DNA from: Agromyces allii | GTDB taxonomy: Bacteria > Actinomycetota > Actinomycetes > Actinomycetales > Microbacteriaceae | Reading direction: 5' to 3' | Assembly: GCF_009749385.1 (NCBI RefSeq) | Contig: NZ_WBIN01000001.1 | Span: 248,001-312,000 of the forward strand | DNA length: 64,000 nucleotides | In this document: in pieces, positions 1 to 64,000 of the stretch | Layout: every line of letters starts with the position of its first letter | Position numbering within the stretch: the first letter of the stretch is position 1 | Program-made: the position numbers and the translations under genes | Notes under the pieces: generated by a model | Database searches by the model: none | Seen by the model: the letters and a program-made list of their open reading frames with translations, nothing else | What the model was told of the DNA's origin: nothing

Positions 1-415
1 CCGCGACCTCCTCGTGGTCGTAGAACATCCAGGTGACGTCGTAGACCGGGTCGGCGAGTTCGACGGCGAGCTTCAGCGCGACGGCGACGCCGCCCTTCAT
101 GTCGGTGGTGCCGCGGCCCCAGAGGTAGTCGACGCCGTCCTCGGTCTCGAACCGGGTCGGCACGTTGCCGTTGATCGGCACGGTGTCGAGGTGCCCGGCG
201 ATCACGACCCGGCGCTCGCGCCCGAGGTTCGTGCGCGCGACGATCGTGTCGCCGTCGCGGTGCAGCTCCAGGTGGGATGCCGCGGCGAGCGCCTGCTCGA
301 CGAGATCGGCGAGCACCGTCTCGTCGCCCGACACGCTCGGGATGTCGCAGATCGCCTTCGTGAGCGTCACCGAGTCGGCGGTCGGGTCGAGCGGGGCTGG
401 CGTCTCGTCGGGCAT
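1..415 (-). CDS. dapE: Succinyl-diaminopimelate desuccinylase, N-terminal part
   Basis: M20-family metallohydrolase that removes succinate from N-succinyl-LL-diaminopimelate in lysine/peptidoglycan precursor synthesis. Only the first ~138 residues lie in the window; the gene leaves at base 1. Visible are the metal-ligand motif HLDTVP (H75, D77), the bridging aspartate in [10 protein letters not shown] (D105) and the catalytic/metal glutamates of DHEE (about 135-136), all in the usual M20 order. The ATG at 415 gives the expected family N-terminus. It is divergent from dapD, the preceding enzyme of the succinylase branch, with a 103-bp shared promoter region. Family assignment is firm; the C-terminal half cannot be judged. 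Confidence 0.95.
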
Positions 416-506
416 TCCCCGAGTCTATTCGGGGCGCCCCCGTGACGCCGTGGCCGCGTCGCGAAGCCGCGCGCGTCGCCCCGCGTCATCCGCCCGCCCC
501 GGTCGG

Positions 507-512
507 TACCCT
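507..512 (+). promoter_or_regulatory. -10 box of leaderless dapD transcript
   Basis: TACCCT followed by exactly six bases and then the dapD ATG at 519. Actinobacterial transcripts start about six to seven bases after TANNNT, so the mRNA would begin at or next to the A of the start codon. No Shine-Dalgarno sequence fits between. The same arrangement recurs at several genes in this window. Confidence 0.6.
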
Positions 513-518
513 TGGAGC

Positions 519-1466
519 ATGCCCGCGAACGAGACCGCCATCGCCCCTGCCCGCACCGCCGCCGCCACCGGTCTCACGACCGTCGCCGGCGACGGCACCG
601 TGCTCGACGCCTGGTTCCCGGCGCCGCGCGTCGGCGCAGCGGCCGCACCGCTGGCGCCCGAGCACGCCGCGCTCGCGGGCGAGGACGCCCGCCGCAACGT
701 CCGGATCGAGGCGATCGAGCTCGAGATCGACCTCGACGCCGCCCCGGCGAGCACGGCCGACGCGTACCTCCGCCTGCACGTGCTCTCGCACCTGCTCGCG
801 GCGCCGAACACGATCAACCTCGACGGCGTCTTCGGGCACCTGCCCGCCGTGGTCTGGACGAACGCGGGCCCGGTGCACCCGGCCGACTTCGACCGTCTCC
901 GCCCCGCCCTGCTGCGCGCGGGCATCCACGCGACGGGCCTCGACAAGTTCCCCCGCCTGCTCGACTACGTCACGCCCGAGCGCGTGCGCATCGCCGACGC
1001 CTCGCGCGTGCGCCTCGGCGCGCACCTCGCACCGGGCACCACGGTCATGCACGAGGGCTTCGTGAACTTCAACGCCGGCACGCTCGGCACCTCGATGGTC
1101 GAGGGGCGCGTGTCGCAGGGCGTCGTGGTCGGCGACGGCTCCGACATCGGCGGCGGCGCCTCGATCATGGGCACGCTCTCGGGCGGCGGCACCCAGCGCG
1201 TGTCGATCGGCGAGCGTGCGCTGCTCGGCGCGAACTCGGGCATCGGCATCTCGATCGGCGACGACACGGTCGTCGAGGCCGGCCTCTACGTCACCGCCGG
1301 CACGAAGGTCGCCGTGCTCGGAAGCGGCACCGACCGCACCGTCAAGGCGGTCGAGCTCTCGGGCGTCCCCAACCTGCTGTTCCGCCGCAACTCGGTCAAC
1401 GGCCGGGTCGAGGTGCTCTCGCGCGACGGCCACGGCGTCACCCTGAACACGGCGCTCCACGCCTGA
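519..1466 (+). CDS. dapD: Tetrahydrodipicolinate N-succinyltransferase
   Basis: Transfers succinyl from succinyl-CoA to tetrahydrodipicolinate in the diaminopimelate/lysine pathway. The 315-aa protein has the actinobacterial DapD layout: an N-terminal alpha/beta region (to about residue 150), then a left-handed beta-helix of hexapeptide repeats (about 150-290), with the conserved stretches [23 protein letters not shown] and [14 protein letters not shown]. The ATG at 519 is chosen over upstream in-frame starts because TACCCT lies exactly six bases before it and the conserved N-terminus starts there. It sits next to divergent dapE. A hairpin at 1474-1493 ends the unit. Confidence 0.96.
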
Positions 1467-1473
1467 GTTCCGA

Positions 1474-1493
1474 CGGGCCGTTCGCACGGCCCG
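1474..1493 (+). terminator. Hairpin terminator after dapD
   Basis: Perfect 8-bp inverted repeat CGGGCCGT/ACGGCCCG with a four-base loop, starting 8 bases after the dapD stop. There is no T-tract, as is common in actinobacteria. Confidence 0.6.
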
Positions 1494-1565
1494 CCCGCTC
1501 CATTACAGTTGTGCCTCAGGTCGCCGGGCGGCGGCCATCGCCGTGGGCGAGCACGAAGGAGTGAC

Positions 1566-4232
1566 GTGGGCACCGACGCACCCAGAACCCGACACCACCG
1601 CTGGCTGAGAGCGCTCACCTGGACGCTCGCGGTCGTGCTGCTCCTCGTGCTCGCGGCAGGCGGCGTCGGGTGGTGGATCGTGCAGCGCTCGTTCCCCACG
1701 ACGAGCGGGCGCATCGACGCTCCCGGCCTCATCGCGGCCGTGAGCGTGTACCGCGACGACGCGGGCATCCCCCAGATCGTCGCCGAGAACGACCACGACC
1801 TCTTCTACGCCCAGGGCTTCGTGCACGCGCAGGACCGGTTCTGGGAGATGGACTTCCGCCGCCACGTCACCGCCGGTCGGCTCGCCGAGCTCTTCGGGGC
1901 TTCGCAGGTCGGCACCGACACGTTCATCCGCACCCTGAACTGGCGCGGCGTCGCCGAGCAGGAGTACGAGCTGCTCGACGAATCCTCCCGCGCCTACTAC
2001 GAGGCGTACGCGGCGGGCGTGAACGCCTACCTCGCCGAGCGCAGCGGCGCCGAGCTCTCCCTCGAGTACGCCGTGCTCGGTCTCCAGAACCCCGGCTACT
2101 CCCCCGAGCCCTGGACCCCCGTCGACTCGATCGCGTGGCTCAAGGCCATGGCCTGGGACCTGCGATCGAACCTCGGCGACGAGATCGACCGGGCCCTCCT
2201 CTCCTCCGCGCTGCCCGCCGAAGAGGTCGCGCGCCTGCATCCCGGCTTCGACTGGTCGACCGCGCCCACCATCATCGACGGGCTGCCCGCCGCGTCGGCG
2301 ACGGCCTCGACGGGCGGTGCGACCCCCGTCGACCCCGCGCCCTCGGTGACGGATGCCGCGGACGGCGGTGCTGCGGCATCCGCGACGTCCGAGGCCACCG
2401 GGGCCAAGGCCGAGTACGTGGCCGCCCTCACTGCGCTGCGTGCGACGCTCGACGGCATCCCCGCCCTGCTCGGGCCGGAGGGCAACGACATCGGCTCCAA
2501 CTCGTGGGTCGTCTCGGGAGAGCTGACCGCATCGGGCAAGCCGCTGCTCGCGAACGACCCGCACCTCGGCCCGGCGCTGCCGTCGATCTGGGCGCAGATG
2601 GGCCTGCACTGCGCCGCCCTCACCGACGCATGCACGTTCGACACCGCCGGCTACACGTTCGCGGGCCTTCCCGGCGTCATCATCGGCCACAACGAGCGCA
2701 TCGCGTGGGGCTTCACGAACCTCGGACCCGATGTCGCCGACCTCTACCTCGAGCGCGTCACCGGCGACACCTACGAGCTCGACGGGGTGCAGCAGCCGCT
2801 GCAGGTGCGCGAGGAGACCATCCAGGTCGCCGGCGGTGCGCCTGTCACCGTGACGGTGCGCTCCACGGGTCGCGGGCCGATCGTCACCGACATCAGTCCG
2901 GACTTCACGGCCGTGGCCGATGAGTACCCCGCGGCATCCGGCGTCCTCGACGGCGCCTACGAACTGTCGCTGCAGTGGACCGCGCTCACCCCGGGCACGA
3001 CCGCGCAGTCGATCTTCGCACTCGACCGCGCACGCGACTGGGACGAGTTCCGCGCCGCGGCGGCCCAGTTCGACGTGCCCTCGCAGAACCTGATCTACGC
3101 CGACGTCGACGGCAACATCGGCTATCAGGCGCCCGGAGCGGTGCCGATCCGGGCATCGGGCGACGGCACGCTGCCCCAGCCCGGATGGACGAGCGACGTC
3201 GGCTGGACCGGCGAGGTCGCGTTCGACGACCTGCCGAACGTGCTGAACCCGCCGCGCGGCTACCTCGTGACGGCGAACAACGCCGTGGTGAACGGCGGCC
3301 CCTTCCTCACCGCCGACTGGGACTACGGCTACCGCGCGACCGCCATCGAGCAGCTGCTGAAGGAGCGCATCGATGCCGGCGAGAAGCTCACCGCCGACGA
3401 CTTCACGCGCATCCAGCTCGACACGAGTGACGCGAACGCCGCCGCGTTCCTCCCGGTCATCGCCGAGCTCGACCTCTCGGGCGACGCCGCGCGAGGTGCC
3501 GAGCTCCTCGCCGACTGGAACGGCCATGCCGACGCGAACAGCCCCGAGGCCGCGTACTTCGCCGTGTTCTGGAAGACCCTGCTCGCCGACATGTTCGAGA
3601 CCCTCCCAGAGCAGACCCGCCCCACGGGCGGCGACCGCTGGTTCAGCGTCGTCGGAACCCTGCTCGGCGAACCCGACGCCGCCTGGTGGACGAACGACCG
3701 GCTCGGCGTCACCGGCCGCGACGCGATGATCGCCGATGCGCTCGGCGAGGCCTGGGGCGAGGCGACGAGCCGCATGGGCGGCAACGCCGACACGTGGCGC
3801 TGGGGTCGCCTGCACACGCTCACCCTCACCAACGCGAGCTTCGGCACCTCGGGCATCGCGCCCATCGAATGGCTCTTCAACCGCGGCCCCTACGAGCTCG
3901 GCGGCGGTTCGTCGATCGTGAACGCCATCGGCTGGGATGCGACGCTGGGCTACGGCGTCGACTGGGTGCCGTCGATGCGCATGGTCGTCGACCTGAACGA
4001 CCTCGACGCCTCGACGTGGGTCAACCTCACCGGCGCATCGGGCCACGCGTTCCACCCGAACTACACCGACCAGGCGCCGCTCTGGCAGCACGGCGAGACC
4101 CGCGACTGGCCGTTCAGCCTCGACGCGGTCCGCGCTGCCACGACCGACACCCTCGATCTCCGGCCGGCGGCCGGATCCTCGCCGCCGGCCGCCACGGATC
4201 CGGCGTCGAGCGAGACGCCCGTGGCGGGGTGA
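1566..4232 (+). CDS. Penicillin acylase family protein (Ntn hydrolase)
   Basis: An 888-aa precursor of the penicillin/cephalosporin/AHL acylase family, which hydrolyses amide bonds after self-cleavage into alpha and beta chains. Residues about 15-38 form one membrane segment after a basic RTRHHRWLR start, so the enzyme is probably exported or anchored outside. The beta-chain start is visible as GSNSWVVSGE with the putative nucleophile Ser311, followed by LANDPHLG, as in penicillin G acylase. An Ala/Thr/Ser-rich stretch before Ser311 fits the spacer peptide. The GTG at 1566 is preceded by AAGGAG four bases upstream; TACAGT at 1504-1509 is a likely -10. The true substrate is unknown; acyl-homoserine lactones or other N-acyl compounds are as likely as penicillins. 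Confidence 0.9.
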   Translation: MGTDAPRTRHHRWLRALTWTLAVVLLLVLAAGGVGWWIVQRSFPTTSGRIDAPGLIAAVSVYRDDAGIPQIVAENDHDLFYAQGFVHAQDRFWEMDFRRHVTAGRLAELFGASQVGTDTFIRTLNWRGVAEQEYELLDESSRAYYEAYAAGVNAYLAERSGAELSLEYAVLGLQNPGYSPEPWTPVDSIAWLKAMAWDLRSNLGDEIDRALLSSALPAEEVARLHPGFDWSTAPTIIDGLPAASATASTGGATPVDPAPSVTDAADGGAAASATSEATGAKAEYVAALTALRATLDGIPALLGPEGNDIGSNSWVVSGELTASGKPLLANDPHLGPALPSIWAQMGLHCAALTDACTFDTAGYTFAGLPGVIIGHNERIAWGFTNLGPDVADLYLERVTGDTYELDGVQQPLQVREETIQVAGGAPVTVTVRSTGRGPIVTDISPDFTAVADEYPAASGVLDGAYELSLQWTALTPGTTAQSIFALDRARDWDEFRAAAAQFDVPSQNLIYADVDGNIGYQAPGAVPIRASGDGTLPQPGWTSDVGWTGEVAFDDLPNVLNPPRGYLVTANNAVVNGGPFLTADWDYGYRATAIEQLLKERIDAGEKLTADDFTRIQLDTSDANAAAFLPVIAELDLSGDAARGAELLADWNGHADANSPEAAYFAVFWKTLLADMFETLPEQTRPTGGDRWFSVVGTLLGEPDAAWWTNDRLGVTGRDAMIADALGEAWGEATSRMGGNADTWRWGRLHTLTLTNASFGTSGIAPIEWLFNRGPYELGGGSSIVNAIGWDATLGYGVDWVPSMRMVVDLNDLDASTWVNLTGASGHAFHPNYTDQAPLWQHGETRDWPFSLDAVRAATTDTLDLRPAAGSSPPAATDPASSETPVAG

Positions 4233-4253
4233 CCCGACCACGAGACGCACGAA

Positions 4254-4293
4254 CGCCGAAGGGGCGCCACGCGAACGTGGCGCCCCTTCGGCG
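4254..4293. terminator. Bidirectional hairpin between acylase gene and gltA
   Basis: Perfect 18-bp inverted repeat (4254-4271 and 4276-4293) with a CGAA tetraloop in the gap between two convergent genes. Being symmetric, it can end both transcripts. Confidence 0.85.
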
Positions 4294-4352
4294 TCTCGGC
4301 GGCCGCGGCATCCGTCCGCCCGATTCAGGCGGACCGACGACGGGACCGGCGC

Positions 4353-5651
4353 TCAGGCGCCGGGGTAGCGGCGCTCGGGCTCGCCGATGTAGAGCTGCTG
4401 CGGGCGACCGATCTTGGTCTGCGGGTCGAGGTTCATCTCGCGCCAGTGCGCCATCCAGCCGGGCAGGCGGCCGATCGCGAACAGCACGGTGAACATGCGC
4501 GTCGGGAAGCCCATGGCCTTGTAGATCACGCCGGTGTAGAAGTCGACGTTCGGGTACAGGCGACGCTCCTTGAAGTAGTCGTCCTGCAGCGCGAACTGCT
4601 CGAGCTCCTTGGCGATGTCGAGCAGCGGGTCGGCCACGCCGAGGCCGGCGAGCACCTCGTCTGCCGACTGCTTGACGATCGTCGCACGCGGGTCGTAGTT
4701 CTTGTACACGCGGTGGCCGAAGCCCATGAGCTTGACGCCGTCTTCCTTGCGCTTCACGCGCTCGACGAACTTGCCCACGCCCTCGCCGGAGTCGCGGATC
4801 TGCGCGAGCATCTGCAGCACGGCCTCGTTGGCGCCGCCGTGCAGCGGGCCCGAGAGCGCCTGGATGCCGGCGGAGATCGACGCGTACAGGTTCGCACCGG
4901 TCGAGCCGACGAGGCGGACGGTCGAGGTCGAGGCGTTCTGCTCGTGGTCCTCGTGGAGGATCAGCAGGCGATCGAGCGCCTTCGAGAGCACCGGGTCGAT
5001 CTCGTACGGCTCGGCCATGTTGCCGAAGTTCAGCCGCAGGAAGTTGTCGACGAAGCTCAGCGAGTTGTCGGGGTACAGGAACGCCTGCCCGAGGCTCTTC
5101 TTGTGCGCGTAGGCCGCGATGACCGGCAGCTTCGCGAGGAGGCGCACCATGGTGAGCTCGACGTCGTCGGGGTCCTGGCCCTCGTAGTACGTGGAGAGTG
5201 CCGAGACGGCGCTCGAGAGCACCGACATCGGGTGCGCGGTGTGCGGCAGCGCCGAGAAGAAACGCTTGAGGTCTTCGTGCAGCAGCGTGTGGCGACGGAT
5301 CTTCTCGTCGAACTCGCCCAGCTCGTCGGCCGTCGGCAGCGACCCGTAGAGGAGCAGCCAGGCCACCTCGAGGTAGGTCGAGTGCTCGGCCAGCTGCTCG
5401 ATCGGGTACCCGCGGTATCGCAGGATGCCCTGGTTGCCGTCGATGTACGTGATCTCGGACTGCGTCGAGGCCGTGTTCACGAAGCCGTAGTCGAGTGCGG
5501 TGAGCCCGGTCTGTCGCGTCAGCGTCGACAGGTCGATGCTCGAGGCGCCGTCGACGGCGGCACGAATGGGGAACTCCGCGGTACCACCCGGGAAGTTCAG
5601 GGTCGCCTGAAGGGGCTTCTGGCCTTCGGCTGCGTTCAGAGCGTCGCTCAC
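4353..5651 (-). CDS. gltA: Citrate synthase
   Basis: Condenses oxaloacetate and acetyl-CoA, the entry step of the TCA cycle. The 432-residue product is a type II (hexameric-type) citrate synthase with the signature GFGHRVYKNYDPRA, the upstream histidine motif HEDHEQNAS and the CoA-binding region SGPLHGGANEA. An ATG at 5672 gives a 439-aa form, but AGGAGG lies inside that extension exactly four bases before the GTG at 5651. I take the GTG as the start, giving MSDALNAAEGQ. A -10 candidate TAGGCT lies at 5732-5727. The gene is convergent with the acylase gene. Confidence 0.95.
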   Translation of the reverse strand: MSDALNAAEGQKPLQATLNFPGGTAEFPIRAAVDGASSIDLSTLTRQTGLTALDYGFVNTASTQSEITYIDGNQGILRYRGYPIEQLAEHSTYLEVAWLLLYGSLPTADELGEFDEKIRRHTLLHEDLKRFFSALPHTAHPMSVLSSAVSALSTYYEGQDPDDVELTMVRLLAKLPVIAAYAHKKSLGQAFLYPDNSLSFVDNFLRLNFGNMAEPYEIDPVLSKALDRLLILHEDHEQNASTSTVRLVGSTGANLYASISAGIQALSGPLHGGANEAVLQMLAQIRDSGEGVGKFVERVKRKEDGVKLMGFGHRVYKNYDPRATIVKQSADEVLAGLGVADPLLDIAKELEQFALQDDYFKERRLYPNVDFYTGVIYKAMGFPTRMFTVLFAIGRLPGWMAHWREMNLDPQTKIGRPQQLYIGEPERRYPGA

Positions 5652-5897
5652 GGCGCCTCCTGTGATCGTCATGTGCGGTCACCTGCTTTCCGTCTCGCGG
5701 CGTGGTTCGGCCGCGATCCGAACTACAGCCTAGACGTGGCCGGGGCACACTGTCGCATCCGCCAATACAACCGGCGAGCAGTTGCCGGATTCGACAGATG
5801 CGACCGCGATCGGGACCCCTCCGGCTGTGTCAGGCCACAGTCACGACCCGACCCGCGGACGATGCGCAGACGAGTCGGGCGCGAATCCGAGGTCGTC

Positions 5898-7016
5898 TCA
5901 GGCGACGGATGCCGCGAGTCGGCGTGCGGCGGCTGCGACGCGTTCGTCGGTGGCGGTCAGCGACAGCCGCACGTGCTCGGGGTAGTGGTCTCCGTAGAAG
6001 TGCCCCGGGCCGGCGACGATGCCGAGGTCGGCGAGCCGTCCGATGGACTCCCACGCGTCGCGCCCCTCGGTGGCCCAGAGGTAGAGTCCGGCCTCGCTGC
6101 GGTCGATGCGGAATCCGGCGGCCTCGAGAGCCGGCAGCAGCACGTCGCGGCGCGCGCGGTAGCGCTCCTTCTGCTCGGCCACGTGCGCGTCGTCGCCGAG
6201 CGCGGCCACCATGGCGGCCTGCAGCGGTGCCGGCAGCATGAGCCCGGCGTGCTTGCGCACGTTCGTGAGCTGCTCGATGAGGAGCCCGCAGCCGACGACG
6301 AACGCGGCACGGTAGCCGGCCATGTTCGACTGCTTGCTGAGAGAGTAGACGGCGAGCGTGCCGCTGCGGTTCTCGCCGCTCACGCGCGGGTCGAGGATGC
6401 TCGGCACGCGCTCGTCGTTCCAGGGGGCGTCCCAGCCGAGCTCGGCGTAGCACTCGTCGCTGACGATGGTCGCGCCGAGTTCGCGCGCCCGGGTCTGCGC
6501 GGCGCGCAGCTCGTCGACGTCGAGCACGCGCCCGTCGGGGTTGCCGGGGCTGTTCAGCCACACGAGCTTCGTCTCGGCCGGCCACTCGGCCGGGTCGTCG
6601 GAGGCGAGTGCGTCGGCTCCGGCGATGGCCGCGCCGATCGCATACGTCGGGTACGCGGCGCGGGGGTGGACGACGACGTCGCCCTCGCCGACGCCGAGCA
6701 TCATCGGCAGCAACGCGACGAGTTCTTTGGAGCCGATCGTCGGCAGCACGTTGCGTTCGCCGAGGCCCGTGCCGACCACGCCTCGACGGCGTTCGAACCA
6801 CTCGACGATCGCTCGGCGGAGTTCGGGCGTGCCCACGGTCTGCGGATAGGCGTGCGCATCGGTCGCGGCCGACAGCGCCTCGCGGATCACCGCGGGCGTC
6901 TCATCGACGGGCGAGCCGATCGAGAGGTCGACGACGCCGTCGGGATGCACGGCCGCGCGCTCCCGGTAGGGGGTCATCAGGTCCCACGGGTAGTCGGGCA
7001 GCGCGCCGAGCGCCAT
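5898..7016 (-). CDS. dapC: Succinyldiaminopimelate transaminase
   Basis: PLP-dependent class I/II aminotransferase making N-succinyl-LL-diaminopimelate, between DapD and DapE. The 372-aa protein begins MALGALPDYPWD and carries the substrate-side motif NSPGNPDGR, the PLP-contact region VSDECYAELGW and the Schiff-base lysine in SLSKQSNMAGYR. The ATG at 7016 lies one base past the stop of fdxA, so the two are cotranscribed and translationally coupled. The fdxA-dapC pair is a conserved actinobacterial arrangement, which supports DapC over a generic aminotransferase. Confidence 0.93.
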   Translation of the reverse strand: MALGALPDYPWDLMTPYRERAAVHPDGVVDLSIGSPVDETPAVIREALSAATDAHAYPQTVGTPELRRAIVEWFERRRGVVGTGLGERNVLPTIGSKELVALLPMMLGVGEGDVVVHPRAAYPTYAIGAAIAGADALASDDPAEWPAETKLVWLNSPGNPDGRVLDVDELRAAQTRARELGATIVSDECYAELGWDAPWNDERVPSILDPRVSGENRSGTLAVYSLSKQSNMAGYRAAFVVGCGLLIEQLTNVRKHAGLMLPAPLQAAMVAALGDDAHVAEQKERYRARRDVLLPALEAAGFRIDRSEAGLYLWATEGRDAWESIGRLADLGIVAGPGHFYGDHYPEHVRLSLTATDERVAAAARRLAASVA

Positions 7017-7017
7017 G

Positions 7018-7338
7018 TCAGTGCGCCTGCGGGGGCAGCACGGCGATGACGGGGTGGTCCTTCGCGATGACGCCGACCTTGGCGGCGCCGCCGGGCGAGC
7101 CGAGGTCGTCGAAGAACTCGACGTTGGCCTTGTAGTAGTCGGCCCACTCGTCGGGGAGGTCGTCTTCGTAGTAGATGGCCTCGACCGGGCAGACCGGTTC
7201 GCATGCGCCGCAGTCGACGCATTCGTCGGGGTGGATGTAGAGCGAGCGCTCGCCCTCGTAGATGCAGTCGACCGGGCACTCGTCGATGCAGGCGCGGTCT
7301 TTGACGTCGACACACGGAAGGGCGATGACGTAGGTCAC
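7018..7338 (-). CDS. fdxA: 7Fe ferredoxin
   Basis: A 106-aa soluble electron carrier with one [3Fe-4S] and one [4Fe-4S] cluster. Cysteines are at 9, 17, 21, 25 and 40, 43, 46, 50; the first set has the wider spacing of a 3Fe site plus the shared cysteine, the second is the classical [12 protein letters not shown]. The start is GTG. The upstream gap is 38 bp; on the minus strand a -10-like TAGACT (7379-7374) overlaps the stop of the upstream gene, and AGACTG/CAGTCT arms occur in the same gap. It may be cotranscribed with the upstream lipoprotein and membrane genes and is coupled to dapC. Confidence 0.96.
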
Positions 7339-7376
7339 GGTGGCTCGGAGTCCTTTCGGAAGACTGGAACTTCAGT

Positions 7377-7829
7377 CTATGCCGCGCCGAAGCCCGGCGA
7401 GGCCGCGCCCGAGGCCGAGCCGGCGACTACGGCGCCGGCGGGGCGCGTGCGCTGCGGCAGTCGCGGCCAGGCCACGACGAACACGGTCACGAGCGCCGGG
7501 CCGATCGACCAGATCGTGCCCGTGAGGTCGCCGACCACGAGCACGGAACCACCCGGACCGGGCAGCGTCAGCAGGCCCACCATGAGGATCACGCCGAGTC
7601 CGGCCACCGCGGCGACCAGCCGACCCCCGCCGATCGTGCGGAACGCGACGAGCAGCGCCGCGACGCCGATGAGCGCCACGACGAGACCCCACGGCAGGCT
7701 CACCTCGCCGATCCGCCAGACCTGGCGATGACCGACCGTGCCGAGCGTGCCGTAGATCGCGCCGACGAGGAGCGCGAGCACGAGCGTCGCGACGCGGCTC
7801 CAGAGGCTCGTCTCGCCGAGGTCGTTCAC
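7377..7829 (-). CDS. Small integral membrane protein, four predicted TM segments
   Basis: A 150-aa very hydrophobic protein with four predicted membrane segments (about 11-30, 45-62, 69-88 and 101-121) and an Ala/Gly-rich tail. It resembles the small membrane proteins found upstream of fdxA in many actinobacteria (possibly the DUF6113 group), but no catalytic motif is visible and no function is claimed. The GTG start overlaps the TGA of the upstream lipoprotein gene (GTGA, 4 bp), so the two are coupled. It ends 38 bp before fdxA. Confidence 0.75.
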   Translation of the reverse strand: MNDLGETSLWSRVATLVLALLVGAIYGTLGTVGHRQVWRIGEVSLPWGLVVALIGVAALLVAFRTIGGGRLVAAVAGLGVILMVGLLTLPGPGGSVLVVGDLTGTIWSIGPALVTVFVVAWPRLPQRTRPAGAVVAGSASGAASPGFGAA

Positions 7830-8314
7830 TTCGGCGTCACCGTGTACGAGACCGTGGAGTCCTGCACGGTGAGGAGCACCAGGTACGTGCCGTTCGAGTA
7901 GACGTTCGCGTCGAGCTGCCCTCCGGTGAGCGCGTCGCGCTGCTCCTGGGTCATCGAGGTGTCTTCGGCGAAGCCCGCCTCCTCGAGTGCCGACGCGGCC
8001 GCCGCCGCGGGGTCGGCCGCGGTCGAGTCCACGACCACGACCCAGCCGTTCGCGTCGCCCGTGCCGATGCCGACCGTGATCTGGCCCTCGACCACCGGGA
8101 TCTCGGCCGGGAAACCCTCGGGCAGTTCGCCGCCGAGGCTCACGTCGCCGCCCGTAGCGCCCTCGATCGCGTCTTCGACGCCGTTCTGCACGAGATCCTC
8201 GACGGGGTTGACGCAGCCCGTGAGCAGCCCTGCGGCGAGGCCCGCCGCCGCGACGGCGAGGGCGGCGCGAACCGCCGTGCGCGGCATCCGGACCCTGGAC
8301 GAAGGTGATGACAT
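7826..8314 (-). CDS. Predicted lipoprotein
   Basis: A 162-aa exported protein. The signal peptide has an Arg-containing n-region, an Ala/Leu-rich core and the lipobox LLTGC, with the lipidated Cys near residue 33. The mature part is acidic, Gly/Ala-rich and ends in a beta-rich stretch; no known domain was recognised. The ATG at 8314 has GAGGAG a few bases upstream. The stop overlaps the start of the membrane-protein gene downstream, so the pair forms one transcription unit and may act together at the cell surface. Confidence 0.8.
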   Translation of the reverse strand: MSSPSSRVRMPRTAVRAALAVAAAGLAAGLLTGCVNPVEDLVQNGVEDAIEGATGGDVSLGGELPEGFPAEIPVVEGQITVGIGTGDANGWVVVVDSTAADPAAAAASALEEAGFAEDTSMTQEQRDALTGGQLDANVYSNGTYLVLLTVQDSTVSYTVTPK

Positions 8315-8404
8315 CGTGACTCCTCGATGGATTCGGTGTCCTCGGATTCTACCGGCGCGCATGCCGTAGCGTGGAGCCCCAGCCACCCGAGAGGATCGAC
8401 GACG

Positions 8405-9211
8405 ATGACGACACCCGAGCCCGAGCCCGCCCGCCCCGAGGTCGACCTGGCGTTCGACGGCGACGTCGCGATCGTGACGATCGACCGTCCGAAGGCGCTC
8501 AACGCACTCTCGTCCTCGGTCCTCGAAGCACTCGACGACGCCTTCGCGCGCATCGCGGATGCCGCGGCATCCGTTCGAGGCGTGCTCGTCGTCGGTGCCG
8601 GCGGGCGTGCGTTCGTCGCGGGCGCCGACATCGCCGGCATGGCCGGTGCGACACCCGAGGAGGGGCGACGCTCGGCCGAGCTCGGCCACCGTGTCGCGGC
8701 GCGCATCGAGGCCTGCGACGCGCCCGTGATCGCCTGCGTCGACGGGTTCGCGCTCGGCGGTGGCCTCGAGCTCGCGCTCGCCTGCGACTTCATCTACGCG
8801 ACGGATGCCTCGAGCTTCGGCCAGCCCGAGGTGCGCCTCGGACTCATCCCCGGGTTCGGGGGCACCGTGCGCCTGCCGCGCGTCGTCGGCCCCGCCCGCG
8901 CGAAGGAACTCATCTACAGCGGACGCCGCATCGGCATCGACGAAGCGGTCGAGGCGGGGCTCGTGGTGCGCCGCTTCGCCGACCGCGAGGCGCTGCTCGC
9001 CGGAGCCCGCGAGACGGTCGCGCAGATCGCGCAGAACTCCCCCGTCGCCGTCGCGAACGCCAAGCGCGTGCTCGTGGGCGCCGCAGGCCGGTCGACCGAC
9101 GAGGCCGTCGCGATCGAGGTCGGCGGGTTCGCCGAGGCCTTCGGCACCGACGACATGCGCGAAGGCGTCGCGGCGTTCCTCGAGAAGCGCTCCCCCGGGT
9201 TCAGCAGCTGA
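8405..9211 (+). CDS. Enoyl-CoA hydratase/isomerase family protein
   Basis: A 268-aa crotonase-fold enzyme, probably hydrating trans-2-enoyl-CoA in fatty-acid or amino-acid degradation. The oxyanion-hole segments AFVAGADIAGM and FALGGGLELALACD are present, and two glutamates 20 residues apart (E122 and E142, in QPEVRLGLIPGFGG) match the catalytic pair of true hydratases. ATG at 8405 follows GAGAGGATC. It stands alone, divergent from the lipoprotein gene and convergent with the M23 gene. The exact acyl substrate cannot be told. Confidence 0.92.
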   Translation: MTTPEPEPARPEVDLAFDGDVAIVTIDRPKALNALSSSVLEALDDAFARIADAAASVRGVLVVGAGGRAFVAGADIAGMAGATPEEGRRSAELGHRVAARIEACDAPVIACVDGFALGGGLELALACDFIYATDASSFGQPEVRLGLIPGFGGTVRLPRVVGPARAKELIYSGRRIGIDEAVEAGLVVRRFADREALLAGARETVAQIAQNSPVAVANAKRVLVGAAGRSTDEAVAIEVGGFAEAFGTDDMREGVAAFLEKRSPGFSS

Positions 9212-9269
9212 GTCGGAGAGATGTCGTGCTCCTCGGGCCCGACGGAGGACCGGCGCCGGTCGAGCGTTG

Positions 9270-9314
9270 ACGGTCAGGCGATGGCCGTCAGGCGATGACG
9301 GTCAGGCAGCGATG
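9270..9314 (+). repeat. Three-copy short tandem repeat
   Basis: Units of about 14 bases with the core GTCAGGCGATG at 9270-9283 and 9284-9297, and a third (9298-9314) carrying a three-base insertion. It lies in the gap between convergent genes, just beyond the perfect 14-bp palindrome GACCGGCGCCGGTC (9248-9261). Probably slippage-derived; no function is evident. Confidence 0.6.
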
Positions 9315-9317
9315 AGG

Positions 9318-10172
9318 TCAGCCGGTCACGCGCATCGCCAGCCAGGCGAAGCCGTCGAACCGAACGCCGTCGGCGCCGAACATCTCGAGGTGCAGGTGGG
9401 GGCCCGTCGACTGACCGGTGGTGCCGACGACGCCGATCTGCTGGCCGGCCGTGACGTGGTCGCCCACGCCCACCGTCATCGAGCCGCTCTGCATGTGGGC
9501 GTACGACGAGGTCACGAGCGTGCCGCCGATGTTGTGCTGCACCTCGATGTTCACGCCGAGACCGCCGCCGTTCTCGGTCGCGAGCACGACGACGCCGTCG
9601 GCGATCGACACGATCGGCGAACCGTTGCCCGGGTTGAAGTCGACGCCGTCGTGCACCGTCGAGCAGCCGGCGCAGGGAGCCGAGCGGGGGCCGAACCCGT
9701 CGCTCTGGCGCTCGGGGGTGAGCACGGGCCACACGATGCGGTCGGTCTCGATGAGCGAGACCGAGCCGACGCTCGCGACCTGCGACACCAGAGGCGGCGG
9801 GGCGGCCTCGACCGCGTAGGTGCTCGCACCCGCGACCGCTGCCGGCATGACCACGTCGCTCGCGACCTCGATGGTCTGCGGCTCGAGCTCGACCGTGTCG
9901 CCGGTGTACGGCGCCGGCGCGTAGACCGAGGCGGTCGTGTCGCTCGCGCTCACGGCGAGGGCCGGAACACTCGAGCTGATCACCATGGCCCCGACGAAGC
10001 CGAGTCCGAGCAGCACGAGACCGGCCCGTCGTGGGAGCAGGTCGCGCATGGGCGGCACCGAGGCGATCGCGGCGCGGAAGGCCTGGTTCGCGGGAAGGAC
10101 ACGGGCATGGGTGCCGCGGACGGCCGCACGGGATCGCGCAGCGGCTCGGCGGCCGAAGTGGGGGAAGGTCAT
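9318..10172 (-). CDS. M23 family metallopeptidase
   Basis: A 284-aa exported LytM-type zinc endopeptidase, probably cutting peptidoglycan cross-bridges. An N-terminal basic region and one membrane segment (about 50-73) precede a linker, and the catalytic domain is about 148-275. Zinc ligands are visible as H174 and D178 in STVHDGVDF and H261 in HLHLE, with H226 (SYAHM) and H259 as catalytic partners. All active-site residues are present, so it should be active rather than a degenerate regulator. ATG 10172 is the first start; MRDLLPRR at residue 42 is a shorter option. The promoter region holds the palindrome GAAACGTTTC. Confidence 0.9.
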   Translation of the reverse strand: MTFPHFGRRAAARSRAAVRGTHARVLPANQAFRAAIASVPPMRDLLPRRAGLVLLGLGFVGAMVISSSVPALAVSASDTTASVYAPAPYTGDTVELEPQTIEVASDVVMPAAVAGASTYAVEAAPPPLVSQVASVGSVSLIETDRIVWPVLTPERQSDGFGPRSAPCAGCSTVHDGVDFNPGNGSPIVSIADGVVVLATENGGGLGVNIEVQHNIGGTLVTSSYAHMQSGSMTVGVGDHVTAGQQIGVVGTTGQSTGPHLHLEMFGADGVRFDGFAWLAMRVTG

Positions 10173-10226
10173 GGGTGGAGCAGGTATTTCTGGTCGGGGG
10201 CGTCCAGGTGAATCATTCCAACGTAT

Positions 10227-10236
10227 GAAACGTTTC
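10227..10236. promoter_or_regulatory. Palindrome GAAACGTTTC upstream of the M23 gene
   Basis: A perfect 10-bp palindrome with a central CG, in an AT-richer stretch 55-64 bases upstream of the peptidase start. LacI-family operators have this central-CG form, so it may bind such a regulator, but no regulator gene lies nearby. Confidence 0.4.
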
Positions 10237-10307
10237 TGTACAAACCCTCAACTTCGCCTGCGCAACCCGTGTGCGCCGGTGCACTCCAGCCCCGTGGAGA
10301 CGCCGAA

Positions 10308-10350
10308 AGGGGCGGATGTCGCAGGCTTGCAACCCGTGACATCCGCCCCT
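10308..10350 (-). terminator. Terminator after typA
   Basis: Inverted repeat of 13 bp (10308-10320 and 10338-10350) with a 17-base loop, starting 12 bases beyond the typA stop on the minus strand. Confidence 0.7.
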
Positions 10351-10361
10351 CTCGAAGCGGC

Positions 10362-12266
<1,905 letters not shown>

Positions 12267-12437
12267 GTTCGGTCCTCTGGGCTGGTGGGCTTCGGATGCC
12301 GCGCCCCTCGGCCGCGAGGGCGGCACGACGGAGAACGCGGGAAGCGCTTTGGTGAAGGTCTGGGGATGCACGACCGAGATCGACGGCTCGCGCCCGACAA
12401 GCCTACCGTGCCGAGGCCGTGTTCACCTGAGAACCGA

Positions 12438-12474
12438 GAACGCCCGGCATCCGAAGATCGGATGCCGGGCGTTC
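12438..12474. terminator. Strong hairpin after the peptide ABC transporter operon
   Basis: Perfect 17-bp inverted repeat (12438-12454 and 12458-12474) with an AGA loop, between the last ABC gene and typA on the same strand. The arms contain GGCATCC/GGATGCC, the heptamer enriched throughout the window. Confidence 0.85.
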
Positions 12475-12511
12475 GCGGGTGCGCGGCGAGCCGCGCCGAG
12501 CCGGTTCGGGG

Positions 12512-14278
12512 CTACGCCCCGAGCTCGATGTTCGCGCCCGGAATGGCCGCGAGCAGGTCTTGCGTGTACTGCTGCCGGGGGTTCTCGAACACCTCGTCGG
12601 TGGTCGCGGCCTCGACGATGCGACCGCGCTGCATGACGCTCACGTGGTCGGCGATCACCCGGACGACCGCGAGGTCGTGCGTGATGAACAGGTACGTGAG
12701 GCCGAGTTCGCCCTGCAGATCGGCGAGCAGGCGCAGGATCTGGGCCTGCACGAGCACGTCGAGCGCCGAGACGGCCTCGTCGAGCACGACGATCTCGGGC
12801 TTCAGCGCGAGCGCACGCGCGATCGCGATGCGCTGACGCTGACCGCCGGAGAGCTCGTTCGGGTAGCGACCGACCAGGGTGCGCGGAAGCGACACCTGGT
12901 CGAGCAGCTCGAAGACGCGCTCGCGACGCGAGGCGCGGTCGCCCACGCCGTGCGTCGAGAGCGGCTCGGAGATCGTGTTGCCGATGTTGCGCAGCGGGTT
13001 CAACGAACCGTACGGGTCCTGGAAGACCGGCTGCATGCGGCTTCGCAGGTCGAAGAGCTGCTTGCCCGTGACGCTGGCCAGGTCTTGACCGCCGACGACG
13101 ATCTTGCCCGACGTGGCGTCTTCGAGCTTCAGGAGCATCTTCGCGACGGTCGACTTGCCCGAGCCCGACTCGCCCACGAGCGCCATGGTCGTGCCCTTGG
13201 GGATCTGGAACGACACGTCGTCGACCGCGGTGAAGTCGCCCGCACCACGGATCTTGTAGACCTTGGTGAGGTGCTCGACCGTGATCGCCGGCGGCGCCGA
13301 CTCGGCCGCCGCGAGCAGCTCGGCTCGCGCCTCGGCCGTCGCGAGCAGGTCGATCTCGTCGCCCGCCGCCGTCTCGGCGTCGGACTGCATCGCGGCCTCG
13401 GCCGCGGCGATGCTGCCCGTGGCCTGGATGCGCCGCGACGCGAGGCTCGGGGCCGCGGCCACGAGACGCTGCGTGTACGGGTGCTGCGGGTTCTGCAGGA
13501 TCTCGACCGACGGGCCGGACTCGACCACGCGGCCCTTGTACATGACCACGAGCTGCTCGGCGCGCTCGGCCGCGAGGCCGAGGTCGTGCGTGATGAACAG
13601 CAGGGTCGTGCCGAGCTCGCGGGTCAGCGACTCGAGGTGGTCGAGGATCACGCGCTGCACGGTGACGTCGAGCGCCGAGGTGGGCTCGTCGGCGATGAGC
13701 AGCTGCGGGTCTGCGGCCAGGCCCATGCCGATGAGCACGCGCTGGCGCATGCCGCCCGAGAACTGGTGCGGGAACTGCTTGAGGCGACGGTCGGCGTCTT
13801 GGAGGCCGGCCTGCTTCAGCACCTCGATCGCGCGCTTCTTGATCTCCTTGCGGCCGGTCGCGATGCCGTTGGCCTTGATGGCCTCCTCGACCTGGAAGCC
13901 GATCGACCAGACCGGGTTCAGGTTGGACATCGGGTCCTGGGGGACGAAGCCGATCTTGCGACCGCGGACGACCTCCATCTCCTTCTTCGACGCCTTGGTC
14001 AGGTCTTGGCCGTCGAGGAGGATCTGGCCGCCCGTGACCTGGCCGGTGCCGGGGAGCAGGTTGATGATCGCGTGCGCGGTCGTCGACTTGCCGGAGCCGG
14101 ACTCGCCGACGATCGCGAGGCTCTGGCCGCGGTAGAGCGTGATGTTCACGCCGTCGACGGCCTTGACCAGGCCGTTCTGGGTGTTGAACCCGACCTCGAG
14201 GTTCTTGATCTCGAGGATCGGACGCTCGGAGCCGTCGCGGCGCACGGCCGATTCGGTTGCCTTCGTGGTGTCGGTCAT
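12512..14278 (-). CDS. Peptide ABC transporter, fused twin ATP-binding subunit
   Basis: A 588-aa cytoplasmic ATPase with two complete OppD/OppF-type cassettes in one chain, energising the two permeases encoded upstream. Domain 1 (about 20-270) has Walker A VGESGSGKS (58-66), signature FSGGMRQR and Walker B IADEPTSALD. Domain 2 (about 330-580) has VGESGSGKS, LSGGQRQR and VVLDEAVSALD. Both domains carry the C-terminal oligopeptide motif (HPYTQRL and QQYTQDLL). The second Walker B has A-V in place of the usual P-T, a mild oddity. The start overlaps the upstream permease stop by 4 bp (ATGA). Confidence 0.94.
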   Translation of the reverse strand: MTDTTKATESAVRRDGSERPILEIKNLEVGFNTQNGLVKAVDGVNITLYRGQSLAIVGESGSGKSTTAHAIINLLPGTGQVTGGQILLDGQDLTKASKKEMEVVRGRKIGFVPQDPMSNLNPVWSIGFQVEEAIKANGIATGRKEIKKRAIEVLKQAGLQDADRRLKQFPHQFSGGMRQRVLIGMGLAADPQLLIADEPTSALDVTVQRVILDHLESLTRELGTTLLFITHDLGLAAERAEQLVVMYKGRVVESGPSVEILQNPQHPYTQRLVAAAPSLASRRIQATGSIAAAEAAMQSDAETAAGDEIDLLATAEARAELLAAAESAPPAITVEHLTKVYKIRGAGDFTAVDDVSFQIPKGTTMALVGESGSGKSTVAKMLLKLEDATSGKIVVGGQDLASVTGKQLFDLRSRMQPVFQDPYGSLNPLRNIGNTISEPLSTHGVGDRASRRERVFELLDQVSLPRTLVGRYPNELSGGQRQRIAIARALALKPEIVVLDEAVSALDVLVQAQILRLLADLQGELGLTYLFITHDLAVVRVIADHVSVMQRGRIVEAATTDEVFENPRQQYTQDLLAAIPGANIELGA

Positions 14279-15228
14279 CGACGTGCCCTCGCCTTCGGGT
14301 CGAGCGCGTCGCGGACGACCTCGCCGAGCATGATGAAGCTGAGCACCGTGATCGACAGCGCGATCGACGGGAGGATCAGCACCTGCGGGGCGGTGCGGAG
14401 GTCGAGCTGCGCGGCGCTGATGTCATTGCCCCACGACATGGTGCTCGACGGCAGTCCGACGCCGAGGAACGACAGGGTCGCCTCCGCGACGATCGCCGAG
14501 GCGAGCGAGATCGTGGTGATGACGATCACGGGCGCGATCGAGTTCGGGAGCACGTGACGGAGCAGGATGCGGAAGCGCGACACGCCGAGGGCGGTGGCCG
14601 CCATGACGTAGTCGGCGTTCTTCACCCTCAGGATCTCGGCTCTCAGCACACGTGCTGTCGCCGGCCACGCGAATATGCCGATGGCGAGCGAGATCACCCA
14701 CACGTTCGCGTACTTCGAGAACACCGACATGATGACCACGGCCGCGAGGATGTAGGGGATCGAGAAGAAGATGTCGCCGAGGCGCGAGAGCACCGAGTCG
14801 ATCCATCCGCCGTAGAAGCCCGCGAACGCGCCGAACGTGATGCCGAGCACGGCCACGAGCACGGTCACGATGATGCCGACCGAGAGCGACGTCGACGTGC
14901 CGTGGATGATGCGCGAGTAGATGTCGCAACCCTGCTTGGTGAAGCCGAGCGGGTGGCCGTCTGCCGGGCCGCCGTTGCTGTTCGAGAGCTGGCAGTCGTT
15001 GTTCGGCGGAACCTGCGTGAACAGGCCCGGGAACAGGGCGACGATCACGACGAGCACGATGAGCGCCGACGAGATCCAGAACATCGGACGGCCTCGGACG
15101 TCGGCCCAGGCGTCGGTCCAGAGGTTGGTGGGCTTGCCCTCGGCCTTGACCTTGTCGATCGCGACGAGAGGGGTCTCTTCGAGCGGTGCGACGAAGTGCT
15201 GCTGATCGGGTCTGGTGTTACTTGGCAT
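14275..15228 (-). CDS. Peptide ABC transporter permease (OppC/DppC type)
   Basis: A 317-aa inner-membrane protein with a cytoplasmic N-terminus, a first TM at about 50-72, a cysteine-containing extracellular loop and five further TM segments. The EAA-type loop that docks with the ATPase is visible at DYVMAATALGVSRFRILLRH. Gene order (binding protein, OppB-type, this gene, fused ATPase) and overlaps place it in a dipeptide/oligopeptide importer. It overlaps the upstream permease by 11 bp and the downstream ATPase by 4 bp. Confidence 0.93.
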   Translation of the reverse strand: MPSNTRPDQQHFVAPLEETPLVAIDKVKAEGKPTNLWTDAWADVRGRPMFWISSALIVLVVIVALFPGLFTQVPPNNDCQLSNSNGGPADGHPLGFTKQGCDIYSRIIHGTSTSLSVGIIVTVLVAVLGITFGAFAGFYGGWIDSVLSRLGDIFFSIPYILAAVVIMSVFSKYANVWVISLAIGIFAWPATARVLRAEILRVKNADYVMAATALGVSRFRILLRHVLPNSIAPVIVITTISLASAIVAEATLSFLGVGLPSSTMSWGNDISAAQLDLRTAPQVLILPSIALSITVLSFIMLGEVVRDALDPKARARR

Positions 15229-16147
15229 AGCGGATCCTCGGGTCGAGAACGGCGTACAGAAGATCGACCAGCAGGTTCACCACGAGGTAGATCAGCACCA
15301 TCACGGTCACGAACGAGACGACCGTGGGGCCCTCGCCGCGAATGATCGCCTGGTAGAGCGTGCGTCCCACACCGGGGACGTTGAAGATGCCCTCGGTGAC
15401 GGTCGCACCGACCATGAGCACGCCGAAGTCGACGGCCAGGTAAGTCACCACCGGGATGAGGGAGTTGCGCAGGATGTGCACGGGGACGATACGGCTGCGG
15501 GAGAGGCCCTTGCTCGCGGCGGTGCGAACGAAGTCCTGTCCGTCGGTCTCGATGACTGACGCCCTCGTCAGTCGCGTGATCTGCGCGAAGCTGATCGTCG
15601 CCAGCACGATCGCCGGGAGTATCAGGTCTTGGGTCGGTGCGCCTGGCCCGACCGTGGTTCTGAACCACCCGAGCTGGATGCCGAAGATGAACTGGGCGAC
15701 GAAGGCGACCACGAACACCGGCAGCGAGATGAGGATGAGGCTCACGACGAGCGCGCTGGCGTCGAAGATGCCGCCCTTGCGGAGACCCGAGATGAGACCG
15801 ACGGCGATGCCGAACACCATCTCGATGATGACCGCCATGAGGGCCAGTCGCAGCGTCACCGGGAACGTCTCGGCGAGGATCTCGGAGACCGGCTGCCCGG
15901 AGAAGGACGTGCCGAGATCTCCGCGGAAGATGTTGCCGAGGAAGATGAAGTACTGGACGATGAACGGCTGGTCGAGGTTGTACCGCTCACGGAGCTGTTC
16001 GAGCACCTGGGGCGGCGGGGTCTTGTCGCCGAACAGGGCGACGATCGGGTCGCCCGGCATGGCGAAGACCATGAAGTAGATCAGGAACGTTGTTCCGAGC
16101 AGTACAGGGATCGCCTGCAGCAGTCGGCGCGCGATGTATCCGGCCAT
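15218..16147 (-). CDS. Peptide ABC transporter permease (OppB/DppB type)
   Basis: A 309-aa inner-membrane protein with six predicted TM segments and the typical OppB start MAGYIARRLLQAIPVLLG. The EAA loop is seen at DFVRTAASKGLSRSRIVPVH, and the C-terminus ends DPRIRYAK as is usual in the family. It pairs with the OppC-type permease to form the pore. The start has GAGG upstream. A hairpin in the gap before it probably lowers its expression relative to the binding protein. Confidence 0.93.
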   Translation of the reverse strand: MAGYIARRLLQAIPVLLGTTFLIYFMVFAMPGDPIVALFGDKTPPPQVLEQLRERYNLDQPFIVQYFIFLGNIFRGDLGTSFSGQPVSEILAETFPVTLRLALMAVIIEMVFGIAVGLISGLRKGGIFDASALVVSLILISLPVFVVAFVAQFIFGIQLGWFRTTVGPGAPTQDLILPAIVLATISFAQITRLTRASVIETDGQDFVRTAASKGLSRSRIVPVHILRNSLIPVVTYLAVDFGVLMVGATVTEGIFNVPGVGRTLYQAIIRGEGPTVVSFVTVMVLIYLVVNLLVDLLYAVLDPRIRYAK

Positions 16148-16259
16148 CGATCAGGCCTCGCGCTTCGGATTAGTGGACATGTGGAAGAAACCTCACCCTT
16201 ATGCGAGTTCGACCCCACGATGCTACGCCGATCAGACGTGCACCGGAGGATACGTGAGT

Positions 16260-16290
16260 GTGGGGCGGCAGCCGATGGCTGCCGCCCCAC
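16260..16290 (-). terminator. Intra-operon hairpin between binding protein and permeases
   Basis: Perfect 14-bp stem (16260-16273 and 16277-16290) with a GAT loop in the 185-base gap after the binding-protein gene. In ABC import operons such hairpins let the binding protein be made in excess by partial termination or mRNA protection. Confidence 0.7.
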
Positions 16291-16332
16291 GGGCGCCTCA
16301 GAGTCTAACCCCGAGACATCCCAGATCGAGAA

Positions 16333-17955
16333 TTACTCGCTCTTGGTGATCTCGTAGTACAGCGGCACGGAGTTCCAGCCGAACTGCACGTCCTCGACCG
16401 TCTGGCCCCAAGCACCGTTGACCGTGGAGTACCACAGCGGGATCGCGGGGAGGTCCTGGAAGAGGATCTCCTGCGCCTGCTGGAACTTCTCGTTCGCGGA
16501 AGCGAGGTCGGTGTCGGCACGGCCCTCCTGGAGGAGAGCGTCGAAGTCGGCGTTCGAGTAGTCGCCGTCGTTCGAGCCTGCGCCGGTCGCGTAGATCGGG
16601 CCGAGGAAGTTGAACAGCGCCGGGTAGTCGGCCTGCCAACCGGTACGGAAGCCGGTCTCGATCGTGCGGTCGGTGATCGCGGTGCGGACCTCGGCGAAGG
16701 TCGGGTACGGAGCGCCCGACGCGTCGATGCCGAGGTTGTTCTTCAGCTGGTTCGCGACTGCGTCGACCCAGGCCTGGTGGCCGCCGTCGGCGTTGTACGC
16801 GATCTGGAAGGTGCCGCTCCACGGGGAGATGGCGTCAGCCTGGGCCCACAGGTCCTTGGCTGCGTCGGCGTCGAAGTCGAGGACCTCGGATCCGGGGATG
16901 TCCTCGGAGTAGCCGTCGATGACCGGCGACGTGAAGTCGTGGGCCGGCGTGCGGGTGCCCGAGAAGATCACGTCGGTGATCTCTTCGCGGTCGATCGCCT
17001 TCGAGATGGCGGCGCGACGCAGCTTGCCCTCTTCGCCACCGAAGTGCGCGAGGCGGTCGGGAACCGTGAACGACTGGAAGATCGCTGCGGCCTGCGTGAC
17101 GGCACGGTCGCCGAACTCGTCCTGGAAGGTCGAGAGAGCGCCGTCGGGGATGGCGTCGAGGACGTCGAGGTTGCCGCCCTGGAGGTCGGCGTACGCCGCT
17201 TCCTGCGTGGCGTAGAAGACGATGTCGAGGCCGCCGTTCTTCGGGGCACGAGGACCGTCGTAGTCGGGGTTCGCGACGAGGCTGATGCGCTCGTTGTGCT
17301 TCCAGGCGCCTTCACCGTCGAGCATGTACGGGCCGTTGCCGATCGGGTTCTCACCGAATGCGTCGATGTCGTCGAACGCCGAGGCGGGCAGCGGGTAGAA
17401 GGCCGAGTAGCCGAGGCTGAGCGGGAAGTCCGACTCGGGCTGGATCAGGGCGACCGTGAAGGTCGTGTCGTCGACGACCTTGAGGCCGGGGAGCTCTGCG
17501 ACGTCCTCATCGTAGGAGAAGCCCTCGATGTCGGCGAAGAAGTACTGCGAGAGCTGCGGGCCGTTGGCCGTGTTCGCGCCGTAGTTCCATGCGTCGACGA
17601 ACGAGCTCGCGGTCACGTCTTCACCGTTGGTGAACTTCAGACCCGGCTTGATCTTGATCGTGTAGTTCTGCGCGTCTTCGGTGTCGATGGACTCCGCGAC
17701 GTCGTTGTGCACGGCGCCGTCTGCGTCGTAGTAGACCAGACCCGCGAAGATCGAGTCGATGATCTTGCCGCCACCGGTCTCGTTGGTGTTGGTGGGAACC
17801 AGCGGGTTCTGGGGCTCGGAGCCGTTGGTGGTGACGACTGCGGAAGTGCTCGCGCCGTCGGTCGCCTCGGGCGAGCCGCTCGTGCAACCGGTGAGCACGA
17901 GCACTCCGGCCGCAGCAAGAGCAATGGCTGCAACGCCGATTCTCTTGATCTTCAA
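16333..17955 (-). CDS. Peptide ABC transporter substrate-binding lipoprotein (SBP family 5)
   Basis: A 540-aa extracellular lipoprotein that delivers peptides to the permeases. The signal peptide MKIKRIGVAAIALAAAG ends in the lipobox LVLTGC (lipidated Cys near residue 23). The mature part is a family 5 solute-binding protein (for example VAESIDTEDAQNYTIKIKPG and ISKAIDREEITD). The start is TTG: a perfect AGGAGG stands four bases before it, and no ATG/GTG gives a sensible signal peptide. A lipoprotein of this type next to typA also occurs in mycobacteria (lpqW), which may be the same ancestral arrangement. Confidence 0.94.
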   Translation of the reverse strand: MKIKRIGVAAIALAAAGVLVLTGCTSGSPEATDGASTSAVVTTNGSEPQNPLVPTNTNETGGGKIIDSIFAGLVYYDADGAVHNDVAESIDTEDAQNYTIKIKPGLKFTNGEDVTASSFVDAWNYGANTANGPQLSQYFFADIEGFSYDEDVAELPGLKVVDDTTFTVALIQPESDFPLSLGYSAFYPLPASAFDDIDAFGENPIGNGPYMLDGEGAWKHNERISLVANPDYDGPRAPKNGGLDIVFYATQEAAYADLQGGNLDVLDAIPDGALSTFQDEFGDRAVTQAAAIFQSFTVPDRLAHFGGEEGKLRRAAISKAIDREEITDVIFSGTRTPAHDFTSPVIDGYSEDIPGSEVLDFDADAAKDLWAQADAISPWSGTFQIAYNADGGHQAWVDAVANQLKNNLGIDASGAPYPTFAEVRTAITDRTIETGFRTGWQADYPALFNFLGPIYATGAGSNDGDYSNADFDALLQEGRADTDLASANEKFQQAQEILFQDLPAIPLWYSTVNGAWGQTVEDVQFGWNSVPLYYEITKSE

Positions 17956-18160
17956 TGTTCCTCCTGTAGACGTGCGTCGGCAGTGCGGCTTCTGGCCGCC
18001 CTGGAGCGCGGGATGAGTCGAGACTATGAATCGCCAACCCTCGAAGCAAACTCCTGCGCAAACTGTTACCGACGCGCAACCTTGCGAACGCAACGTGCGA
18101 CGGATTCCGGCGTGGCGCGCAGGATCTTTGCACACACGGCTCGTATGCGAGGATCAGTGC

Positions 18161-18922
18161 ATGTCGGCTGCTCGTTTGCGCATCGAGATCATCATCGTGC
18201 TGGGCCTCTCGCTCGGCGCCTCGGCGGTGTACTCGGTCGTCTCGATCATCGCGAAGCTCACGGCCGCGCAGGCGCTCGGAGACCAGTCGGTCGCCCTCAA
18301 CCCGAGCCGGTCGCAGCGCGAGTGGCTCGACTTCACGTACCAGTTCCTCGACGTGTTCTTCGGCCTGTTCGCGGTCGCGCTCGTGCTGTACCTGCTGTGG
18401 CAGCCGGGGCGCAGCCCGTTCCGTCGCATCGGCTTCGACCTGACCCGGCCGGGGCGCGACGCGGCATCCGGCCTGCTCCTCGTGCTGGTGATCGGCGTGC
18501 CGGGGCTCGCGCTGTACGCGGCAGGCCGTGCGCTCGGCATCACGGTCGCGGTGCAGGCGTCACCGGCCGACTGGCTGTGGTGGACCGTGCCGATCCTGGT
18601 CCTGCGCGCGCTCGAGGCCGCGCTCACCGAGGAGCTCATCGTCGTCGGCTACCTGTTCACGCGACTGCGCGAGCTCGGCGTCGGCCCGTGGGCGACGATC
18701 GTCTCGAGCGCACTGCTGCGCGGCAGCTACCACCTGTACCAGGGCTTCGGTCCGTTCGTCGGCAACGCGGCGATGGGCATCGTCTTCGGCTGGTGCTACC
18801 AGCGGTGGGGGCGCACGATGCCGCTCGTCGTCGCGCACTTCGTGCTCGACGTCGTGTCGTTCGTGGGCTACCCCCTGGCCGTCGCCTGGTGGCCCGGGCT
18901 GTTCGCCGCGCCGGCCTCCTGA
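18161..18922 (+). CDS. CPBP family intramembrane metalloprotease
   Basis: A 253-aa polytopic membrane protein of the CPBP (CAAX protease/bacteriocin-processing) family. The conserved residues are present: the Glu pair at 157-158 in TEELIVVGY, His191 in SYHLYQG and His226 with Asp230 in HFVLDV, within about eight hydrophobic segments. ATG 18161 follows GAGGATC at proper distance. The substrate is unknown; members process prenylated proteins or peptides or serve self-immunity. Its 3' end overlaps the convergent hypothetical gene by 55 bp. Confidence 0.88.
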   Translation: MSAARLRIEIIIVLGLSLGASAVYSVVSIIAKLTAAQALGDQSVALNPSRSQREWLDFTYQFLDVFFGLFAVALVLYLLWQPGRSPFRRIGFDLTRPGRDAASGLLLVLVIGVPGLALYAAGRALGITVAVQASPADWLWWTVPILVLRALEAALTEELIVVGYLFTRLRELGVGPWATIVSSALLRGSYHLYQGFGPFVGNAAMGIVFGWCYQRWGRTMPLVVAHFVLDVVSFVGYPLAVAWWPGLFAAPAS

Positions 18923-19341
18923 GGCTCGCGCTCGGGTTGCGGATGCCGCGGCTCGGGCAGCGGGTGCCGCGGCCGGGTCCTCGGGGCGAGGTGCGACCCG
19001 CTCGCGAGCGCGAGCACCGTGGCCGGCATCGGCGGCAGCGCCTCCTCGGGCGGCTCGACGCGGAGGTCCGAGTCGCTCGCGCGCACACGGGCCATCTCGA
19101 GCCAGCTGTGCCGCGACGGCGTGCAGGCGGCCGAGATGCCGTCGACGCCGTAGACGCCCGACTGCGCGAGCGCGCTCAACGAGTCGGCGCGCCGCAACGC
19201 CTCGGCGAGACCGGGATCTCGTCGCTCCAGGAGGCCGGCCCGCTGCTCGAGCCCGAACACGCGCGACGCCGCCGCGCTGCAGACGACCATCGCCGCGACG
19301 AACCCGACGCCGCCGACGATCGAGACCAGATCCATGAGCAT
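18868..19341 (-). CDS. Hypothetical single-TM protein
   Basis: A 157-aa product with one N-terminal membrane segment (MLMDLVSIVGGVGFVAAMVV), a charged helical part (about 25-60) and a Pro/Arg/Glu-rich tail. No family was recognised. GAGGGG lies upstream of the ATG at 19341, and TACACT at about 19376-19371 could be the -10. The tail overlaps the end of the CPBP gene on the other strand, so the last ~18 residues are constrained by that gene and look low-complexity. It could be shorter or not expressed. Confidence 0.5.
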   Translation of the reverse strand: MLMDLVSIVGGVGFVAAMVVCSAAASRVFGLEQRAGLLERRDPGLAEALRRADSLSALAQSGVYGVDGISAACTPSRHSWLEMARVRASDSDLRVEPPEEALPPMPATVLALASGSHLAPRTRPRHPLPEPRHPQPEREPQEAGAANSPGHQATARG

Positions 19342-19438
19342 CTTGCGCACCCCCTCGTGAGAGTGCCCCCAGTGTAGACCTGAGGTCACCTCACGTACAG
19401 GGTTCGAGGACGCGTCGGCGCGGTCGGCCGGCGCGCGG

Positions 19439-19478
19439 GCGACGGATGCCGCAGGCGGCCGCCCGCGGCATCCGTCGC
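19439..19478 (-). terminator. Terminator of the gcvT-gcvH-gcvP operon
   Basis: Perfect 14-bp inverted repeat (19439-19452 and 19465-19478) with a 12-base loop, beginning 13 bases after the gcvP stop. The arms contain the GGATGCC heptamer. Confidence 0.8.
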
Positions 19479-19491
19479 CCTGCTCTGCTCG

Positions 19492-22383
19492 TTACGCGAA
19501 CGCCTCGATCGGCGGGCAGGCGCACACCAGGTTGCGGTCGCCGTAGGCCTGGTCGATGCGGCGCACGGGCGCCCAGTACTTGTTGCGCACGAGGGAGTGC
19601 ACCGGGTAGACGGCCTGCTCGCGCGTGTAGGGGTGGGTCCACTCCCCCGCGATGACGGACTCCGCCGTGTGCGGTGCGCCGCGGAGCGGGTTGTCGTCGA
19701 CCGGCCACTCGCCGCGTCCGACGGCGTCGGCCTCGGCCTTGATCGCGATCATGGCCTCGACGAAGCGCTCGAGCTCGGCCAGGTCCTCGGACTCGGTCGG
19801 CTCGACCATGAGCGTGCCCGCGACCGGGAACGACATGGTGGGTGCATGGAAGCCGTAGTCGATGAGGCGCTTGGCCACGTCGTCGACGCTCACGCCCGTC
19901 TCGGCCGTGAGCGGCCGCAGGTCGAGGATGCACTCGTGCGCGACGAGGCCGTTCTCGCCCGTGTAGAGCACCGGGAAGTGCTCGCGCAGGCGGGAGGCCA
20001 CGAAGTTCGCCGCGAGCACGGCCGAGGCGGTCGACTGCGCGAGCCCCTCCGCGCCCATCATGCGCACGTACGCCCACGAGATCGGCAGGATCGACGGGCT
20101 GCCGTACGGAGCCGCCGAGACCGGTCCGCCGCCGTGCACGAAGCCGCCCGCGTGGTCGGTGCGCTGCGCCATGGGGTGGCCCGGCAGGAAGGGCGCGAGG
20201 TGCGCCTTGGCCGCCACGGGGCCGACACCGGGCCCGCCGCCGCCGTGCGGGATGCAGAACGTCTTGTGCAGGTTCAGGTGCGACACGTCGCCGCCGAAGT
20301 CGCCGAAGCGCGCGAACCCGAGCAGGGCGTTGAGGTTGGCGCCGTCGACGTAGACCTGTCCGCCGGCGTCGTGCACGGCCTGGCAGATCTCGCGCACGTC
20401 GTGCTCGTAGACGCCGTGCGTCGACGGGTACGTGATCATGAGCGCCGCGATGGATGCCGCGTGCTCGGCGATCTTGGCCCGCAGGTCGGCGAGGTCGACG
20501 TTGCCGAGCTCGTCGCAGGCCACGACGACCACGCGCATGCCCGCGAGCACCGCGGACGCCGCGTTGGTGCCGTGCGCACTCGACGGGATGAGGCACAGGT
20601 CGCGCTCGGCCTCGCCGTTGGCGAGGTGGTAGCCGCGGATCGCGAGGAGGCCCGCGAGCTCGCCCTGGCTGCCCGCGTTCGGCTGCAGCGACACGGTGTC
20701 GTAGCCGGTGACCTCGGCGAGCCAGCTCTCGAGCTGCTCGACGAGCCCGAGCGAGCCGACGACGTCGGCCTCGGGCGCGAACGGGTGCAGGTTCGCGAAC
20801 TCTGGCCAGGTCACGGCCTGCATCTCGGTCGCCGCGTTCAGCTTCATCGTGCACGAGCCGAGCGGGATCATGCCCCGGTCGAGCGCGTAGTCGCGATCCG
20901 CGAGGGTCTTCAGGTAGCGCATCATCTGCGTCTCGGACTGGTGCGTGTTGAACACCGGGTGCTCGAGGTACGCGCTCGTGCGGCGCAGCGCCACGGGCAG
21001 GCTGTCGGGCAGGGCGGACAGCGACACCGGGACATCCGCCCGCTCGCCAAGGCGGAACGCCTCGACGACGAGCGAGAGCTCGTGCTCGGTGGTCGTCTCG
21101 TCGACCGCGATGTGCACGGTTGCCTCGTCGGCCTCCCACACGTTCAGGCCGAGGTCGTGCGCCTTCGCGACGACGTTCTTCGCGAGACCGGGCACGTGCA
21201 CGCGGATCGTGTCGAAGTAGTGGTCGTGCGCGAGCGTGAGGCCGAAGCCCGTGAGCGCGTCGGCGAGCGCCTTGGCCTTGGCCGCGGTCGTCACCGCGAT
21301 GTGGCGGATGCCGCGGGGCCCGTGGTACACGGCGTACATCGACGCCATGACGGCCAGCAGCACCTGCGCCGTGCAGATGTTCGAGGTCGCCTTCTCGCGG
21401 CGGATGTGCTGCTCGCGCGCCTGGAGGCTGAGCCGGTAGGCGGGGTGGCCCGCGGCGTCCTGCGAGACGCCCACGAGTCGGCCGGGAAGCTGGCGCTCGA
21501 GGCCCTTGCGCACGGCCATGTAGCCCGCGTGCGGCCCGCCGAAGCCCATGGGCACGCCGAAGCGCTGGCTCGTGCCGACCGCGACGTCGGCGCCGAGCTC
21601 GCCGGGGCTCGTCAGCAGCGACAGCGCGAGCAGGTCGGCGGCGACGACCGCGAGCGCGCCCTGCGCCTTCGACGCGGCGATGACGGATGCCGGGTTCCAC
21701 ACGCGGCCCGAGGCGCCCGGGTACTGCACGAAGACGCCGAAGTGCTCGCCGAGGGCGGAGACGTCGGTCTGCTCGTCGAGCGAGGCGACGACGAGCTCGA
21801 TGCCGACGGCCTCGGCCCGGGAGACGAGCAGCGCGTGCGTCTGCGGCAGCGCGTCGGCGTCGACCACGAAGCGGTTCGACGTCGACTTGCTCCCGCGGCG
21901 GGCGAGGAGCATGCCCTCGACGACCGCGGTGCCCTCGTCGAGCATCGACGCGTTGGCCGTGTCGAGCCCGGTGAGGTCGGTGACCATCGTCTGGAAGTTG
22001 ATGAGCGCCTCGAGGCGACCCTGCGAGATCTCGGGCTGGTACGGCGTGTAGGCCGTGTACCAGCTCGGGTTCTCGAGCACGTTGCGCTGGATCACGGCGG
22101 GCGTGATCGTGCCGGAGTAGCCGAGGCCGATCATCGACGTGCGGACCGTGTTCTGGTCGGCCAGCGCGGCGAGCTCGGCGAGCGCCTCGCGCTCGGTCGC
22201 GGCGGCGGGGATCGCCGAGTTCAACACCTCGCCCATGCGGATGGACGTCGGCACCGCGGCAGTCATGAGCGCCTCGAGCGAGTCGTAGCCGAGCTCGGCG
22301 AGCATGATCGCGTGGTCGCTCGGCGTGGTGCCGATGTGGCGGCGCCCGAAGGCGTCGAGGTCGAACGTTGAGGAGGTGCTCAT
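19492..22383 (-). CDS. gcvP: Glycine dehydrogenase (decarboxylating), P-protein
   Basis: A 963-aa single-chain P-protein of the glycine cleavage system. It decarboxylates glycine with PLP and passes the aminomethyl group to the lipoyl arm of GcvH. The N-terminal half begins with the typical [17 protein letters not shown]; the C-terminal catalytic half holds the PLP lysine in [18 protein letters not shown] and the conserved [12 protein letters not shown]. Length equals the family norm, so this is the fused form rather than GcvPA/GcvPB. It is the last gene of the operon, 24 bases after gcvH. Confidence 0.97.
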
Positions 22384-22407
22384 CGGGTGCGGTTCCTTAC
22401 TCGGGGG

Positions 22408-22779
22408 TCACTCGCCCGTGAGGGCGCGGTACTCGTCGTGGCTCAGCAGCTTCGGCAGCTCGGGGGCGGTGATCTTCAGCAGCCAGCCCTCGCCGAACGG
22501 GTCGGAGTTCACGAGCTCGGGCGAGTCGACGACGGCCTGGTTGGCCTCGACGACCTCGCCGTTCACGGGGGCGAAGAGCTCGCCGACCGACTTCGTCGAC
22601 TCGATCTCGCCGACGACGGTGCCCTCGGTGACGGCCGTTCCTGCTCCGGGCAGGTCGACGTAGACGATGTCGCCGAGCTTCTCGGCGGCATAGTCGGTGA
22701 TGCCGATGGTGACGGTGTCGCCGTCGACCAGCACCCACTCGTGCTCTTCGGTGTACTGCAGTGCGGTCTGATCGGTCAT
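22408..22779 (-). CDS. gcvH: Glycine cleavage system H-protein
   Basis: A 123-aa lipoyl carrier that shuttles the aminomethyl group between GcvP, GcvT and lipoamide dehydrogenase. The lipoylation site is Lys63 in [12 protein letters not shown], and the family start YTEEHEWV is present. The ATG at 22779 is preceded by GAGGAG. A 124-base gap separates it from gcvT; I see no clear promoter or hairpin there. Confidence 0.97.
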
Positions 22780-22903
22780 GGTGTGCTCCTCGAGATCGGG
22801 GTCGTGTGCGGTGTCGTGCGGTGTCTGGGTGGATGCGGATGCGCGGCGCCGTGGCCGCGGGTGGCGGATCGCCGCCGCGTGGGGCACGCGGGGCGGGCGC
22901 CCG

Positions 22904-24103
22904 TCAGGACTGGCGCTTGTAGAAGGGCAGGGCGACGACGGATGCCGCGATGCGCGTTCCTCGGACGTCGACGTGCAGGCCGCCGCCCTCGACGGCCGTG
23001 GGCGCGACGAACGCCATGGCCACGGGGTGGCCGAGCGTCGGCGACAGCGCGCCGCTCGTGACGACGCCGACGAGCTCGGCATCCGCCCCGTCGCCGTCGT
23101 AGACCTCGTAGTCGGCGCGGGGCGCGCGACGGCCCTCGGTCGTGAGCCCGACGAGCACGCGGGCGTCGTCGGCGGGGCCTTCGGCGGTCGCGGCGCGGCC
23201 GATGAACTCGCCTTCCTTGGCGTGCGCGACGACCCGGCCGAGGCCGGCCTGGACGGGCAGGATGTCGCGGCCGAGCTCGTGCCCGTACAGGGGCATGCCG
23301 GCCTCGAGGCGGAGCGTGTCGCGGCTGGCGAGCCCGCACAGCGTGACGCGCGGACCGCCGGTCTCGACGATGGCGGCCCACAGCGTCGGCGCGTGCTCGG
23401 GCGCGACGTACAGCTCGAAGCCGTCTTCGCCCGTGTAGCCGGTGCGCGCGACGAGCACGGGCTGCCCCTCGAAGGTGGCCGGGAACGCGCGGTAGTACTT
23501 CAGCGCCGCGATGCTCGCGTCGAAGTCCTCCTCGTCGTTGCCCGGGCCCGCGACACCGAAGCCGGGCGTCTCGAGCAGCACGGCGCGGGCGTCGGGGCCC
23601 TGCAGCGCGATGAGCGCGATGTCGTCGCTCTCGTCTTCGACGATGGTGTCGAATCCGGCGGCCCGGGTGCGCAGCTCGTCGGCGACGACCGCCGCGTTCG
23701 ACGCGTTGGCGACCACCATGAAGCGGTCGTCGCCCGTGCGGTACACGACGAGGTCGTCGATGATGCCGCCGTCGTCGGCGAGCAGGAGCGAGTACTTCGC
23801 CTGGCCGATCTCGATGGCCGAGAGCTTTCCGGCGAGCGCGTAGTCGAGGGCCGCCGCGGACTCTGGGCCGATGAGCACGATCTCGCCCATGTGCGACAGG
23901 TCGAACAGGCCCGACGTCGTGCGCACCGCGTGGTGCTCGGCCAGGTCGCTCGAGTAGCGCACGGGCATCTGCCATCCGGCGAAGTCCGTGAAGCTCGCGC
24001 CGGCTGCGCGGTGCACGGCGTCGAGCGGGCTGAGCCGTTCGCGCGTCGCGCTCGCGTCGGCGGGCGCGGCCGCGGGGCTGGTGGTACCGGGATCGAGGGT
24101 CAC
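22904..24103 (-). CDS. gcvT: Glycine cleavage system T-protein (aminomethyltransferase)
   Basis: Moves the methylene group from GcvH-bound aminomethyl to tetrahydrofolate and releases ammonia. The 399-aa protein shows [20 protein letters not shown] at the start, [22 protein letters not shown] and the C-terminal GCV_T domain. The GTG at 24103 is chosen over upstream ATGs because AGGAGA stands four bases before it and the upstream frame runs into the riboswitch. First gene of the operon, under glycine riboswitch control. Confidence 0.95.
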
Positions 24104-24157
24104 GAGTTCTCCTGAATGGTGCGTTCGTCGCATCGAACGGCGAATGCCGCTTGAGAA

Positions 24158-24352
24158 CTCCCCCTCTGTCATGAGCCTGAGAGTTTCACGCGATCGCGCT
24201 TTCACCGTGGGCGGGACGCCGCAGCGTGCGGCTTCCACTTTTCAGAGCGGCCGTGTTCATCGCGGTGTGATACCTGAGAGATTGGCGGGGAGGCTTGCTC
24301 CTTCGGTGCCGGCCCGGCTCTGCGTCAACAGAACGTCTCCGGCTCTCCCGCG
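24158..24352 (-). promoter_or_regulatory. Tandem glycine riboswitch (gcvT element)
   Basis: Read on the minus strand, the leader of gcvT holds two glycine aptamers in series. The 5' one starts GGGAGAG (24349-24343) and contains CACCGAAGGAGCAA and CAATCTCTCAGGTA. The 3' one contains GGTGAAAGC, AAACTCTCAGGC and ends GACAGAGGGGGAG. These are the conserved blocks of the gcvT RNA motif. Glycine binding normally turns on the glycine cleavage genes. It ends about 54 bases before the gcvT start codon, so control may act at translation or by a structure in that gap. Confidence 0.93.
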
Positions 24353-24541
24353 ATGCGTCGATGGCCCGGTATGTGATTGTGCGCCGATTCTAACAGCGCT
24401 GTGCGCGCCCCGCCGAGAGCGCGCCGCTTCGTCGGCTGTGTCAAGGGGTGTCGCGCCGATTTGGCGAGAACGACGGCATCGAGGATGCTTCAAGTGCCGT
24501 CCGACGGCGTGAGCCCTGCTCCGCCTCGTGACGCGCACCAC

Positions 24542-24573
24542 GGGGTGCATCGGATGGGGGTCCGGTGCACCCC
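24542..24573. other. Stable hairpin in the gcvT/nrtR divergent gap
   Basis: Arms 24542-24554 and 24561-24573 form a 13-bp stem with one G-T wobble around a six-base loop, followed by TCTTCTC. It lies in the ~350-bp gap between the divergent gcvT riboswitch (about 24352) and nrtR (24701), where no terminator is expected. The rest of the gap holds the two promoters; the short open frames in it lack coding features. It may end an unannotated small RNA or be part of the nrtR leader. Confidence 0.5.
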
Positions 24574-24652
24574 TCTTCTCGCCCGCCGCAGGCCACGGGC
24601 CGCGAATTGACGCGCCGCGACATCCGGATTTCTGTTCGTGTCAGTTCGACTG

Positions 24653-24684
24653 TAAGATGATCGCGTACTTAGAGTCACGGTGAC
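24653..24684 (+). promoter_or_regulatory. Promoter and candidate operator of the NAD operon
   Basis: TAAGAT (24653-24658) is a good -10 upstream of nrtR. It is part of an inverted repeat TAAG-N11-CTTA ending at 24671, followed at once by the palindrome GTCACGGTGAC (24674-24684). Symmetric sites over the -10 and start point are what a repressor such as NrtR would use. Which of the two is the operator cannot be told. Confidence 0.5.
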
Positions 24685-24700
24685 ACGAAGGGGGCGACGG

Positions 24701-25453
24701 ATGTCTCGCACGATCGAGCTCGCCGAAGCACGCCTCGCCGTGTCGACCGTGATCTTCGCGCGCGAACCCGGCGTCGCCCACGGCGAGCAGCCCGTGCAGG
24801 CGCTCCAGCCGGCCGACCGGTCGCTGTGGATCCCGCTCGTGCGGCGCCTGCGCGAACCGGGCGAGGGCCGCTGGGCGCTCCCCGGAGGCTGGCTCGGCGC
24901 GGCCGAGAGCCTCGAGGGCGCCGCCGCGCGAACCCTCGACGAGACGACGGGCGTCACGCCCCGCTACCTCGAGCAGCTGTACACGTTCGGCGCGCCCGAC
25001 CGCTCCCCCGACGAGCGCGTCGTCTCGGTCGTCTACTGGGCGCTCGTGCGACCCGAGGAGACGAGCGGCGCCATCGAGGATCCGAACGTGCGCTGGTTCG
25101 ACGCCGACGACCTGCCCGAACTCGCGTTCGACCACAACGAGATCGTCGCCTACGCGCTCGGGCGCCTGCGCACCAAGCTCGGCTACTCGCAGATCGCGCA
25201 CGCGTTCCTCGACGAGACGTTCACGCTCGCCGAGCTGCGCGAGGTCTACGAGACCGTGATGCGGCGCCCCCTCGACCCGGCGAACTTCCGTCGCACGGTC
25301 GAGGCGTCGGGCGCCCTCGTCGAGACCGGCGAGGTGCGCACCGGCACCCCGCACCGCCCGCCCAAGCTGTACCGCCCCGCCGATCCCGCAGAGGCGGGCA
25401 TCCAGGGCGCGTTCCGAATCCCCATCGCACCGCACCTGAGGAGACACCCATGA
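24701..25453 (+). CDS. nrtR: NrtR-type NUDIX transcriptional regulator of NAD synthesis
   Basis: A 250-aa protein with an N-terminal NUDIX-like domain (about 10-150) and a C-terminal winged-helix part (about 155-250, with FTLAELREVYETVM and RRTVEASGALVETG). NrtR proteins repress NAD genes and sense ADP-ribose. The Nudix box is altered (LGAAESLEGAAARTLDETTG, with Asp-Glu where catalytic REXXEE is expected), which suggests ligand sensing without hydrolysis. Spaced GAAGGGGG supports the ATG at 24701. It is the first gene of the NAD operon and overlaps nadA by 4 bp (ATGA), so it is probably autoregulated. Confidence 0.88.
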   Translation: MSRTIELAEARLAVSTVIFAREPGVAHGEQPVQALQPADRSLWIPLVRRLREPGEGRWALPGGWLGAAESLEGAAARTLDETTGVTPRYLEQLYTFGAPDRSPDERVVSVVYWALVRPEETSGAIEDPNVRWFDADDLPELAFDHNEIVAYALGRLRTKLGYSQIAHAFLDETFTLAELREVYETVMRRPLDPANFRRTVEASGALVETGEVRTGTPHRPPKLYRPADPAEAGIQGAFRIPIAPHLRRHP

Positions 25454-26853
25454 CGCTCGTCCAGCCCGCCGACACGCGGCTCGCGGCATCCGTCGACCGT
25501 TCGATCCAGCTGATCCAGACCGGCAAGGCGGCGGGCAGCACCTGCTCGCCCGAGCTCGCGAAGGGGCCGTGGGAGTTCGACGCGGGTCCCGTGGCGTACG
25601 GGCCCGGCTCCTCCATGGGCGACGTGATCCCCACGGGGTCGCCGCGTCAGGGCGCGCTGCCCGAGTCGTACAAGACGGCCTCCGAGGCCGAGCTGCACGA
25701 CCGCATCCGCGCCGCGAAGGCGACCCTCGGCGAGCGCGTCGTCGTGCTCGGCCACTTCTACCAGCGCGACGAGGTCGTCGAGCACGCCGACTTCGTGGGC
25801 GACTCGTTCCAGCTCGCGAACGCGGCGCTCACGCGCCCCGATGCCGAGGCCATCGTCTTCTGCGGCGTGCACTTCATGGCCGAGACCGCCGACCTGCTCT
25901 CGACGCCCGAACAGGCCGTGATCCTGCCGAACCTGGCCGCGGGCTGCTCGATGGCCGACATGGCCGACGAGGAGTCGGTCGAGGCGTGCTGGGCCCAGCT
26001 CGAAGAGGTCTACGGCGATCTGACGGCGACGGATGCCTCGGGGCGCGTGCCCGTGATCCCTGTCACCTACATGAACTCGTCGGCCGCCCTGAAGGGTTTC
26101 GTGGGGCGCCACGGCGGCATCGTCTGCACGTCGTCGAACGCGAAGACGGTGCTCGAGTGGGCGTTCGAGCGCGGGCGGCGCGTGCTGTTCTTCCCCGACC
26201 AGCACCTCGGCCGCAACACCGCGAAGGCGCTCGGCGTGCCGCTCGAGCAGATGCCGATGTGGAACCCGCGCAAGGCGCTCGGCGGCTCGACCGCCGACGA
26301 GCTCGACGACGCTCGGGTCATCCTCTGGCACGGCTTCTGCTCGGTGCACCGGCGCTTCACGGTCGAGCAGATCGCGCAGGCGCGCATCGACCACCCCGGC
26401 GTGCAGGTCATCGTGCACCCCGAGTGCCCCATGCCCGTCGTCGACGCGGCGGATTCCGCGGGCTCGACGGACTTCATCGTGAAGGCGATCCAGGCCGCCC
26501 CCGCCGGCTCGACCTTCGCGATCGGCACCGAGATCAACCTCGTGCAGCGCCTCGCCGCCGAGTACCCGCAGCACGAGATCTTCTGCCTCGACCCCGTGGT
26601 CTGCCCGTGCTCGACGATGTACCGCATCCACCCCGGCTACCTCGCGTGGGTGCTCGAAGAACTGGTCGCCGGGCGCGTCGTGAACCGGATCACGGTCAGC
26701 GACGACGTCGCGGAGCCCGCGCGCGTCGCCCTCGAGCGCATGCTCGCGGCGAAGCCGCCGGCCTCCGTCGCCCCGGTGGCGGTCGACGCCGTTCCCGGTG
26801 ACGCCGCGCAAGCCGACGCCGCGCAAGCCGACGCCGTGCCGACCGGGGCCTGA
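25450..26853 (+). CDS. nadA: Quinolinate synthase
   Basis: [4Fe-4S] enzyme condensing iminoaspartate with dihydroxyacetone phosphate to quinolinate. The 467-aa protein is of the longer actinobacterial type. Candidate cluster cysteines lie in VFCGVHFMAE, WHGFCSVH and DPVVCPCST; the substrate motifs GHFYQRDEVVEHADFVGDS and TYMNSSAALKGF are intact. The C-terminus carries a perfect 15-bp tandem duplication (26800-26829) encoding two DAAQA units, a recent slippage product in a non-conserved tail. It starts within the nrtR stop and ends two bases before nadB. Confidence 0.96.
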   Translation: MTLVQPADTRLAASVDRSIQLIQTGKAAGSTCSPELAKGPWEFDAGPVAYGPGSSMGDVIPTGSPRQGALPESYKTASEAELHDRIRAAKATLGERVVVLGHFYQRDEVVEHADFVGDSFQLANAALTRPDAEAIVFCGVHFMAETADLLSTPEQAVILPNLAAGCSMADMADEESVEACWAQLEEVYGDLTATDASGRVPVIPVTYMNSSAALKGFVGRHGGIVCTSSNAKTVLEWAFERGRRVLFFPDQHLGRNTAKALGVPLEQMPMWNPRKALGGSTADELDDARVILWHGFCSVHRRFTVEQIAQARIDHPGVQVIVHPECPMPVVDAADSAGSTDFIVKAIQAAPAGSTFAIGTEINLVQRLAAEYPQHEIFCLDPVVCPCSTMYRIHPGYLAWVLEELVAGRVVNRITVSDDVAEPARVALERMLAAKPPASVAPVAVDAVPGDAAQADAAQADAVPTGA

Positions 26854-26855
26854 CC

Positions 26856-28604
26856 ATGGCGCACGTGCTCGTCGTCGGCGGCGGCATCGGGGGGCTCTGG
26901 ACCGCGGTGCGCGCGGCCGACGCCGGCCACGACGTCGAGCTCGTCACGAAGACCGAACTCGCCGACGGCAACACCCGCCACGCGCAGGGCGGCATCGCCG
27001 CGGCGCTGTTCCCCGACGACTCGGCCGAGCGGCACTACGCCGACACGCTGGCCGCCGGTGCCGGGCTCTGCGACCCCGAAGCGGTGCGCGTGCTCTGCGA
27101 CGAGGGTCCGGCACGCGTTCGCGACCTGATCCGGTTCGGGGTCGCGTTCGACCACGGCGACTCCGGGCTCGCGCGCGGGCTCGAGGCCGCGCACTCGCGG
27201 GCGCGCATCCTGCACGCCGGCGGCGACGCCACTGGCGCGGCCATCGAGCGCGCGCTCGTGACGACCGTGCGCCGGCGGGCGGTGCGCATCCACGAGCAGA
27301 CGATGCTCGTCGACCTGCTCACCGAGGCCGGCGACGGCCGAGCCGGAGCCGAGGACGGCAAGGTGCGACCGGCCGATTCGGCCGGCACCGCCGGTGTGCG
27401 CGTCGTCGGCGCCCGCCTGCTCGCGGCATCCGGAGAACTGATCGACGTGCGAGCCGACGTCGTGGTGCTCGCCACGGGCGGTGCCGGGCAGCTGTTCCAG
27501 CACACGACGAACCCCGACGTGGCCACGGGCGACGGCGTGGCGGCCGCCTGGCGCGCCGGCGCCGAGATCGCCGACCTGGAGTTCGTGCAGTTCCACCCGA
27601 CGGCGCTCGCGGCTCCGGGCACGCCCCTCATCTCCGAGGCCGTGCGCGGCGAGGGCGCGGTGCTGCGCGATCGCGACGGGCATCGCTTCATGACAGAGGT
27701 CTCCGAGCAGGCCGAGCTCGCGCCCCGCGACGTCGTCGCCCGCGCCGTCTGGCGGCAGAGCCTCGAGCAGGGCGGCGAACCCGTCACGCTCGACGCGACC
27801 GCCCTCGGCCGGGAGTTCCTCGACCGCAGGTTCCCGGGGCTGGGCGCGGCCTGCCGCGACGCCGGCTACGACTGGGCCGCCGAACCCGTGCCCGTCACCC
27901 CCGCCGCGCACTACGCCATGGGCGGCGTCGTCACCGACCTCGACGGACGCACGAGCCTGCCCGGCCTCTTCGCCGTCGGCGAGACCGCGCGCACGGGCGT
28001 GCACGGTGCGAACCGGCTCGCCTCGAACTCGCTGCTCGAGGCGGCCGTGTTCGCCGACCGGGCGGCCCGGGCGATCGACGCGGACGCCGACGCCGGCGCT
28101 GACGCTGCTGCGCTCACGCCGCCGAACTCCGGAGACGGGCGACGACGTGCCGACGAGGTGGGTGCCGCCATCGGCGCGTCGCAAGCGGGCTCCGGAGTTG
28201 CGCCGACGACGGGCGCACACGGGCTCGAAGAACGGACGGACGGCACTGCCGTCGACCGGGCCGCCCTCCAGAGCCTCATGTGGGAGCACGTCGGGCTCGA
28301 GCGCACGGCCGACGGCCTGGCCGCGGCATCCGACGCCCTCGAGGCGTGGCGGGCATCCGAGGTGCACGACCGCCGCAGCGCCGAGGACCGCAACCTGCTC
28401 GACCTCGCACGCCTGACCGTCGCCGCTTCGGCCGCACGCACCGAGAGCCGAGGCGCGCACTTCCGGGCGGATGCCGCGGCGAACGCGGCGGGCGCCCTCG
28501 ACGTGCTCGGTGCCGCCGGGGCCGACGGCCTGCGTGCGACATCCGTCCCGCTCCCCCTGCACGAGCTCGTGCACCTCACCCCCGAAGCCGAGGAGGCAGC
28601 GTGA
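26856..28604 (+). CDS. nadB: L-aspartate oxidase
   Basis: FAD enzyme oxidising L-aspartate to iminoaspartate for NadA. The 582-aa protein starts with the FAD-binding VVGGGIGGLWTAV and has NTRHAQGGIAAAL, the succinate-dehydrogenase-like FHPTAL and the FAD C-terminal motif GANRLASNSLLEA. Helices with DRRSAEDRNLLDLA form the C-terminal domain. Between the FAD part and this helical domain is a linker of about 35 residues coded by the inverted-repeat element at 28125-28199, in frame and absent from a standard NadB. Its stop overlaps the nadC start (GTGA). Confidence 0.95.
   Translation: MAHVLVVGGGIGGLWTAVRAADAGHDVELVTKTELADGNTRHAQGGIAAALFPDDSAERHYADTLAAGAGLCDPEAVRVLCDEGPARVRDLIRFGVAFDHGDSGLARGLEAAHSRARILHAGGDATGAAIERALVTTVRRRAVRIHEQTMLVDLLTEAGDGRAGAEDGKVRPADSAGTAGVRVVGARLLAASGELIDVRADVVVLATGGAGQLFQHTTNPDVATGDGVAAAWRAGAEIADLEFVQFHPTALAAPGTPLISEAVRGEGAVLRDRDGHRFMTEVSEQAELAPRDVVARAVWRQSLEQGGEPVTLDATALGREFLDRRFPGLGAACRDAGYDWAAEPVPVTPAAHYAMGGVVTDLDGRTSLPGLFAVGETARTGVHGANRLASNSLLEAAVFADRAARAIDADADAGADAAALTPPNSGDGRRRADEVGAAIGASQAGSGVAPTTGAHGLEERTDGTAVDRAALQSLMWEHVGLERTADGLAAASDALEAWRASEVHDRRSAEDRNLLDLARLTVAASAARTESRGAHFRADAAANAAGALDVLGAAGADGLRATSVPLPLHELVHLTPEAEEAA
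28125..28199. repeat. 75-bp inverted-repeat element inserted in frame in nadB
   Basis: The left arm AACTCCGGAG (28125-28134) and right arm CTCCGGAGTT (28190-28199) are perfect 10-bp inverted repeats spanning exactly 75 bp. A related 74-bp copy with the same arms (one mismatch each) lies at 52219-52292 between genes. In nadB the length is a multiple of three, has no stop and encodes a Gly/Arg/Ala-rich linker. It is best explained as a small palindromic dispersed repeat (REP/MITE-like). Confidence 0.65.
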
Positions 28605-29542
28605 GCACCGACCGCCGCGAGATCGACCGCATCGTCACCGCCGCACTCGACGAGGACGCGCCATGGGGCGACCTCACCAGCGAGACCCTCATCCCGGCGG
28701 ATGCCACGGCCACCGCCGCGCTCGTCGCGCGCGAGCCGGGCGTGCTCAGCGGCATCGAGGTGTTCGCCGCGGCGTTCCGCATCGTCGACCCGGCGATCGA
28801 GGTCGAGCGGCTCGCCGTCGACGGCGACCGGTTCGCCGCCGGCGACGTGCTCGCCCGCGTGCACGGGCCTGCCCGCGGCATCCTCACCGCCGAGCGCGTC
28901 GCGCTGAACCTCGGCCAGCGCATGTCGGGCGTCGCGACGCTGACCGCCGCCTACGTCGCCGCGGCGGCGGGGGCCGTCGGCGCGCACGCGCGCATCGTCG
29001 ACACCCGCAAGACCACGCCCGGCCTGCGCAGCCTCGAGCGGCAGGCCGTGCGCGACGGCGGCGGGCGCAACCACCGCCGCTCGCTGTCCGACGCGATCAT
29101 GGCGAAGGACAACCACCTCGCGGTGCTCACCGCAGGCGGGGTCGACCTCGCATCGGCGCTCCGATCGGCACGCGAACGGATGCCGCACACGGCGCACCTC
29201 GAGGTCGAGATCGACCGCCTCGACCAGCTCGACGCCGTGCTCGCAGGCGGCGCCGACACGATCATGCTCGACAACTTCGGTCTCGACGACCTGCGCGAGG
29301 GCGTTCGTCGCATCGGCGGCCGGGCGGTCGTCGAGGCATCCGGCGGTGTGAACCTCGACACGGTCGCCGCGATCGCCGCGACCGGCGTCGACGTGATCTC
29401 GGTCGGTGCGCTCACGCACTCGGCGCGTGCGCTCGACCTCGGGCTCGACATCGACATCGCGCTGGCGGGGGCCGCCGAAGCCGGCGCCCCTGCAGAGACC
29501 TCGGCTCTCGGCGAGCCGGGAGACGACGCGGGCCGACCATGA
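28601..29542 (+). CDS. nadC: Nicotinate-nucleotide pyrophosphorylase (carboxylating)
   Basis: Converts quinolinate and PRPP to nicotinate mononucleotide, the last de novo-specific step. The 313-aa protein has the N-terminal DEDAPWGDLTSE, the catalytic region VDTRKTTPGLRSLERQAVRDG, the conserved NHRRSLSDAIMAKDNH and the barrel end EASGGVNLDTVAAIAATGVD. In NHRRSLSD a Ser replaces the glycine common at this position. GTG 28601 overlaps the nadB stop, with GAGGAGG upstream. An acidic Ala-rich tail follows the barrel. Confidence 0.96.
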   Translation: MSTDRREIDRIVTAALDEDAPWGDLTSETLIPADATATAALVAREPGVLSGIEVFAAAFRIVDPAIEVERLAVDGDRFAAGDVLARVHGPARGILTAERVALNLGQRMSGVATLTAAYVAAAAGAVGAHARIVDTRKTTPGLRSLERQAVRDGGGRNHRRSLSDAIMAKDNHLAVLTAGGVDLASALRSARERMPHTAHLEVEIDRLDQLDAVLAGGADTIMLDNFGLDDLREGVRRIGGRAVVEASGGVNLDTVAAIAATGVDVISVGALTHSARALDLGLDIDIALAGAAEAGAPAETSALGEPGDDAGRP

Positions 29543-30711
29543 TCTACCTCGACCACGCCGCGACGACCCCGGTGCGCCGCGAGGCGATCGAGGCGATGTG
29601 GCCGTACCTCACGGGCTCGTTCGGCAACCCCTCGAGCCGCCACGAGCTCGGCGAGGAGGCGGCCCGTGCGCTCGCGTGGGCGCGCTCCGAGGTGGCCGCG
29701 GTGATCGGATGCCGCCCTGGCGAGGTCGTGTTCACGAGCGGCGGCACCGAGGCCGACAACCTCGCGATCAAGGGCATGTCGCTCGCCCGACCGCGCGGAC
29801 GCCACCTCGTGATCTCCCCGATCGAGCACGAGGCCGTGCTCGAGTCGGCCGCGTACCTGGTGCGTCACCACGGCTTCACGGTGACCGAGGTCGCCGTCGA
29901 CCGCGGCGGGCTCGTGCATCCGTCGGCGCTCGCGTCGGCGATCAGACCCGATACCTCGCTCGTCTCCGTGCAGCTCGTGAACAACGAGATCGGCGCGATC
30001 CAGCCGATCGCCGAGCTCGCGGCCGTCGCGCACGAGGCCGGCGCACTCATGCACACCGATGCCGTGCAGGCCGCCGGGCACCTCGACCTGCGCCTCGACG
30101 GGCCGGGCGGCGCCGGCAGCCCGGGCGGGCTGGGCGTCGATGCGCTCTCGCTCGCCGGCCACAAGGTCGGCGCCCCGAAGGGCACGGGCGTGCTCGTCGC
30201 GCGCGGTCGCGTCGCGCTCGAACCCGTGCTGCACGGCGGCGGTCAGGAGCGCGGGCGTCGCTCCGGCACCGAGAACGTGGCCGGGGCGGTCGCCTTCGCC
30301 ACGGCGCTGCGCCTCGCCGAGTCCGAGCGGGCGGATGCCACGGCGCAGGCCGCGCGCCAGGGGCTCGAGTTGCGGGCGCGCATCCTCGCGGGAGTCGAGG
30401 GGGCGCAGCTCACGGGCGACGCCGACCGTCGCCTGCCCGGGACCGTCTCGTTCGTCTTCCCCGGCACGAGCGGTGAGGCCGTGCTGCTCGAGCTCGACCG
30501 GCTCGGCGTGACGTGCTCGAGCGGCTCGGCGTGCGCGGCCGGCAGCAGCGACCCCTCGCACGTGCTCACGGCCGTCGGCATCCCGGCCGACCTCGCACTC
30601 ACCGCCGTTCGCTTCACGCTCGGCCCGACGACGACCGACGAGGAGATCGCGGATGCCGCTGCGGCCGTCATCCGCGCGGTGTCGGCCGTGCGCGGTATCG
30701 TCGGAGCATGA
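29539..30711 (+). CDS. Cysteine desulfurase (NifS/IscS type) of the NAD operon
   Basis: PLP enzyme taking sulfur from cysteine. The 390-aa protein begins MIYLDHAATTPVRREA. The PLP lysine is K209 in SLAGHKVGAPKG; the active cysteine is C332 in SSGSACAAGSS, with a second cysteine at 326. The ATG overlaps the nadC stop (ATGA), so it belongs to the NAD operon. From context its likely job is to supply sulfur for the oxygen-sensitive [4Fe-4S] cluster of NadA, as with the NifS-like gene in the Bacillus nad locus. A general role in tRNA thiolation is also possible. Confidence 0.93.
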   Translation: MIYLDHAATTPVRREAIEAMWPYLTGSFGNPSSRHELGEEAARALAWARSEVAAVIGCRPGEVVFTSGGTEADNLAIKGMSLARPRGRHLVISPIEHEAVLESAAYLVRHHGFTVTEVAVDRGGLVHPSALASAIRPDTSLVSVQLVNNEIGAIQPIAELAAVAHEAGALMHTDAVQAAGHLDLRLDGPGGAGSPGGLGVDALSLAGHKVGAPKGTGVLVARGRVALEPVLHGGGQERGRRSGTENVAGAVAFATALRLAESERADATAQAARQGLELRARILAGVEGAQLTGDADRRLPGTVSFVFPGTSGEAVLLELDRLGVTCSSGSACAAGSSDPSHVLTAVGIPADLALTAVRFTLGPTTTDEEIADAAAAVIRAVSAVRGIVGA

Positions 30712-30878
30712 CCGACGCAAACGCTCCAGAGAACGACGCCGTCGAGGCTGCCGAGGCCGCGGCGGCGAACCCCGAGCTCGAAGAGCGACTGCGCTCCGAG
30801 CTCGCGCCCGAAGAGTCGATGTTCAAGGACTGGCTCCCCCGTCCGACCCCGATCGACGGGCCCGCTCCCGCTCCCTGA
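30708..30878 (+). CDS. Small acidic protein, 56 aa, last gene of the NAD operon
   Basis: Begins MTDANAPENDAVEAAE, has an acidic helical middle (NPELEERLRSELAPEE) and ends MFKDWLPRPTPIDGPAPAP. No family was recognised. The ATG overlaps the desulfurase stop (ATGA). TATCGT exactly six bases before this ATG could also give a separate leaderless transcript. Overlap and codon pattern make it likely real; a link to NAD or cysteine desulfurase activity is only positional. Confidence 0.65.
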   Translation: MTDANAPENDAVEAAEAAAANPELEERLRSELAPEESMFKDWLPRPTPIDGPAPAP

Positions 30879-31045
30879 GCGCCCTCGCACACGCCGATTC
30901 CATACGTTGCAATTCATCGTGCGGATCGGGAATAGCCCGGTGCCCCGCTCGGGTTGTCCCTGTGGTCGGTGACTTCCGTCACAGCTGACGAACCTTCTTG
31001 CGCGCCGCTGCGCGACGTCCACTTTCTGCCGATTGGATCCGCTCC

Positions 31046-32557
31046 GTGACCGAACGCGCCCTTCCAGAGGTCTCCACCACCGATTCCGGCCCTGTCGCCT
31101 CGACGGACCAGCACCACACCGACGCCGAGGCGCTGCACGGCGCCCGCAACTCCCGGGTGATCTGGCTGCTGCTGGCCGCAGCCTTCGTCGTGATCCTCAA
31201 CGAGACGATCATGGGCGTGGCGATCCCGCACCTCGTCACCGATCTCGGCATCACGATCTCCGAGGCGCAGTGGCTCACCACCGCGTTCATGCTCACGATG
31301 GCCGTCGTCATCCCGATCACCGGGTTCCTTCTGCAGCGGTTCTCGACGCGGGCCGTCTTCATCGCCGCGATGGGCCTGTTCTCGACCGGCACGCTCATCT
31401 CGGCCCTCGCACCGGGCTTCGAGATGCTGCTCGGCGGTCGCGTGGTGCAGGCAACCGGCACCGCGATCATGATGCCGCTGCTCATGACCACCCTCATGGA
31501 GCTCGTGGCGCCCTCCGACCGCGGCCGCTTCATGGGCCGCGTGTCGACCGTGATCTCGGTGGCCCCGGCCATCGGGCCCACGATCTCGGGCCTGATCCTC
31601 AGCTTCCTGTCGTGGCGCTTCATGTTCTGGCTCGTGCTGCCGATCGCCGTGGTCATGCTGATCATCGGCATCCGGCGCGTCGAGAACGTCAACACGCCCA
31701 AGCGCCTCCCGCTCGACGTGTTCTCGGTCGTGCTCTCGGCGATCGGCTTCGGCGGGCTCGTCTACGGGCTCAGCCTCATCGGCGGCGAGGCCGCCGGCAC
31801 GGCGACGCCCGCGCAGATGTGGATCTCGCTCGGCGCCGGCGCCCTCGGCATCCTCGCGTTCGTCGTCCGGCAGCTGCTGCTGCAGCGTCGCGACCGCGCC
31901 CTGCTCGACCTGCGTCCGTTCAAGTCCGGCAACTTCGCCGTCTCGATCGCGCTCATGACCGTCATGATGGCGGCGCTGTTCGGCACGATCATCCTGCTGC
32001 CGATCTACCTCCAGAACGTGCTGCACCTCGAGCCGATCATGACGGGCCTGCTGCTCCTGCCCGGCGGTCTCGTCATGGGCCTGCTCGGGCCCACCGTCGG
32101 CCGCCTCTACGACCGCTTCGGACCGCGACCGCTGCTCGTGCCCGGCAGCATCGTCGTGAGCGGCGTGCTCTGGGGGCTCACGCTCGTGTCGGAGCAGACC
32201 TCGCCGTGGTTGCTGCTGCTCGCGCACGTCGTGCTCTCGGCGGGGCTCGCGTTCATGTTCACCCCGCTCTTCACGACCGCACTCGGTTCGGTCGAACCGC
32301 GCTTCTACTCGCACGGCTCGGCGATCGTCGGCACCGTGCAGCAGGTCGGCGGCGCGGCGGGCACGGCGCTGTTCATCACCGTCATGGCCGCCGCGAGCGC
32401 CGCCGCGGCGCCCACCGCGAGCTCGGCCGAGGCGGCCCAGGCCGCCGGCATCCACACGGCATTCCTCGTGGGGGCGATCCTGTCGCTCTTCGCGATCGTC
32501 GGCAGCGCCTTCGTGCGGCGGCCGGCCGACAGCGGGGGCGAGTTCATCGCGCACTGA
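31046..32557 (+). CDS. MFS multidrug efflux transporter, DHA2 (14-TM) type
   Basis: A 503-aa inner-membrane drug:H+ antiporter. About 14 hydrophobic segments are visible. The loop 2-3 region contains TTAFMLTMAVVIPITGFL, and the DHA2-typical segment GRVVQATGTAIMMPLLMTT is intact. GTG 31046 gives a soluble ~35-residue N-terminus; TTG 30998 is an alternative. A -35/-10 pair TTGCAA...GAATAG in the 167-base upstream gap is a possible promoter. No regulator gene is adjacent, and the substrate is unknown. Confidence 0.9.
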   Translation: MTERALPEVSTTDSGPVASTDQHHTDAEALHGARNSRVIWLLLAAAFVVILNETIMGVAIPHLVTDLGITISEAQWLTTAFMLTMAVVIPITGFLLQRFSTRAVFIAAMGLFSTGTLISALAPGFEMLLGGRVVQATGTAIMMPLLMTTLMELVAPSDRGRFMGRVSTVISVAPAIGPTISGLILSFLSWRFMFWLVLPIAVVMLIIGIRRVENVNTPKRLPLDVFSVVLSAIGFGGLVYGLSLIGGEAAGTATPAQMWISLGAGALGILAFVVRQLLLQRRDRALLDLRPFKSGNFAVSIALMTVMMAALFGTIILLPIYLQNVLHLEPIMTGLLLLPGGLVMGLLGPTVGRLYDRFGPRPLLVPGSIVVSGVLWGLTLVSEQTSPWLLLLAHVVLSAGLAFMFTPLFTTALGSVEPRFYSHGSAIVGTVQQVGGAAGTALFITVMAAASAAAAPTASSAEAAQAAGIHTAFLVGAILSLFAIVGSAFVRRPADSGGEFIAH

Positions 32558-32573
32558 TCAGGTGCTCCGCACC

Positions 32574-32629
32574 TGAGAACCAACCGGCCCGCCCGGCGCA
32601 GCAGCGCCGGGCGGGCCGGTTGGTTCTCA
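32574..32629. terminator. 26-bp perfect hairpin, bidirectional terminator
   Basis: Arms 32574-32599 and 32604-32629 are perfectly complementary with an AGCA loop, in the gap between the convergent MFS and VWA genes. The longest perfect stem in the window. Confidence 0.9.
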
Positions 32630-32663
32630 TCCAGGTCGCGGTTCGATGCGCGACGGGCGATGT

Positions 32664-34499
32664 TCAGCCGCAGTCGGGGCGGCAGCTGCGCTGCGAGAGC
32701 GCATCGACGAGCACGATGCCGAGGTCTTCGGGCTTGGAGGCGGAGTAGGCGCCGCCCTTCGTGACCTTGGCGATCTTCTGCATGGCCTCGAGGTCGGTGT
32801 CGGGACCGAAGCCGATCATGATCACCGGCACGGGCTGCGAGCCCTCCTCGCCCTTCGCCAGCTCGGAGATGAGCGTGTCGAGGTCGATGCCGTTCTCGTC
32901 CTCGTTCTTGCCGTCGGTGATGAGCAGCACGGCGTTGACCTTCTCGGGGTCGTAGCCCTCGCGCACCCGGCCCACGGCGGCGAGCACGGTGTCGTAGAGG
33001 CCGGTCGCCCCGCCGAGGCGGCCGGGAAGGGACTGGATGATGCCCGCGATCTGCTGCGTGTGCGCCGCATCGCCGAGCGGCGCGATCGCGGCGAGCTCCT
33101 CGTAGTCGAGGTCGCCGTTGCGCATCGTCGAGAACGCCCACACGCCGAGGTCGACCTCGCCCGAGAACTTCGAGACCGCGTTCATGGCCGCCTGCTGGAA
33201 GATGTCGATGCGACGCAGGCCGTTCTCTGCGGGCTCCTCCATGGAACCGGAGACGTCGATGACGGAGAGGTAGCGGGCACGAAGCGACAGCACGCCCCAC
33301 GTGCGGAGCAGCGTGAGCGCGGTGGCCGAGTCGACGGGCAGCACCTGAGCCGCGGGGCCCTCGGGCGCGATGCCGAGCGTGTCGATCTTGCCGGCTCCGA
33401 GCGCCGTGCGGAATCCGGCAGCGGTGAGGCGGTCGTACGAGGCGGTCGCGGCCTTCTCGAAGGCGGCGAGCAGGCGCCCCCGTTCGGTGAGCGCCCGCGT
33501 GACATCGGAGGCGCCGGCTTCGGCGCTCCCGGTCGACGCGGAGACGGTCTGCACCCGTGCCGTCGACCCGTCGGAGACGGAGGTCTCGGCGCTGGGCTCG
33601 GCGGAATCGCCGCCGGCCTCGCCCTCGGCTGCGAGCGCGGCCTCGTCGGCGGCATCGCCGACGCGGACGAGCGGGTAGTCGAGCATCAGCGTGCCGTCGG
33701 TGGGGTACCCCGCCGTGAGCGTCTCACTCGGCTCGTCGCCGTTGTACTCGGCGACCTGCGCCTCGCTCGTGAGCACCACGCTCGGCTGCGCCGCCGAGGA
33801 GAGGGCTCCGAACGCCGCGCTCGTCGACGCGGGAATCGACTTTCCGAGCGCGATCATGGCCGCGGCCAGCGGGCGGGGGTCGTCGGCCGGCGCGTGGGCG
33901 CCGAGCCCGACGAGGCTCGTGAGGCTCGCCGCCGAGGCCTCGGGGTCGGGCAGGATCGCCGGCAGCGACCCGTCGAGCACGCGGGCCCAGGTCAGCGGTT
34001 CGCCGGCGATCTCGGTCGCGTCGGACGAGGCGGCGGCGAACACGACGGGCGTGACCGCGATCGTCTGGCCCACGCGCGCATTCGGGGTGGCCCGTCCGAG
34101 CGACGTGGCCGTGGCCGCGGCCCGGTCGACCCACACCGACGACTGCGGCACCCAGGCATCGACGTCGAGGCCGCCCGAGGCGAGCACCGCGGAGGTGTCG
34201 GCGGACTCCTGCGAGGTGATCTGGGTGCTGACGCAGCCGTCGTTGGCCGCATCGAAGTCGGCCGCGATGTCGGAGAGCACCGGCGCGATCGTCGTGTCGG
34301 CGACGATGCGCAGCTCTTCGACGCTCTCGCACGCCGACCCGGCTGCGGCCTGGTTCGGGTCGAGATGGCCGCCGATCCAGAGGTAGACGCCGGACGCGAC
34401 GACGCCGATGACGACGACTGCGGCGATGACGGACAGGTAGAGACCGCGTCTCGACTTCTTCGTCGTCGATGCGGTGACGCTGTGACGCCCCACGGACAC
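32664..34499 (-). CDS. Membrane-anchored substrate-binding/VWA domain protein
   Basis: A 611-aa protein with a basic cytoplasmic N-terminus, one TM (about 21-43), then an extracellular periplasmic-binding-like part (about 60-350, starting ELRIVADTTIAPVLSDIAAD). A C-terminal von Willebrand A domain (about 395-605) carries an intact MIDAS motif DVSGSM plus the downstream LLITDGKNED. Such fusions are known in actinobacteria but their role is not settled; metal-dependent binding of a surface ligand is the plain reading. Start GTG 34499 (a second in-frame GTG is two codons on). It is transcribed alone. Confidence 0.85.
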   Translation of the reverse strand: MSVGRHSVTASTTKKSRRGLYLSVIAAVVVIGVVASGVYLWIGGHLDPNQAAAGSACESVEELRIVADTTIAPVLSDIAADFDAANDGCVSTQITSQESADTSAVLASGGLDVDAWVPQSSVWVDRAAATATSLGRATPNARVGQTIAVTPVVFAAASSDATEIAGEPLTWARVLDGSLPAILPDPEASAASLTSLVGLGAHAPADDPRPLAAAMIALGKSIPASTSAAFGALSSAAQPSVVLTSEAQVAEYNGDEPSETLTAGYPTDGTLMLDYPLVRVGDAADEAALAAEGEAGGDSAEPSAETSVSDGSTARVQTVSASTGSAEAGASDVTRALTERGRLLAAFEKAATASYDRLTAAGFRTALGAGKIDTLGIAPEGPAAQVLPVDSATALTLLRTWGVLSLRARYLSVIDVSGSMEEPAENGLRRIDIFQQAAMNAVSKFSGEVDLGVWAFSTMRNGDLDYEELAAIAPLGDAAHTQQIAGIIQSLPGRLGGATGLYDTVLAAVGRVREGYDPEKVNAVLLITDGKNEDENGIDLDTLISELAKGEEGSQPVPVIMIGFGPDTDLEAMQKIAKVTKGGAYSASKPEDLGIVLVDALSQRSCRPDCG

Positions 34500-34702
34500 T
34501 CCAAGCCCGACGGCAGCAAGGGCACCGTCGCATCCTTCGATTCGGGTTCCCCCCGGGTAAAGGGGGAAGGATTTGGTTCAGTGTAGGTGACGCACCGCCT
34601 GAGACGAAAAATACTCGTCTTCACAGTGCGTGATCGCCGGCGTCGCCGGTGCGCGCTTGACGCCCCCGCCCCGCGGGAGTAGGCCGGTCGGCAGGTGCCG
34701 TG

Positions 34703-35371
34703 ATGATGCAACGAGTGTTCGAGGACCGCCGCGACGCGGGTCGCCGCCTGGCGATCCTGCTCCGCGAGCGCGGGCAGGACGACGGGCAGGGCGAGTGGTC
34801 GCGGCCGGTGGTGCTCGGGCTTCCGCGCGGCGGGGTGCCGGTCGCGGCCGAGGTCGCCGACGCCCTCGCGGCACCGCTCGACGTGCTCGTCGTGCGCAAG
34901 CTCGGGCTCCCCCACCGCGAGGAGGTGGCCATGGGTGCGATCGGCGAGCAGGGAGCGCGCGTGCTGAACGACGACGTGATCGCGCTCGGCGGCGTCGACG
35001 CCCGCACGCTCGCGGCGGTCGAACGGCACGAGCGCGCGGAGCTCGAGGCTCGCGTGCGCCGGTTCCGCGGCGACGCCCCGCCGATCGAGCTCGCGGGGCG
35101 CACGGCGATCGTGGTCGACGACGGGGTGGCGACGGGCGCGACCGCCCGGGTCGCATGCCTCGTCGCGCGGGCGCGGGCCGCGTCATCCGTCGTGCTCGCT
35201 GTGCCGGTGTCCGCCCCCGACGCGGCCGTCGACCTCGTGGCCGCACCCGAGATCGACGAGCTCGTGTGCCTCGCGACGCCCGCCGGCTTCATGGCCGTCG
35301 GGCAGTACTACCTCGACTTCACGCAGACGACGGATGCCGAGGTGCAGGCGCTGCTCGCCGCGAACCGCTGA
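34703..35371 (+). CDS. Phosphoribosyltransferase-family protein
   Basis: A 222-aa type I PRTase-fold protein. The PRPP loop is AIVVDDGVATGATAR (about 137-151), and the N-terminal PVVLGLPRGGVPVAAEVA plus VVRKLGLPHREEVAMGAI match the stand-alone PRTases whose substrate is unknown. The start is one of three stacked codons (GTG 34700, ATG 34703, ATG 34706); AGGTG fits 34703 best. Its 3' end overlaps the PrmC-like gene on the opposite strand by 53 bp. The 200-base gap upstream holds a TTCCCCC/GGGGGAA inverted repeat (34547-34568) and the promoters of both divergent genes. Confidence 0.85.
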   Translation: MMQRVFEDRRDAGRRLAILLRERGQDDGQGEWSRPVVLGLPRGGVPVAAEVADALAAPLDVLVVRKLGLPHREEVAMGAIGEQGARVLNDDVIALGGVDARTLAAVERHERAELEARVRRFRGDAPPIELAGRTAIVVDDGVATGATARVACLVARARAASSVVLAVPVSAPDAAVDLVAAPEIDELVCLATPAGFMAVGQYYLDFTQTTDAEVQALLAANR

Positions 35372-36230
35372 CACGGGTGCCGACGACGATCGTGCCGCCG
35401 CGTTCGTCGTCGCGCACGATCCCGGCCTGGAGCCCGCCCGCCTCGACGAGCGCCGCCGTGGCCGCGGCCTGCTGCCGACTGGTCTCGATGAGCAGTCGGC
35501 CGCCCGGCGCGAGCCATTCGAGGGCGGATGCCGCGACCCACCGGTGCACGTCGAGGCCGTCGGCCCCGCCGTCGAGTGCGACGAGCGCCTCGTGGTCGCG
35601 CGCCTCGGGCGGCATCATGGCGATCTCGTCGGTGGGCACGTAGGGCGCGTTCACGGCGAGCACGTCGACCCGTCCGCGGAGGTCGGTCGGCAGCGGCGCG
35701 AAGAGGTCGCCCTCGACGACGCGCGCGCCGCGCGGCTCGAGGTTGCGGCGGGCGGCTCGGACGGCCGCCGGATCGAGGTCGGCCGCGACGAGCTCGACCG
35801 GCCCCGCGGCATCCGCGATCACGGCTCCGATCGCCCCCGCGCCGCAGCAGAGGTCGACGACGACGGGCACCCGGCCGGATGCCGCGACCGCCGTCGCGAG
35901 GCCCGACGCCGACTCGGCGAGCAGCTCGGTGCGGCGCCGCGGCACGAACACGCCCGGTTCGAGCAGGATGCGGAGTCCGCCGAACTCCGCCCAGCCCAGC
36001 AGTTGCTCGAGCGGATCGCCGGCCACGCGCCGCGCGACCAGTCGCTCGAGCTCGGCCGCGGCATCCGGGGCACGGTCGCCCGCGCCGGCGCCCGCGCCGG
36101 CACCGAACCGCTCGGCGACCGCGGCTTCGAGCAGCGCCGCCTCGTCCTCGGCGAACACGCAGCCCGCGGCGCGCAGGCGTGCGACGAGCGCGGGGTCGGG
36201 CTCGGGTGCAGGCACAGCGGCATCGATCAC
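35319..36230 (-). CDS. PrmC-like protein N5-glutamine methyltransferase
   Basis: A 303-aa SAM-dependent methyltransferase of the PrmC-related actinobacterial group with unknown substrate. Motif I is VVDLCCGAGAIGA, the acidic motif II is VAADLD, and the glutamine-binding motif reads NAPYVP where classical PrmC has NPPY. An N-terminal helical domain (to about 100) carries a (GA)n stretch. The altered motif argues against release-factor methylation as its sole job. Start ATG 36230. The C-terminal tail is encoded opposite the end of the PRTase gene. Confidence 0.85.
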   Translation of the reverse strand: MIDAAVPAPEPDPALVARLRAAGCVFAEDEAALLEAAVAERFGAGAGAGAGDRAPDAAAELERLVARRVAGDPLEQLLGWAEFGGLRILLEPGVFVPRRRTELLAESASGLATAVAASGRVPVVVDLCCGAGAIGAVIADAAGPVELVAADLDPAAVRAARRNLEPRGARVVEGDLFAPLPTDLRGRVDVLAVNAPYVPTDEIAMMPPEARDHEALVALDGGADGLDVHRWVAASALEWLAPGGRLLIETSRQQAAATAALVEAGGLQAGIVRDDERGGTIVVGTRVSGSRRAAPAPRHPSSA

Positions 36231-36293
36231 CCGGGAATGCTAGCCCCGGGCGCCGTGTGACGCACCGAGGATGCACGCGTCGCGCGGATGCCC

Positions 36294-36299
36294 TAACAT
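36294..36299 (+). promoter_or_regulatory. -10 box of the trp leader
   Basis: TAACAT seven bases before the leader-peptide ATG at 36307, so the leader mRNA would start at or within a base or two of the ATG. Confidence 0.6.
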
Positions 36300-36306
36300 C
36301 GAGCCC

Positions 36307-36345
36307 ATGACCACGTCGACCTGCAGCTGGTGGCCCGCCTCCTAG
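36307..36345 (+). CDS. trpL: Tryptophan leader peptide
   Basis: Twelve codons reading MTTSTCSWWPAS then TAG. Two adjacent Trp codons (36328-36333) just before a hairpin region and a fused anthranilate synthase gene are the hallmark of a ribosome-mediated attenuator. It has no Shine-Dalgarno and appears leaderless. Streptomyces has a comparable Trp-rich leader before its own anthranilate synthase gene. Confidence 0.85.
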   Translation: MTTSTCSWWPAS

Positions 36346-36392
36346 GCGGACTCCACGTTTCGACGTACGACGACCGCCCGAGGGCGGTCGTT
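36335..36392 (+). promoter_or_regulatory. Trp attenuator (alternative hairpins and terminator)
   Basis: Segment 1 CCGCC (36335-36339), directly after the Trp codons, can pair with segment 2 GGCGG (36345-36349). The terminator is a 10-bp stem, arms 36370-36379 and 36382-36391, followed by TT. Segment 2 can instead pair with CCGCC (36374-36378) inside the terminator's 5' arm. A ribosome stalled at the Trp codons would cover segment 1 and free segment 2 to break the terminator. The pairings are read directly; the mechanism is inferred. Confidence 0.75.
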
Positions 36393-36445
36393 TCGCGTTC
36401 TGCGGAAGGTTCCGGCCCGAGGGCCAGAAGACCACCGGAGACCTC

Positions 36446-38455
36446 ATGACCGCACCGCACCCGGCCATCTCGAACGCGGCCGCGCACCCCGCCGAGCAGT
36501 CGCGCGACCGGCCGACCGCGCTGCTCGCCTCGCTGCTCGACGCGGGCGCCGACGCACCGCCGTTCGCCGTGATCCGACGCGAGCACGACGCGACGCTCGA
36601 CGTGCTCGTCGGCGAGGTGGTCGACGTCGACCTGCTCGCCGACATCCCGCTCGACGGCGACGAGGTGCTCGCGCTCGTGCCGTTCCGGCAGGTGCGGGAG
36701 CGCGGGTTCGAGGCGCACGACGACGGCGCGCCGATCCGCTGCCTCGTCGTGCGCGAGCGTGCCGTGCTCCCGGTCGCGGAGGCGATCGAGCTGCTGCCGC
36801 GGCATCCGATCGCCGTCGACCTCGACGTCGATGTGAGCGACGAGGCGTACGCCGACATCGTGCGTCGCGTGATCCAGGAGGAGATCGGGCGAGGCGAGGG
36901 TGCGAACTTCGTGATCCGCCGCGAGTTCGTGGGCGAGGTCGACGTGCCGCCGTCGACCGCGGTGCTCGGCTGGCTTCGAGCGCTGCTCGAGCACGAGCAG
37001 GGCGCGTTCTGGACGTTCGCGGTGCACACGCCCGGGCTCGCGGCGGTCGGGGCGACGCCCGAGCGCCACGTCTCGTCGATCGACGGGCTCGTCTCGATGA
37101 ACCCGATCAGCGGCACGTTCCGCCACGACGTGCTGACCGAGGCCGATGCCGAGACCTCCGTCGACGAGCGCCTGCTCGCGTTCCTGCACGACGTCAAGGA
37201 GCGCGAGGAGCTCGTGATGGTCGTCGACGAGGAGCTGAAGATGATGAGCGCGGTCTGCCCAGAGGGCGGCCGCATCCGCGGACCCTTCCTCAAGCGGATG
37301 TCGCGCCTCACCCATACCGAGTACCTGCTCGAGGGGCACTCCGACCTCGACCCGCGCGAGGTGCTCCGCCGCACGATGTTCGCCCCGACCGTCACGGGAT
37401 CGCCGATGGGCAACGCCTGCTCGGTCATCGCCAGGCACGAGCCGACCGCGCGCGGCTACTACGCGGGCGTGTTCGCCCGGTTCACGCCGACGGCCGCCGG
37501 CTACGACGTCGACGCGCCGATCCTCATCCGCACCGCGTACCTGCGCGACGGCCGCGTGAGTGTGCCCGTCGGTGCGACGCTCGTGCGACACTCCGACCCC
37601 GTCGGCGAGGTCGCCGAGACGCGCGCGAAGGCGGCCGGCATGCTCACGGCGCTCGGCGCGATTCCGCGGGCGGATGCCGCAGCACGGCCGACCGCGCCGG
37701 GTACGGCCGCGCCGGGCACCGCCGCGCCGAGCGTCGGGCCGAACGCCGCACCCGACGCCGGTGCAACGGCCACCGCCACGGCCACGGCCGTCGACCCGCA
37801 CGCCGAGCTGCTCGCGGCACGCAACGACCAGCTCGCCGCGTTCTGGAGGTCGCCGCAGCACGCGCACGAGCCGCGCGGGCGCTCGGCGCTCGTGATCGAC
37901 GCGAACGACGACTTCACGACGATGCTCGCGCACCAGCTGCGGCATCTCGGGCTCGACGTGCGGCTCGTGCCGTGGCACGAGGCGCCCGACGCGGCCTCCG
38001 AGGATCTCGTGGTGTTCGGCCCCGGGCCGGGCGACCCCCGCGACGCGGCCGACCCGCGCATCGCGCGCCTGCGCGAGCTCATCGCGGCGCGGCTCGAGGC
38101 CGACCGACCGCTCCTGGCGGTGTGCCTCAGCCATCAGGTGCTCTCGGATCTCGCAGGCCTCGAGCTCGCGCCTCTGCCGACGCCCCGCCAGGGCGTGCAG
38201 CTGCCGATCGAGGTGTTCGGCGAGACCGCGGCGATCGGCTTCTACAACACGTTCTCGGCGCTCGCGCCCGACGGTTCGACAACGCGTCGTCTCGACCTCG
38301 AGGTCGCCTCGGATGCGACGACGGGCGTCGTGCACGCCCTGCGCGGCCGTGGCGTCGCATCCGTCCAGGGGCACCTCGAGTCGGTGACCTCGCCCGACGG
38401 CCTCGCGCTGCTCGAGCGGCTGGTCGACGGGGTGCTGGCCGGCGCGAAGGTCTGA
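36446..38455 (+). CDS. Fused anthranilate synthase (TrpE-TrpG; PhzE-like)
   Basis: A 669-aa bifunctional enzyme using chorismate and glutamine. Residues about 1-410 form the chorismate-binding part (VGATPERHVSS, MNPISGTFRH, APTVTGSPMGNACSVI). A repetitive Ala/Pro/Thr linker (about 412-450) leads to a class I glutamine amidotransferase with Cys near 561 in LLAVCLSHQVL and the His-Glu pair in QGHLES. The AVCLSHQ form and domain order resemble PhzE, so aminodeoxyisochorismate synthesis is an alternative. The Trp-Trp leader argues for tryptophan supply, and no phenazine genes are near. ATG 36446 follows GGAG. Confidence 0.9.
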   Translation: MTAPHPAISNAAAHPAEQSRDRPTALLASLLDAGADAPPFAVIRREHDATLDVLVGEVVDVDLLADIPLDGDEVLALVPFRQVRERGFEAHDDGAPIRCLVVRERAVLPVAEAIELLPRHPIAVDLDVDVSDEAYADIVRRVIQEEIGRGEGANFVIRREFVGEVDVPPSTAVLGWLRALLEHEQGAFWTFAVHTPGLAAVGATPERHVSSIDGLVSMNPISGTFRHDVLTEADAETSVDERLLAFLHDVKEREELVMVVDEELKMMSAVCPEGGRIRGPFLKRMSRLTHTEYLLEGHSDLDPREVLRRTMFAPTVTGSPMGNACSVIARHEPTARGYYAGVFARFTPTAAGYDVDAPILIRTAYLRDGRVSVPVGATLVRHSDPVGEVAETRAKAAGMLTALGAIPRADAAARPTAPGTAAPGTAAPSVGPNAAPDAGATATATATAVDPHAELLAARNDQLAAFWRSPQHAHEPRGRSALVIDANDDFTTMLAHQLRHLGLDVRLVPWHEAPDAASEDLVVFGPGPGDPRDAADPRIARLRELIAARLEADRPLLAVCLSHQVLSDLAGLELAPLPTPRQGVQLPIEVFGETAAIGFYNTFSALAPDGSTTRRLDLEVASDATTGVVHALRGRGVASVQGHLESVTSPDGLALLERLVDGVLAGAKV

Positions 38456-38464
38456 GGAGCGCGA

Positions 38465-39049
38465 TCAGCCGAGCGCGATGACCGCCTCCAGCGTCTCGGC
38501 GTCGAGCTCGCGGTCGGCGAAGACGACTCGTTCGAGGTGGGTCGTGACGGCGGCGGACGGCGCCGCGCTCGATGCGCCGCGCCACAGGAGCCGGAGACCG
38601 AGTCGCTCGAGCACGCGCACCGAAGCCGGGTTGTTCGCGAGCGCCCGCGCCGTGACCGGGGCATCGGGCTGCGCCCTGCGCGCCGCGTCGAGCGAGATCG
38701 CCGCGGCCTCGCCGGCGAGACCGTGCCCCCAGGCCTCCGGCGCGAACCGGTACCCGAGGTTCCATGCGCCGAACGGGAGCATCGCGGCTCCCGCGGACCC
38801 GATGAACGACCCCGGCGCGAGGGCCCCGATCGGTTCGCGAAGCACCACGGCGCACTGCCCGAACCCGAACTCTCGCCGGCTCTGCATCGAGCGCTCGATC
38901 GCACGCGCCGAGTCGCCCCGGCTCGTGTGCACGCCGCTCGGCAGGTGCGCCCAGGTGCGCGGGTCGCCGTAGACGGCGAAGTGGTCGTCGACGTGGTCGA
39001 GGGTGAGCGGGGTGAGCAGTAGGCGGTCGGTGCGCAGTTCGTCGATCAT
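38465..39049 (-). CDS. GNAT family N-acetyltransferase (RimJ/RimL-like)
   Basis: A 194-aa protein starting IDELRTDRLLLTPLTLDHVD, the usual opening of RimJ/RimL-type GNAT proteins. Acetyl-CoA contacts are seen in AWGHGLAGEAAAISLDAA, and the end motif ALANNPASVRVLERLGL is typical. The substrate is unknown. ATG 39049 is used; a GTG lies one codon upstream. It converges on the anthranilate synthase gene with a 9-base gap. Confidence 0.88.
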   Translation of the reverse strand: MIDELRTDRLLLTPLTLDHVDDHFAVYGDPRTWAHLPSGVHTSRGDSARAIERSMQSRREFGFGQCAVVLREPIGALAPGSFIGSAGAAMLPFGAWNLGYRFAPEAWGHGLAGEAAAISLDAARRAQPDAPVTARALANNPASVRVLERLGLRLLWRGASSAAPSAAVTTHLERVVFADRELDAETLEAVIALG

Positions 39050-39103
39050 CACGCGCAAGTGTGGCAGCGGCATCCGACATCCCGACCCCGCTAGCCTTCG
39101 GGC

Positions 39104-40339
39104 ATGGGTGACGGGCGCTCGCGCGAGGTCGAGCTCGTGCTGTGCCTGCCTTCGGGCGAGGTGCTCGGCACGAGCCCGCGGTTCTCGGCCGACCAGCCGT
39201 GGACCATGCTCGCGCAGGAGGTCGTGGTCGCCGCTCGCGCGTCGCTCGGACTCGAGGCGATCGTCCTGCGGCTGCTCGAGGTCGTTCGACGCCCCGACGG
39301 CGAGCCCGACCTCGTGCGGTACCTCGCCGAGGTCGACGCCGTGCCGCCGATCCGGTTGACGGATGCCGGGGCGAGCGTCGCGGCATCCGAACCGCTCAGA
39401 ATGGCGTGGGCCGAGCCCGGCGGCCCGACCCGCGCGCTGCGCTGGTCCGTGCACGAACTCGCCGGGCAGGGCGTCGCGCTCACCGGTCCCGCGCAGCAGG
39501 TGCGCACGTGGAACCTCTCGAGCGTGTGGCGGCTGCCGACCGACCGGGGCGACGTGTGGCTCAAGCAGGTGCCGCCGTTCTTCGCGCACGAGGGCGCGAT
39601 CATCGAGCGGCTCGGGCGGCAGGGGCGGCACGGCCGCCACGCGGTGCCGCACGTCATCGCTCGCGCCGTCGACCGGGTGCTGCTCGCGGACATCCGGGGC
39701 GAGGACCTCTACGACGGCTCGACCGCCGAGCAGCAGCGCGCCATGATCGACCTGCTCATCGGCATCCAGCTCGACGAGGCCGGCAGCCTCGACGACCTGC
39801 TCGCGCTCGGACTGCCCGACTGGCGCATGCCCGCCCTCGCCGCGCCGGGCGCGCACGCCCTCGAGGCGACCGCCGACCGTCTCGACCGTGCCCAACGCGC
39901 CGCCGTGGCATCGCTCGTCGACGGCCTCGACGTGCGCGCCGCCCGGATCGCCGCGTGCGGACTGCCCGACACGCTCGTGCACGGCGACTTCGCCCCCGGC
40001 AACGTACGCGGACGCGGGCTCCACCTGACGCTGCTCGACTGGGGCGACTCGGGCGTCGGGCACCCGTTGCTCGACGCGGCCGCCTTCACCGACCGGGTCG
40101 ACGCCGAGCACGCGGAGCTCGCCCGCCGGCACTGGACCGAGGCGTGGGAGGCGGCTGTGCCCGGCTCCGACCCCGGGCGGGCGGCGATGCTGCTCGCACC
40201 CGTGGCCGCGCTGCGGCAGGCGGTCATCTACCAGGGGTTCCTCGATCGCATCGAGCCCGACGAGCGGGTCTACCACCGCGACGACCCCGAGGTCTGGCTC
40301 GGTCGCGCGGCCCGACTGTTCGACGGCGAGGCCGCCTGA
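39104..40339 (+). CDS. APH-family phosphotransferase with NUDIX-like N-terminus
   Basis: A 411-aa protein. The C-terminal two-thirds form an aminoglycoside-phosphotransferase/choline-kinase fold with the catalytic loop LVHGDFAPGNVR and the metal motif LLDWGDSG. The first ~95 residues (ELVLCLPSGEVLGTSPRF, then QEVVVAARASLGLEAIVLRL) look like a degraded NUDIX domain lacking the catalytic box. TAGCCT stands exactly six bases before the ATG, indicating a leaderless mRNA. The substrate is not evident; an antibiotic-resistance role is not implied. Confidence 0.82.
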   Translation: MGDGRSREVELVLCLPSGEVLGTSPRFSADQPWTMLAQEVVVAARASLGLEAIVLRLLEVVRRPDGEPDLVRYLAEVDAVPPIRLTDAGASVAASEPLRMAWAEPGGPTRALRWSVHELAGQGVALTGPAQQVRTWNLSSVWRLPTDRGDVWLKQVPPFFAHEGAIIERLGRQGRHGRHAVPHVIARAVDRVLLADIRGEDLYDGSTAEQQRAMIDLLIGIQLDEAGSLDDLLALGLPDWRMPALAAPGAHALEATADRLDRAQRAAVASLVDGLDVRAARIAACGLPDTLVHGDFAPGNVRGRGLHLTLLDWGDSGVGHPLLDAAAFTDRVDAEHAELARRHWTEAWEAAVPGSDPGRAAMLLAPVAALRQAVIYQGFLDRIEPDERVYHRDDPEVWLGRAARLFDGEAA

Positions 40340-40385
40340 CCCTGCCGGTGCTGATGGTGCTGCCGCTGCCGCTGCCGCTGCCCGG

Positions 40386-41252
40386 CTACTTCAGCAACCG
40401 CGACAGCACGCGGTCGGCGAGCGGCTTGCCACCCGTCTGGCACGTCGGGCAGTACTGGAACGTCGAGTCGGCGAACCGCACCTCGCGCACGGTGTCGCCG
40501 CACACCGGGCACGCCTCGCCCGTTCTGGCGTGCACCTGCATGCCGCGCCGCTTCGCGTCTTTGAGGTCTGCGGGCGGGCGGCCGGATGCCGCAGCCACCG
40601 CCTCGGCGAGCGTGTCGCGCAGGGCGGTGAACAGGGTCTCGACCTGCTCGGGCGTGAGCTTCGCGGCGAGCGCGTACGGCGACATGCGGGCGGCGTGCAG
40701 GATCTCGTCGGAGTACGCGTTGCCGATGCCCGCGAACACGGACTGGTCGCGCAGCACGCCCTTGATCTGCGTGCGGCGCCCGTCGAGCACGGCCTGGAAG
40801 TCGGCGAGCGTGAAACCGGGCGCCGTGGGGTCGGGTCCGAGGCGCGCGATGCCCGGGACATCGTCGGGGTCGCGCACGACGTACACCGCGAGCGACTTCT
40901 TCGTGCCGGCCTCGGTGAGGTCGAAGCCCGCGCCGTCGTCGAGCTTCACGCGCAGTGCGATCGGACCCTTGCCCGGCTTCAGGATCGTCTTCGGCACCTC
41001 GTCGAACCATCGCAGCCAGCCTGCACGGGCGAGGTGGAAGACGAGGTGCAACGGCTCGGCGCCGACGGTCAGGTCGATGAACTTGCCGTGCCGTGCGACC
41101 GCCGTGATCGTGCCGCCGGCGAGCGCGTGCAGCGGAGGATCGAAGGTCTTCAGTGCCGAGATCGCGGTGACGGACGCCGACGTGATCGCGTGGCCGACCG
41201 CGCGCTCGCGGAGGAACGCGGCGAGCGCATCGACCTCCGGCAGTTCGGGCAC
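40386..41252 (-). CDS. Fpg/Nei family DNA glycosylase, paralogue 1
   Basis: A 288-aa base-excision repair glycosylase/AP lyase. In this family the N-terminal Pro (after Met removal) is the nucleophile. An ATG at 41261 would give MSVVPELPEV and bury it, so I choose the GTG at 41252, giving MPELPEV with Pro2-Glu3. With this start the catalytic-loop lysine is Lys57 (RHGKFI), the same position as in E. coli Fpg. The H2TH region (GIGNAYSDEILHAA) and a C-terminal zinc finger (CPVCG ... CPTCQTGG) are complete. Lesion preference cannot be told. Confidence 0.9.
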   Translation of the reverse strand: MPELPEVDALAAFLRERAVGHAITSASVTAISALKTFDPPLHALAGGTITAVARHGKFIDLTVGAEPLHLVFHLARAGWLRWFDEVPKTILKPGKGPIALRVKLDDGAGFDLTEAGTKKSLAVYVVRDPDDVPGIARLGPDPTAPGFTLADFQAVLDGRRTQIKGVLRDQSVFAGIGNAYSDEILHAARMSPYALAAKLTPEQVETLFTALRDTLAEAVAAASGRPPADLKDAKRRGMQVHARTGEACPVCGDTVREVRFADSTFQYCPTCQTGGKPLADRVLSRLLK

Positions 41253-41364
41253 GACACTCATGCTGCCACCGACCGGCGACGTCGGCCAGCGCCCGCGCGG
41301 CCGGCTGTGCCTCGGGTCGCCCGCGACTGTTCCCCTCGCACGCCGCCCCGATTAGGGTCGGAGC

Positions 41365-41730
41365 ATGCCGAACGAGCAGAGCAGCGACATCCACGTCTTC
41401 ACCCTCGCCGTCGAAGGCGAGCCGATCTCGACCGAAGACGACGCGATCGACCTGATCGGCAGCGTCTGGTCGCACGATGCGAAGACCGCGGCGGTGCCCG
41501 TCGAGCGACTCGATCCCGCATTCTTCGACCTGAGCACCGGGCTCGCGGGCGCATTCACGCAGAAGCTCGTGAACTACCGCGTGCGGCTCGCGATCGTCGG
41601 CGACGTGACCGGGTACACCGAGGCGAGCCGTGCCCTGAGCGACTACGTGTGGGAGTCGAACCGCGGCGACCAGGTGTGGTTCGTGCGCGACGACGCCGAG
41701 CTCGCGAAGCGGCTCGCCGCCGTCGGGTAG
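41365..41730 (+). CDS. DUF4180 family protein
   Basis: A 121-aa protein with the family hallmarks AFFDLSTGLAGAFTQKLVNYR and LAIVGDVTGY, predicted alpha/beta, ending QVWFVRDDAELAKRLA. The function of the family is not known to me. TAGGGT lies exactly six bases before the ATG, so the mRNA is leaderless. It is divergent from the first Fpg/Nei gene and upstream of a small ORF and the second Fpg/Nei gene. Confidence 0.85.
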   Translation: MPNEQSSDIHVFTLAVEGEPISTEDDAIDLIGSVWSHDAKTAAVPVERLDPAFFDLSTGLAGAFTQKLVNYRVRLAIVGDVTGYTEASRALSDYVWESNRGDQVWFVRDDAELAKRLAAVG

Positions 41731-41792
41731 CGGCCGGGGAACGCCTGGGTGGCCGCCGGATGGCCGCCTGTCGCCCCTGGGATCGCCCGCGG

Positions 41793-41839
41793 CATCCGTA
41801 CGGATGTTCGAATGTCGGTGGTTGGTGAGAAGCTCTCAC
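41793..41839 (+). promoter_or_regulatory. Two palindromes before the 74-aa gene
   Basis: CATCCGTACGGATG (41793-41806) is a perfect 14-bp palindrome. GTGAGA-AGC-TCTCAC (41825-41839) is an inverted repeat ending one base before the ATG at 41841. Their position suggests operator sites, or a hairpin blocking the start codon in the second case. Confidence 0.5.
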
Positions 41840-41840
41840 T

Positions 41841-42065
41841 ATGAAGACGATCGAGCTGCGGCAGGCCCGCCACCTCGAGGTGGGCGACACCCTCGTGAAC
41901 GTCGCCGGTCATGTCTACGAGGTCACCAAGGTGACCCGCATCGGCCGGGGCATCCGCGTGCAGTACCTGACCTCCGAGGGGCAGCCGGGGCGATTCACCG
42001 CCGCACCCGAGTCGCTCAGCCGCGTCTACGCGGGCTCGTCGCGCAGCACGCCGATCTCGGCCTGA
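41841..42065 (+). CDS. Small beta-rich hypothetical protein, 74 aa
   Basis: Starts MKTIELRQARHLEVGDTLV and looks like a small beta-barrel (alternating VAGHVYEVTKVTRIGRGIRV and VQYLTSEG) with a Ser/Arg-rich end. No family was recognised. Two palindromes lie immediately upstream. It is convergent with the second Fpg/Nei gene with a 36-base gap. Composition fits a real gene; its role is unknown. Confidence 0.7.
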   Translation: MKTIELRQARHLEVGDTLVNVAGHVYEVTKVTRIGRGIRVQYLTSEGQPGRFTAAPESLSRVYAGSSRSTPISA

Positions 42066-42101
42066 TCCGAAGGGTGCCGGCCAGAGGCGGCCGGGCGGCC
42101 C

Positions 42102-42956
42102 TCACTCGCCCTTGAGCGGCAGCACCTCGCCGCCGGTCTGACAGGTCGGGCAGTACTGCGCGGTCGTGCTCGCGAACGAGAAGTCGGCGATCGCGTCGCC
42201 GCAGACCGGGCACGGCTCGCCCGTGCGTCCGTGTGCGCGCATCGCGGCGACCTTCTCGGCCTTGAGCCGGGCGATCGGCACACCGCGTCGCTCGGCGATC
42301 GCGGCCCCGACCACCCCGACCGTCGCGTCGAACAGCCGGTCGAGCTCGTCGCCGCCGAGCGTCGCGGCGTGCCCCACGGGCGAGAGCTTCGCCGCGTGCA
42401 GGATCTCGTCGGAGTACGCGTTACCGATGCCCGCGAGCGACTCCTGCTCCTGCAGCACGGCCTTGACCTGCTTGCGACGCCCGACGACCGCCGCGTCGAA
42501 GTCGGCTCGCGAGAACTGCGCCGAAGCCGGATCGGGGCCGAGCTTGACGACCGCGGGCACCTCGAGCGGGTCGTCGACCACCCAGCATCCGAGCGAGACC
42601 CACCCGCCGGCATCGGTCAGTTCGAGCGCCGGCCCGTCGTCGAACACGAGCGTCGCGAGCGTGGGCGGAGGCGGGTCGGATGCCGCGGCATCCGTTTCGG
42701 CGACGGACCCGGCCCAGCGCGCCCACCCGTGACGACCGAGCGACACCACGAGGTGCCCCGCTGGGCCGAAGCCCAGGTCGAGGAGCTTGCCGTGCCGGGT
42801 CACGCCGCTCACCCGCTCGCCGACGAGCGACTCGGGCGGGCGGCCGCGCGTCTTCGCGATGCGGAACTCGATCACGTCGACATCGACGAGCCTTCGACCC
42901 GTCAGACGGGCGTCGAGTTCTTCGGCGAGTGCCTGCACTTCCGGTGACTCGGGCAT
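42102..42956 (-). CDS. Fpg/Nei family DNA glycosylase, paralogue 2
   Basis: A 284-aa protein clearly homologous to the one at 40386-41252. The start ATG 42956 (not 42974) gives MPESPEV with the catalytic Pro2-Glu3, and the loop lysine again falls at 57 (RHGKLL). The H2TH region reads GIGNAYSDEILHAAKLSP and the zinc finger CPVCGDA ... CPTCQTGGE. The two paralogues share long stretches in these regions but differ in the N-terminal domain, so they probably handle different lesions. Confidence 0.9.
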   Translation of the reverse strand: MPESPEVQALAEELDARLTGRRLVDVDVIEFRIAKTRGRPPESLVGERVSGVTRHGKLLDLGFGPAGHLVVSLGRHGWARWAGSVAETDAAASDPPPPTLATLVFDDGPALELTDAGGWVSLGCWVVDDPLEVPAVVKLGPDPASAQFSRADFDAAVVGRRKQVKAVLQEQESLAGIGNAYSDEILHAAKLSPVGHAATLGGDELDRLFDATVGVVGAAIAERRGVPIARLKAEKVAAMRAHGRTGEPCPVCGDAIADFSFASTTAQYCPTCQTGGEVLPLKGE

Positions 42957-43074
42957 GCGAGAAGCCTTGCACAAGCAGGCGACATCGGGCAGGCGACATC
43001 GCGGCGGAGGCGTCGCGATGCCGATCGCGCGTCCGGGTTGGTGCCGTGTCCGCGGCGACCACTACGATCGCCCC

Positions 43075-43809
43075 GTGGACCCGAACACGGCGCGGCAGCT
43101 GCTGCGCATCTTCCCCGACGCCCCGCTCACCGTCGCTCTCGTCGAGCGCGCCTACGCCGGCGAGGCGTGGGCCCGCCACCCCTCGCGATATCCCGATCCG
43201 GCGCAACGCCAGGAGGCGGAGGCGTGGGCGGAGCGTCTCCGGGCTGCTCGGAGCACGCTGCTCGCCGAGGCCGCCACGGTCGGCGCCACGGCGTCGACCG
43301 GCCGCGCGCGACTCGGCCCGCTCGCCGTGACCGGCATCGTCGTCGCATCGGTCCTGACCCTGACGACGATCGTGGGCGGCGTCGTCGGGCTGGGGATCAT
43401 CATCGCGCGGGCCGCTCCCGGGATCGCGGAGAGTTCCAGCCGGTGGGTGCTCGACGACGAAGGCGACGAGGCCGGCCCCGATCATGGCGAACGACTCACG
43501 GCACTCGAGACCGACTTCGAGTTCCCGGCCGGACTCGAGCTCTACACCGACGGCCGCTACGACGACCTCTGCTCGAACATCTACGAACGCGGCTGCTGGC
43601 AGCTCGACGTGATCCCGATCGCGGCCTGCGACGAGATGAGGATCGAGTCCGGGTACAGCAACGACGAGGCATCACCGGATCCCGAAGAGACCCGCGTCAG
43701 CTACGTCGACGATGTCGAGCCGTTCGAACGAGTGCCGATCGTCTACGGCGACGACGCCTACGAAGAAAGCTGGATCGTCGACGTCACGTGCACGACCGAC
43801 GAAACCTGA
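43075..43809 (+). CDS. Hypothetical single-TM protein, J-domain-like N-terminus
   Basis: A 244-aa protein. The first ~65 residues are helical, and the stretch RHPSRYPDPAQRQEAEAWA recalls the loop and helix of a J domain, though without a clean HPD. One TM (about 78-105, TGIVVASVLTLTTIVGGVVG) follows, then an acidic exported domain with four cysteines (SNIYERGCW, AACDEM, DVTCTTDE). TACGAT lies exactly six bases before the GTG, giving a leaderless start. No function can be assigned. Confidence 0.75.
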   Translation: MDPNTARQLLRIFPDAPLTVALVERAYAGEAWARHPSRYPDPAQRQEAEAWAERLRAARSTLLAEAATVGATASTGRARLGPLAVTGIVVASVLTLTTIVGGVVGLGIIIARAAPGIAESSSRWVLDDEGDEAGPDHGERLTALETDFEFPAGLELYTDGRYDDLCSNIYERGCWQLDVIPIAACDEMRIESGYSNDEASPDPEETRVSYVDDVEPFERVPIVYGDDAYEESWIVDVTCTTDET

Positions 43810-43878
43810 ACGACGGGTCGCAGCGGTGGTCCGAACCGAGCGTCAGCCGGCGAGCGTGAGCCGAACGCGCCGACCCGC

Positions 43879-44424
43879 TCAGGCGGCGGTCCGCTGCGCG
43901 ACCTCCACGAGGTCGTCGAGCAGCTCGCGACCCTCCTGCCAGTCGCCGAGGTCGCTCGCCGCGTTGATGTGCCCGAGCGGTCCGACCGACACGAAGCCCG
44001 CGCCGAGGCGCTCGGCGAGCTCCGCGGCGAATGCGCGGCTTCCGTACGGGTCGTCGTCGCTCGCCACCACGAGGGCGGGCAGTCCGAGCGGGCGAACGCC
44101 GTCACGGGCGAACTCCCTCGCCTGCTCGGGGTAGTGCTCGCCGTCCGGGTCGGGCGGCGCGACGAGCAGCACGGCCGATGCGCCGCCGGGGTTGCGCGCG
44201 AGCCATTCGGCGACCGCGAGACATCCGAGGCTGTGCGCGACGATGACGGCGTCGGGCCCGGCCGACTCGCTCGCACGGTCGAGCGCGGCGAGCCAGTCGT
44301 CGAGGCGCGGCTCGTCCCACGACGTCGGCGCGATGCGCACGCTCTGCTCGAGGTCGCGCTCCCAGAGCGTCTGCCAGTGGGTGGGCCCCGAGCCGCCGAT
44401 GCCGGGCACGATGAGGTGGGTCAT
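43879..44424 (-). CDS. RBBP9/YdeN family alpha/beta hydrolase
   Basis: A 181-aa serine hydrolase of the compact RBBP9/YdeN group. The nucleophile is Ser65 in VAHSLGC, the acid lies in SDDDP (about 123-125) and the base is His152 in LGHIN. The family start HLIVPGIGGSGPTHWQTLWE is intact. The substrate is unknown. It is a single-gene unit, upstream of the ABC-F stop on the same strand. Confidence 0.9.
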   Translation of the reverse strand: MTHLIVPGIGGSGPTHWQTLWERDLEQSVRIAPTSWDEPRLDDWLAALDRASESAGPDAVIVAHSLGCLAVAEWLARNPGGASAVLLVAPPDPDGEHYPEQAREFARDGVRPLGLPALVVASDDDPYGSRAFAAELAERLGAGFVSVGPLGHINAASDLGDWQEGRELLDDLVEVAQRTAA

Positions 44425-44541
44425 GCCCTCATGGTGCCAAGGAGTGCCGCCCGCGGCATCCTGTGTGACTGCCGGTGTCCGCAGATTTCCTGCCGTTGCG
44501 CTCCGGATTGCGTCGGGATGGCGCGAGCGGGAGTCCGCGGC

Positions 44542-46233
44542 TCAGGCCTCGGTGACGCGCCCGCCCTCGACGTGCCAGCGCCGGTCGAGGTTCACGTGAT
44601 CGAGCATGCGGCGGTCGTGGGTCACGAGCAGGAGGGTGCCCTCGTAGCCCTCGAGCGCCTGCTCGAGCTGCTCGATCGCGATCAGGTCGAGGTGGTTCGT
44701 GGGTTCGTCGAGCACGAGCACGTTGACCCCGCGCGACTGCAGCAGCGCCATGCCGGCGCGCGTGCGCTCCCCGGGCGAGAGGTCGTCGACGGCTCGCAGC
44801 ACGTGGTCGGCCTTGAGGCCGAACTTCGCGAGCAGGGTGCGCACCTCGCCTGAGCTGAGCTCGGGCACGAGCGCCTCGAAGGCGTCGGCCAGCGGCATCC
44901 GCCCTGCGAGTTGCGATCGCGCCTGGTCGATCTCGCCGATCGCGACCGACGAACCGAGGCTCGCTCGCCCGCCGTCGGGCTCGATGCGCCCGAGCAGCAG
45001 CCCGAGCAGCGTCGACTTGCCGGCGCCGTTCGGGCCCGTGATGCCGATGCGGTCGCCCGCCTGCACCTGCAGCGACACCGGGCCGAGCGTGAAGTCGCCC
45101 CGGGTCACGGATGCCGCGGCGAGCGTCGCGACCACGGCCGACGACCGCGGCGCCCGGCCGATCGTGAACTCGAGCTTCCACTCCTTGCGGGGCTCCTCGA
45201 CCTCGTCGAGGCGTGCGATGCGGCTCTCCATCTGGCGCACCTTCTGCGCCTGCTTCTCACTCGACTCGCTCGCGGCCTTACGGCGGATCTTGTCGTTGTC
45301 GGGCGACTTCTTCATGGCGTTGCGCACGCCCTGGCTCGACCACTCGCGCTGCACGCGGGCGCGCGAGACGAGGTCGGCCTTCTTGGCCGCGAACTCGTCG
45401 TAGTCCTCGCGCGCATGGCGGCGCACGGTCTCCCGCTCTTCGAGGTACGCGTCGTAGCCGCCGCCGTAGAGCCGGTTGGAGTGCTGGGCGAGGTCGAGTT
45501 CGAGCACCTTCGTGACCGTGCGGGCGAGGAACTCGCGGTCGTGGCTCACGAGCACCACTCCCCCGCGCAGTCCGGCGACGAACGCCTCGAGGCGTGCGAG
45601 TCCGTCGAGGTCGAGGTCGTTCGTGGGCTCGTCGAGCAGTACGAGGTCGAAGCGCGAGCTGATGAGCGCGGCAAGGCCCACGCGCGCAGCCTGGCCGCCG
45701 GAGAGTCCGGTCATCAGCGAGTCGGGGGTGATGACGGGGGTGTCGGATGTCGCGGCGTCGCCGCTCGCGCCGACCGAGAGTCCGAGCTCCGCCAGCACCG
45801 CGGGCAGCCGCTCGTCGAGGTCGGCCGCGCCGGCGGCGAGCCAGCGCTCGAGGGCGACCGAGTACTCCTCGCCGGGGTCGACCCCGTCGGGCACCTCGGT
45901 CGCGCCGAGCAGTTCGGCCGCGGCATCCATGCGGGCGGATGCCTCGGCGCAGCCCGTGCGACGTGCGACGTACTGCGCGATCGTCTCGCCGTCGAGGCGT
46001 TCGTGCTCCTGCGGCAGCCAGCCGACGAAGGCGTCGCTCGGGGCGAGCGACACGGTGCCCGCGAGCGCCGGGATCGCCCCGCCGAGGATGCCGAGCAGCG
46101 TCGACTTGCCGGCGCCGTTCGCGCCCACGACGCCGACGACGTCGCCCGGCGCGACCGTGAGGTCGAGGTCTTCGAACAGCGTGCGATGGGCGTATCCGCC
46201 GGCGAGGCCCTGGGCCACGAGTGTTGCAGTCAC
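44542..46233 (-). CDS. ABC-F family ATPase
   Basis: A 563-aa soluble protein with two ABC cassettes and no membrane part, of the ABC-F class that acts on ribosomes (translation factor or antibiotic protection). Cassette 1: GANGAGKST (about 37-45), LSGGQAARVGLA, LVLLDEPTNDLD. A charged linker (about 270-345, with Lys/Arg-rich KKSPDNDKIRRKAASE) corresponds to the P-site tRNA-interaction motif. Cassette 2: GPNGAGKST, LSPGERTRAGMA, LVLDEPTNHLD. GTG 46233 follows TAGGGT by exactly six bases, so translation is leaderless. Housekeeping versus resistance cannot be decided. Confidence 0.92.
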   Translation of the reverse strand: MTATLVAQGLAGGYAHRTLFEDLDLTVAPGDVVGVVGANGAGKSTLLGILGGAIPALAGTVSLAPSDAFVGWLPQEHERLDGETIAQYVARRTGCAEASARMDAAAELLGATEVPDGVDPGEEYSVALERWLAAGAADLDERLPAVLAELGLSVGASGDAATSDTPVITPDSLMTGLSGGQAARVGLAALISSRFDLVLLDEPTNDLDLDGLARLEAFVAGLRGGVVLVSHDREFLARTVTKVLELDLAQHSNRLYGGGYDAYLEERETVRRHAREDYDEFAAKKADLVSRARVQREWSSQGVRNAMKKSPDNDKIRRKAASESSEKQAQKVRQMESRIARLDEVEEPRKEWKLEFTIGRAPRSSAVVATLAAASVTRGDFTLGPVSLQVQAGDRIGITGPNGAGKSTLLGLLLGRIEPDGGRASLGSSVAIGEIDQARSQLAGRMPLADAFEALVPELSSGEVRTLLAKFGLKADHVLRAVDDLSPGERTRAGMALLQSRGVNVLVLDEPTNHLDLIAIEQLEQALEGYEGTLLLVTHDRRMLDHVNLDRRWHVEGGRVTEA

Positions 46234-46310
46234 CGGACAACCCTAGTCAGCGCGGGGCTGTGAGGTCGCCGCCGCACGACCCCGAGGTCGATGGCGGTTC
46301 GCAGCGCCGC

Positions 46311-47102
46311 TCAGCGCCGCCAGAGGTACGGCGTCGTCGTCGAGACCTTGACGAGACCCGAGCGCTCGAGGATCGGCCGGGAGAACTCGGTCGAGTCGCT
46401 GTGGATCAGCGTCTTGCCGTGCGCGAGCGCCGACCTGGCGCGCGCCGCGGTCAGGGCGCGGTAGATGCCGCGTCCGCGCCACGGTTCGCGCGTGGCCCCG
46501 CCCCAGATGCCCGCAAAGTCGGTGTCCGCGACCGGCTCGAGCCGCCCGGCGCTGACGATCTCGCCGTCGGACGTCTCGGCGACCCACAGCTCCATGCCGT
46601 CGTCGAGCGCGAGGCGTCGCAGGAGCGCGTCGGCCATCGCATCCGACACGGGATCGCCGAAGACCTCGTCCTGCATGGCGCTCATGGCGCGCACGTCGGA
46701 CTCCTCGCCGATGCGTCGCAGTGCGATGCCGTCGGGCAGCGGAACCTCGGCCGTGAGCCCGGCGGCCTCGCCGATCATGATCGACTCGGGCTCGTCGGCC
46801 TCGAACCCGTGCGCGAGCAGGGTCTCGTGCAGGCCCGGCGCCACGTCGTGGCCGCGGGTCTTCCACTCGAACCTCGTGATCTCGGGCGCGGCCTCGTAGT
46901 GCGCGACCGCTCCGGCGACGAGTTCGGCGATGCCGGCGGCATCCGCCCCGCCGAGGTCGCGGTACGTGACGAACCCGCGGCCGCCCGCGAAGGTCACGAG
47001 CCGCAACGGCCCGAGGCGTTCGACCGCGATGGCACTCGGCGTCTCGGCATCCGTTCGCAACTGGTCGTCGTAGGCCTGCAGCAGGCGCGCGCCGTCGGTC
47101 AT
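46311..47102 (-). CDS. GNAT family N-acetyltransferase
   Basis: A 263-aa protein with the GNAT fold in its second half (about 120-260): EPVADTDFAGIWGGATRE, then the acetyl-CoA loop RGRGIYRALTAARARSA and the end SGLVKVSTTTPYLWRR. The first ~110 residues look like a second, degenerate GNAT half, so this may be a tandem-type acetyltransferase. It starts 8 bases after the NIPSNAP-like gene, so the two are probably cotranscribed. Confidence 0.85.
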   Translation of the reverse strand: MTDGARLLQAYDDQLRTDAETPSAIAVERLGPLRLVTFAGGRGFVTYRDLGGADAAGIAELVAGAVAHYEAAPEITRFEWKTRGHDVAPGLHETLLAHGFEADEPESIMIGEAAGLTAEVPLPDGIALRRIGEESDVRAMSAMQDEVFGDPVSDAMADALLRRLALDDGMELWVAETSDGEIVSAGRLEPVADTDFAGIWGGATREPWRGRGIYRALTAARARSALAHGKTLIHSDSTEFSRPILERSGLVKVSTTTPYLWRR

Positions 47103-47110
47103 CGCGCGAG

Positions 47111-47425
47111 TCACTCGAAGACGGGCGCGAGGAAGCGGCGCTCGTAGCGGCGGATGCACTTCGTCTCGACGGCGAACCGGTAGGCCTCGACGCACTCGGC
47201 GTCGGTGGCCGAGGCGATGCGGTACTGCTCGTAGTCGGCGAGCGACGGGAACGTGAACAGCGCGAACGCCTCGTCGCTGTCGCCCTCGCTCGGCAGGAAG
47301 TAGCCGTGGTGCGTGCCGCCGAGGCGGTTGACGAGGCGGATCCAGCGCTGCCCGTACTCGCGGAACTCCGCGAGCTTGTCGGCATCGATCTCGTAACGCA
47401 GGTGCACGGTGACAGGGTTGCTCAT
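47111..47425 (-). CDS. NIPSNAP family protein
   Basis: A 104-aa dimeric alpha/beta-barrel protein starting MSNPVTVHLRYEID, with the GGTHHGYFLPSEG stretch and the helix-strand pattern of NIPSNAP proteins. An ATG at 47434 would add three residues, but AGGA eight bases before the ATG at 47425 fits the shorter form. First gene of a probable pair with the GNAT gene; its function is unknown. Confidence 0.82.
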   Translation of the reverse strand: MSNPVTVHLRYEIDADKLAEFREYGQRWIRLVNRLGGTHHGYFLPSEGDSDEAFALFTFPSLADYEQYRIASATDAECVEAYRFAVETKCIRRYERRFLAPVFE

Positions 47426-47548
47426 CCGAGACATCCTGCCCTATCTCCGCGGGTGTCGCGCCGACGGGGACGTCGTCGCCTCGCCGCACCGCCTGGCGAT
47501 TCCGCGAGCATTCCGAAACGGACATATGCGGTCGCATACGGTTGCCGG

Positions 47549-48127
47549 GTGCTCCGACGACTCCTCTCCCGCGCGTATTGGGCCTGCAGCCGATGGACGC
47601 TCGTGAGCGAGGCGGCGCCCGGCCGCCCCAGCGTGCTGATCGGCGCACCGCACACGTCGAACTGGGACTTCGTGCTCATGCTCGGCATCGCATGGCGGCT
47701 CGGCATCGAGTTCCGCTGGCTCGGCAAGAAGAGCCTCTTCACGGGCTGGCGCGGCCCGATCATGCGCGGGCTCGGCGGCATCCCCGTCGACCGCGACGAC
47801 CCGAGCCGGGTCGTCGGCGAGGTCGTCGATCGCATCCGCGGCGGCGAGGTCTTCGGCCTCGTCGTGACGCCCGACGGCACGCGCGGCAACAACACGTACT
47901 GGAAGTCGGGCTTCTACCGCATCGCCCGCGAGACCGGCATGCCGGTCACCCTCGGCTACGTCGACCGCACCACGATGTCGGCCGGCCTCGGCCCGACGAT
48001 CGACCTCACGGGCGACGTGGCGGCCGACATGAGCACGATCCGCGCGTTCTACGCCGACAAGGCGGGGCTCCGACCGGAGTTCCGAACGGAGCCGCGCCTG
48101 CGCGACGAGACGGCCGAGGGCGTCTGA
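47549..48127 (+). CDS. Acyltransferase family protein (PlsC-like)
   Basis: A 192-aa membrane-associated acyltransferase. The HX4D catalytic motif is HTSNWDF (about 37-43), followed by the acceptor-binding block GLGGIPVDRDDPS and the TPDGTRG segment. The start is GTG: TACGGT stands exactly six bases upstream, and the leaderless product begins VLRRLLSRAYW. It could acylate lysophosphatidic acid or another lipid; it is smaller than housekeeping PlsC. A hairpin follows 18 bases after the stop. Confidence 0.86.
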   Translation: MLRRLLSRAYWACSRWTLVSEAAPGRPSVLIGAPHTSNWDFVLMLGIAWRLGIEFRWLGKKSLFTGWRGPIMRGLGGIPVDRDDPSRVVGEVVDRIRGGEVFGLVVTPDGTRGNNTYWKSGFYRIARETGMPVTLGYVDRTTMSAGLGPTIDLTGDVAADMSTIRAFYADKAGLRPEFRTEPRLRDETAEGV

Positions 48128-48145
48128 CCCGGTCCGACGTGCGAA

Positions 48146-48178
48146 ACGGCCCACGTCGACGGATTCGACGTGGGCCGT
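48146..48178. terminator. Bidirectional hairpin between convergent genes
   Basis: Perfect 14-bp stem (48146-48159 and 48165-48178) with a five-base loop between the acyltransferase gene and the sigma-associated membrane gene. Confidence 0.8.
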
Positions 48179-48182
48179 TCGA

Positions 48183-49607
48183 CTACTCGGTCGGCGTCGA
48201 GAAGTCGAGCTTCGACTCGGCGACGGCGATGACCGACCACGTGCCGCCACCGGCATCCGTGAACTCGTAGGCCGGAACGATCAGCACGCTGCCGTCGGGC
48301 TGCCACTGGCTGGCGAGGCCGAGTCGTGCGCTCACGATCTCGACCTGGTTCACCGGCCACGAGATCGAGGCGCCGGATGTCGGCACCGCCGGCGGCTCGG
48401 TCGGCGGCACCCACTCCGTCGCCGCATCGGCGACGGCGCCCTCGCGGTACAGGATCGGCAGGGCCGTCATCTGCGCACCGAAGCGCGGGTCGGAGAGGCG
48501 TTCGAATGCGTCCTGCTCGCTGACGATCTCGTACTCGCCGAGCGGGACGATGTCGGCGAGCGCGCCGTAGGCGTTGAGCAGGCCCTTCTCGGTGACCTCG
48601 GCCGTCCAGCTCTGGTCGACCCGCTGGCCGTCGATGACGGGCCACGCCTGCGCGGTGCGCGTGACCGATCCCTCCCACGTCTCCGACGTGTACTCGAAGG
48701 CATCGGCATCGCGGCCCGTCGAGGTGATGAGCGTGCGGAGCGCGTCGATCGCGGTCGCCTCGCTCGGCGCCGAGCCGGTCGGCTGGCACGGCTCGACGAT
48801 GCCGGGCTCGATGCTCGGGTCGGTCGCGGGGTCGACGGCGTCGCCGCCCTCCGACCCGTCGGAGCTGCCGGTGCCGTCACCCGTCGCGGGGCACGACCAC
48901 GGGTCGAGGCTCGGGTCGTAGAACGAGAAGCCGAGCGTGCCGTCGAGGCCGACGGTGAGGCTGGCCGCCGTGCCGTCCTGCGAGCCGACGGTCCAGGCTC
49001 CGTTCGCCAGCTCGGGTGTGCCCTCGACGCCGAGTGCTGCGGCGAGCGCCGCGACCGTCTCGACGTTCGACGCCGCACGGGCGTCGTAGCCGTACCCGGC
49101 CGCGGTGCCGGCCGTCGTGCCGAGGCCCGACGAGCTGAACTCGTTGCGCCCGAAGCCGCCGTAGGGATAGCTCATGTCGGCGGACATCTTGTTCGACGTG
49201 CCCGCTCCCGCCCGAGCGTCGGCGCCCGTCGCCATCTCGGGGGCGGCCGCACCGCCCGAGACGCCCTGCAGCGAGATCGCCGGGGCCGCGTCGCTCGCGA
49301 GGTTCGAAGGCCCGCCGTTCGCCGCACCGACCGCGTAGCCCGCACCGCCGAACACGACGAGGGATGCCGCGACCGCCGCGGCGGGGATCCAGCGCGGGCG
49401 ACGGCGCACCCGCTCGGCGCCCAGGTCGGTGACGGGGGCCGCGGGTGCGGCGGTCTCACCGGGTGCGGCGGTCTCCGTGGATGCGGTCGCCTCGCCCGTC
49501 GCCGCGGCGACGACCTCGTCGACGAAGCCCGCGCGCGGCTCGACGCCGGCGGCGGGGTCGGCGGCGCGCAGCCGCGCCTCGGGATCGAGTTCGTGGTCGT
49601 CGTTCAT
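48183..49607 (-). CDS. Membrane protein downstream of ECF sigma factor, possible anti-sigma
   Basis: A 474-aa protein with a ~70-residue acidic cytoplasmic part, a basic RVRRRPRWIP, one TM (about 75-98) and a large extracellular part rich in Gly/Ser/Thr and acidic residues. Position after the sigma gene and topology suggest an anti-sigma factor. The zinc anti-sigma HxxxCxxC motif is absent from the cytoplasmic part, so the mode of sigma binding is unclear. ATG 49607 follows GGAGGG. A 144-base gap separates it from the sigma gene. Confidence 0.75.
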   Translation of the reverse strand: MNDDHELDPEARLRAADPAAGVEPRAGFVDEVVAAATGEATASTETAAPGETAAPAAPVTDLGAERVRRRPRWIPAAAVAASLVVFGGAGYAVGAANGGPSNLASDAAPAISLQGVSGGAAAPEMATGADARAGAGTSNKMSADMSYPYGGFGRNEFSSSGLGTTAGTAAGYGYDARAASNVETVAALAAALGVEGTPELANGAWTVGSQDGTAASLTVGLDGTLGFSFYDPSLDPWSCPATGDGTGSSDGSEGGDAVDPATDPSIEPGIVEPCQPTGSAPSEATAIDALRTLITSTGRDADAFEYTSETWEGSVTRTAQAWPVIDGQRVDQSWTAEVTEKGLLNAYGALADIVPLGEYEIVSEQDAFERLSDPRFGAQMTALPILYREGAVADAATEWVPPTEPPAVPTSGASISWPVNQVEIVSARLGLASQWQPDGSVLIVPAYEFTDAGGGTWSVIAVAESKLDFSTPTE

Positions 49608-49751
49608 GGGGATCACCCTCCGGAGTGCGCGGTGCTGGGGTCTGTGGCTTCGAACGCCGTGGTGCAGAGATCCGCGTTCACTGGGAGATATGTCGTTCGG
49701 GGTCCGAACCTTGCACGGCGGCCCGCTCGGCCGCTCCGGCACCCGGTGCCG

Positions 49752-50357
49752 CTAGAACGACAGCCGCTCGCCCCACGCCTCGCGCAGGCGCTTGCGGGCT
49801 CGCGACAGCGCGGCATCCGCCCCGGATCGGGAGATCTCGAGCACGGCCGCGAGTTCTTCGCCGTCGAGGCCCTCCCAGGCGTGCAGCAGCAGGATGCGCC
49901 GGTCGCGCTCGCCCACGCTCTCGAGCGCGCCGCGCAGCTCGGCGTCGAACAGCACGCTCAGCTCGGGATCTTCGCGCACGCGCACGGCACCCGACTCGGG
50001 CACCTCGTCGACGGGCAGGTCGACGTGCTTGCGGCGGTGGTTCGCGAGCGTGAAGCCCGCAGTGCGGTAGAGCCACGGCAGCACGGCCTCGGCCGGCACG
50101 TCGGCGCGGCGGCGCCAAGCCGTGGCGAAGACCTCGGCGGCGAGATCCTCGGCGTCCTGACGGGGACCGCGGCGGGCGAAGTAGCGCACGAGCGCGGTCG
50201 AATGCTCGCGCACGACCGCGGTGAACCACGCGCGATCGGTGTCGGAGTTCACGGGTTCGGAGCTCTCGGCGGCGCTCACGGGTTCGGGGCTCGCGGGGTC
50301 GGCCACCGCCACCTCCTCGGTCGGGTCGGTGCTGGCGTCGGTGCTGGCGGTCGTCAC
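49752..50357 (-). CDS. ECF-type RNA polymerase sigma factor
   Basis: A 201-aa sigma-70 family protein. Region 2 is at about 40-105 (RYFARRGPRQDAEDLAAEVF, then AWRRR), and region 4 at about 145-195 has the helix-turn-helix LDGEELAAVLEISRSGADAA. The start is GTG 50357, with CACAAT six bases upstream as a weak -10. The first ~35 residues are low-complexity Ala/Glu/Pro. The gene downstream encodes a membrane protein that may hold it inactive. The signal is unknown. Confidence 0.9.
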   Translation of the reverse strand: MTTASTDASTDPTEEVAVADPASPEPVSAAESSEPVNSDTDRAWFTAVVREHSTALVRYFARRGPRQDAEDLAAEVFATAWRRRADVPAEAVLPWLYRTAGFTLANHRRKHVDLPVDEVPESGAVRVREDPELSVLFDAELRGALESVGERDRRILLLHAWEGLDGEELAAVLEISRSGADAALSRARKRLREAWGERLSF

Positions 50358-50503
50358 GACATGATTGTGTCGGCCTGGCCGCGAGTCTTGCACGCGCACG
50401 AACCGATTTCGGGCCCGGCGCGCTCGAACGCCCGTTCCGCCTAGTCTTGAGAGGTGCCGCCCGGCCTTCCCGTGCGGCGCGGGGCATCGAAGAAGGGGTC
50501 ACC

Positions 50504-50857
50504 GTGAAGATCGCGCAACTCGAGCGATTCGTCGCCATCGTCGATGCCGACGTGCACGTTCCACGCGCCGCAGAGGCGCTCGGCGTGCCGCTCGCCTCGC
50601 TCTACTCGACCATCGACAAGCTCGAGGAGGAGACCGGGATGCCGCTCTTCACCCGCGCCAAGTCGGGCTGGGGGCTCACCGAGGCCGGCGCGCTGCTGCT
50701 CGACGAGGCGCACCGTCGCATCGCCGAAGCCCCGGCCGTGCCCGATTCCAAGCCCGCCGTGCCCGCCGGCGGCAAGGCGAAGGCTTCGAAGGGCAAGGGC
50801 CGCGCGCCGATCGTGAAGGGCGAGCCCAAGCCCTACAAGAAGCGCCAGGGCCGCTAG
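50504..50857 (+). CDS. Solo LysR-type HTH protein with basic tail
   Basis: A 117-aa protein. The first ~75 residues are a LysR-type winged helix (MKIAQLERFVAIVDADVHVP, then LEEETGMPLFTRAKSGWGLT). The effector-binding domain is missing and is replaced by a Lys/Pro/Gly-rich tail (GGKAKASKGKGRAP). This is not a recent truncation, since the tail is unlike a LysR domain. GAAGGGG precedes the GTG. It may act as a small nucleoid-like or accessory DNA-binding protein. Confidence 0.85.
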   Translation: MKIAQLERFVAIVDADVHVPRAAEALGVPLASLYSTIDKLEEETGMPLFTRAKSGWGLTEAGALLLDEAHRRIAEAPAVPDSKPAVPAGGKAKASKGKGRAPIVKGEPKPYKKRQGR

Positions 50858-50927
50858 GCCGCCCGCTCCCAGCGTTCTCCCCGGCGCCGCACAGAGTCGC
50901 CCCATCCCGCCGCGGTATCGTCGCGGC

Positions 50928-51737
50928 ATGCAGAACGAGCAGCCGGATGTCGCCGCGAGCGACGATTCGACCCTCGGACTCACGCTTAGCGGCGGCGCGT
51001 CGTTCGGCGCCGCACACGTCGGCGTGCTGCAGGAGCTGGCCGAACGCGGCATCCGCCCCGGCATCGCCGTCGGCACGAGTTCGGGCGCGCTCGTCGCGGC
51101 CGCCTACGCGGCCGGATTCGACGCCGAGCAGATCGCGCGGGCCACGCTGACGTTCCGCTGGCGCGAGATCGCGACGTGGTCGTTCGCACCCCGCCTGGCG
51201 CTGCTCGACACCGGCGTGCTCGACGCGTCCGTGCGTCGCGTGTTCGGCCGCGATCCGCTGATCGAGGAGCTGCCGCGCCGATTCGCCGCCGTCGCGACCG
51301 ATCTGCGCGCGCGAAAGGCCGTCACGCTCGACACCGGCTCGCTGAGCGCCGCCCTGCGCTCGACCATCGCCGTGCCCGGCCTGCTCTCCCCTGTGCGCCG
51401 CGACGGCGTGTGGCTCGCCGACGGCGGCATGATCGACAACGTGCCGGTCTCCGCCGCGCGCGAGCTCGGCGCCGCACGCGTCATCGTCGTGCGCCTGCAC
51501 GCGAAGTTCGAGAATGTTCGCATGATGCGCACCGTCAACCGCACCGCCGACCTCGTGCGCGACCCCTCGGTCGTGCTCATCCAGCCCGAGATGCAGGGCA
51601 TGGCGCAGTGGACGATGGCCGACGCGCCCCGCCTCATCGCCGAGGGGCGGCGGGCGGCCGCCGCCGCGCTCGATGCCGCCGCGCTGCGCGACGTGCCGTT
51701 CGAGTCGCCCGCGATGCTCGCACCCGCCCTCGCCTGA
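50928..51737 (+). CDS. Patatin-like phospholipase
   Basis: A 269-aa cytoplasmic serine lipase of the bacterial patatin/RssA group. The oxyanion loop is LSGGASFGAAHVGVLQ (about 20-35), the nucleophile is Ser51 in GTSSG, and the dyad Asp164 sits in ADGGMIDNVP. All catalytic residues are intact. TATCGT exactly six bases before the ATG indicates a leaderless transcript. No neighbour indicates a substrate. Confidence 0.92.
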   Translation: MQNEQPDVAASDDSTLGLTLSGGASFGAAHVGVLQELAERGIRPGIAVGTSSGALVAAAYAAGFDAEQIARATLTFRWREIATWSFAPRLALLDTGVLDASVRRVFGRDPLIEELPRRFAAVATDLRARKAVTLDTGSLSAALRSTIAVPGLLSPVRRDGVWLADGGMIDNVPVSAARELGAARVIVVRLHAKFENVRMMRTVNRTADLVRDPSVVLIQPEMQGMAQWTMADAPRLIAEGRRAAAAALDAAALRDVPFESPAMLAPALA

Positions 51738-51774
51738 GGTTCCCCGCGGCCGGTCGACCTGCGACCATGGGCGC

Positions 51775-52176
51775 ATGACGCGATATGCCATCGATGCGGA
51801 GGCCGCGCTGCAGATCATTCGCGACGACCTCGCCGTTCACCCCGGCCACCAGCTCGTCGCCCCTTCCGTGCTGCGCTCGCACGTGCTCTCGCAGCTCTAC
51901 CGCGACGTGCGCGAGGGCCGACTCGAGGAGCGCGCGGGCCGCGACCAGCTCGAGCGGCTCGCCGAGCTGAAGATGCGGCTCCTCGGCGACCGGGTGTCCC
52001 GCTCCACCGCGTGGAAGCTCGCCGCGCGCCTCGACTGGAGCGACACGACGCTCGCCGAGTACCTCGCCGTCGCGACCCTCCAGGCCGACGCGCTCATCAC
52101 CGCCGACCCCCGCCTCATCGTCGCGGCCGAGGGCCTGGTGCCGCTCGCGACGCTCGACGACCTGAGCCGCGCCTGA
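51775..52176 (+). CDS. PIN-like (VapC-like) protein, active site incomplete
   Basis: A 133-aa all-alpha/beta protein whose end (LAEYLAVATLQADALITADP) matches the second half of PIN-domain RNases. Candidate acidic residues are D7, D90 and D111, but the usual glutamate of the second motif is replaced by His36 in APSVLRSHVLSQL. No antitoxin-like ORF lies upstream; the preceding gene is the patatin. It may be an inactive or altered PIN protein rather than a toxin. Confidence 0.65.
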   Translation: MTRYAIDAEAALQIIRDDLAVHPGHQLVAPSVLRSHVLSQLYRDVREGRLEERAGRDQLERLAELKMRLLGDRVSRSTAWKLAARLDWSDTTLAEYLAVATLQADALITADPRLIVAAEGLVPLATLDDLSRA

Positions 52177-52218
52177 CGGCCACGTCCGACCCGCTGCTCC
52201 GCCGACGCCGGCGTGCGC

Positions 52219-52292
52219 AACTCAGGAGATCCGGCAGCATCCCCAGCGTGTCGCCGGCAACGCACGGCGCGCCGCCCGCTTCATCCGGAGTT
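52219..52292. repeat. Second copy of the ~75-bp inverted-repeat element
   Basis: Arms AACTCAGGAG (52219-52228) and ATCCGGAGTT (52283-52292) span 74 bp and match the element inside nadB (28125-28199) in arm sequence and length; the middle differs. It lies in the 299-base gap between the PIN-like gene and the coiled-coil gene. The rest of that gap shows only an AT-richer promoter-like stretch (TTTCAGATACGG, about 52386) before the next gene. Confidence 0.6.
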
Positions 52293-52475
52293 GTGCACGA
52301 ACACGTACCGCCGCTCTGACGGGCGGTCGCGTCCGTCACCCTCGACCGGCTTCATCTCGGATCGTCGCGTCGACGCGCGCGACCATTTCAGATACGGCGG
52401 CGCGGCACAACCCCTTGGCCGTCGGGCGACCCTGCGCGTTGAATGACGGGATCGCCCCCGAAAGGTGGAACACCC

Positions 52476-53123
52476 ATGGATTCGAGCATCTGGATCTGGA
52501 TCGTCGTCGCGATCGTCGTGATCGCGATCATCGTCGTCATCGTCGTGATCACCACGTCACGTCGCCGGACCGAGGCCAAGGTCGAGGCGGAGCGTCGACG
52601 CGCGGCTGAACTGCGCGAGAAGGCGGAGAACACCGCCCGCGACGCGCGTGAACAGGCGGCCGCCGCCTCGCAGGCGGAAGCCGACCGCCTCGCCGCGCAG
52701 TCGAACGCCGCGCAGGCCGAGGCCGATGCCGAGCGCGCCCGGCTGGACGCCGACCGTCTGGCCCGCGAGAGCGCCGACCGCCGCGAGCGAGCCGCGAGCC
52801 TCCAGGAGGAGGCCGACCGCCACGCGAGCCGCGCGGCCGAGGTCGATCCCGACAGGCCTGCCGCCGCCGATCATGCCGCCGCGACGACACCGGCTGCGGC
52901 TCAGCCCGACACCACGCCTCGCGCGACGGGCGGCCACGCCGCCCCGCCCATCGACGACGGCCGCACGGAGGCCCGAGCCGCGGCATCCGATGAGAACCCG
53001 GCCACGCCCGTGAGCGCGCGCCGAGCCGATCGAGACCCCCGGACCGACACGGACACGGGCATCGACACCGGCGCCGAATCCCGAACCGGGACGCCGCGCA
53101 GCACGGACGGCTCCGGCATCTGA
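52476..53123 (+). CDS. Membrane-anchored coiled-coil protein
   Basis: A 215-aa protein with an N-terminal TM made almost wholly of Ile/Val (about 4-27). A long Ala/Glu/Arg coiled coil (about 30-125) follows, then a disordered acidic Thr/Asp/Pro-rich tail (about 125-215). AAGGTGG precedes the ATG at 52476. No family beyond this architecture was recognised; a structural or stress role at the membrane is possible but not shown. Confidence 0.78.
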   Translation: MDSSIWIWIVVAIVVIAIIVVIVVITTSRRRTEAKVEAERRRAAELREKAENTARDAREQAAAASQAEADRLAAQSNAAQAEADAERARLDADRLARESADRRERAASLQEEADRHASRAAEVDPDRPAAADHAAATTPAAAQPDTTPRATGGHAAPPIDDGRTEARAAASDENPATPVSARRADRDPRTDTDTGIDTGAESRTGTPRSTDGSGI

Positions 53124-53165
53124 GCCCGGCCATGCCGGGGCCCGGTCACGCCCCGAGGGCCGAGG

Positions 53166-54239
53166 TCAGACGTTGAAGCGGAACTCCACGACGTCGCCGT
53201 CCTGCATGACGTAGTCCTTGCCCTCCATGCGGGCCTTGCCCTTGGCACGGGCCTCGGCGACCGAGCCGGTCTCGACGAGGTCGGCGAAGGAGATGACCTC
53301 GGCCTTGATGAATCCGCGCTCGAAGTCGGTGTGGATCACGCCGGCCGCCTGGGGGGCCTTGTCGCCCTTGTGGATCGTCCACGCGCGCGACTCCTTGGGG
53401 CCGGCCGTGAGGTAGGTCTGCAGGCCGAGCGTGTCGAAGCCGATGCGGGCGAGCTGGTCGAGGCCCGACTCCTCCTGGCCCGTCGAGGCGAGGAGCTCCG
53501 CAGCGTCTTCGGGGTCGAGGTCGATGAGCTCGGACTCGATCTTCGCGTCGAGGAACACGGCCTCGGCCGGGGCGACGAGCGCTGCGAGCTCGGCCTTCTT
53601 CGCGTCATCGGTCAACACGCCCTCGTCGACGTTGAAGACGTAGATGAACGGCTTGGCCGTCAGCAGGCCGAGCTCCTTCACGGGCGCGAGGTCGACGGAT
53701 GCCGCGGAGAGCGGCGTGCCCTTCTGCAGCACCTCCTCGGCGGCCTTCGCGGCCTCGAGTACCGACGGGTCGAGCTTCTTGCCCTTGATCTCCTTCTCGT
53801 AGCGCGGGATGGCGCGCTCGAGGGTCTCGAGGTCGGCGAGGATCAGCTCGGTGTTGATGGTCTCCATGTCGGCCTTGGGGTCGACCTTGCCGTCGACGTG
53901 CACGACGTCGCCGTCGCTGAAGCCGCGCACGACCTGCGCGATCGCGTCGGCCTCGCGGATGTTGGCGAGGAACTTGTTGCCGAGGCCCTCGCCCTCCGAC
54001 GCACCGCGCACGATGCCGGCGATGTCGACGAACGACACGGCGGCGGGCAGGATGCGCTCCGAGCCGAAGATGCCGGCGAGCACCTCGAGGCGCGGGTCGG
54101 GCAGGTTCACGACGCCGACATTGGGCTCGATCGTCGCGAACGGATAGTTCGCCGCGAGCACCTGGTTCTTGGTGAGGGCGTTGAAGAGGGTGGACTTGCC
54201 GACGTTGGGCAGGCCGACGATGCCGATAGTGAGAGCCAC
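53166..54239 (-). CDS. ychF: Redox-regulated ATPase YchF (OBG family)
   Basis: A 357-aa P-loop protein that prefers ATP to GTP and associates with ribosomes. G1 is GLPNVGKST (9-17) and G3 DIAG. NVDE stands where the guanine-recognising NKXD occurs in true GTPases, as expected for YchF. A helical hairpin (about 140-200) and a C-terminal TGS domain (about 275-355, ending [14 protein letters not shown]) follow. The start is GTG; TACGAT lies eight bases upstream, so the leader is very short. Confidence 0.96.
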
Positions 54240-54342
54240 GGGGGTCTATCGTACCGGTGCTGCGCTCTGCGGCCTCATTCCGGGCGGTCGCGGCCCGATC
54301 CGAGCGGATGCCGCGTGCAGGCGCCTCCGCTTCAGCGCCGCG

Positions 54343-55608
54343 TCAGCGCGCCCGGCGTCCGACCTCGGCCAGCCCCTCGAGCTCCGCGAGGAGCACGCCC
54401 GAGTCGATCTCGGCCCGGATGCGTTCGCCGAGCGAGGCGGCCGCCTCGCGGTACGACGGCTCGAGGAGCACGTCGAGCACGGCCGTGGCGATCGCCGAGG
54501 CATCCGATCTCGGGGAGATCACCATCGCGGCGCCGTGCCGCGCTGCACGGGCCGCGTTCTCGGGCTGGTCGCGGCCGAGTGGGATGCAGAGGGCGGGAAC
54601 GCCCGCGGCGAGCGCCTTGATGAGCGTGCCGTGCCCGGCGTGGGTGATCACGAGCGCGGCCTTCGGGATCAGCTCGGCGTGGGCCGCAGATCGCACCACG
54701 AGGACGTTCGGCGCGGACGGGATCTCCGCGGGGTCGATCGCGGGGCCCGTGGTGATCACCGCACGCACGGGCAGCGACGCGAGGGCACGGGAGATCCGCG
54801 CGAGCAGGTCGGCCTGCCGCATGTACGAGCTCGAGAGCCCGACGACCACGAGCGGTGCCTCGCCCGGCGGCAGCGCCAGGCCCGGGCGGTCGGCCGGGAT
54901 GTCCTCGAGCACCGGCCCGACGTAGCGCACGTTGGGCGCGTCGGGCGGCGGGTCGTCGAACGCCGAGCCCGTGAGCACGAGCACGCGGTCTGCGTGATCC
55001 CACTGCTCGCCGGGGTTGCGGACCGGCGCGAGGCCGAGCTCGGCGCGGGCCGCGTTGACCGGGCCCATCCCGGCACGGGCGGCCGCCGTCATGAGCGCGT
55101 ACGCCGCGCGGTCGCGCGTCCGGCCCAGCGCGTTGTGCGCGGGCGCGAGGCCGAGGCCGAACGGCGGGCGCGCGCGCGAGGGCTGCAGGTACACGCTCCC
55201 GACGAGCAACCCGGTCGGCATGCCGCGCGCCTCCGCGCCGATGAGCGCGCCGAGGAGCAGGCCGTCGACGAGGACCGCGTCGAACGGCTCGGCGTCGAGC
55301 GCAGCCACGACGTCTGCGGCGAAGCGGGCGGCCGGGCCGGTCATGAGGCGATCGCGCACCCGGAGCAGCGCACCGAGCTGCGTGCGGCACTCCCAGTCCT
55401 TCAGCACGTCGTCTTCGAGGGCCGTCGACCTGCGCTGCGGCGCGGTCGGCCAGGTTCGATGCACGGCCCCGGTGGCGGCGATCGCGTCGGCGAGGGTCGG
55501 ATCGCCCAGGACCACGACCTCGTGACCTCGTTCGACGAGCAGGCGCGCGACACCGAGGTTCGGCGGGGTCGCTCCCCCGCCGTCCCAGACGGCGAGCAGG
55601 TAGCGCAT
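54343..55608 (-). CDS. Glycosyltransferase, MGT/UGT (GT1-like) type
   Basis: A 421-aa GT-B enzyme starting MRYLLAVWDGGGATPPN. The donor-binding end shows THAGHGTLIKALAAGVPALC and PLGRDQPENA, as in macrolide- and flavonoid-type NDP-sugar transferases. ATG 55608 follows AGGAGG at good spacing; an upstream in-frame ATG lies before this RBS. It may glycosylate a small hydrophobic acceptor for detoxification or lipid decoration. It is 27 bases after the methyltransferase gene and probably cotranscribed. Confidence 0.88.
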   Translation of the reverse strand: MRYLLAVWDGGGATPPNLGVARLLVERGHEVVVLGDPTLADAIAATGAVHRTWPTAPQRRSTALEDDVLKDWECRTQLGALLRVRDRLMTGPAARFAADVVAALDAEPFDAVLVDGLLLGALIGAEARGMPTGLLVGSVYLQPSRARPPFGLGLAPAHNALGRTRDRAAYALMTAAARAGMGPVNAARAELGLAPVRNPGEQWDHADRVLVLTGSAFDDPPPDAPNVRYVGPVLEDIPADRPGLALPPGEAPLVVVGLSSSYMRQADLLARISRALASLPVRAVITTGPAIDPAEIPSAPNVLVVRSAAHAELIPKAALVITHAGHGTLIKALAAGVPALCIPLGRDQPENAARAARHGAAMVISPRSDASAIATAVLDVLLEPSYREAAASLGERIRAEIDSGVLLAELEGLAEVGRRAR

Positions 55609-55635
55609 GGTCGTCCTCCTTCGCACCGCCGCGAT

Positions 55636-56415
55636 TCAGCCCAGCCGCGCCCTGAAGCCGCGGGTGAGGTACGGCACCTCGAGGTCGACGGCGCCCGCGA
55701 CATCCGGATGCGTGTTCAAGAGCACCTCGAGCGCGGCGATGGTCGCCGCCTGCTCGTCGGACGACGAGGTGATGAAGTACGAGCGCGAGCGCACGAGTTC
55801 GAGGAACCTCGCGCGCGACATCCGCTCGGACCAGGCGACCGTGTGCTCCTCGATCGGCCCGAACGGGGCGCCGATGTTCACGTACGCCTCGAAGGTCGCG
55901 CTCGCGTCGTGCCGCTCGTGCATGATCTCGCCCGCCTCGCGCAGCCAGTCGGCGCGCAGGTCGCGGCTGTTCCAGACGAGGCCGAGCACGCCGCCCGGGC
56001 GGAGCACCCTGGCGATCTCGGGCAGCGCGCGCTGCGGCTCGAACCAGTGCCACGCCTGCCCCGCGACGACCGCGTCGAACGAGTCGTCGTCGAGCGGGAT
56101 CTCCTCGGCCGTGCCGAGGATGCGCGGTACACCGGGCACGGCCAGCTCCAGCTCGTCGAGCATCTCCTCGACCGGGTCGACCGCGATGACGTCGCGATCG
56201 AGCGCGACGAGCGCCTCGGTCAGCTTGCCCGTGCCGGCGCCCAGGTCGAGCACCTGCTCGGCATCGCCGATCAGCCAGGCGACGGCCTCGGTCGGGTAGC
56301 CCGGCCGCGAGCGATGGTAGACGGATGCCGCGGCGCCGAAGGATCTCGCCGCCTCGACGGTCGCCGGGGCCGCCGGGTCTCCGAGGGGCGGCGCAGCATC
56401 GGGAGACTCGGTCAT
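55636..56415 (-). CDS. Class I SAM-dependent methyltransferase
   Basis: A 259-aa protein with motif I VLDLGAGTGKLTEALV, the ribose-binding acidic end VIAVDP, motif GTAEEIPLDDDSFDAVVAG and the post-motif RVLRPGGVLGLVWNSRD. It belongs to the UbiE/Methyltransf_11-like group; the substrate is unknown. TGGAAT stands six bases upstream of the ATG as a weak leaderless -10. It is first in a likely two-gene unit with the glycosyltransferase and divergent from the exonuclease gene. Confidence 0.9.
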   Translation of the reverse strand: MTESPDAAPPLGDPAAPATVEAARSFGAAASVYHRSRPGYPTEAVAWLIGDAEQVLDLGAGTGKLTEALVALDRDVIAVDPVEEMLDELELAVPGVPRILGTAEEIPLDDDSFDAVVAGQAWHWFEPQRALPEIARVLRPGGVLGLVWNSRDLRADWLREAGEIMHERHDASATFEAYVNIGAPFGPIEEHTVAWSERMSRARFLELVRSRSYFITSSSDEQAATIAALEVLLNTHPDVAGAVDLEVPYLTRGFRARLG

Positions 56416-56472
56416 GCCGCCATTCCACGCCCGCGGCGAGGCATCCGTCAACCGTCGGAGGCACATGGCACG

Positions 56473-57099
56473 ATGCATTCCGTGCCAGTGGACTTCACCG
56501 CGATCGACTTCGAGACCGCCAACCCGTCGAGCGCCTCGGCCTGCTCCGTCGGACTCGTGAAGGTCCGAGACGGCGTCGTGGTCGATCGCCTGCACCGCTA
56601 CATCCGCCCGCCGTTCCCCCACGACGAGTTCTCGGAGTGGAACGTGCGCGTGCACGGCATCACGCGCGACATGGTCGAACGCGAGGCAGGCTGGGCCGAA
56701 CTGCTGCCCGTGTTCCGCGACTTCGCGGGTGCCGACGTGCTCGTGGCGCACAACGCCGGATTCGACATGCGCGTCATCGCGGCGACCACCGAGGCCGTCG
56801 GCCTCGACGTGCCGGACCACCGCTCGCTCTGCAGCCTGCAGGTCGCGCGCAAGACCTACCACCTCGAGTCGTACCGGCTGCCGGTCGCGGCGATGGCCGC
56901 GGGCTTCGAGGGCTTCTCGCACCACGATGCCCTCGCCGATGCCGAGGCCTGCGCCGCCATCATGGTGCACGCCGCGGCCCGCCACGACGTCGACGACCTC
57001 GACCGGCTCGCCCACGTGACGCGGGTGGCGTTCGGCGCGATCGGGCAGGCCGCGACCGCCACGCGCAAGGCGACGCACGGCCCCATGGCGCTGCAGTAG
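56473..57099 (+). CDS. 3'-5' exonuclease, DnaQ (DEDDh) family
   Basis: A 208-aa exonuclease domain. Exo I is AIDFETAN (D12, E14), Exo II lies in VLVAHNAGFDMRV and Exo III is HHDALADAEA with the H-D pair of DEDDh enzymes. No BRCT or polymerase part is visible. It resembles stand-alone DNA polymerase III epsilon-like proteins used in repair. ATG 56473 and GTG 56482 are both possible; GGAGG lies upstream. It is followed 57 bases later by rmuC. Confidence 0.88.
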   Translation: MHSVPVDFTAIDFETANPSSASACSVGLVKVRDGVVVDRLHRYIRPPFPHDEFSEWNVRVHGITRDMVEREAGWAELLPVFRDFAGADVLVAHNAGFDMRVIAATTEAVGLDVPDHRSLCSLQVARKTYHLESYRLPVAAMAAGFEGFSHHDALADAEACAAIMVHAAARHDVDDLDRLAHVTRVAFGAIGQAATATRKATHGPMALQ

Positions 57100-57156
57100 C
57101 GCCCACGCCGAGCGCTGCGACGGGCGATGTCGGCGGCCGCTGTCACACTTGGCGGC

Positions 57157-58614
57157 ATGGAGATCCTGCTGCTGGTCATCGGCCTCGTCGTCGGCATCGC
57201 GCTCGGCGCGCTCGCCACGTGGTTCCTCGCATCCAAGCGTGCGACGGATGCCGCGGCCGGCGTCGTCCCGACCGAAGACCCCGCGCTGGTCGAAGCCCGA
57301 CACCAGGCCGCGATCGCCGCCCTCCAGGCCGGCGGCTCGGCCGAGCAGGCGCGCATCCGCGCCGAAGAGCAGCACGTCCAGGCGCAGCTCCGCGCCGAGC
57401 TCGCCTCCGTCGAGGCCACGACCGTCGGCCTTCGCGAGCAGATCGAGTCGGCACGCGCCCAGTACCGCGAGATCGTCGAGCGCCAGCGCGCCGAGCAGCA
57501 GCAGCGCGAGTCGCGAGAGGCCGCCGACAGCAAGGTGCTCCAGGCGCTCGCGCCCGTGAAGCAGACCATCACCGAGATGCAGGCCAAGGTCACCGAGCTC
57601 GAGACCCAGCGTCACCGCCAGCACGGCGAGCTCAGCCAGCAGCTGCGCATCGCGGCCGAGAACGAGGAGCGCCTGCGCTCCACGGCCGAGACGCTCGCGT
57701 CGGCCCTGCGTTCGAACAGCACGCGCGGCGTGTGGGGCGAGACCCAGCTCCGCAGCGTCGTCGAGGCCGCGGGCCTGCTCGAGCGCGTCGACTTCGACAC
57801 CCAGCACTCGATCAGCACCGACGCGGGCGCCGGCCGCCCCGACATGGTCATCCACCTGCCCGGCGGCAAGAACATCGCCGTCGACGCAAAGGTGCCCTTC
57901 AACGCCTACCTCGAGGCCAGCCAGATCCCGCTCACGGCGGTCGGCGCCGAGGCGGCCCGACGAGAGTCGCTCATGAAGCAGCACGTCAAGGCCGTGCGCG
58001 ACCACATCACCGCACTCGGCGGCAAGACCTACTGGGCCGGGCTCGGCGCCTCGCCCGAGATGGTCATCGCATTCATCCCGAGCGAGTCGCTCGTCTCGAG
58101 CGCGCTCGAGACCGACCCCGCCCTGCTCGACTACGCCTTCTCGAAGCGCGTCGCGCTCGCCTCCCCCGTCACGCTCTGGTCGGTGCTGAAGACCGTCGCG
58201 TTCAGTTGGCAGCAAGACGTGCTCACGAAAGAGGCGAAGACGCTCTTCGACCTCAGCCGCGAGCTCTACGCGCGCCTGTCGGTCACCGCAGGCCAGATCG
58301 AGAAGCTCGGCCGCACCATCGAGCGCACCGTCAAGGACTACAACGCGTTCGTCGGTTCGCTCGAGACCCGCGTCATGCCCACCGCGCGCAAGCTCAAGGC
58401 GCTCGACGAGACCAAGGTGCTCGCGCAGCTCGAGGGCATCGAAGAGAGTCCGCGCGAGCTCACCGCCTACGAGTTCACGTCGGCCGCCACGGCCGAGACG
58501 GCGGCGATCGAGACCGGGGCCGGCGAGGCGGACGTGATCGATGCCGAGCTCGACCTCGGCACCGACGACGCGAGCTTCATCGCCGACATCGATCCCGAGA
58601 TCCGCTCGATCTGA
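57157..58614 (+). CDS. rmuC: DNA recombination protein RmuC
   Basis: A 485-aa protein with an N-terminal TM (about 2-24), a long coiled coil (about 45-195) and the RmuC nuclease-like core (about 200-400). The core contains NSTRGVWGETQLRSVVEAAG, HLPGGKNIAVDAKVPFNAYL and EMVIAFIPSESL, including the Asp-Ala-Lys of the restriction-endonuclease-like site. The family limits inversions and rearrangements between short repeats in E. coli. It has an acidic C-terminal tail. Confidence 0.93.
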   Translation: MEILLLVIGLVVGIALGALATWFLASKRATDAAAGVVPTEDPALVEARHQAAIAALQAGGSAEQARIRAEEQHVQAQLRAELASVEATTVGLREQIESARAQYREIVERQRAEQQQRESREAADSKVLQALAPVKQTITEMQAKVTELETQRHRQHGELSQQLRIAAENEERLRSTAETLASALRSNSTRGVWGETQLRSVVEAAGLLERVDFDTQHSISTDAGAGRPDMVIHLPGGKNIAVDAKVPFNAYLEASQIPLTAVGAEAARRESLMKQHVKAVRDHITALGGKTYWAGLGASPEMVIAFIPSESLVSSALETDPALLDYAFSKRVALASPVTLWSVLKTVAFSWQQDVLTKEAKTLFDLSRELYARLSVTAGQIEKLGRTIERTVKDYNAFVGSLETRVMPTARKLKALDETKVLAQLEGIEESPRELTAYEFTSAATAETAAIETGAGEADVIDAELDLGTDDASFIADIDPEIRSI

Positions 58615-58950
58615 TCAGTCGCGCCGGTCCTTCCCGCCTCGATCGGGTCGACCGGTCGGCAGTCGCAGCGGTCGCAGGCGCACGACGTCGTCGACGACCT
58701 CGAGCTCCGCGGGGCCGTCGGCACGCAGCACGGCGGGCGCATCCGCGAAGCGCAGTCGACTCGCGTCGCCGTCACCGACCTCATCGAGCAGCACCCTGCG
58801 ACGGGCCCGCTCGCCTTCGTGCGCCGAGCGTTCGTCGTCCTCGCCGACGAAGGTGTGGCCGTACACGGCCCGTCCGGTGTCCGGATCGAACAGCACGCTC
58901 GTGCGCTGGCGTTCAACGGTGTCGTCGCTGCTTGCGGTCTCATCGAACAT
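58615..58950 (-). CDS. Hypothetical protein, 111 aa
   Basis: Starts MFDETASSDDTVERQRTSVL, then FDPDTGRAVYGHTFVGEDDE; mostly charged, with a beta-rich end (AELEVVDDVVRLRPLRLP). No family was recognised. GAGGAG precedes the ATG at 58950. Its stop directly abuts the rmuC stop on the other strand with no spacer or hairpin. It follows the 103-aa gene by 11 bases, so the two are probably cotranscribed. Confidence 0.65.
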   Translation of the reverse strand: MFDETASSDDTVERQRTSVLFDPDTGRAVYGHTFVGEDDERSAHEGERARRRVLLDEVGDGDASRLRFADAPAVLRADGPAELEVVDDVVRLRPLRLPTGRPDRGGKDRRD

Positions 58951-58961
58951 GGTCCGGCTCC

Positions 58962-59273
58962 TCACCAGAAGTTCCGCGAGACGCGCCCGCGAGCGTACGA
59001 GTTGAAGACGAACATCCGCACGCTGACGCTCGTGACGCCGTCGCGTGCGACCACCGGCGGTCCGTTGTCGCCGAAGTCCTCGACCCCCGAGTCGCTCACG
59101 ACCTGCGAGACGCCGAACCGCGCGAACGTCCCGTCGTCGTCATCGATGCTGTTGACCGAGGTGAGGGCGACCTCGACGATCGTCCGACCGGGGTGCGTGA
59201 CCTGGTACGTCCAGGTGTGCGTGTACACGCCCCCGCTCGACGCCCACGGCGAGTTCAGCTTCTGTCCCAACAT
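58962..59273 (-). CDS. Hypothetical protein, 103 aa
   Basis: Starts MLGQKLNSPWASSGGVYTHT and appears all-beta, with alternating hydrophobic stretches (TWTYQVTHPGRTIVEVALTS, VTSVSVRMFVFNSY). It lacks the Ala/Arg bias of random frames, which supports a real gene. No family was recognised. TAGACC lies six bases before the ATG, compatible with a leaderless start. First of a small two-gene unit. Confidence 0.65.
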   Translation of the reverse strand: MLGQKLNSPWASSGGVYTHTWTYQVTHPGRTIVEVALTSVNSIDDDDGTFARFGVSQVVSDSGVEDFGDNGPPVVARDGVTSVSVRMFVFNSYARGRVSRNFW

Positions 59274-59356
59274 GCGGCCGGTCTACGCCTGATTTCGGCC
59301 GTCCGGCTGAGGGCTGTCCCTGAGTTCCGGCACGAACCTCGCCCGAGGTCTGGGCT

Positions 59357-59746
59357 TCAGCTCTGGATCAGGCTCAGCACGTTGCCCGCCGGGTCGCGGA
59401 ACCAGCAGATGTCGGGGCCCTGGCCGGTCTTCGAACCCCACGCGATGCCCCGCTCGTCGGTGCCGAACGAATGCGGATCCGCGTAGATCTTGGTGACGAC
59501 GCCCTGTGCGTTCAACGCGTCGACCGCGGCGCCGATGTCGGGCACCACGATGTTCAGGATGGTGAAGGTCGCGGGCTGGTGCTGGTCCTTCGGGTAGACG
59601 AAGACGCCCTGCCCCGACGGCAACGAGAACTGCAGGCCGCCCATCTCCTCGCGCACGTCGAACCCGAGCACGTCGCCGTAGAACGCCCGTGCGACACCGA
59701 CGTCGTCGACGCTGAAGCCGGGGAACGCGTCGTTGATCTCCACCAT
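59357..59746 (-). CDS. VOC (glyoxalase/bleomycin-resistance fold) protein
   Basis: A 129-aa two-module VOC protein: DAFPGFSVDDVGVARAFYGD, LGFDVREEMGGLQFSLPSGQ, the middle strand TFTILNIVVPDI and the end CWFRDPAGNVLSLIQS, where the glutamate often found as metal ligand is replaced by Ser/Leu. That replacement, and the lack of a clear first-module His ligand, suggest a binding protein rather than a metalloenzyme. GGGAGG precedes the ATG. Confidence 0.87.
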   Translation of the reverse strand: MVEINDAFPGFSVDDVGVARAFYGDVLGFDVREEMGGLQFSLPSGQGVFVYPKDQHQPATFTILNIVVPDIGAAVDALNAQGVVTKIYADPHSFGTDERGIAWGSKTGQGPDICWFRDPAGNVLSLIQS

Positions 59747-59841
59747 GAGAACCCTCCCTGTTCGCGCCCACCCTCGCATACCGGCCCGCCGCCCGTCGAG
59801 GGGGTTGCGCACGATACGCGCACCGGCCCGTCGCGCGGCCG

Positions 59842-61227
59842 TCAGTCGCGCGACGGCTCGCCGTCTGGTGCGCGTGGATGGGTCTCGTCGACGGGGGCGG
59901 CGAACCCGGCCGCCGCCTCGGCCCCGGTGACGACGCCCACCGCCTCGGTCGGCGGCGACGAGTCGAGCGGATGCGCGAGCTCGTCCTTTCCGAGGCGGGC
60001 GATCGCGAGCGTGGCGAACGCGATGAACGGCGGCACGAGCCCGGCGATGAGGAACGCGGGCGCGAGCCCGATGGCCTCGCCGACCGGTCCTGCGACGGCC
60101 ATCGAGACGGGCATCAGCGCGAGCGAGACGAAGAAGTCGAGACTCGAGACCCGACCGAGCATCGACGGCGGCACCCGGCGCTGCAGCAGGGTGCCCCAGA
60201 CGACCTGCGCACCGTCGAAGAGCACCCCGACGAGGAACAGCGCGATCACCATCACCCAGAGTTGCGAGGTGTAGCCGATGATCGCGAGCGGGAGGCATCC
60301 GACCCCCCACGCCAGGATCATGAGCGTCAGGTAGCGCCGCGGCAGGCGGAACGAGGCCACCGAGAGCGAGCCGACGGCGCCGCCCACACCGAATGCGGCG
60401 AGCGCGAGCGCGAACGCACCGGCTCCTCCGCCGGTCTGGTCCTTCACCGCGAAGGGGAGCAGCACCTCGATCGGCCCCATGATGATGAACACGAGGATGA
60501 TCGAGAAGACGAGCGTGGCCAGCAGCCACTTCGTGCGCACGAGGTAGCTGAAGCCGTCGCGCAGGTCGATGAACGACTGGCGCACGGGGTGCCGCACGAC
60601 CTCGTTCGGGTCGCGACGCACGGGGGTCGTGCGCATGATCGCGAGCACGACCGCGGCGACGACCTGCATCACCGCAACGGCTGCGAACGCCAGCCACGGC
60701 CCCTGCAGCGCGATGAACGCGCTCGCGAGCGCGGGGCCGGCGGCCTGCATGACGGCGGGCCGCAGCACGCCCTCGATGCCGTTCGCGGCGAGCAGTTGGG
60801 ATGCGGGCAGGAGCGCCGGCAGCCACGCCGAGTAGGCGGGGTAGAAGAAGCCGTCGGCGACGCCGAGCACGAAGGAGATCACGGCGATGTGCCAGACCTC
60901 GATGACGCCCGTCGCGGCGAGCACGGCGGCGGCCGCGAACGCGAGCCCCCGCACGACCTCGACCGTGATGAGGATGCGGCGCTGCGGGATCCGGTCGGCC
61001 GCGACGCCGCCGATCAGCACCGCGAGCACCAGGCCGAGACTCGAGCCGACGGCGACGAGCGAGAGGTCGATGGGCGTGCCGCCGAGTTCGACGACCTGCC
61101 ACACCGCCGCCACGAGCCATGCGCCCGCCGAGAGCAGCGACGCCGCGAGGGCGAGCGCGAGCAACCGGTACTGCGCCCCCTCGAAGGGGCGCAGGGCGCG
61201 CGGCAGCGATCGGCTTCGGTCGGTCAT
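59842..61227 (-). CDS. MFS transporter (MFS_3/enterobactin-exporter-like)
   Basis: A 461-aa inner-membrane protein with about 12 hydrophobic segments. The loop 2-3 motif reads GGVAADRIPQRRILITVEVV and the central region LIMGPIEVLLPFAV-like, as in Tap/MefA-type exporters. The C-terminal ~45 residues form a hydrophilic acidic tail. The substrate is unknown; drug or siderophore export is typical. GACAAT six bases before the ATG is a weak leaderless -10. Confidence 0.88.
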   Translation of the reverse strand: MTDRSRSLPRALRPFEGAQYRLLALALAASLLSAGAWLVAAVWQVVELGGTPIDLSLVAVGSSLGLVLAVLIGGVAADRIPQRRILITVEVVRGLAFAAAAVLAATGVIEVWHIAVISFVLGVADGFFYPAYSAWLPALLPASQLLAANGIEGVLRPAVMQAAGPALASAFIALQGPWLAFAAVAVMQVVAAVVLAIMRTTPVRRDPNEVVRHPVRQSFIDLRDGFSYLVRTKWLLATLVFSIILVFIIMGPIEVLLPFAVKDQTGGGAGAFALALAAFGVGGAVGSLSVASFRLPRRYLTLMILAWGVGCLPLAIIGYTSQLWVMVIALFLVGVLFDGAQVVWGTLLQRRVPPSMLGRVSSLDFFVSLALMPVSMAVAGPVGEAIGLAPAFLIAGLVPPFIAFATLAIARLGKDELAHPLDSSPPTEAVGVVTGAEAAAGFAAPVDETHPRAPDGEPSRD

Positions 61228-61273
61228 GCCTCCATTGTCGGCCGCACCACCGGCATCGGCGAGCGCCGAACGG

Positions 61274-62278
61274 TCAACGGTCGGCGTCGTCCAGCCACTT
61301 CTCCACGAGGTGGTCCGCCACGATGCGGCGGATGGTGCCCGACTTGCCGCGCAGCACGATCGACTCGGTGCGGATGATCGGGCCCTTCTTGCGCACGCCC
61401 TCGAGCAGTTCGCCGTCGGTCACGCCGGTGGCCACGAAGAACGTGTTGTCGCCGCGCACGAGGTCGTCGAGCTCGTACACACGGTCGCAGTCGAGTCCGG
61501 CGGCCTCGCCGCGCGCACGTTCGGCGTCGTCCTTCGGCGCGAGGACGCCCTGCATGAATCCGCCGAGCGCCTTGATCGCGCATGCGGTCGTGATGCCCTC
61601 AGGGCTGCCGCCGATGCCGACGCACATGTCGATGCGCGACTCGTAGCGGGCCGCGTTGATGCCGCCGGCGACGTCGCCGTCGCTCATCAGGCGGGTTCCG
61701 GCCCCGGCCTCGCGGATGTCGGCGATCAGCTGCTCGTGGCGGTCGCGGTTCAGCACGGCGACGCGCAGCTCGCCGACGTCCTTGCCCTTGGCCGCGGCGA
61801 GGGCCCGCAGGTTCTCGCCGATGGGCCGGCGGATGTCGACGACGCCGATGCCCGTGGCATCGGTCACGATCTTGTCCATGTAGAACACCGAGGACGCGTC
61901 GAGCATGGTTCCGCGGTCGGCGACCGCGATGACCGAGAGCGCGTTGTGGCGGCCCGCGGCCGTGAGCGAGGTGCCGTCGATCGGGTCGACCGCGATGTCG
62001 CAGGCGGGCCCGCGCCCGGTGCCGACGCGTTCGCCGTTGAAGAGCATGGGTGCGGCGTCCTTCTCGCCCTCGCCGATGACGACGACGCCGTCGAAGTTGA
62101 CCGTGCCGAGGAAGGCCCGCATCGCGTCGACCGCCGCCCCGTCGGCGCCGAGCTTGTCGCCCCGGCCGATCCACGGGTAGGAGCGGATCGCCGCGGCCTC
62201 GGTGGCCCGCACGAGCTCGAGCGCGATGTTGCGGTCGGGGTGCAGGTAGAGGCTGTCGTCGGCAGGGGTCATCATCAT
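61274..62278 (-). CDS. glpX: Fructose-1,6-bisphosphatase, class II
   Basis: A 334-aa GlpX enzyme for gluconeogenesis. Present are VVVIGEGEKDAAPML, the metal/substrate motif DPIDGTSLTAAG, GIGGSPEGITTACAIKALGG and the C-terminal RVYELDDLV. Three stacked ATGs start it; GGAGG favours the first (62278). In the 143-base upstream gap are a -10-like TAGGCT (minus strand, about 62361-62356) and the inverted repeat GCACGAACGTGC (62391-62402), a possible operator. Confidence 0.95.
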   Translation of the reverse strand: MMMTPADDSLYLHPDRNIALELVRATEAAAIRSYPWIGRGDKLGADGAAVDAMRAFLGTVNFDGVVVIGEGEKDAAPMLFNGERVGTGRGPACDIAVDPIDGTSLTAAGRHNALSVIAVADRGTMLDASSVFYMDKIVTDATGIGVVDIRRPIGENLRALAAAKGKDVGELRVAVLNRDRHEQLIADIREAGAGTRLMSDGDVAGGINAARYESRIDMCVGIGGSPEGITTACAIKALGGFMQGVLAPKDDAERARGEAAGLDCDRVYELDDLVRGDNTFFVATGVTDGELLEGVRKKGPIIRTESIVLRGKSGTIRRIVADHLVEKWLDDADR

Positions 62279-62421
62279 CGGGCGGTCCTCCGGTTCGTGC
62301 GCCCGGCCCTGGGTGGCCCCTCGCGAGCCGAGGATCCGTGCGCGCTCACCGTCAAGCCTAGGCACGCACCCCCGGTTTCCGGCGGTTTCTGCACGAACGT
62401 GCGCCGAAAGAACCTCGATTC

Positions 62422-63414
62422 TTAACCGTCGGTCAAGGCCGCGGTCACCAGGTCGGGGCTCGCGCCGTCGACGAGCACGAGGTCGGTGCGGGCGGGCGCG
62501 AGCGCGCACGCGGTCACGGGCGAGATCACGACGAGGGCGGATGCCGCGCACAGCCCGGCGAGCACGACTCCCCCGGCAGCGACGAACCCGCGCTCGACGG
62601 CGTCCTCGGCGAGCCCGGCCGTGTAGCCGGCGATGCGCGCCCGCTCGGCCGTGGACTGCGGCGCGAACCGTGCGAGCATGACGCCGCCGTGCGCGCGCAC
62701 GATCGCCGCCTCGAGCAGCCCCTCGGGCGCACCGCCGATGCCGAGGAGCAGGTCGAGGTCGCCGCCGGGCGCTGCGGCGTGCGCGACGCGCTCGATGTCG
62801 CCGTGCTCGAACTCGTGCAGGCTCGCACCCGCCGCGCGCACGGCGTCGGCGACGGCCGTGTTGCGGGGGCGCCGCTGCACCGCGACGCGCAGAGTCGAGA
62901 CCGGGCGCCCGTGCGCGGCCGCGAGCCGGTCGAGGTTCTCCTCGACGGAGCGGTCGAGCGCGAGGCCCGGGTCCGCGCTCGCCGCGCCCGCGGGCCGCTC
63001 GGACCTGGCGTGCACGAGCTTGTCGAGGTAGAAGGCCGGCCCGGGGTCGGCGTACGAGCCGCGCGGGGCGACCGCGAGGATCGCCATGGCGCCCGGGCGC
63101 CCCGCCGCCGCGAGACGAGTCCCGTCGACCGGGTCGACGACGAGGTCGAGCGCCGGGCCGACGCCGGTGCCGAACCGCTCGCCCGGGTGCAGCATGGGCG
63201 CGTCGTCCTTCTCGCCCTCGCCCGAGACCACGCGGATGTCGGCGGGCACGCCCGCGAGCGCGATGCGCAGCGCGTCGACGGCCGCAGCGTCGACCGCGTC
63301 GCCGTCGCCGCCGCCCACGAGCGGCCGGGCCGCATCGGCCGCGGCACGCACGGCCACGAGCAGTGCGTCGCGCAGGGCGGAATCGAACGGCGAGGGCGGG
63401 GAGAACCGGGTCAC
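62422..63414 (-). CDS. Divergent second GlpX-like bisphosphatase
   Basis: A 330-aa paralogue of the neighbouring GlpX. It keeps GEGEKDDAPMLHPGERFGTG, DPVDGTRLAAAG, the lysine of FYLDKLV and GIGGAPEGLLEAAIV, so phosphatase chemistry is likely retained. It lacks the C-terminal V-Y-x-x-DDLV block and diverges after about residue 250 (AVERGFVAAGGVVLAGL). The start is GTG 63414 with GATGAT six bases upstream. It is divergent from fba, whose product supplies fructose-1,6-bisphosphate, so a related sugar phosphate is the likely substrate. Confidence 0.85.
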   Translation of the reverse strand: MTRFSPPSPFDSALRDALLVAVRAAADAARPLVGGGDGDAVDAAAVDALRIALAGVPADIRVVSGEGEKDDAPMLHPGERFGTGVGPALDLVVDPVDGTRLAAAGRPGAMAILAVAPRGSYADPGPAFYLDKLVHARSERPAGAASADPGLALDRSVEENLDRLAAAHGRPVSTLRVAVQRRPRNTAVADAVRAAGASLHEFEHGDIERVAHAAAPGGDLDLLLGIGGAPEGLLEAAIVRAHGGVMLARFAPQSTAERARIAGYTAGLAEDAVERGFVAAGGVVLAGLCAASALVVISPVTACALAPARTDLVLVDGASPDLVTAALTDG

Positions 63415-63485
63415 CGACCCATCATCGCCCAGCCCGCGGCATCCGCACGCCTCGTGACGCACGTGAGCACTCCTCGCGACCTCGG

Positions 63486-63491
63486 TAGACT
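63486..63491 (+). promoter_or_regulatory. -10 box of fba
   Basis: TAGACT 33 bases before the fba ATG, leaving a short leader that carries GAAGGAG. It lies in the 110-base gap shared with the divergent GlpX paralogue. Confidence 0.55.
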
Positions 63492-63524
63492 CAGCATGAA
63501 TCCTGTTGCCTTCCGAAGGAGCGC

Positions 63525-64000
63525 CATGCCCATCGCAACCCCCGAGCAGTACGCACAGATGCTCGACACCGCCAAGGCGAAGGCATTCGCCTTCCCGGCG
63601 TTCAACGTCTCGTCGACGCAGACCCTCAACGCGGTGCTGCAGGGCCTCACCGAGGCCGGCTCCGACGGCATCATCCAGGTCACTACCGGCGGCGCCGACT
63701 ACTTCGCCGGCCACACGGTCAAGGCCCGCGCCACGGGCGCCCTCGCGTTCGCCGCCGCCGCGCACGAGATCGCGAAGAGCTACCCCGTCACGGTCGCCCT
63801 GCACACCGACCACTGCCCGAAGCCCGCGCTCGCCGACTTCGTGCTGCCCCTGCTCGAGGCGTCCGAGGCGGCCGTCGCGGCCGGCGGCAACCCGATCTTC
63901 CAGTCGCACATGTGGGACGGCTCGGCCGTGCCGCTCACCGAGAACCTCGAGATCGCGCAGGAGCTCCTGCCCCGCATGAAGGCGATCAACGCCGTGCTCG
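63525..64000 (+). CDS. fba: Class II fructose-bisphosphate aldolase, N-terminal part
   Basis: Zinc aldolase of glycolysis/gluconeogenesis interconverting fructose-1,6-bisphosphate with two triose phosphates. About 158 residues are visible before the window ends: MPIATPEQYAQMLDTAKAKA, FAFPAFNVSS, the catalytic Asp and zinc His in VALHTDHCPKP and PIFQSHMWDGS. The ATG at 63525 follows GAAGGAG. Residue order matches the E. coli/Corynebacterium long-form class II enzyme. The remainder lies outside the window. Confidence 0.96.

Follow-up and report, generated by a model that had tools for sequence, protein, structure and literature searches.

A predicted leaderless tryptophan attenuator in front of a fused TrpE–TrpG gene in Agromyces allii and other actinobacteria

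In Agromyces allii, a gene for a fused TrpE–TrpG protein is preceded by a 12-codon open reading frame with two adjacent Trp codons and by a short hairpin. The question that this locus raises is whether the small reading frame serves as a sensor that couples transcription of the downstream gene to the supply of charged tRNA-Trp. The locus was analysed in a window of 64,000 nucleotides (positions 248,001–312,000 of contig NZ_WBIN01000001.1; all coordinates below are window positions) and compared with related loci. The element is very probably a leaderless, ribosome-mediated transcription attenuator that senses charged tRNA-Trp. The comparison turns the reading of a single genome into a testable regulatory element in 31 actinobacterial genus-level groups, one that has no Rfam match and that gives a clear prediction for the control of an aromatic-pathway enzyme. 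Because the start, the sensor codons and the switch all lie within ~86 nt, it would also be a compact system for studying how leaderless initiation is coupled to transcription.

The leader and the enzyme behind it

The features of the locus are collected in Table 1. After the ATG at 36307, the leader codons are ACC ACG TCG ACC TGC AGC TGG TGG CCC GCC TCC TAG, with the stop codon TAG at 36343–36345 and 9 nt between it and the last Trp codon. The terminator stem is formed by 36369–36378 and 36383–36392, its outermost pair is G–U, and the U-tract behind it is weak (UUUCGCGUU). Indexing of the sequence confirmed where the original prediction had placed TAACAT, the 12-codon leader, the 10-bp stem, GGCGG and both copies of CCGCC. 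At the window leader, a consensus promoter scan and a consensus terminator scan each gave 0 matches, the latter missing the terminator, and the single-sequence fold is unremarkable (z −1.77; 10 of 200 shuffles were equally good).

Table 1. Features of the trp leader and the fused gene (window coordinates)
Feature	Position	Strand	Basis or remark
−10 element TAACAT	36294–36299	+	Ends 7 nt 5′ of the leader ATG
Leader ORF MTTSTCSWWPAS plus stop, apparently leaderless	36307–36345	+	Tandem Trp codons at 36328–36333
Outer stem, 5′ strand ACGUCGA (leader codons 3–5)	36313–36319	+	Folding and permutation tests
Segment 1, CCGCC	36335–36339	+	Alignment; 0/10,000 permutations
Segment 2, GGCGG, partner of segment 1 or segment 3	36345–36349	+	Alignment, permutation, folding
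Outer stem, 3′ strand UCGACGU	36360–36366	+	Permutation, folding
Segment 3, CCGCC, 5′ arm of the terminator	36374–36378	+	Permutation, folding
Terminator hairpin 3:4, 10 pairs, loop CGAG	36369–36392	+	Folding; weak U-tract 3′
Shine-Dalgarno-like GGAG of the structural gene	36437–36440	+	Ends five bases 5′ of the start; sequence reading
Fused TrpE–TrpG protein, 669 aa, apparently monocistronic	36446–38455	+	Profile and structure matches

Two other readings of the leader were set aside. A longer leader ORF starting from an upstream in-frame ATG was dropped, as that ATG precedes the −10 element. A T-box or riboswitch was dropped for want of an Rfam match: all 4227 models, searched with E values up to 1, gave no match overlapping 36294–36446, and neither of the two sub-threshold matches in 30000–44000 lies over the leader. 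When an RNA model of the element was run against the A. allii genome, there was one strong match, the window element itself (1.6e-34); the second (4.4e-5) is the same place on the opposite strand. The weaker matches have values of 0.019 and above, and L183, which is among them, lies by eye directly 3′ of a long ORF.

The fused gene looks monocistronic, because the next listed ORF is on the opposite strand and ends ten bases past its stop codon. The nearest solved structure by far is 3r74, which we take to be PhzE (463.4 bits over residues 36–659, covering both domains). Among the 25 NCBIfam models listed for the fused protein none reached its cut-off; the score for TrpE-clade3 (TIGR01815) was 128.9 bits (protein P0001) against a cut-off of 739.15. 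This places the window protein outside TrpE-clade3, unlike the product of trpE(G) in Sinorhizobium meliloti, also a fused gene, whose enzyme presumably belongs to that clade. A PhzE-like enzyme would make 2-amino-2-deoxyisochorismate instead of anthranilate; the gene content of one genus mate, described next, argues for anthranilate.

A. allii carries a canonical trpE elsewhere in its genome (731.6 bits), about a dozen bases 3′ of a hisI-like ORF (named hisI by eye), with no room for a leader. Across the genus, canonical trpE was found in 59 of 60 genomes at an E value of 1e-150 and in 58 of 60 above the cut-off. The only genome without it, G035, is a single contig rated 100% complete. Three weaker trpE matches remain there, one of which is the fused gene (L065), and this gene has a leader, MQPASTRSWWPAS. 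The operon of G035 consists of hisF, hisI, a gene for a membrane protein, trpC, trpB and trpA, with trpE absent and trpB intact; apart from trpB, the genes were named by similarity to the A. allii genome and by eye. With canonical trpE missing, the strongest candidate left for an anthranilate synthase in G035 is the fused protein behind its putative attenuator; this supports, at the level of gene content, such a role for the fused enzyme. The idea that the fused gene serves phenazine synthesis alone was dropped in view of G035 and of the separate clade that is formed by eight of the ten proteins without a leader.

Conservation from the genus to the class

A gene for the fused protein is present in 34 of 60 genomes of the genus; a draw of 249 family genomes yielded 31 with such a gene, three of which are genus genomes already counted. 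The family set comprises 62 loci, namely all 34 genus loci and 28 others. A Trp leader lies upstream of the fused gene at 61 of the 62, including every genus locus (34/34); the sole exception is L045, in a 1.4-Mb genome. Fifty-nine of the family leaders, with adjacent Trp codons, were found directly and were located by these codons alone, with the promoter ignored; L066 and L050 were added. The L050 leader has a single Trp codon; the other 60 of the 61 family leaders retain the tandem.

In all 61, a TANNNT motif lies 6 or 7 nt 5′ of an in-frame ATG or GTG start. As a control, the motif occurs at such spacing for 68 of 15,730 other ATG/GTG triplets in the same loci (0.43%), or for 128 of 15,790 when the leader starts are included. 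A leaderless start is proposed because the promoter-to-start distance is 6–7 nt without exception; this fixed spacing is its best backing, and implies that the 5′ end of the transcript would fall at the start codon or close to it. Further downstream, no gap interrupts the alignment between the Trp codons and the end of segment 2 in any of the 61 leaders, and the peptide ends in WWPAS or a variant of it (mostly WWPAS). The peptide begins differently from leader to leader (MTTSTCS, MTSSNQN, MRSTFLT, MFAIRF), and the Trp codons and segments 1–3 are the most conserved parts of the leader.

A class-wide draw gave a homologue in 43 of 148 genomes, five of them from the family. The 25 loci taken outside the family are the best of a longer list. 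At 21 of them the leader has adjacent Trp codons, with TANNNT 6 to 8 nt 5′ of its start; a one-Trp leader at L090 brings the count to 22, and L080, L087 and L091 have upstream DNA but no leader. A further set, the best 80 of 573 loci, has a leader at 72, as found by a search that required TANNNT at 5 to 8 nt and within 400 nt upstream and that other leaders could have escaped. No leader was found in this set at L164 and L167–L171, and at L120 and L124 the upstream DNA is too short for the search. Since TANNNT spacing was a search criterion, the spacing in the 80-locus set is not independent evidence, and some of its genomes recur among the other loci. Among the 155 leaders retained, 89 have a spacing of 7 nt, 64 one of 6 nt and two one of 8 nt.

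Fused homologues at 47–59% identity are preceded by Trp leaders in other families of the class. In a tree of 55 proteins, eight of the ten loci without a leader form one separate, supported clade, as expected if a paralogous group had lost, or never had, Trp control. By sequence, then, the element appears to be present in 31 genus-level groups of actinobacteria, which are partly hand-labelled and of which four are MAGs. Loci of Microbacterium, Rathayibacter and Jiangella were assigned to groups g85, g46 and g125 by likeness, and L147, a MAG counted outside the family, falls inside it in the 55-protein tree. This comparative evidence supports the main elements of the original prediction: a Trp-Trp attenuator, an apparently leaderless leader ORF and, 3′ of it, a putative fused anthranilate synthase. 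The prediction had staked itself on relatives keeping the Trp codons and the pairings, and both are kept; the promoter spacing argues against the other threat that it named, transcription starting well upstream.

Alternative pairings and the proposed switch

The pairings were assessed by permutation, asking whether each locus pairs better with its own segment than with those of other loci. With one locus per group in the 31 groups, the inner 1:2 pairing and the inner 2:3 pairing each beat 10,000 of 10,000 permutations. So does the outer stem in each of five draws, and it also beats all 10,000 in the 19 groups labelled as non-family (one of them, a MAG, lies inside the family by the tree). Within the family alone, none of 10,000 permutations did as well for 52 distinct pairs; when 12 loci were drawn, one per genus, three draws gave 2, 4 and 5 of 10,000. 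These outer-stem results were obtained with the 3′ region cut at the terminator, a definition chosen after the result of a cruder one was known; the cruder definition of the 3′ side is weaker, with 39 to 369 of 10,000 over five draws. The terminators used for the cut were chosen by script, and the picks for L060, L149 and L163 look wrong by eye.

A shuffled 3′ stretch never reaches the observed mean outer-stem pairing (0/500), but only 14 of 31 loci pass the 5% level singly. Part of the strength of the outer stem is a matter of composition, because the 3′ stretch still pairs well when reversed (−11.1 kcal/mol versus −13.2 for the actual stretch). Within the genus the pairs barely vary and covariation is not above that of shuffles; RNAalifold, run on alignment A1, did not recover the outer stem, and its covariation term was only −0.15. 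In 111 of 126 distinct leaders, the best downstream hairpin outscores 95% of shuffles. The presence of a hairpin in 155 of 155 leaders is uninformative by itself, because 91% of shuffled stretches also yield some hairpin. The mean T content behind the script-chosen hairpins is 4.7 in 10 nt over the 155 leaders, seven of which have none.

The RNA up to segment 3 was folded with the ribosome footprint set codon by codon. Without a ribosome, the pair 36316:36363 of the window RNA has a probability of 0.80, and at least five outer pairs form in 125 of 126 distinct untranslated leaders. The outer stem begins within the first 4 nt in 74 of the 126 and in none of the 30 from Agromyces. In alignment A1 it is visibly misaligned between genera. 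In the window, 1:2 forms with the ribosome at codons 2–6, 2:3 forms with the ribosome at Ser7 or at either Trp and is weaker at Pro, and from Ala to the stop codon neither forms. The window antiterminator is predicted to consist of GGCGG:CCGCC, three further pairs and a four-pair hairpin with a UUCG loop (36355–36366), at −11.7 kcal/mol; this hairpin includes the bases of the 3′ strand of the outer stem. The alternative pairings were originally described as only five base pairs long, making a minimal attenuator, a description that misses both the 7-bp outer stem (36313–36319:36360–36366) and the inner pairs of the antiterminator, as seen by folding.

Of the 126 distinct leaders, 124 form the 2:3 antiterminator when the ribosome sits at the last Trp codon, 31 when the RNA is unblocked and 23 when the ribosome is at the stop codon. 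With the leading edge of the footprint set at 10 to 15 nt, 2:3 forms in 25–30 of 31 groups at the last Trp and in 8–11 of 31 at +9 nt. The model is unspecific on the 5′ side, where a ribosome stalled short of the Trp codons in the simulation often yields 2:3 as well: 101 of 126 leaders and 24 of 31 groups for a stall 9 nt before the last Trp, and 74 of 126 leaders and 16 of 31 groups for one 12 nt before it. In the full-length RNA the terminator has a probability of 1.00 in every modelled state of the ribosome. Antitermination would therefore have to be kinetic, and in the model the antiterminator would need to persist only while the polymerase passes.

The switch may thus be pictured as follows. 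Transcription would start at the leader ATG, or about a base from it, and a ribosome would load without a Shine-Dalgarno sequence. If none loads, the outer stem and 1:2 would form one long hairpin in which segment 2 is sequestered, and the terminator would follow. When Trp is scarce, a ribosome stalled at either Trp codon would mask segment 1 together with the outer stem's 5′ strand; segment 2, thus freed, could pair with segment 3 while segment 4 has yet to be transcribed, and the polymerase would continue into the fused gene. When Trp is plentiful, the ribosome would reach the stop codon and mask segment 2, giving the terminator.

That the terminator forms at equilibrium in all modelled states also suits an improbable alternative, in which the short ORF senses nothing and the hairpin either terminates at a fixed, partial level or serves RNA stability; the excerpted text of PMC1262725 on changed candidate codons in an ilvB leader points the same way. 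Such a hairpin would not explain why 60 of the 61 family leaders retain tandem Trp codons although the start of their peptide varies, or why the stretch from the Trp codons to segment 2 is free of gaps in all 61. The near-universal outer stem (125/126 untranslated leaders), close to the 5′ end in 74 of 126, would fit a control exerted mainly by leaderless ribosome loading, with the outer stem near the start deciding and the Trp codons merely modulating. This is quite unlikely, given that the conservation centres on the Trp codons and segments 1–3 and that the start codon of the window genus is free in the model, because the outer stem never begins that early there (0/30). Least probable of all, to the point of being hardly credible here, is that the short RNA or the peptide, once released, acts on other messages in trans. 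PMC7298713 describes such roles, in the part compared, for S. meliloti rnTrpL/peTrpL, where the leader upstream of trpE(G) is leaderless and 14 aa long. In the leaders analysed here, conservation of the peptide is confined to its end (mostly WWPAS), the same stretch encodes segment 1, and the rest varies.

Sensing of charged tRNA-Trp through attenuation is thus the preferred reading. A tentative and rather doubtful extension of it is that leaderless attenuators across the class share one design, in which the first codons of the leader double as a conserved strand of the outer stem, closing of the stem leaves a 70S ribosome only a brief time to load on the free 5′ end, and the circuit reads the capacity for leaderless initiation along with Trp-tRNA charging.

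Relation to known attenuators

The enterobacterial trp attenuator works through competing segments that pair as 1:2, 2:3 and 3:4. The window element shares this logic; unlike the enterobacterial one, its leader lacks a Shine-Dalgarno start, and the first codons of the leader supply an outer stem. In this respect the leaderless leader is as unusual as had been supposed, but leaderless trp cases have already been published for Streptomyces lividans and S. meliloti.

The comparisons that follow draw on excerpts of the cited papers. In S. lividans, two trp leaders are reported to be leaderless, one of which (TrpL1) precedes a monocistronic trpE (PMC8079986). TrpL1 combines adjacent Trp codons, a reported leaderless start, hairpins with a terminator and a monocistronic anthranilate synthase gene, as the window leader appears to do, but it has 18 codons and three Trp where the window has 12 codons and two (PMC8079986). 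The stop codon of the window leader lies partly in the loop of the 1:2 hairpin and shares its last base with the first of segment 2, whereas that of TrpL1 lies further downstream. Leaders of the MFAHSTQNWWWTAPPAAR type, found in the class draw before homologues of the window fused protein, are close to the published S. lividans MFAHSTRNWWWTAHPAAH. A trp attenuator of S. venezuelae (Lin et al. 1998) is cited in PMC1262725 and PMC4833913.

In S. meliloti, the 5′ end of rnTrpL is the ATG of a 14-aa leader (peTrpL), with attenuation and with trpE(G) downstream (PMC7298713). The window resembles it in the apparently leaderless short leader, the predicted attenuation and the downstream gene, a likeness of arrangement. 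Seliverstov et al. 2005 described trp attenuators in Corynebacterium and Streptomyces (PMC1262725), which share with the window a GC-rich complementary triple after repeated UGG codons; the word "leaderless" has 0 occurrences in the text of PMC1262725. A leaderless cysteine attenuator in mycobacteria is cited in PMC13236596.

Among the matches listed from the open-licence literature, in a search that covered Microbacterium by name, none is by its title about a trp attenuator of Microbacteriaceae. Leifsonia xyli belongs to the same family as A. allii. It is included in the genome list of PMC1262725, whose trp section, in the excerpt compared, names attenuators only in Corynebacterium and Streptomyces. 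An outer stem of the kind described here was not found in the trp-leader literature compared, which consists of parts of the papers on S. lividans, S. meliloti and Corynebacterium/Streptomyces. Leaderless Trp leaders before anthranilate synthase genes were thus already known, and the novelty of the window element is modest. What the present analysis adds to these systems is the spread of the element, the fixed distance from promoter to start, the conserved outer stem and a genome apparently dependent on the fused enzyme.

Variation among leaders of relatives

Two of the loci from relatives carry a leader with a single Trp codon. At L050 the leader VRTSIRSPRWPAS starts with GTG about 100 nt upstream of the gene, and one Trp codon is left, with AGG in place of the other; the leader of L090 likewise contains one Trp. 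A third locus, L060, has an intact Trp leader, with segment 1 and segment 2 both preserved, but its terminator arm is apparently degenerate in the alignment. The tail that follows the Trp codons is altered (TA, SAR, LTA, HCA) in seven loci (L046, L047, L049, L052, L043, L038 and L114), where, judging by eye, the 1:2 hairpin seems to be retained through changes on both arms.

Sequences flanking the attenuator

Between the terminator and the structural gene, the RNA at 36411-36439 contains a small hairpin, GGCCC-GA-GGGCC, whose GGCC core is seen by eye in many genus mates, and a possible UCCGG:CCGGA pairing that adjoins the Shine-Dalgarno sequence of the structural gene and is absent by eye from some genus mates. 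The divergent neighbor looks by eye like a HemK/PrmC-type glutamine methyltransferase. Within this ORF lies a sub-threshold match to the Rfam Actino-ugpB RNA (26.9 bits, gathering threshold 42.5, E 0.19), which is probably due to chance.

Features flanking the attenuator
Feature	Position	Strand	Basis
Divergent neighbor ORF	35319-36230	minus	by eye
Actino-ugpB match	35368-35447	minus	Rfam
Small hairpin	36414-36425

A genus mate lacking the canonical trpE

The canonical trpE is missing from the his-trp operon of the single-contig genus mate G035 (L179, G035:C1:2545500-2554000, about 3730), in which trpC, trpB and trpA are still present. The attenuated fused gene, located elsewhere in this genome, is the best remaining candidate for its anthranilate synthase.
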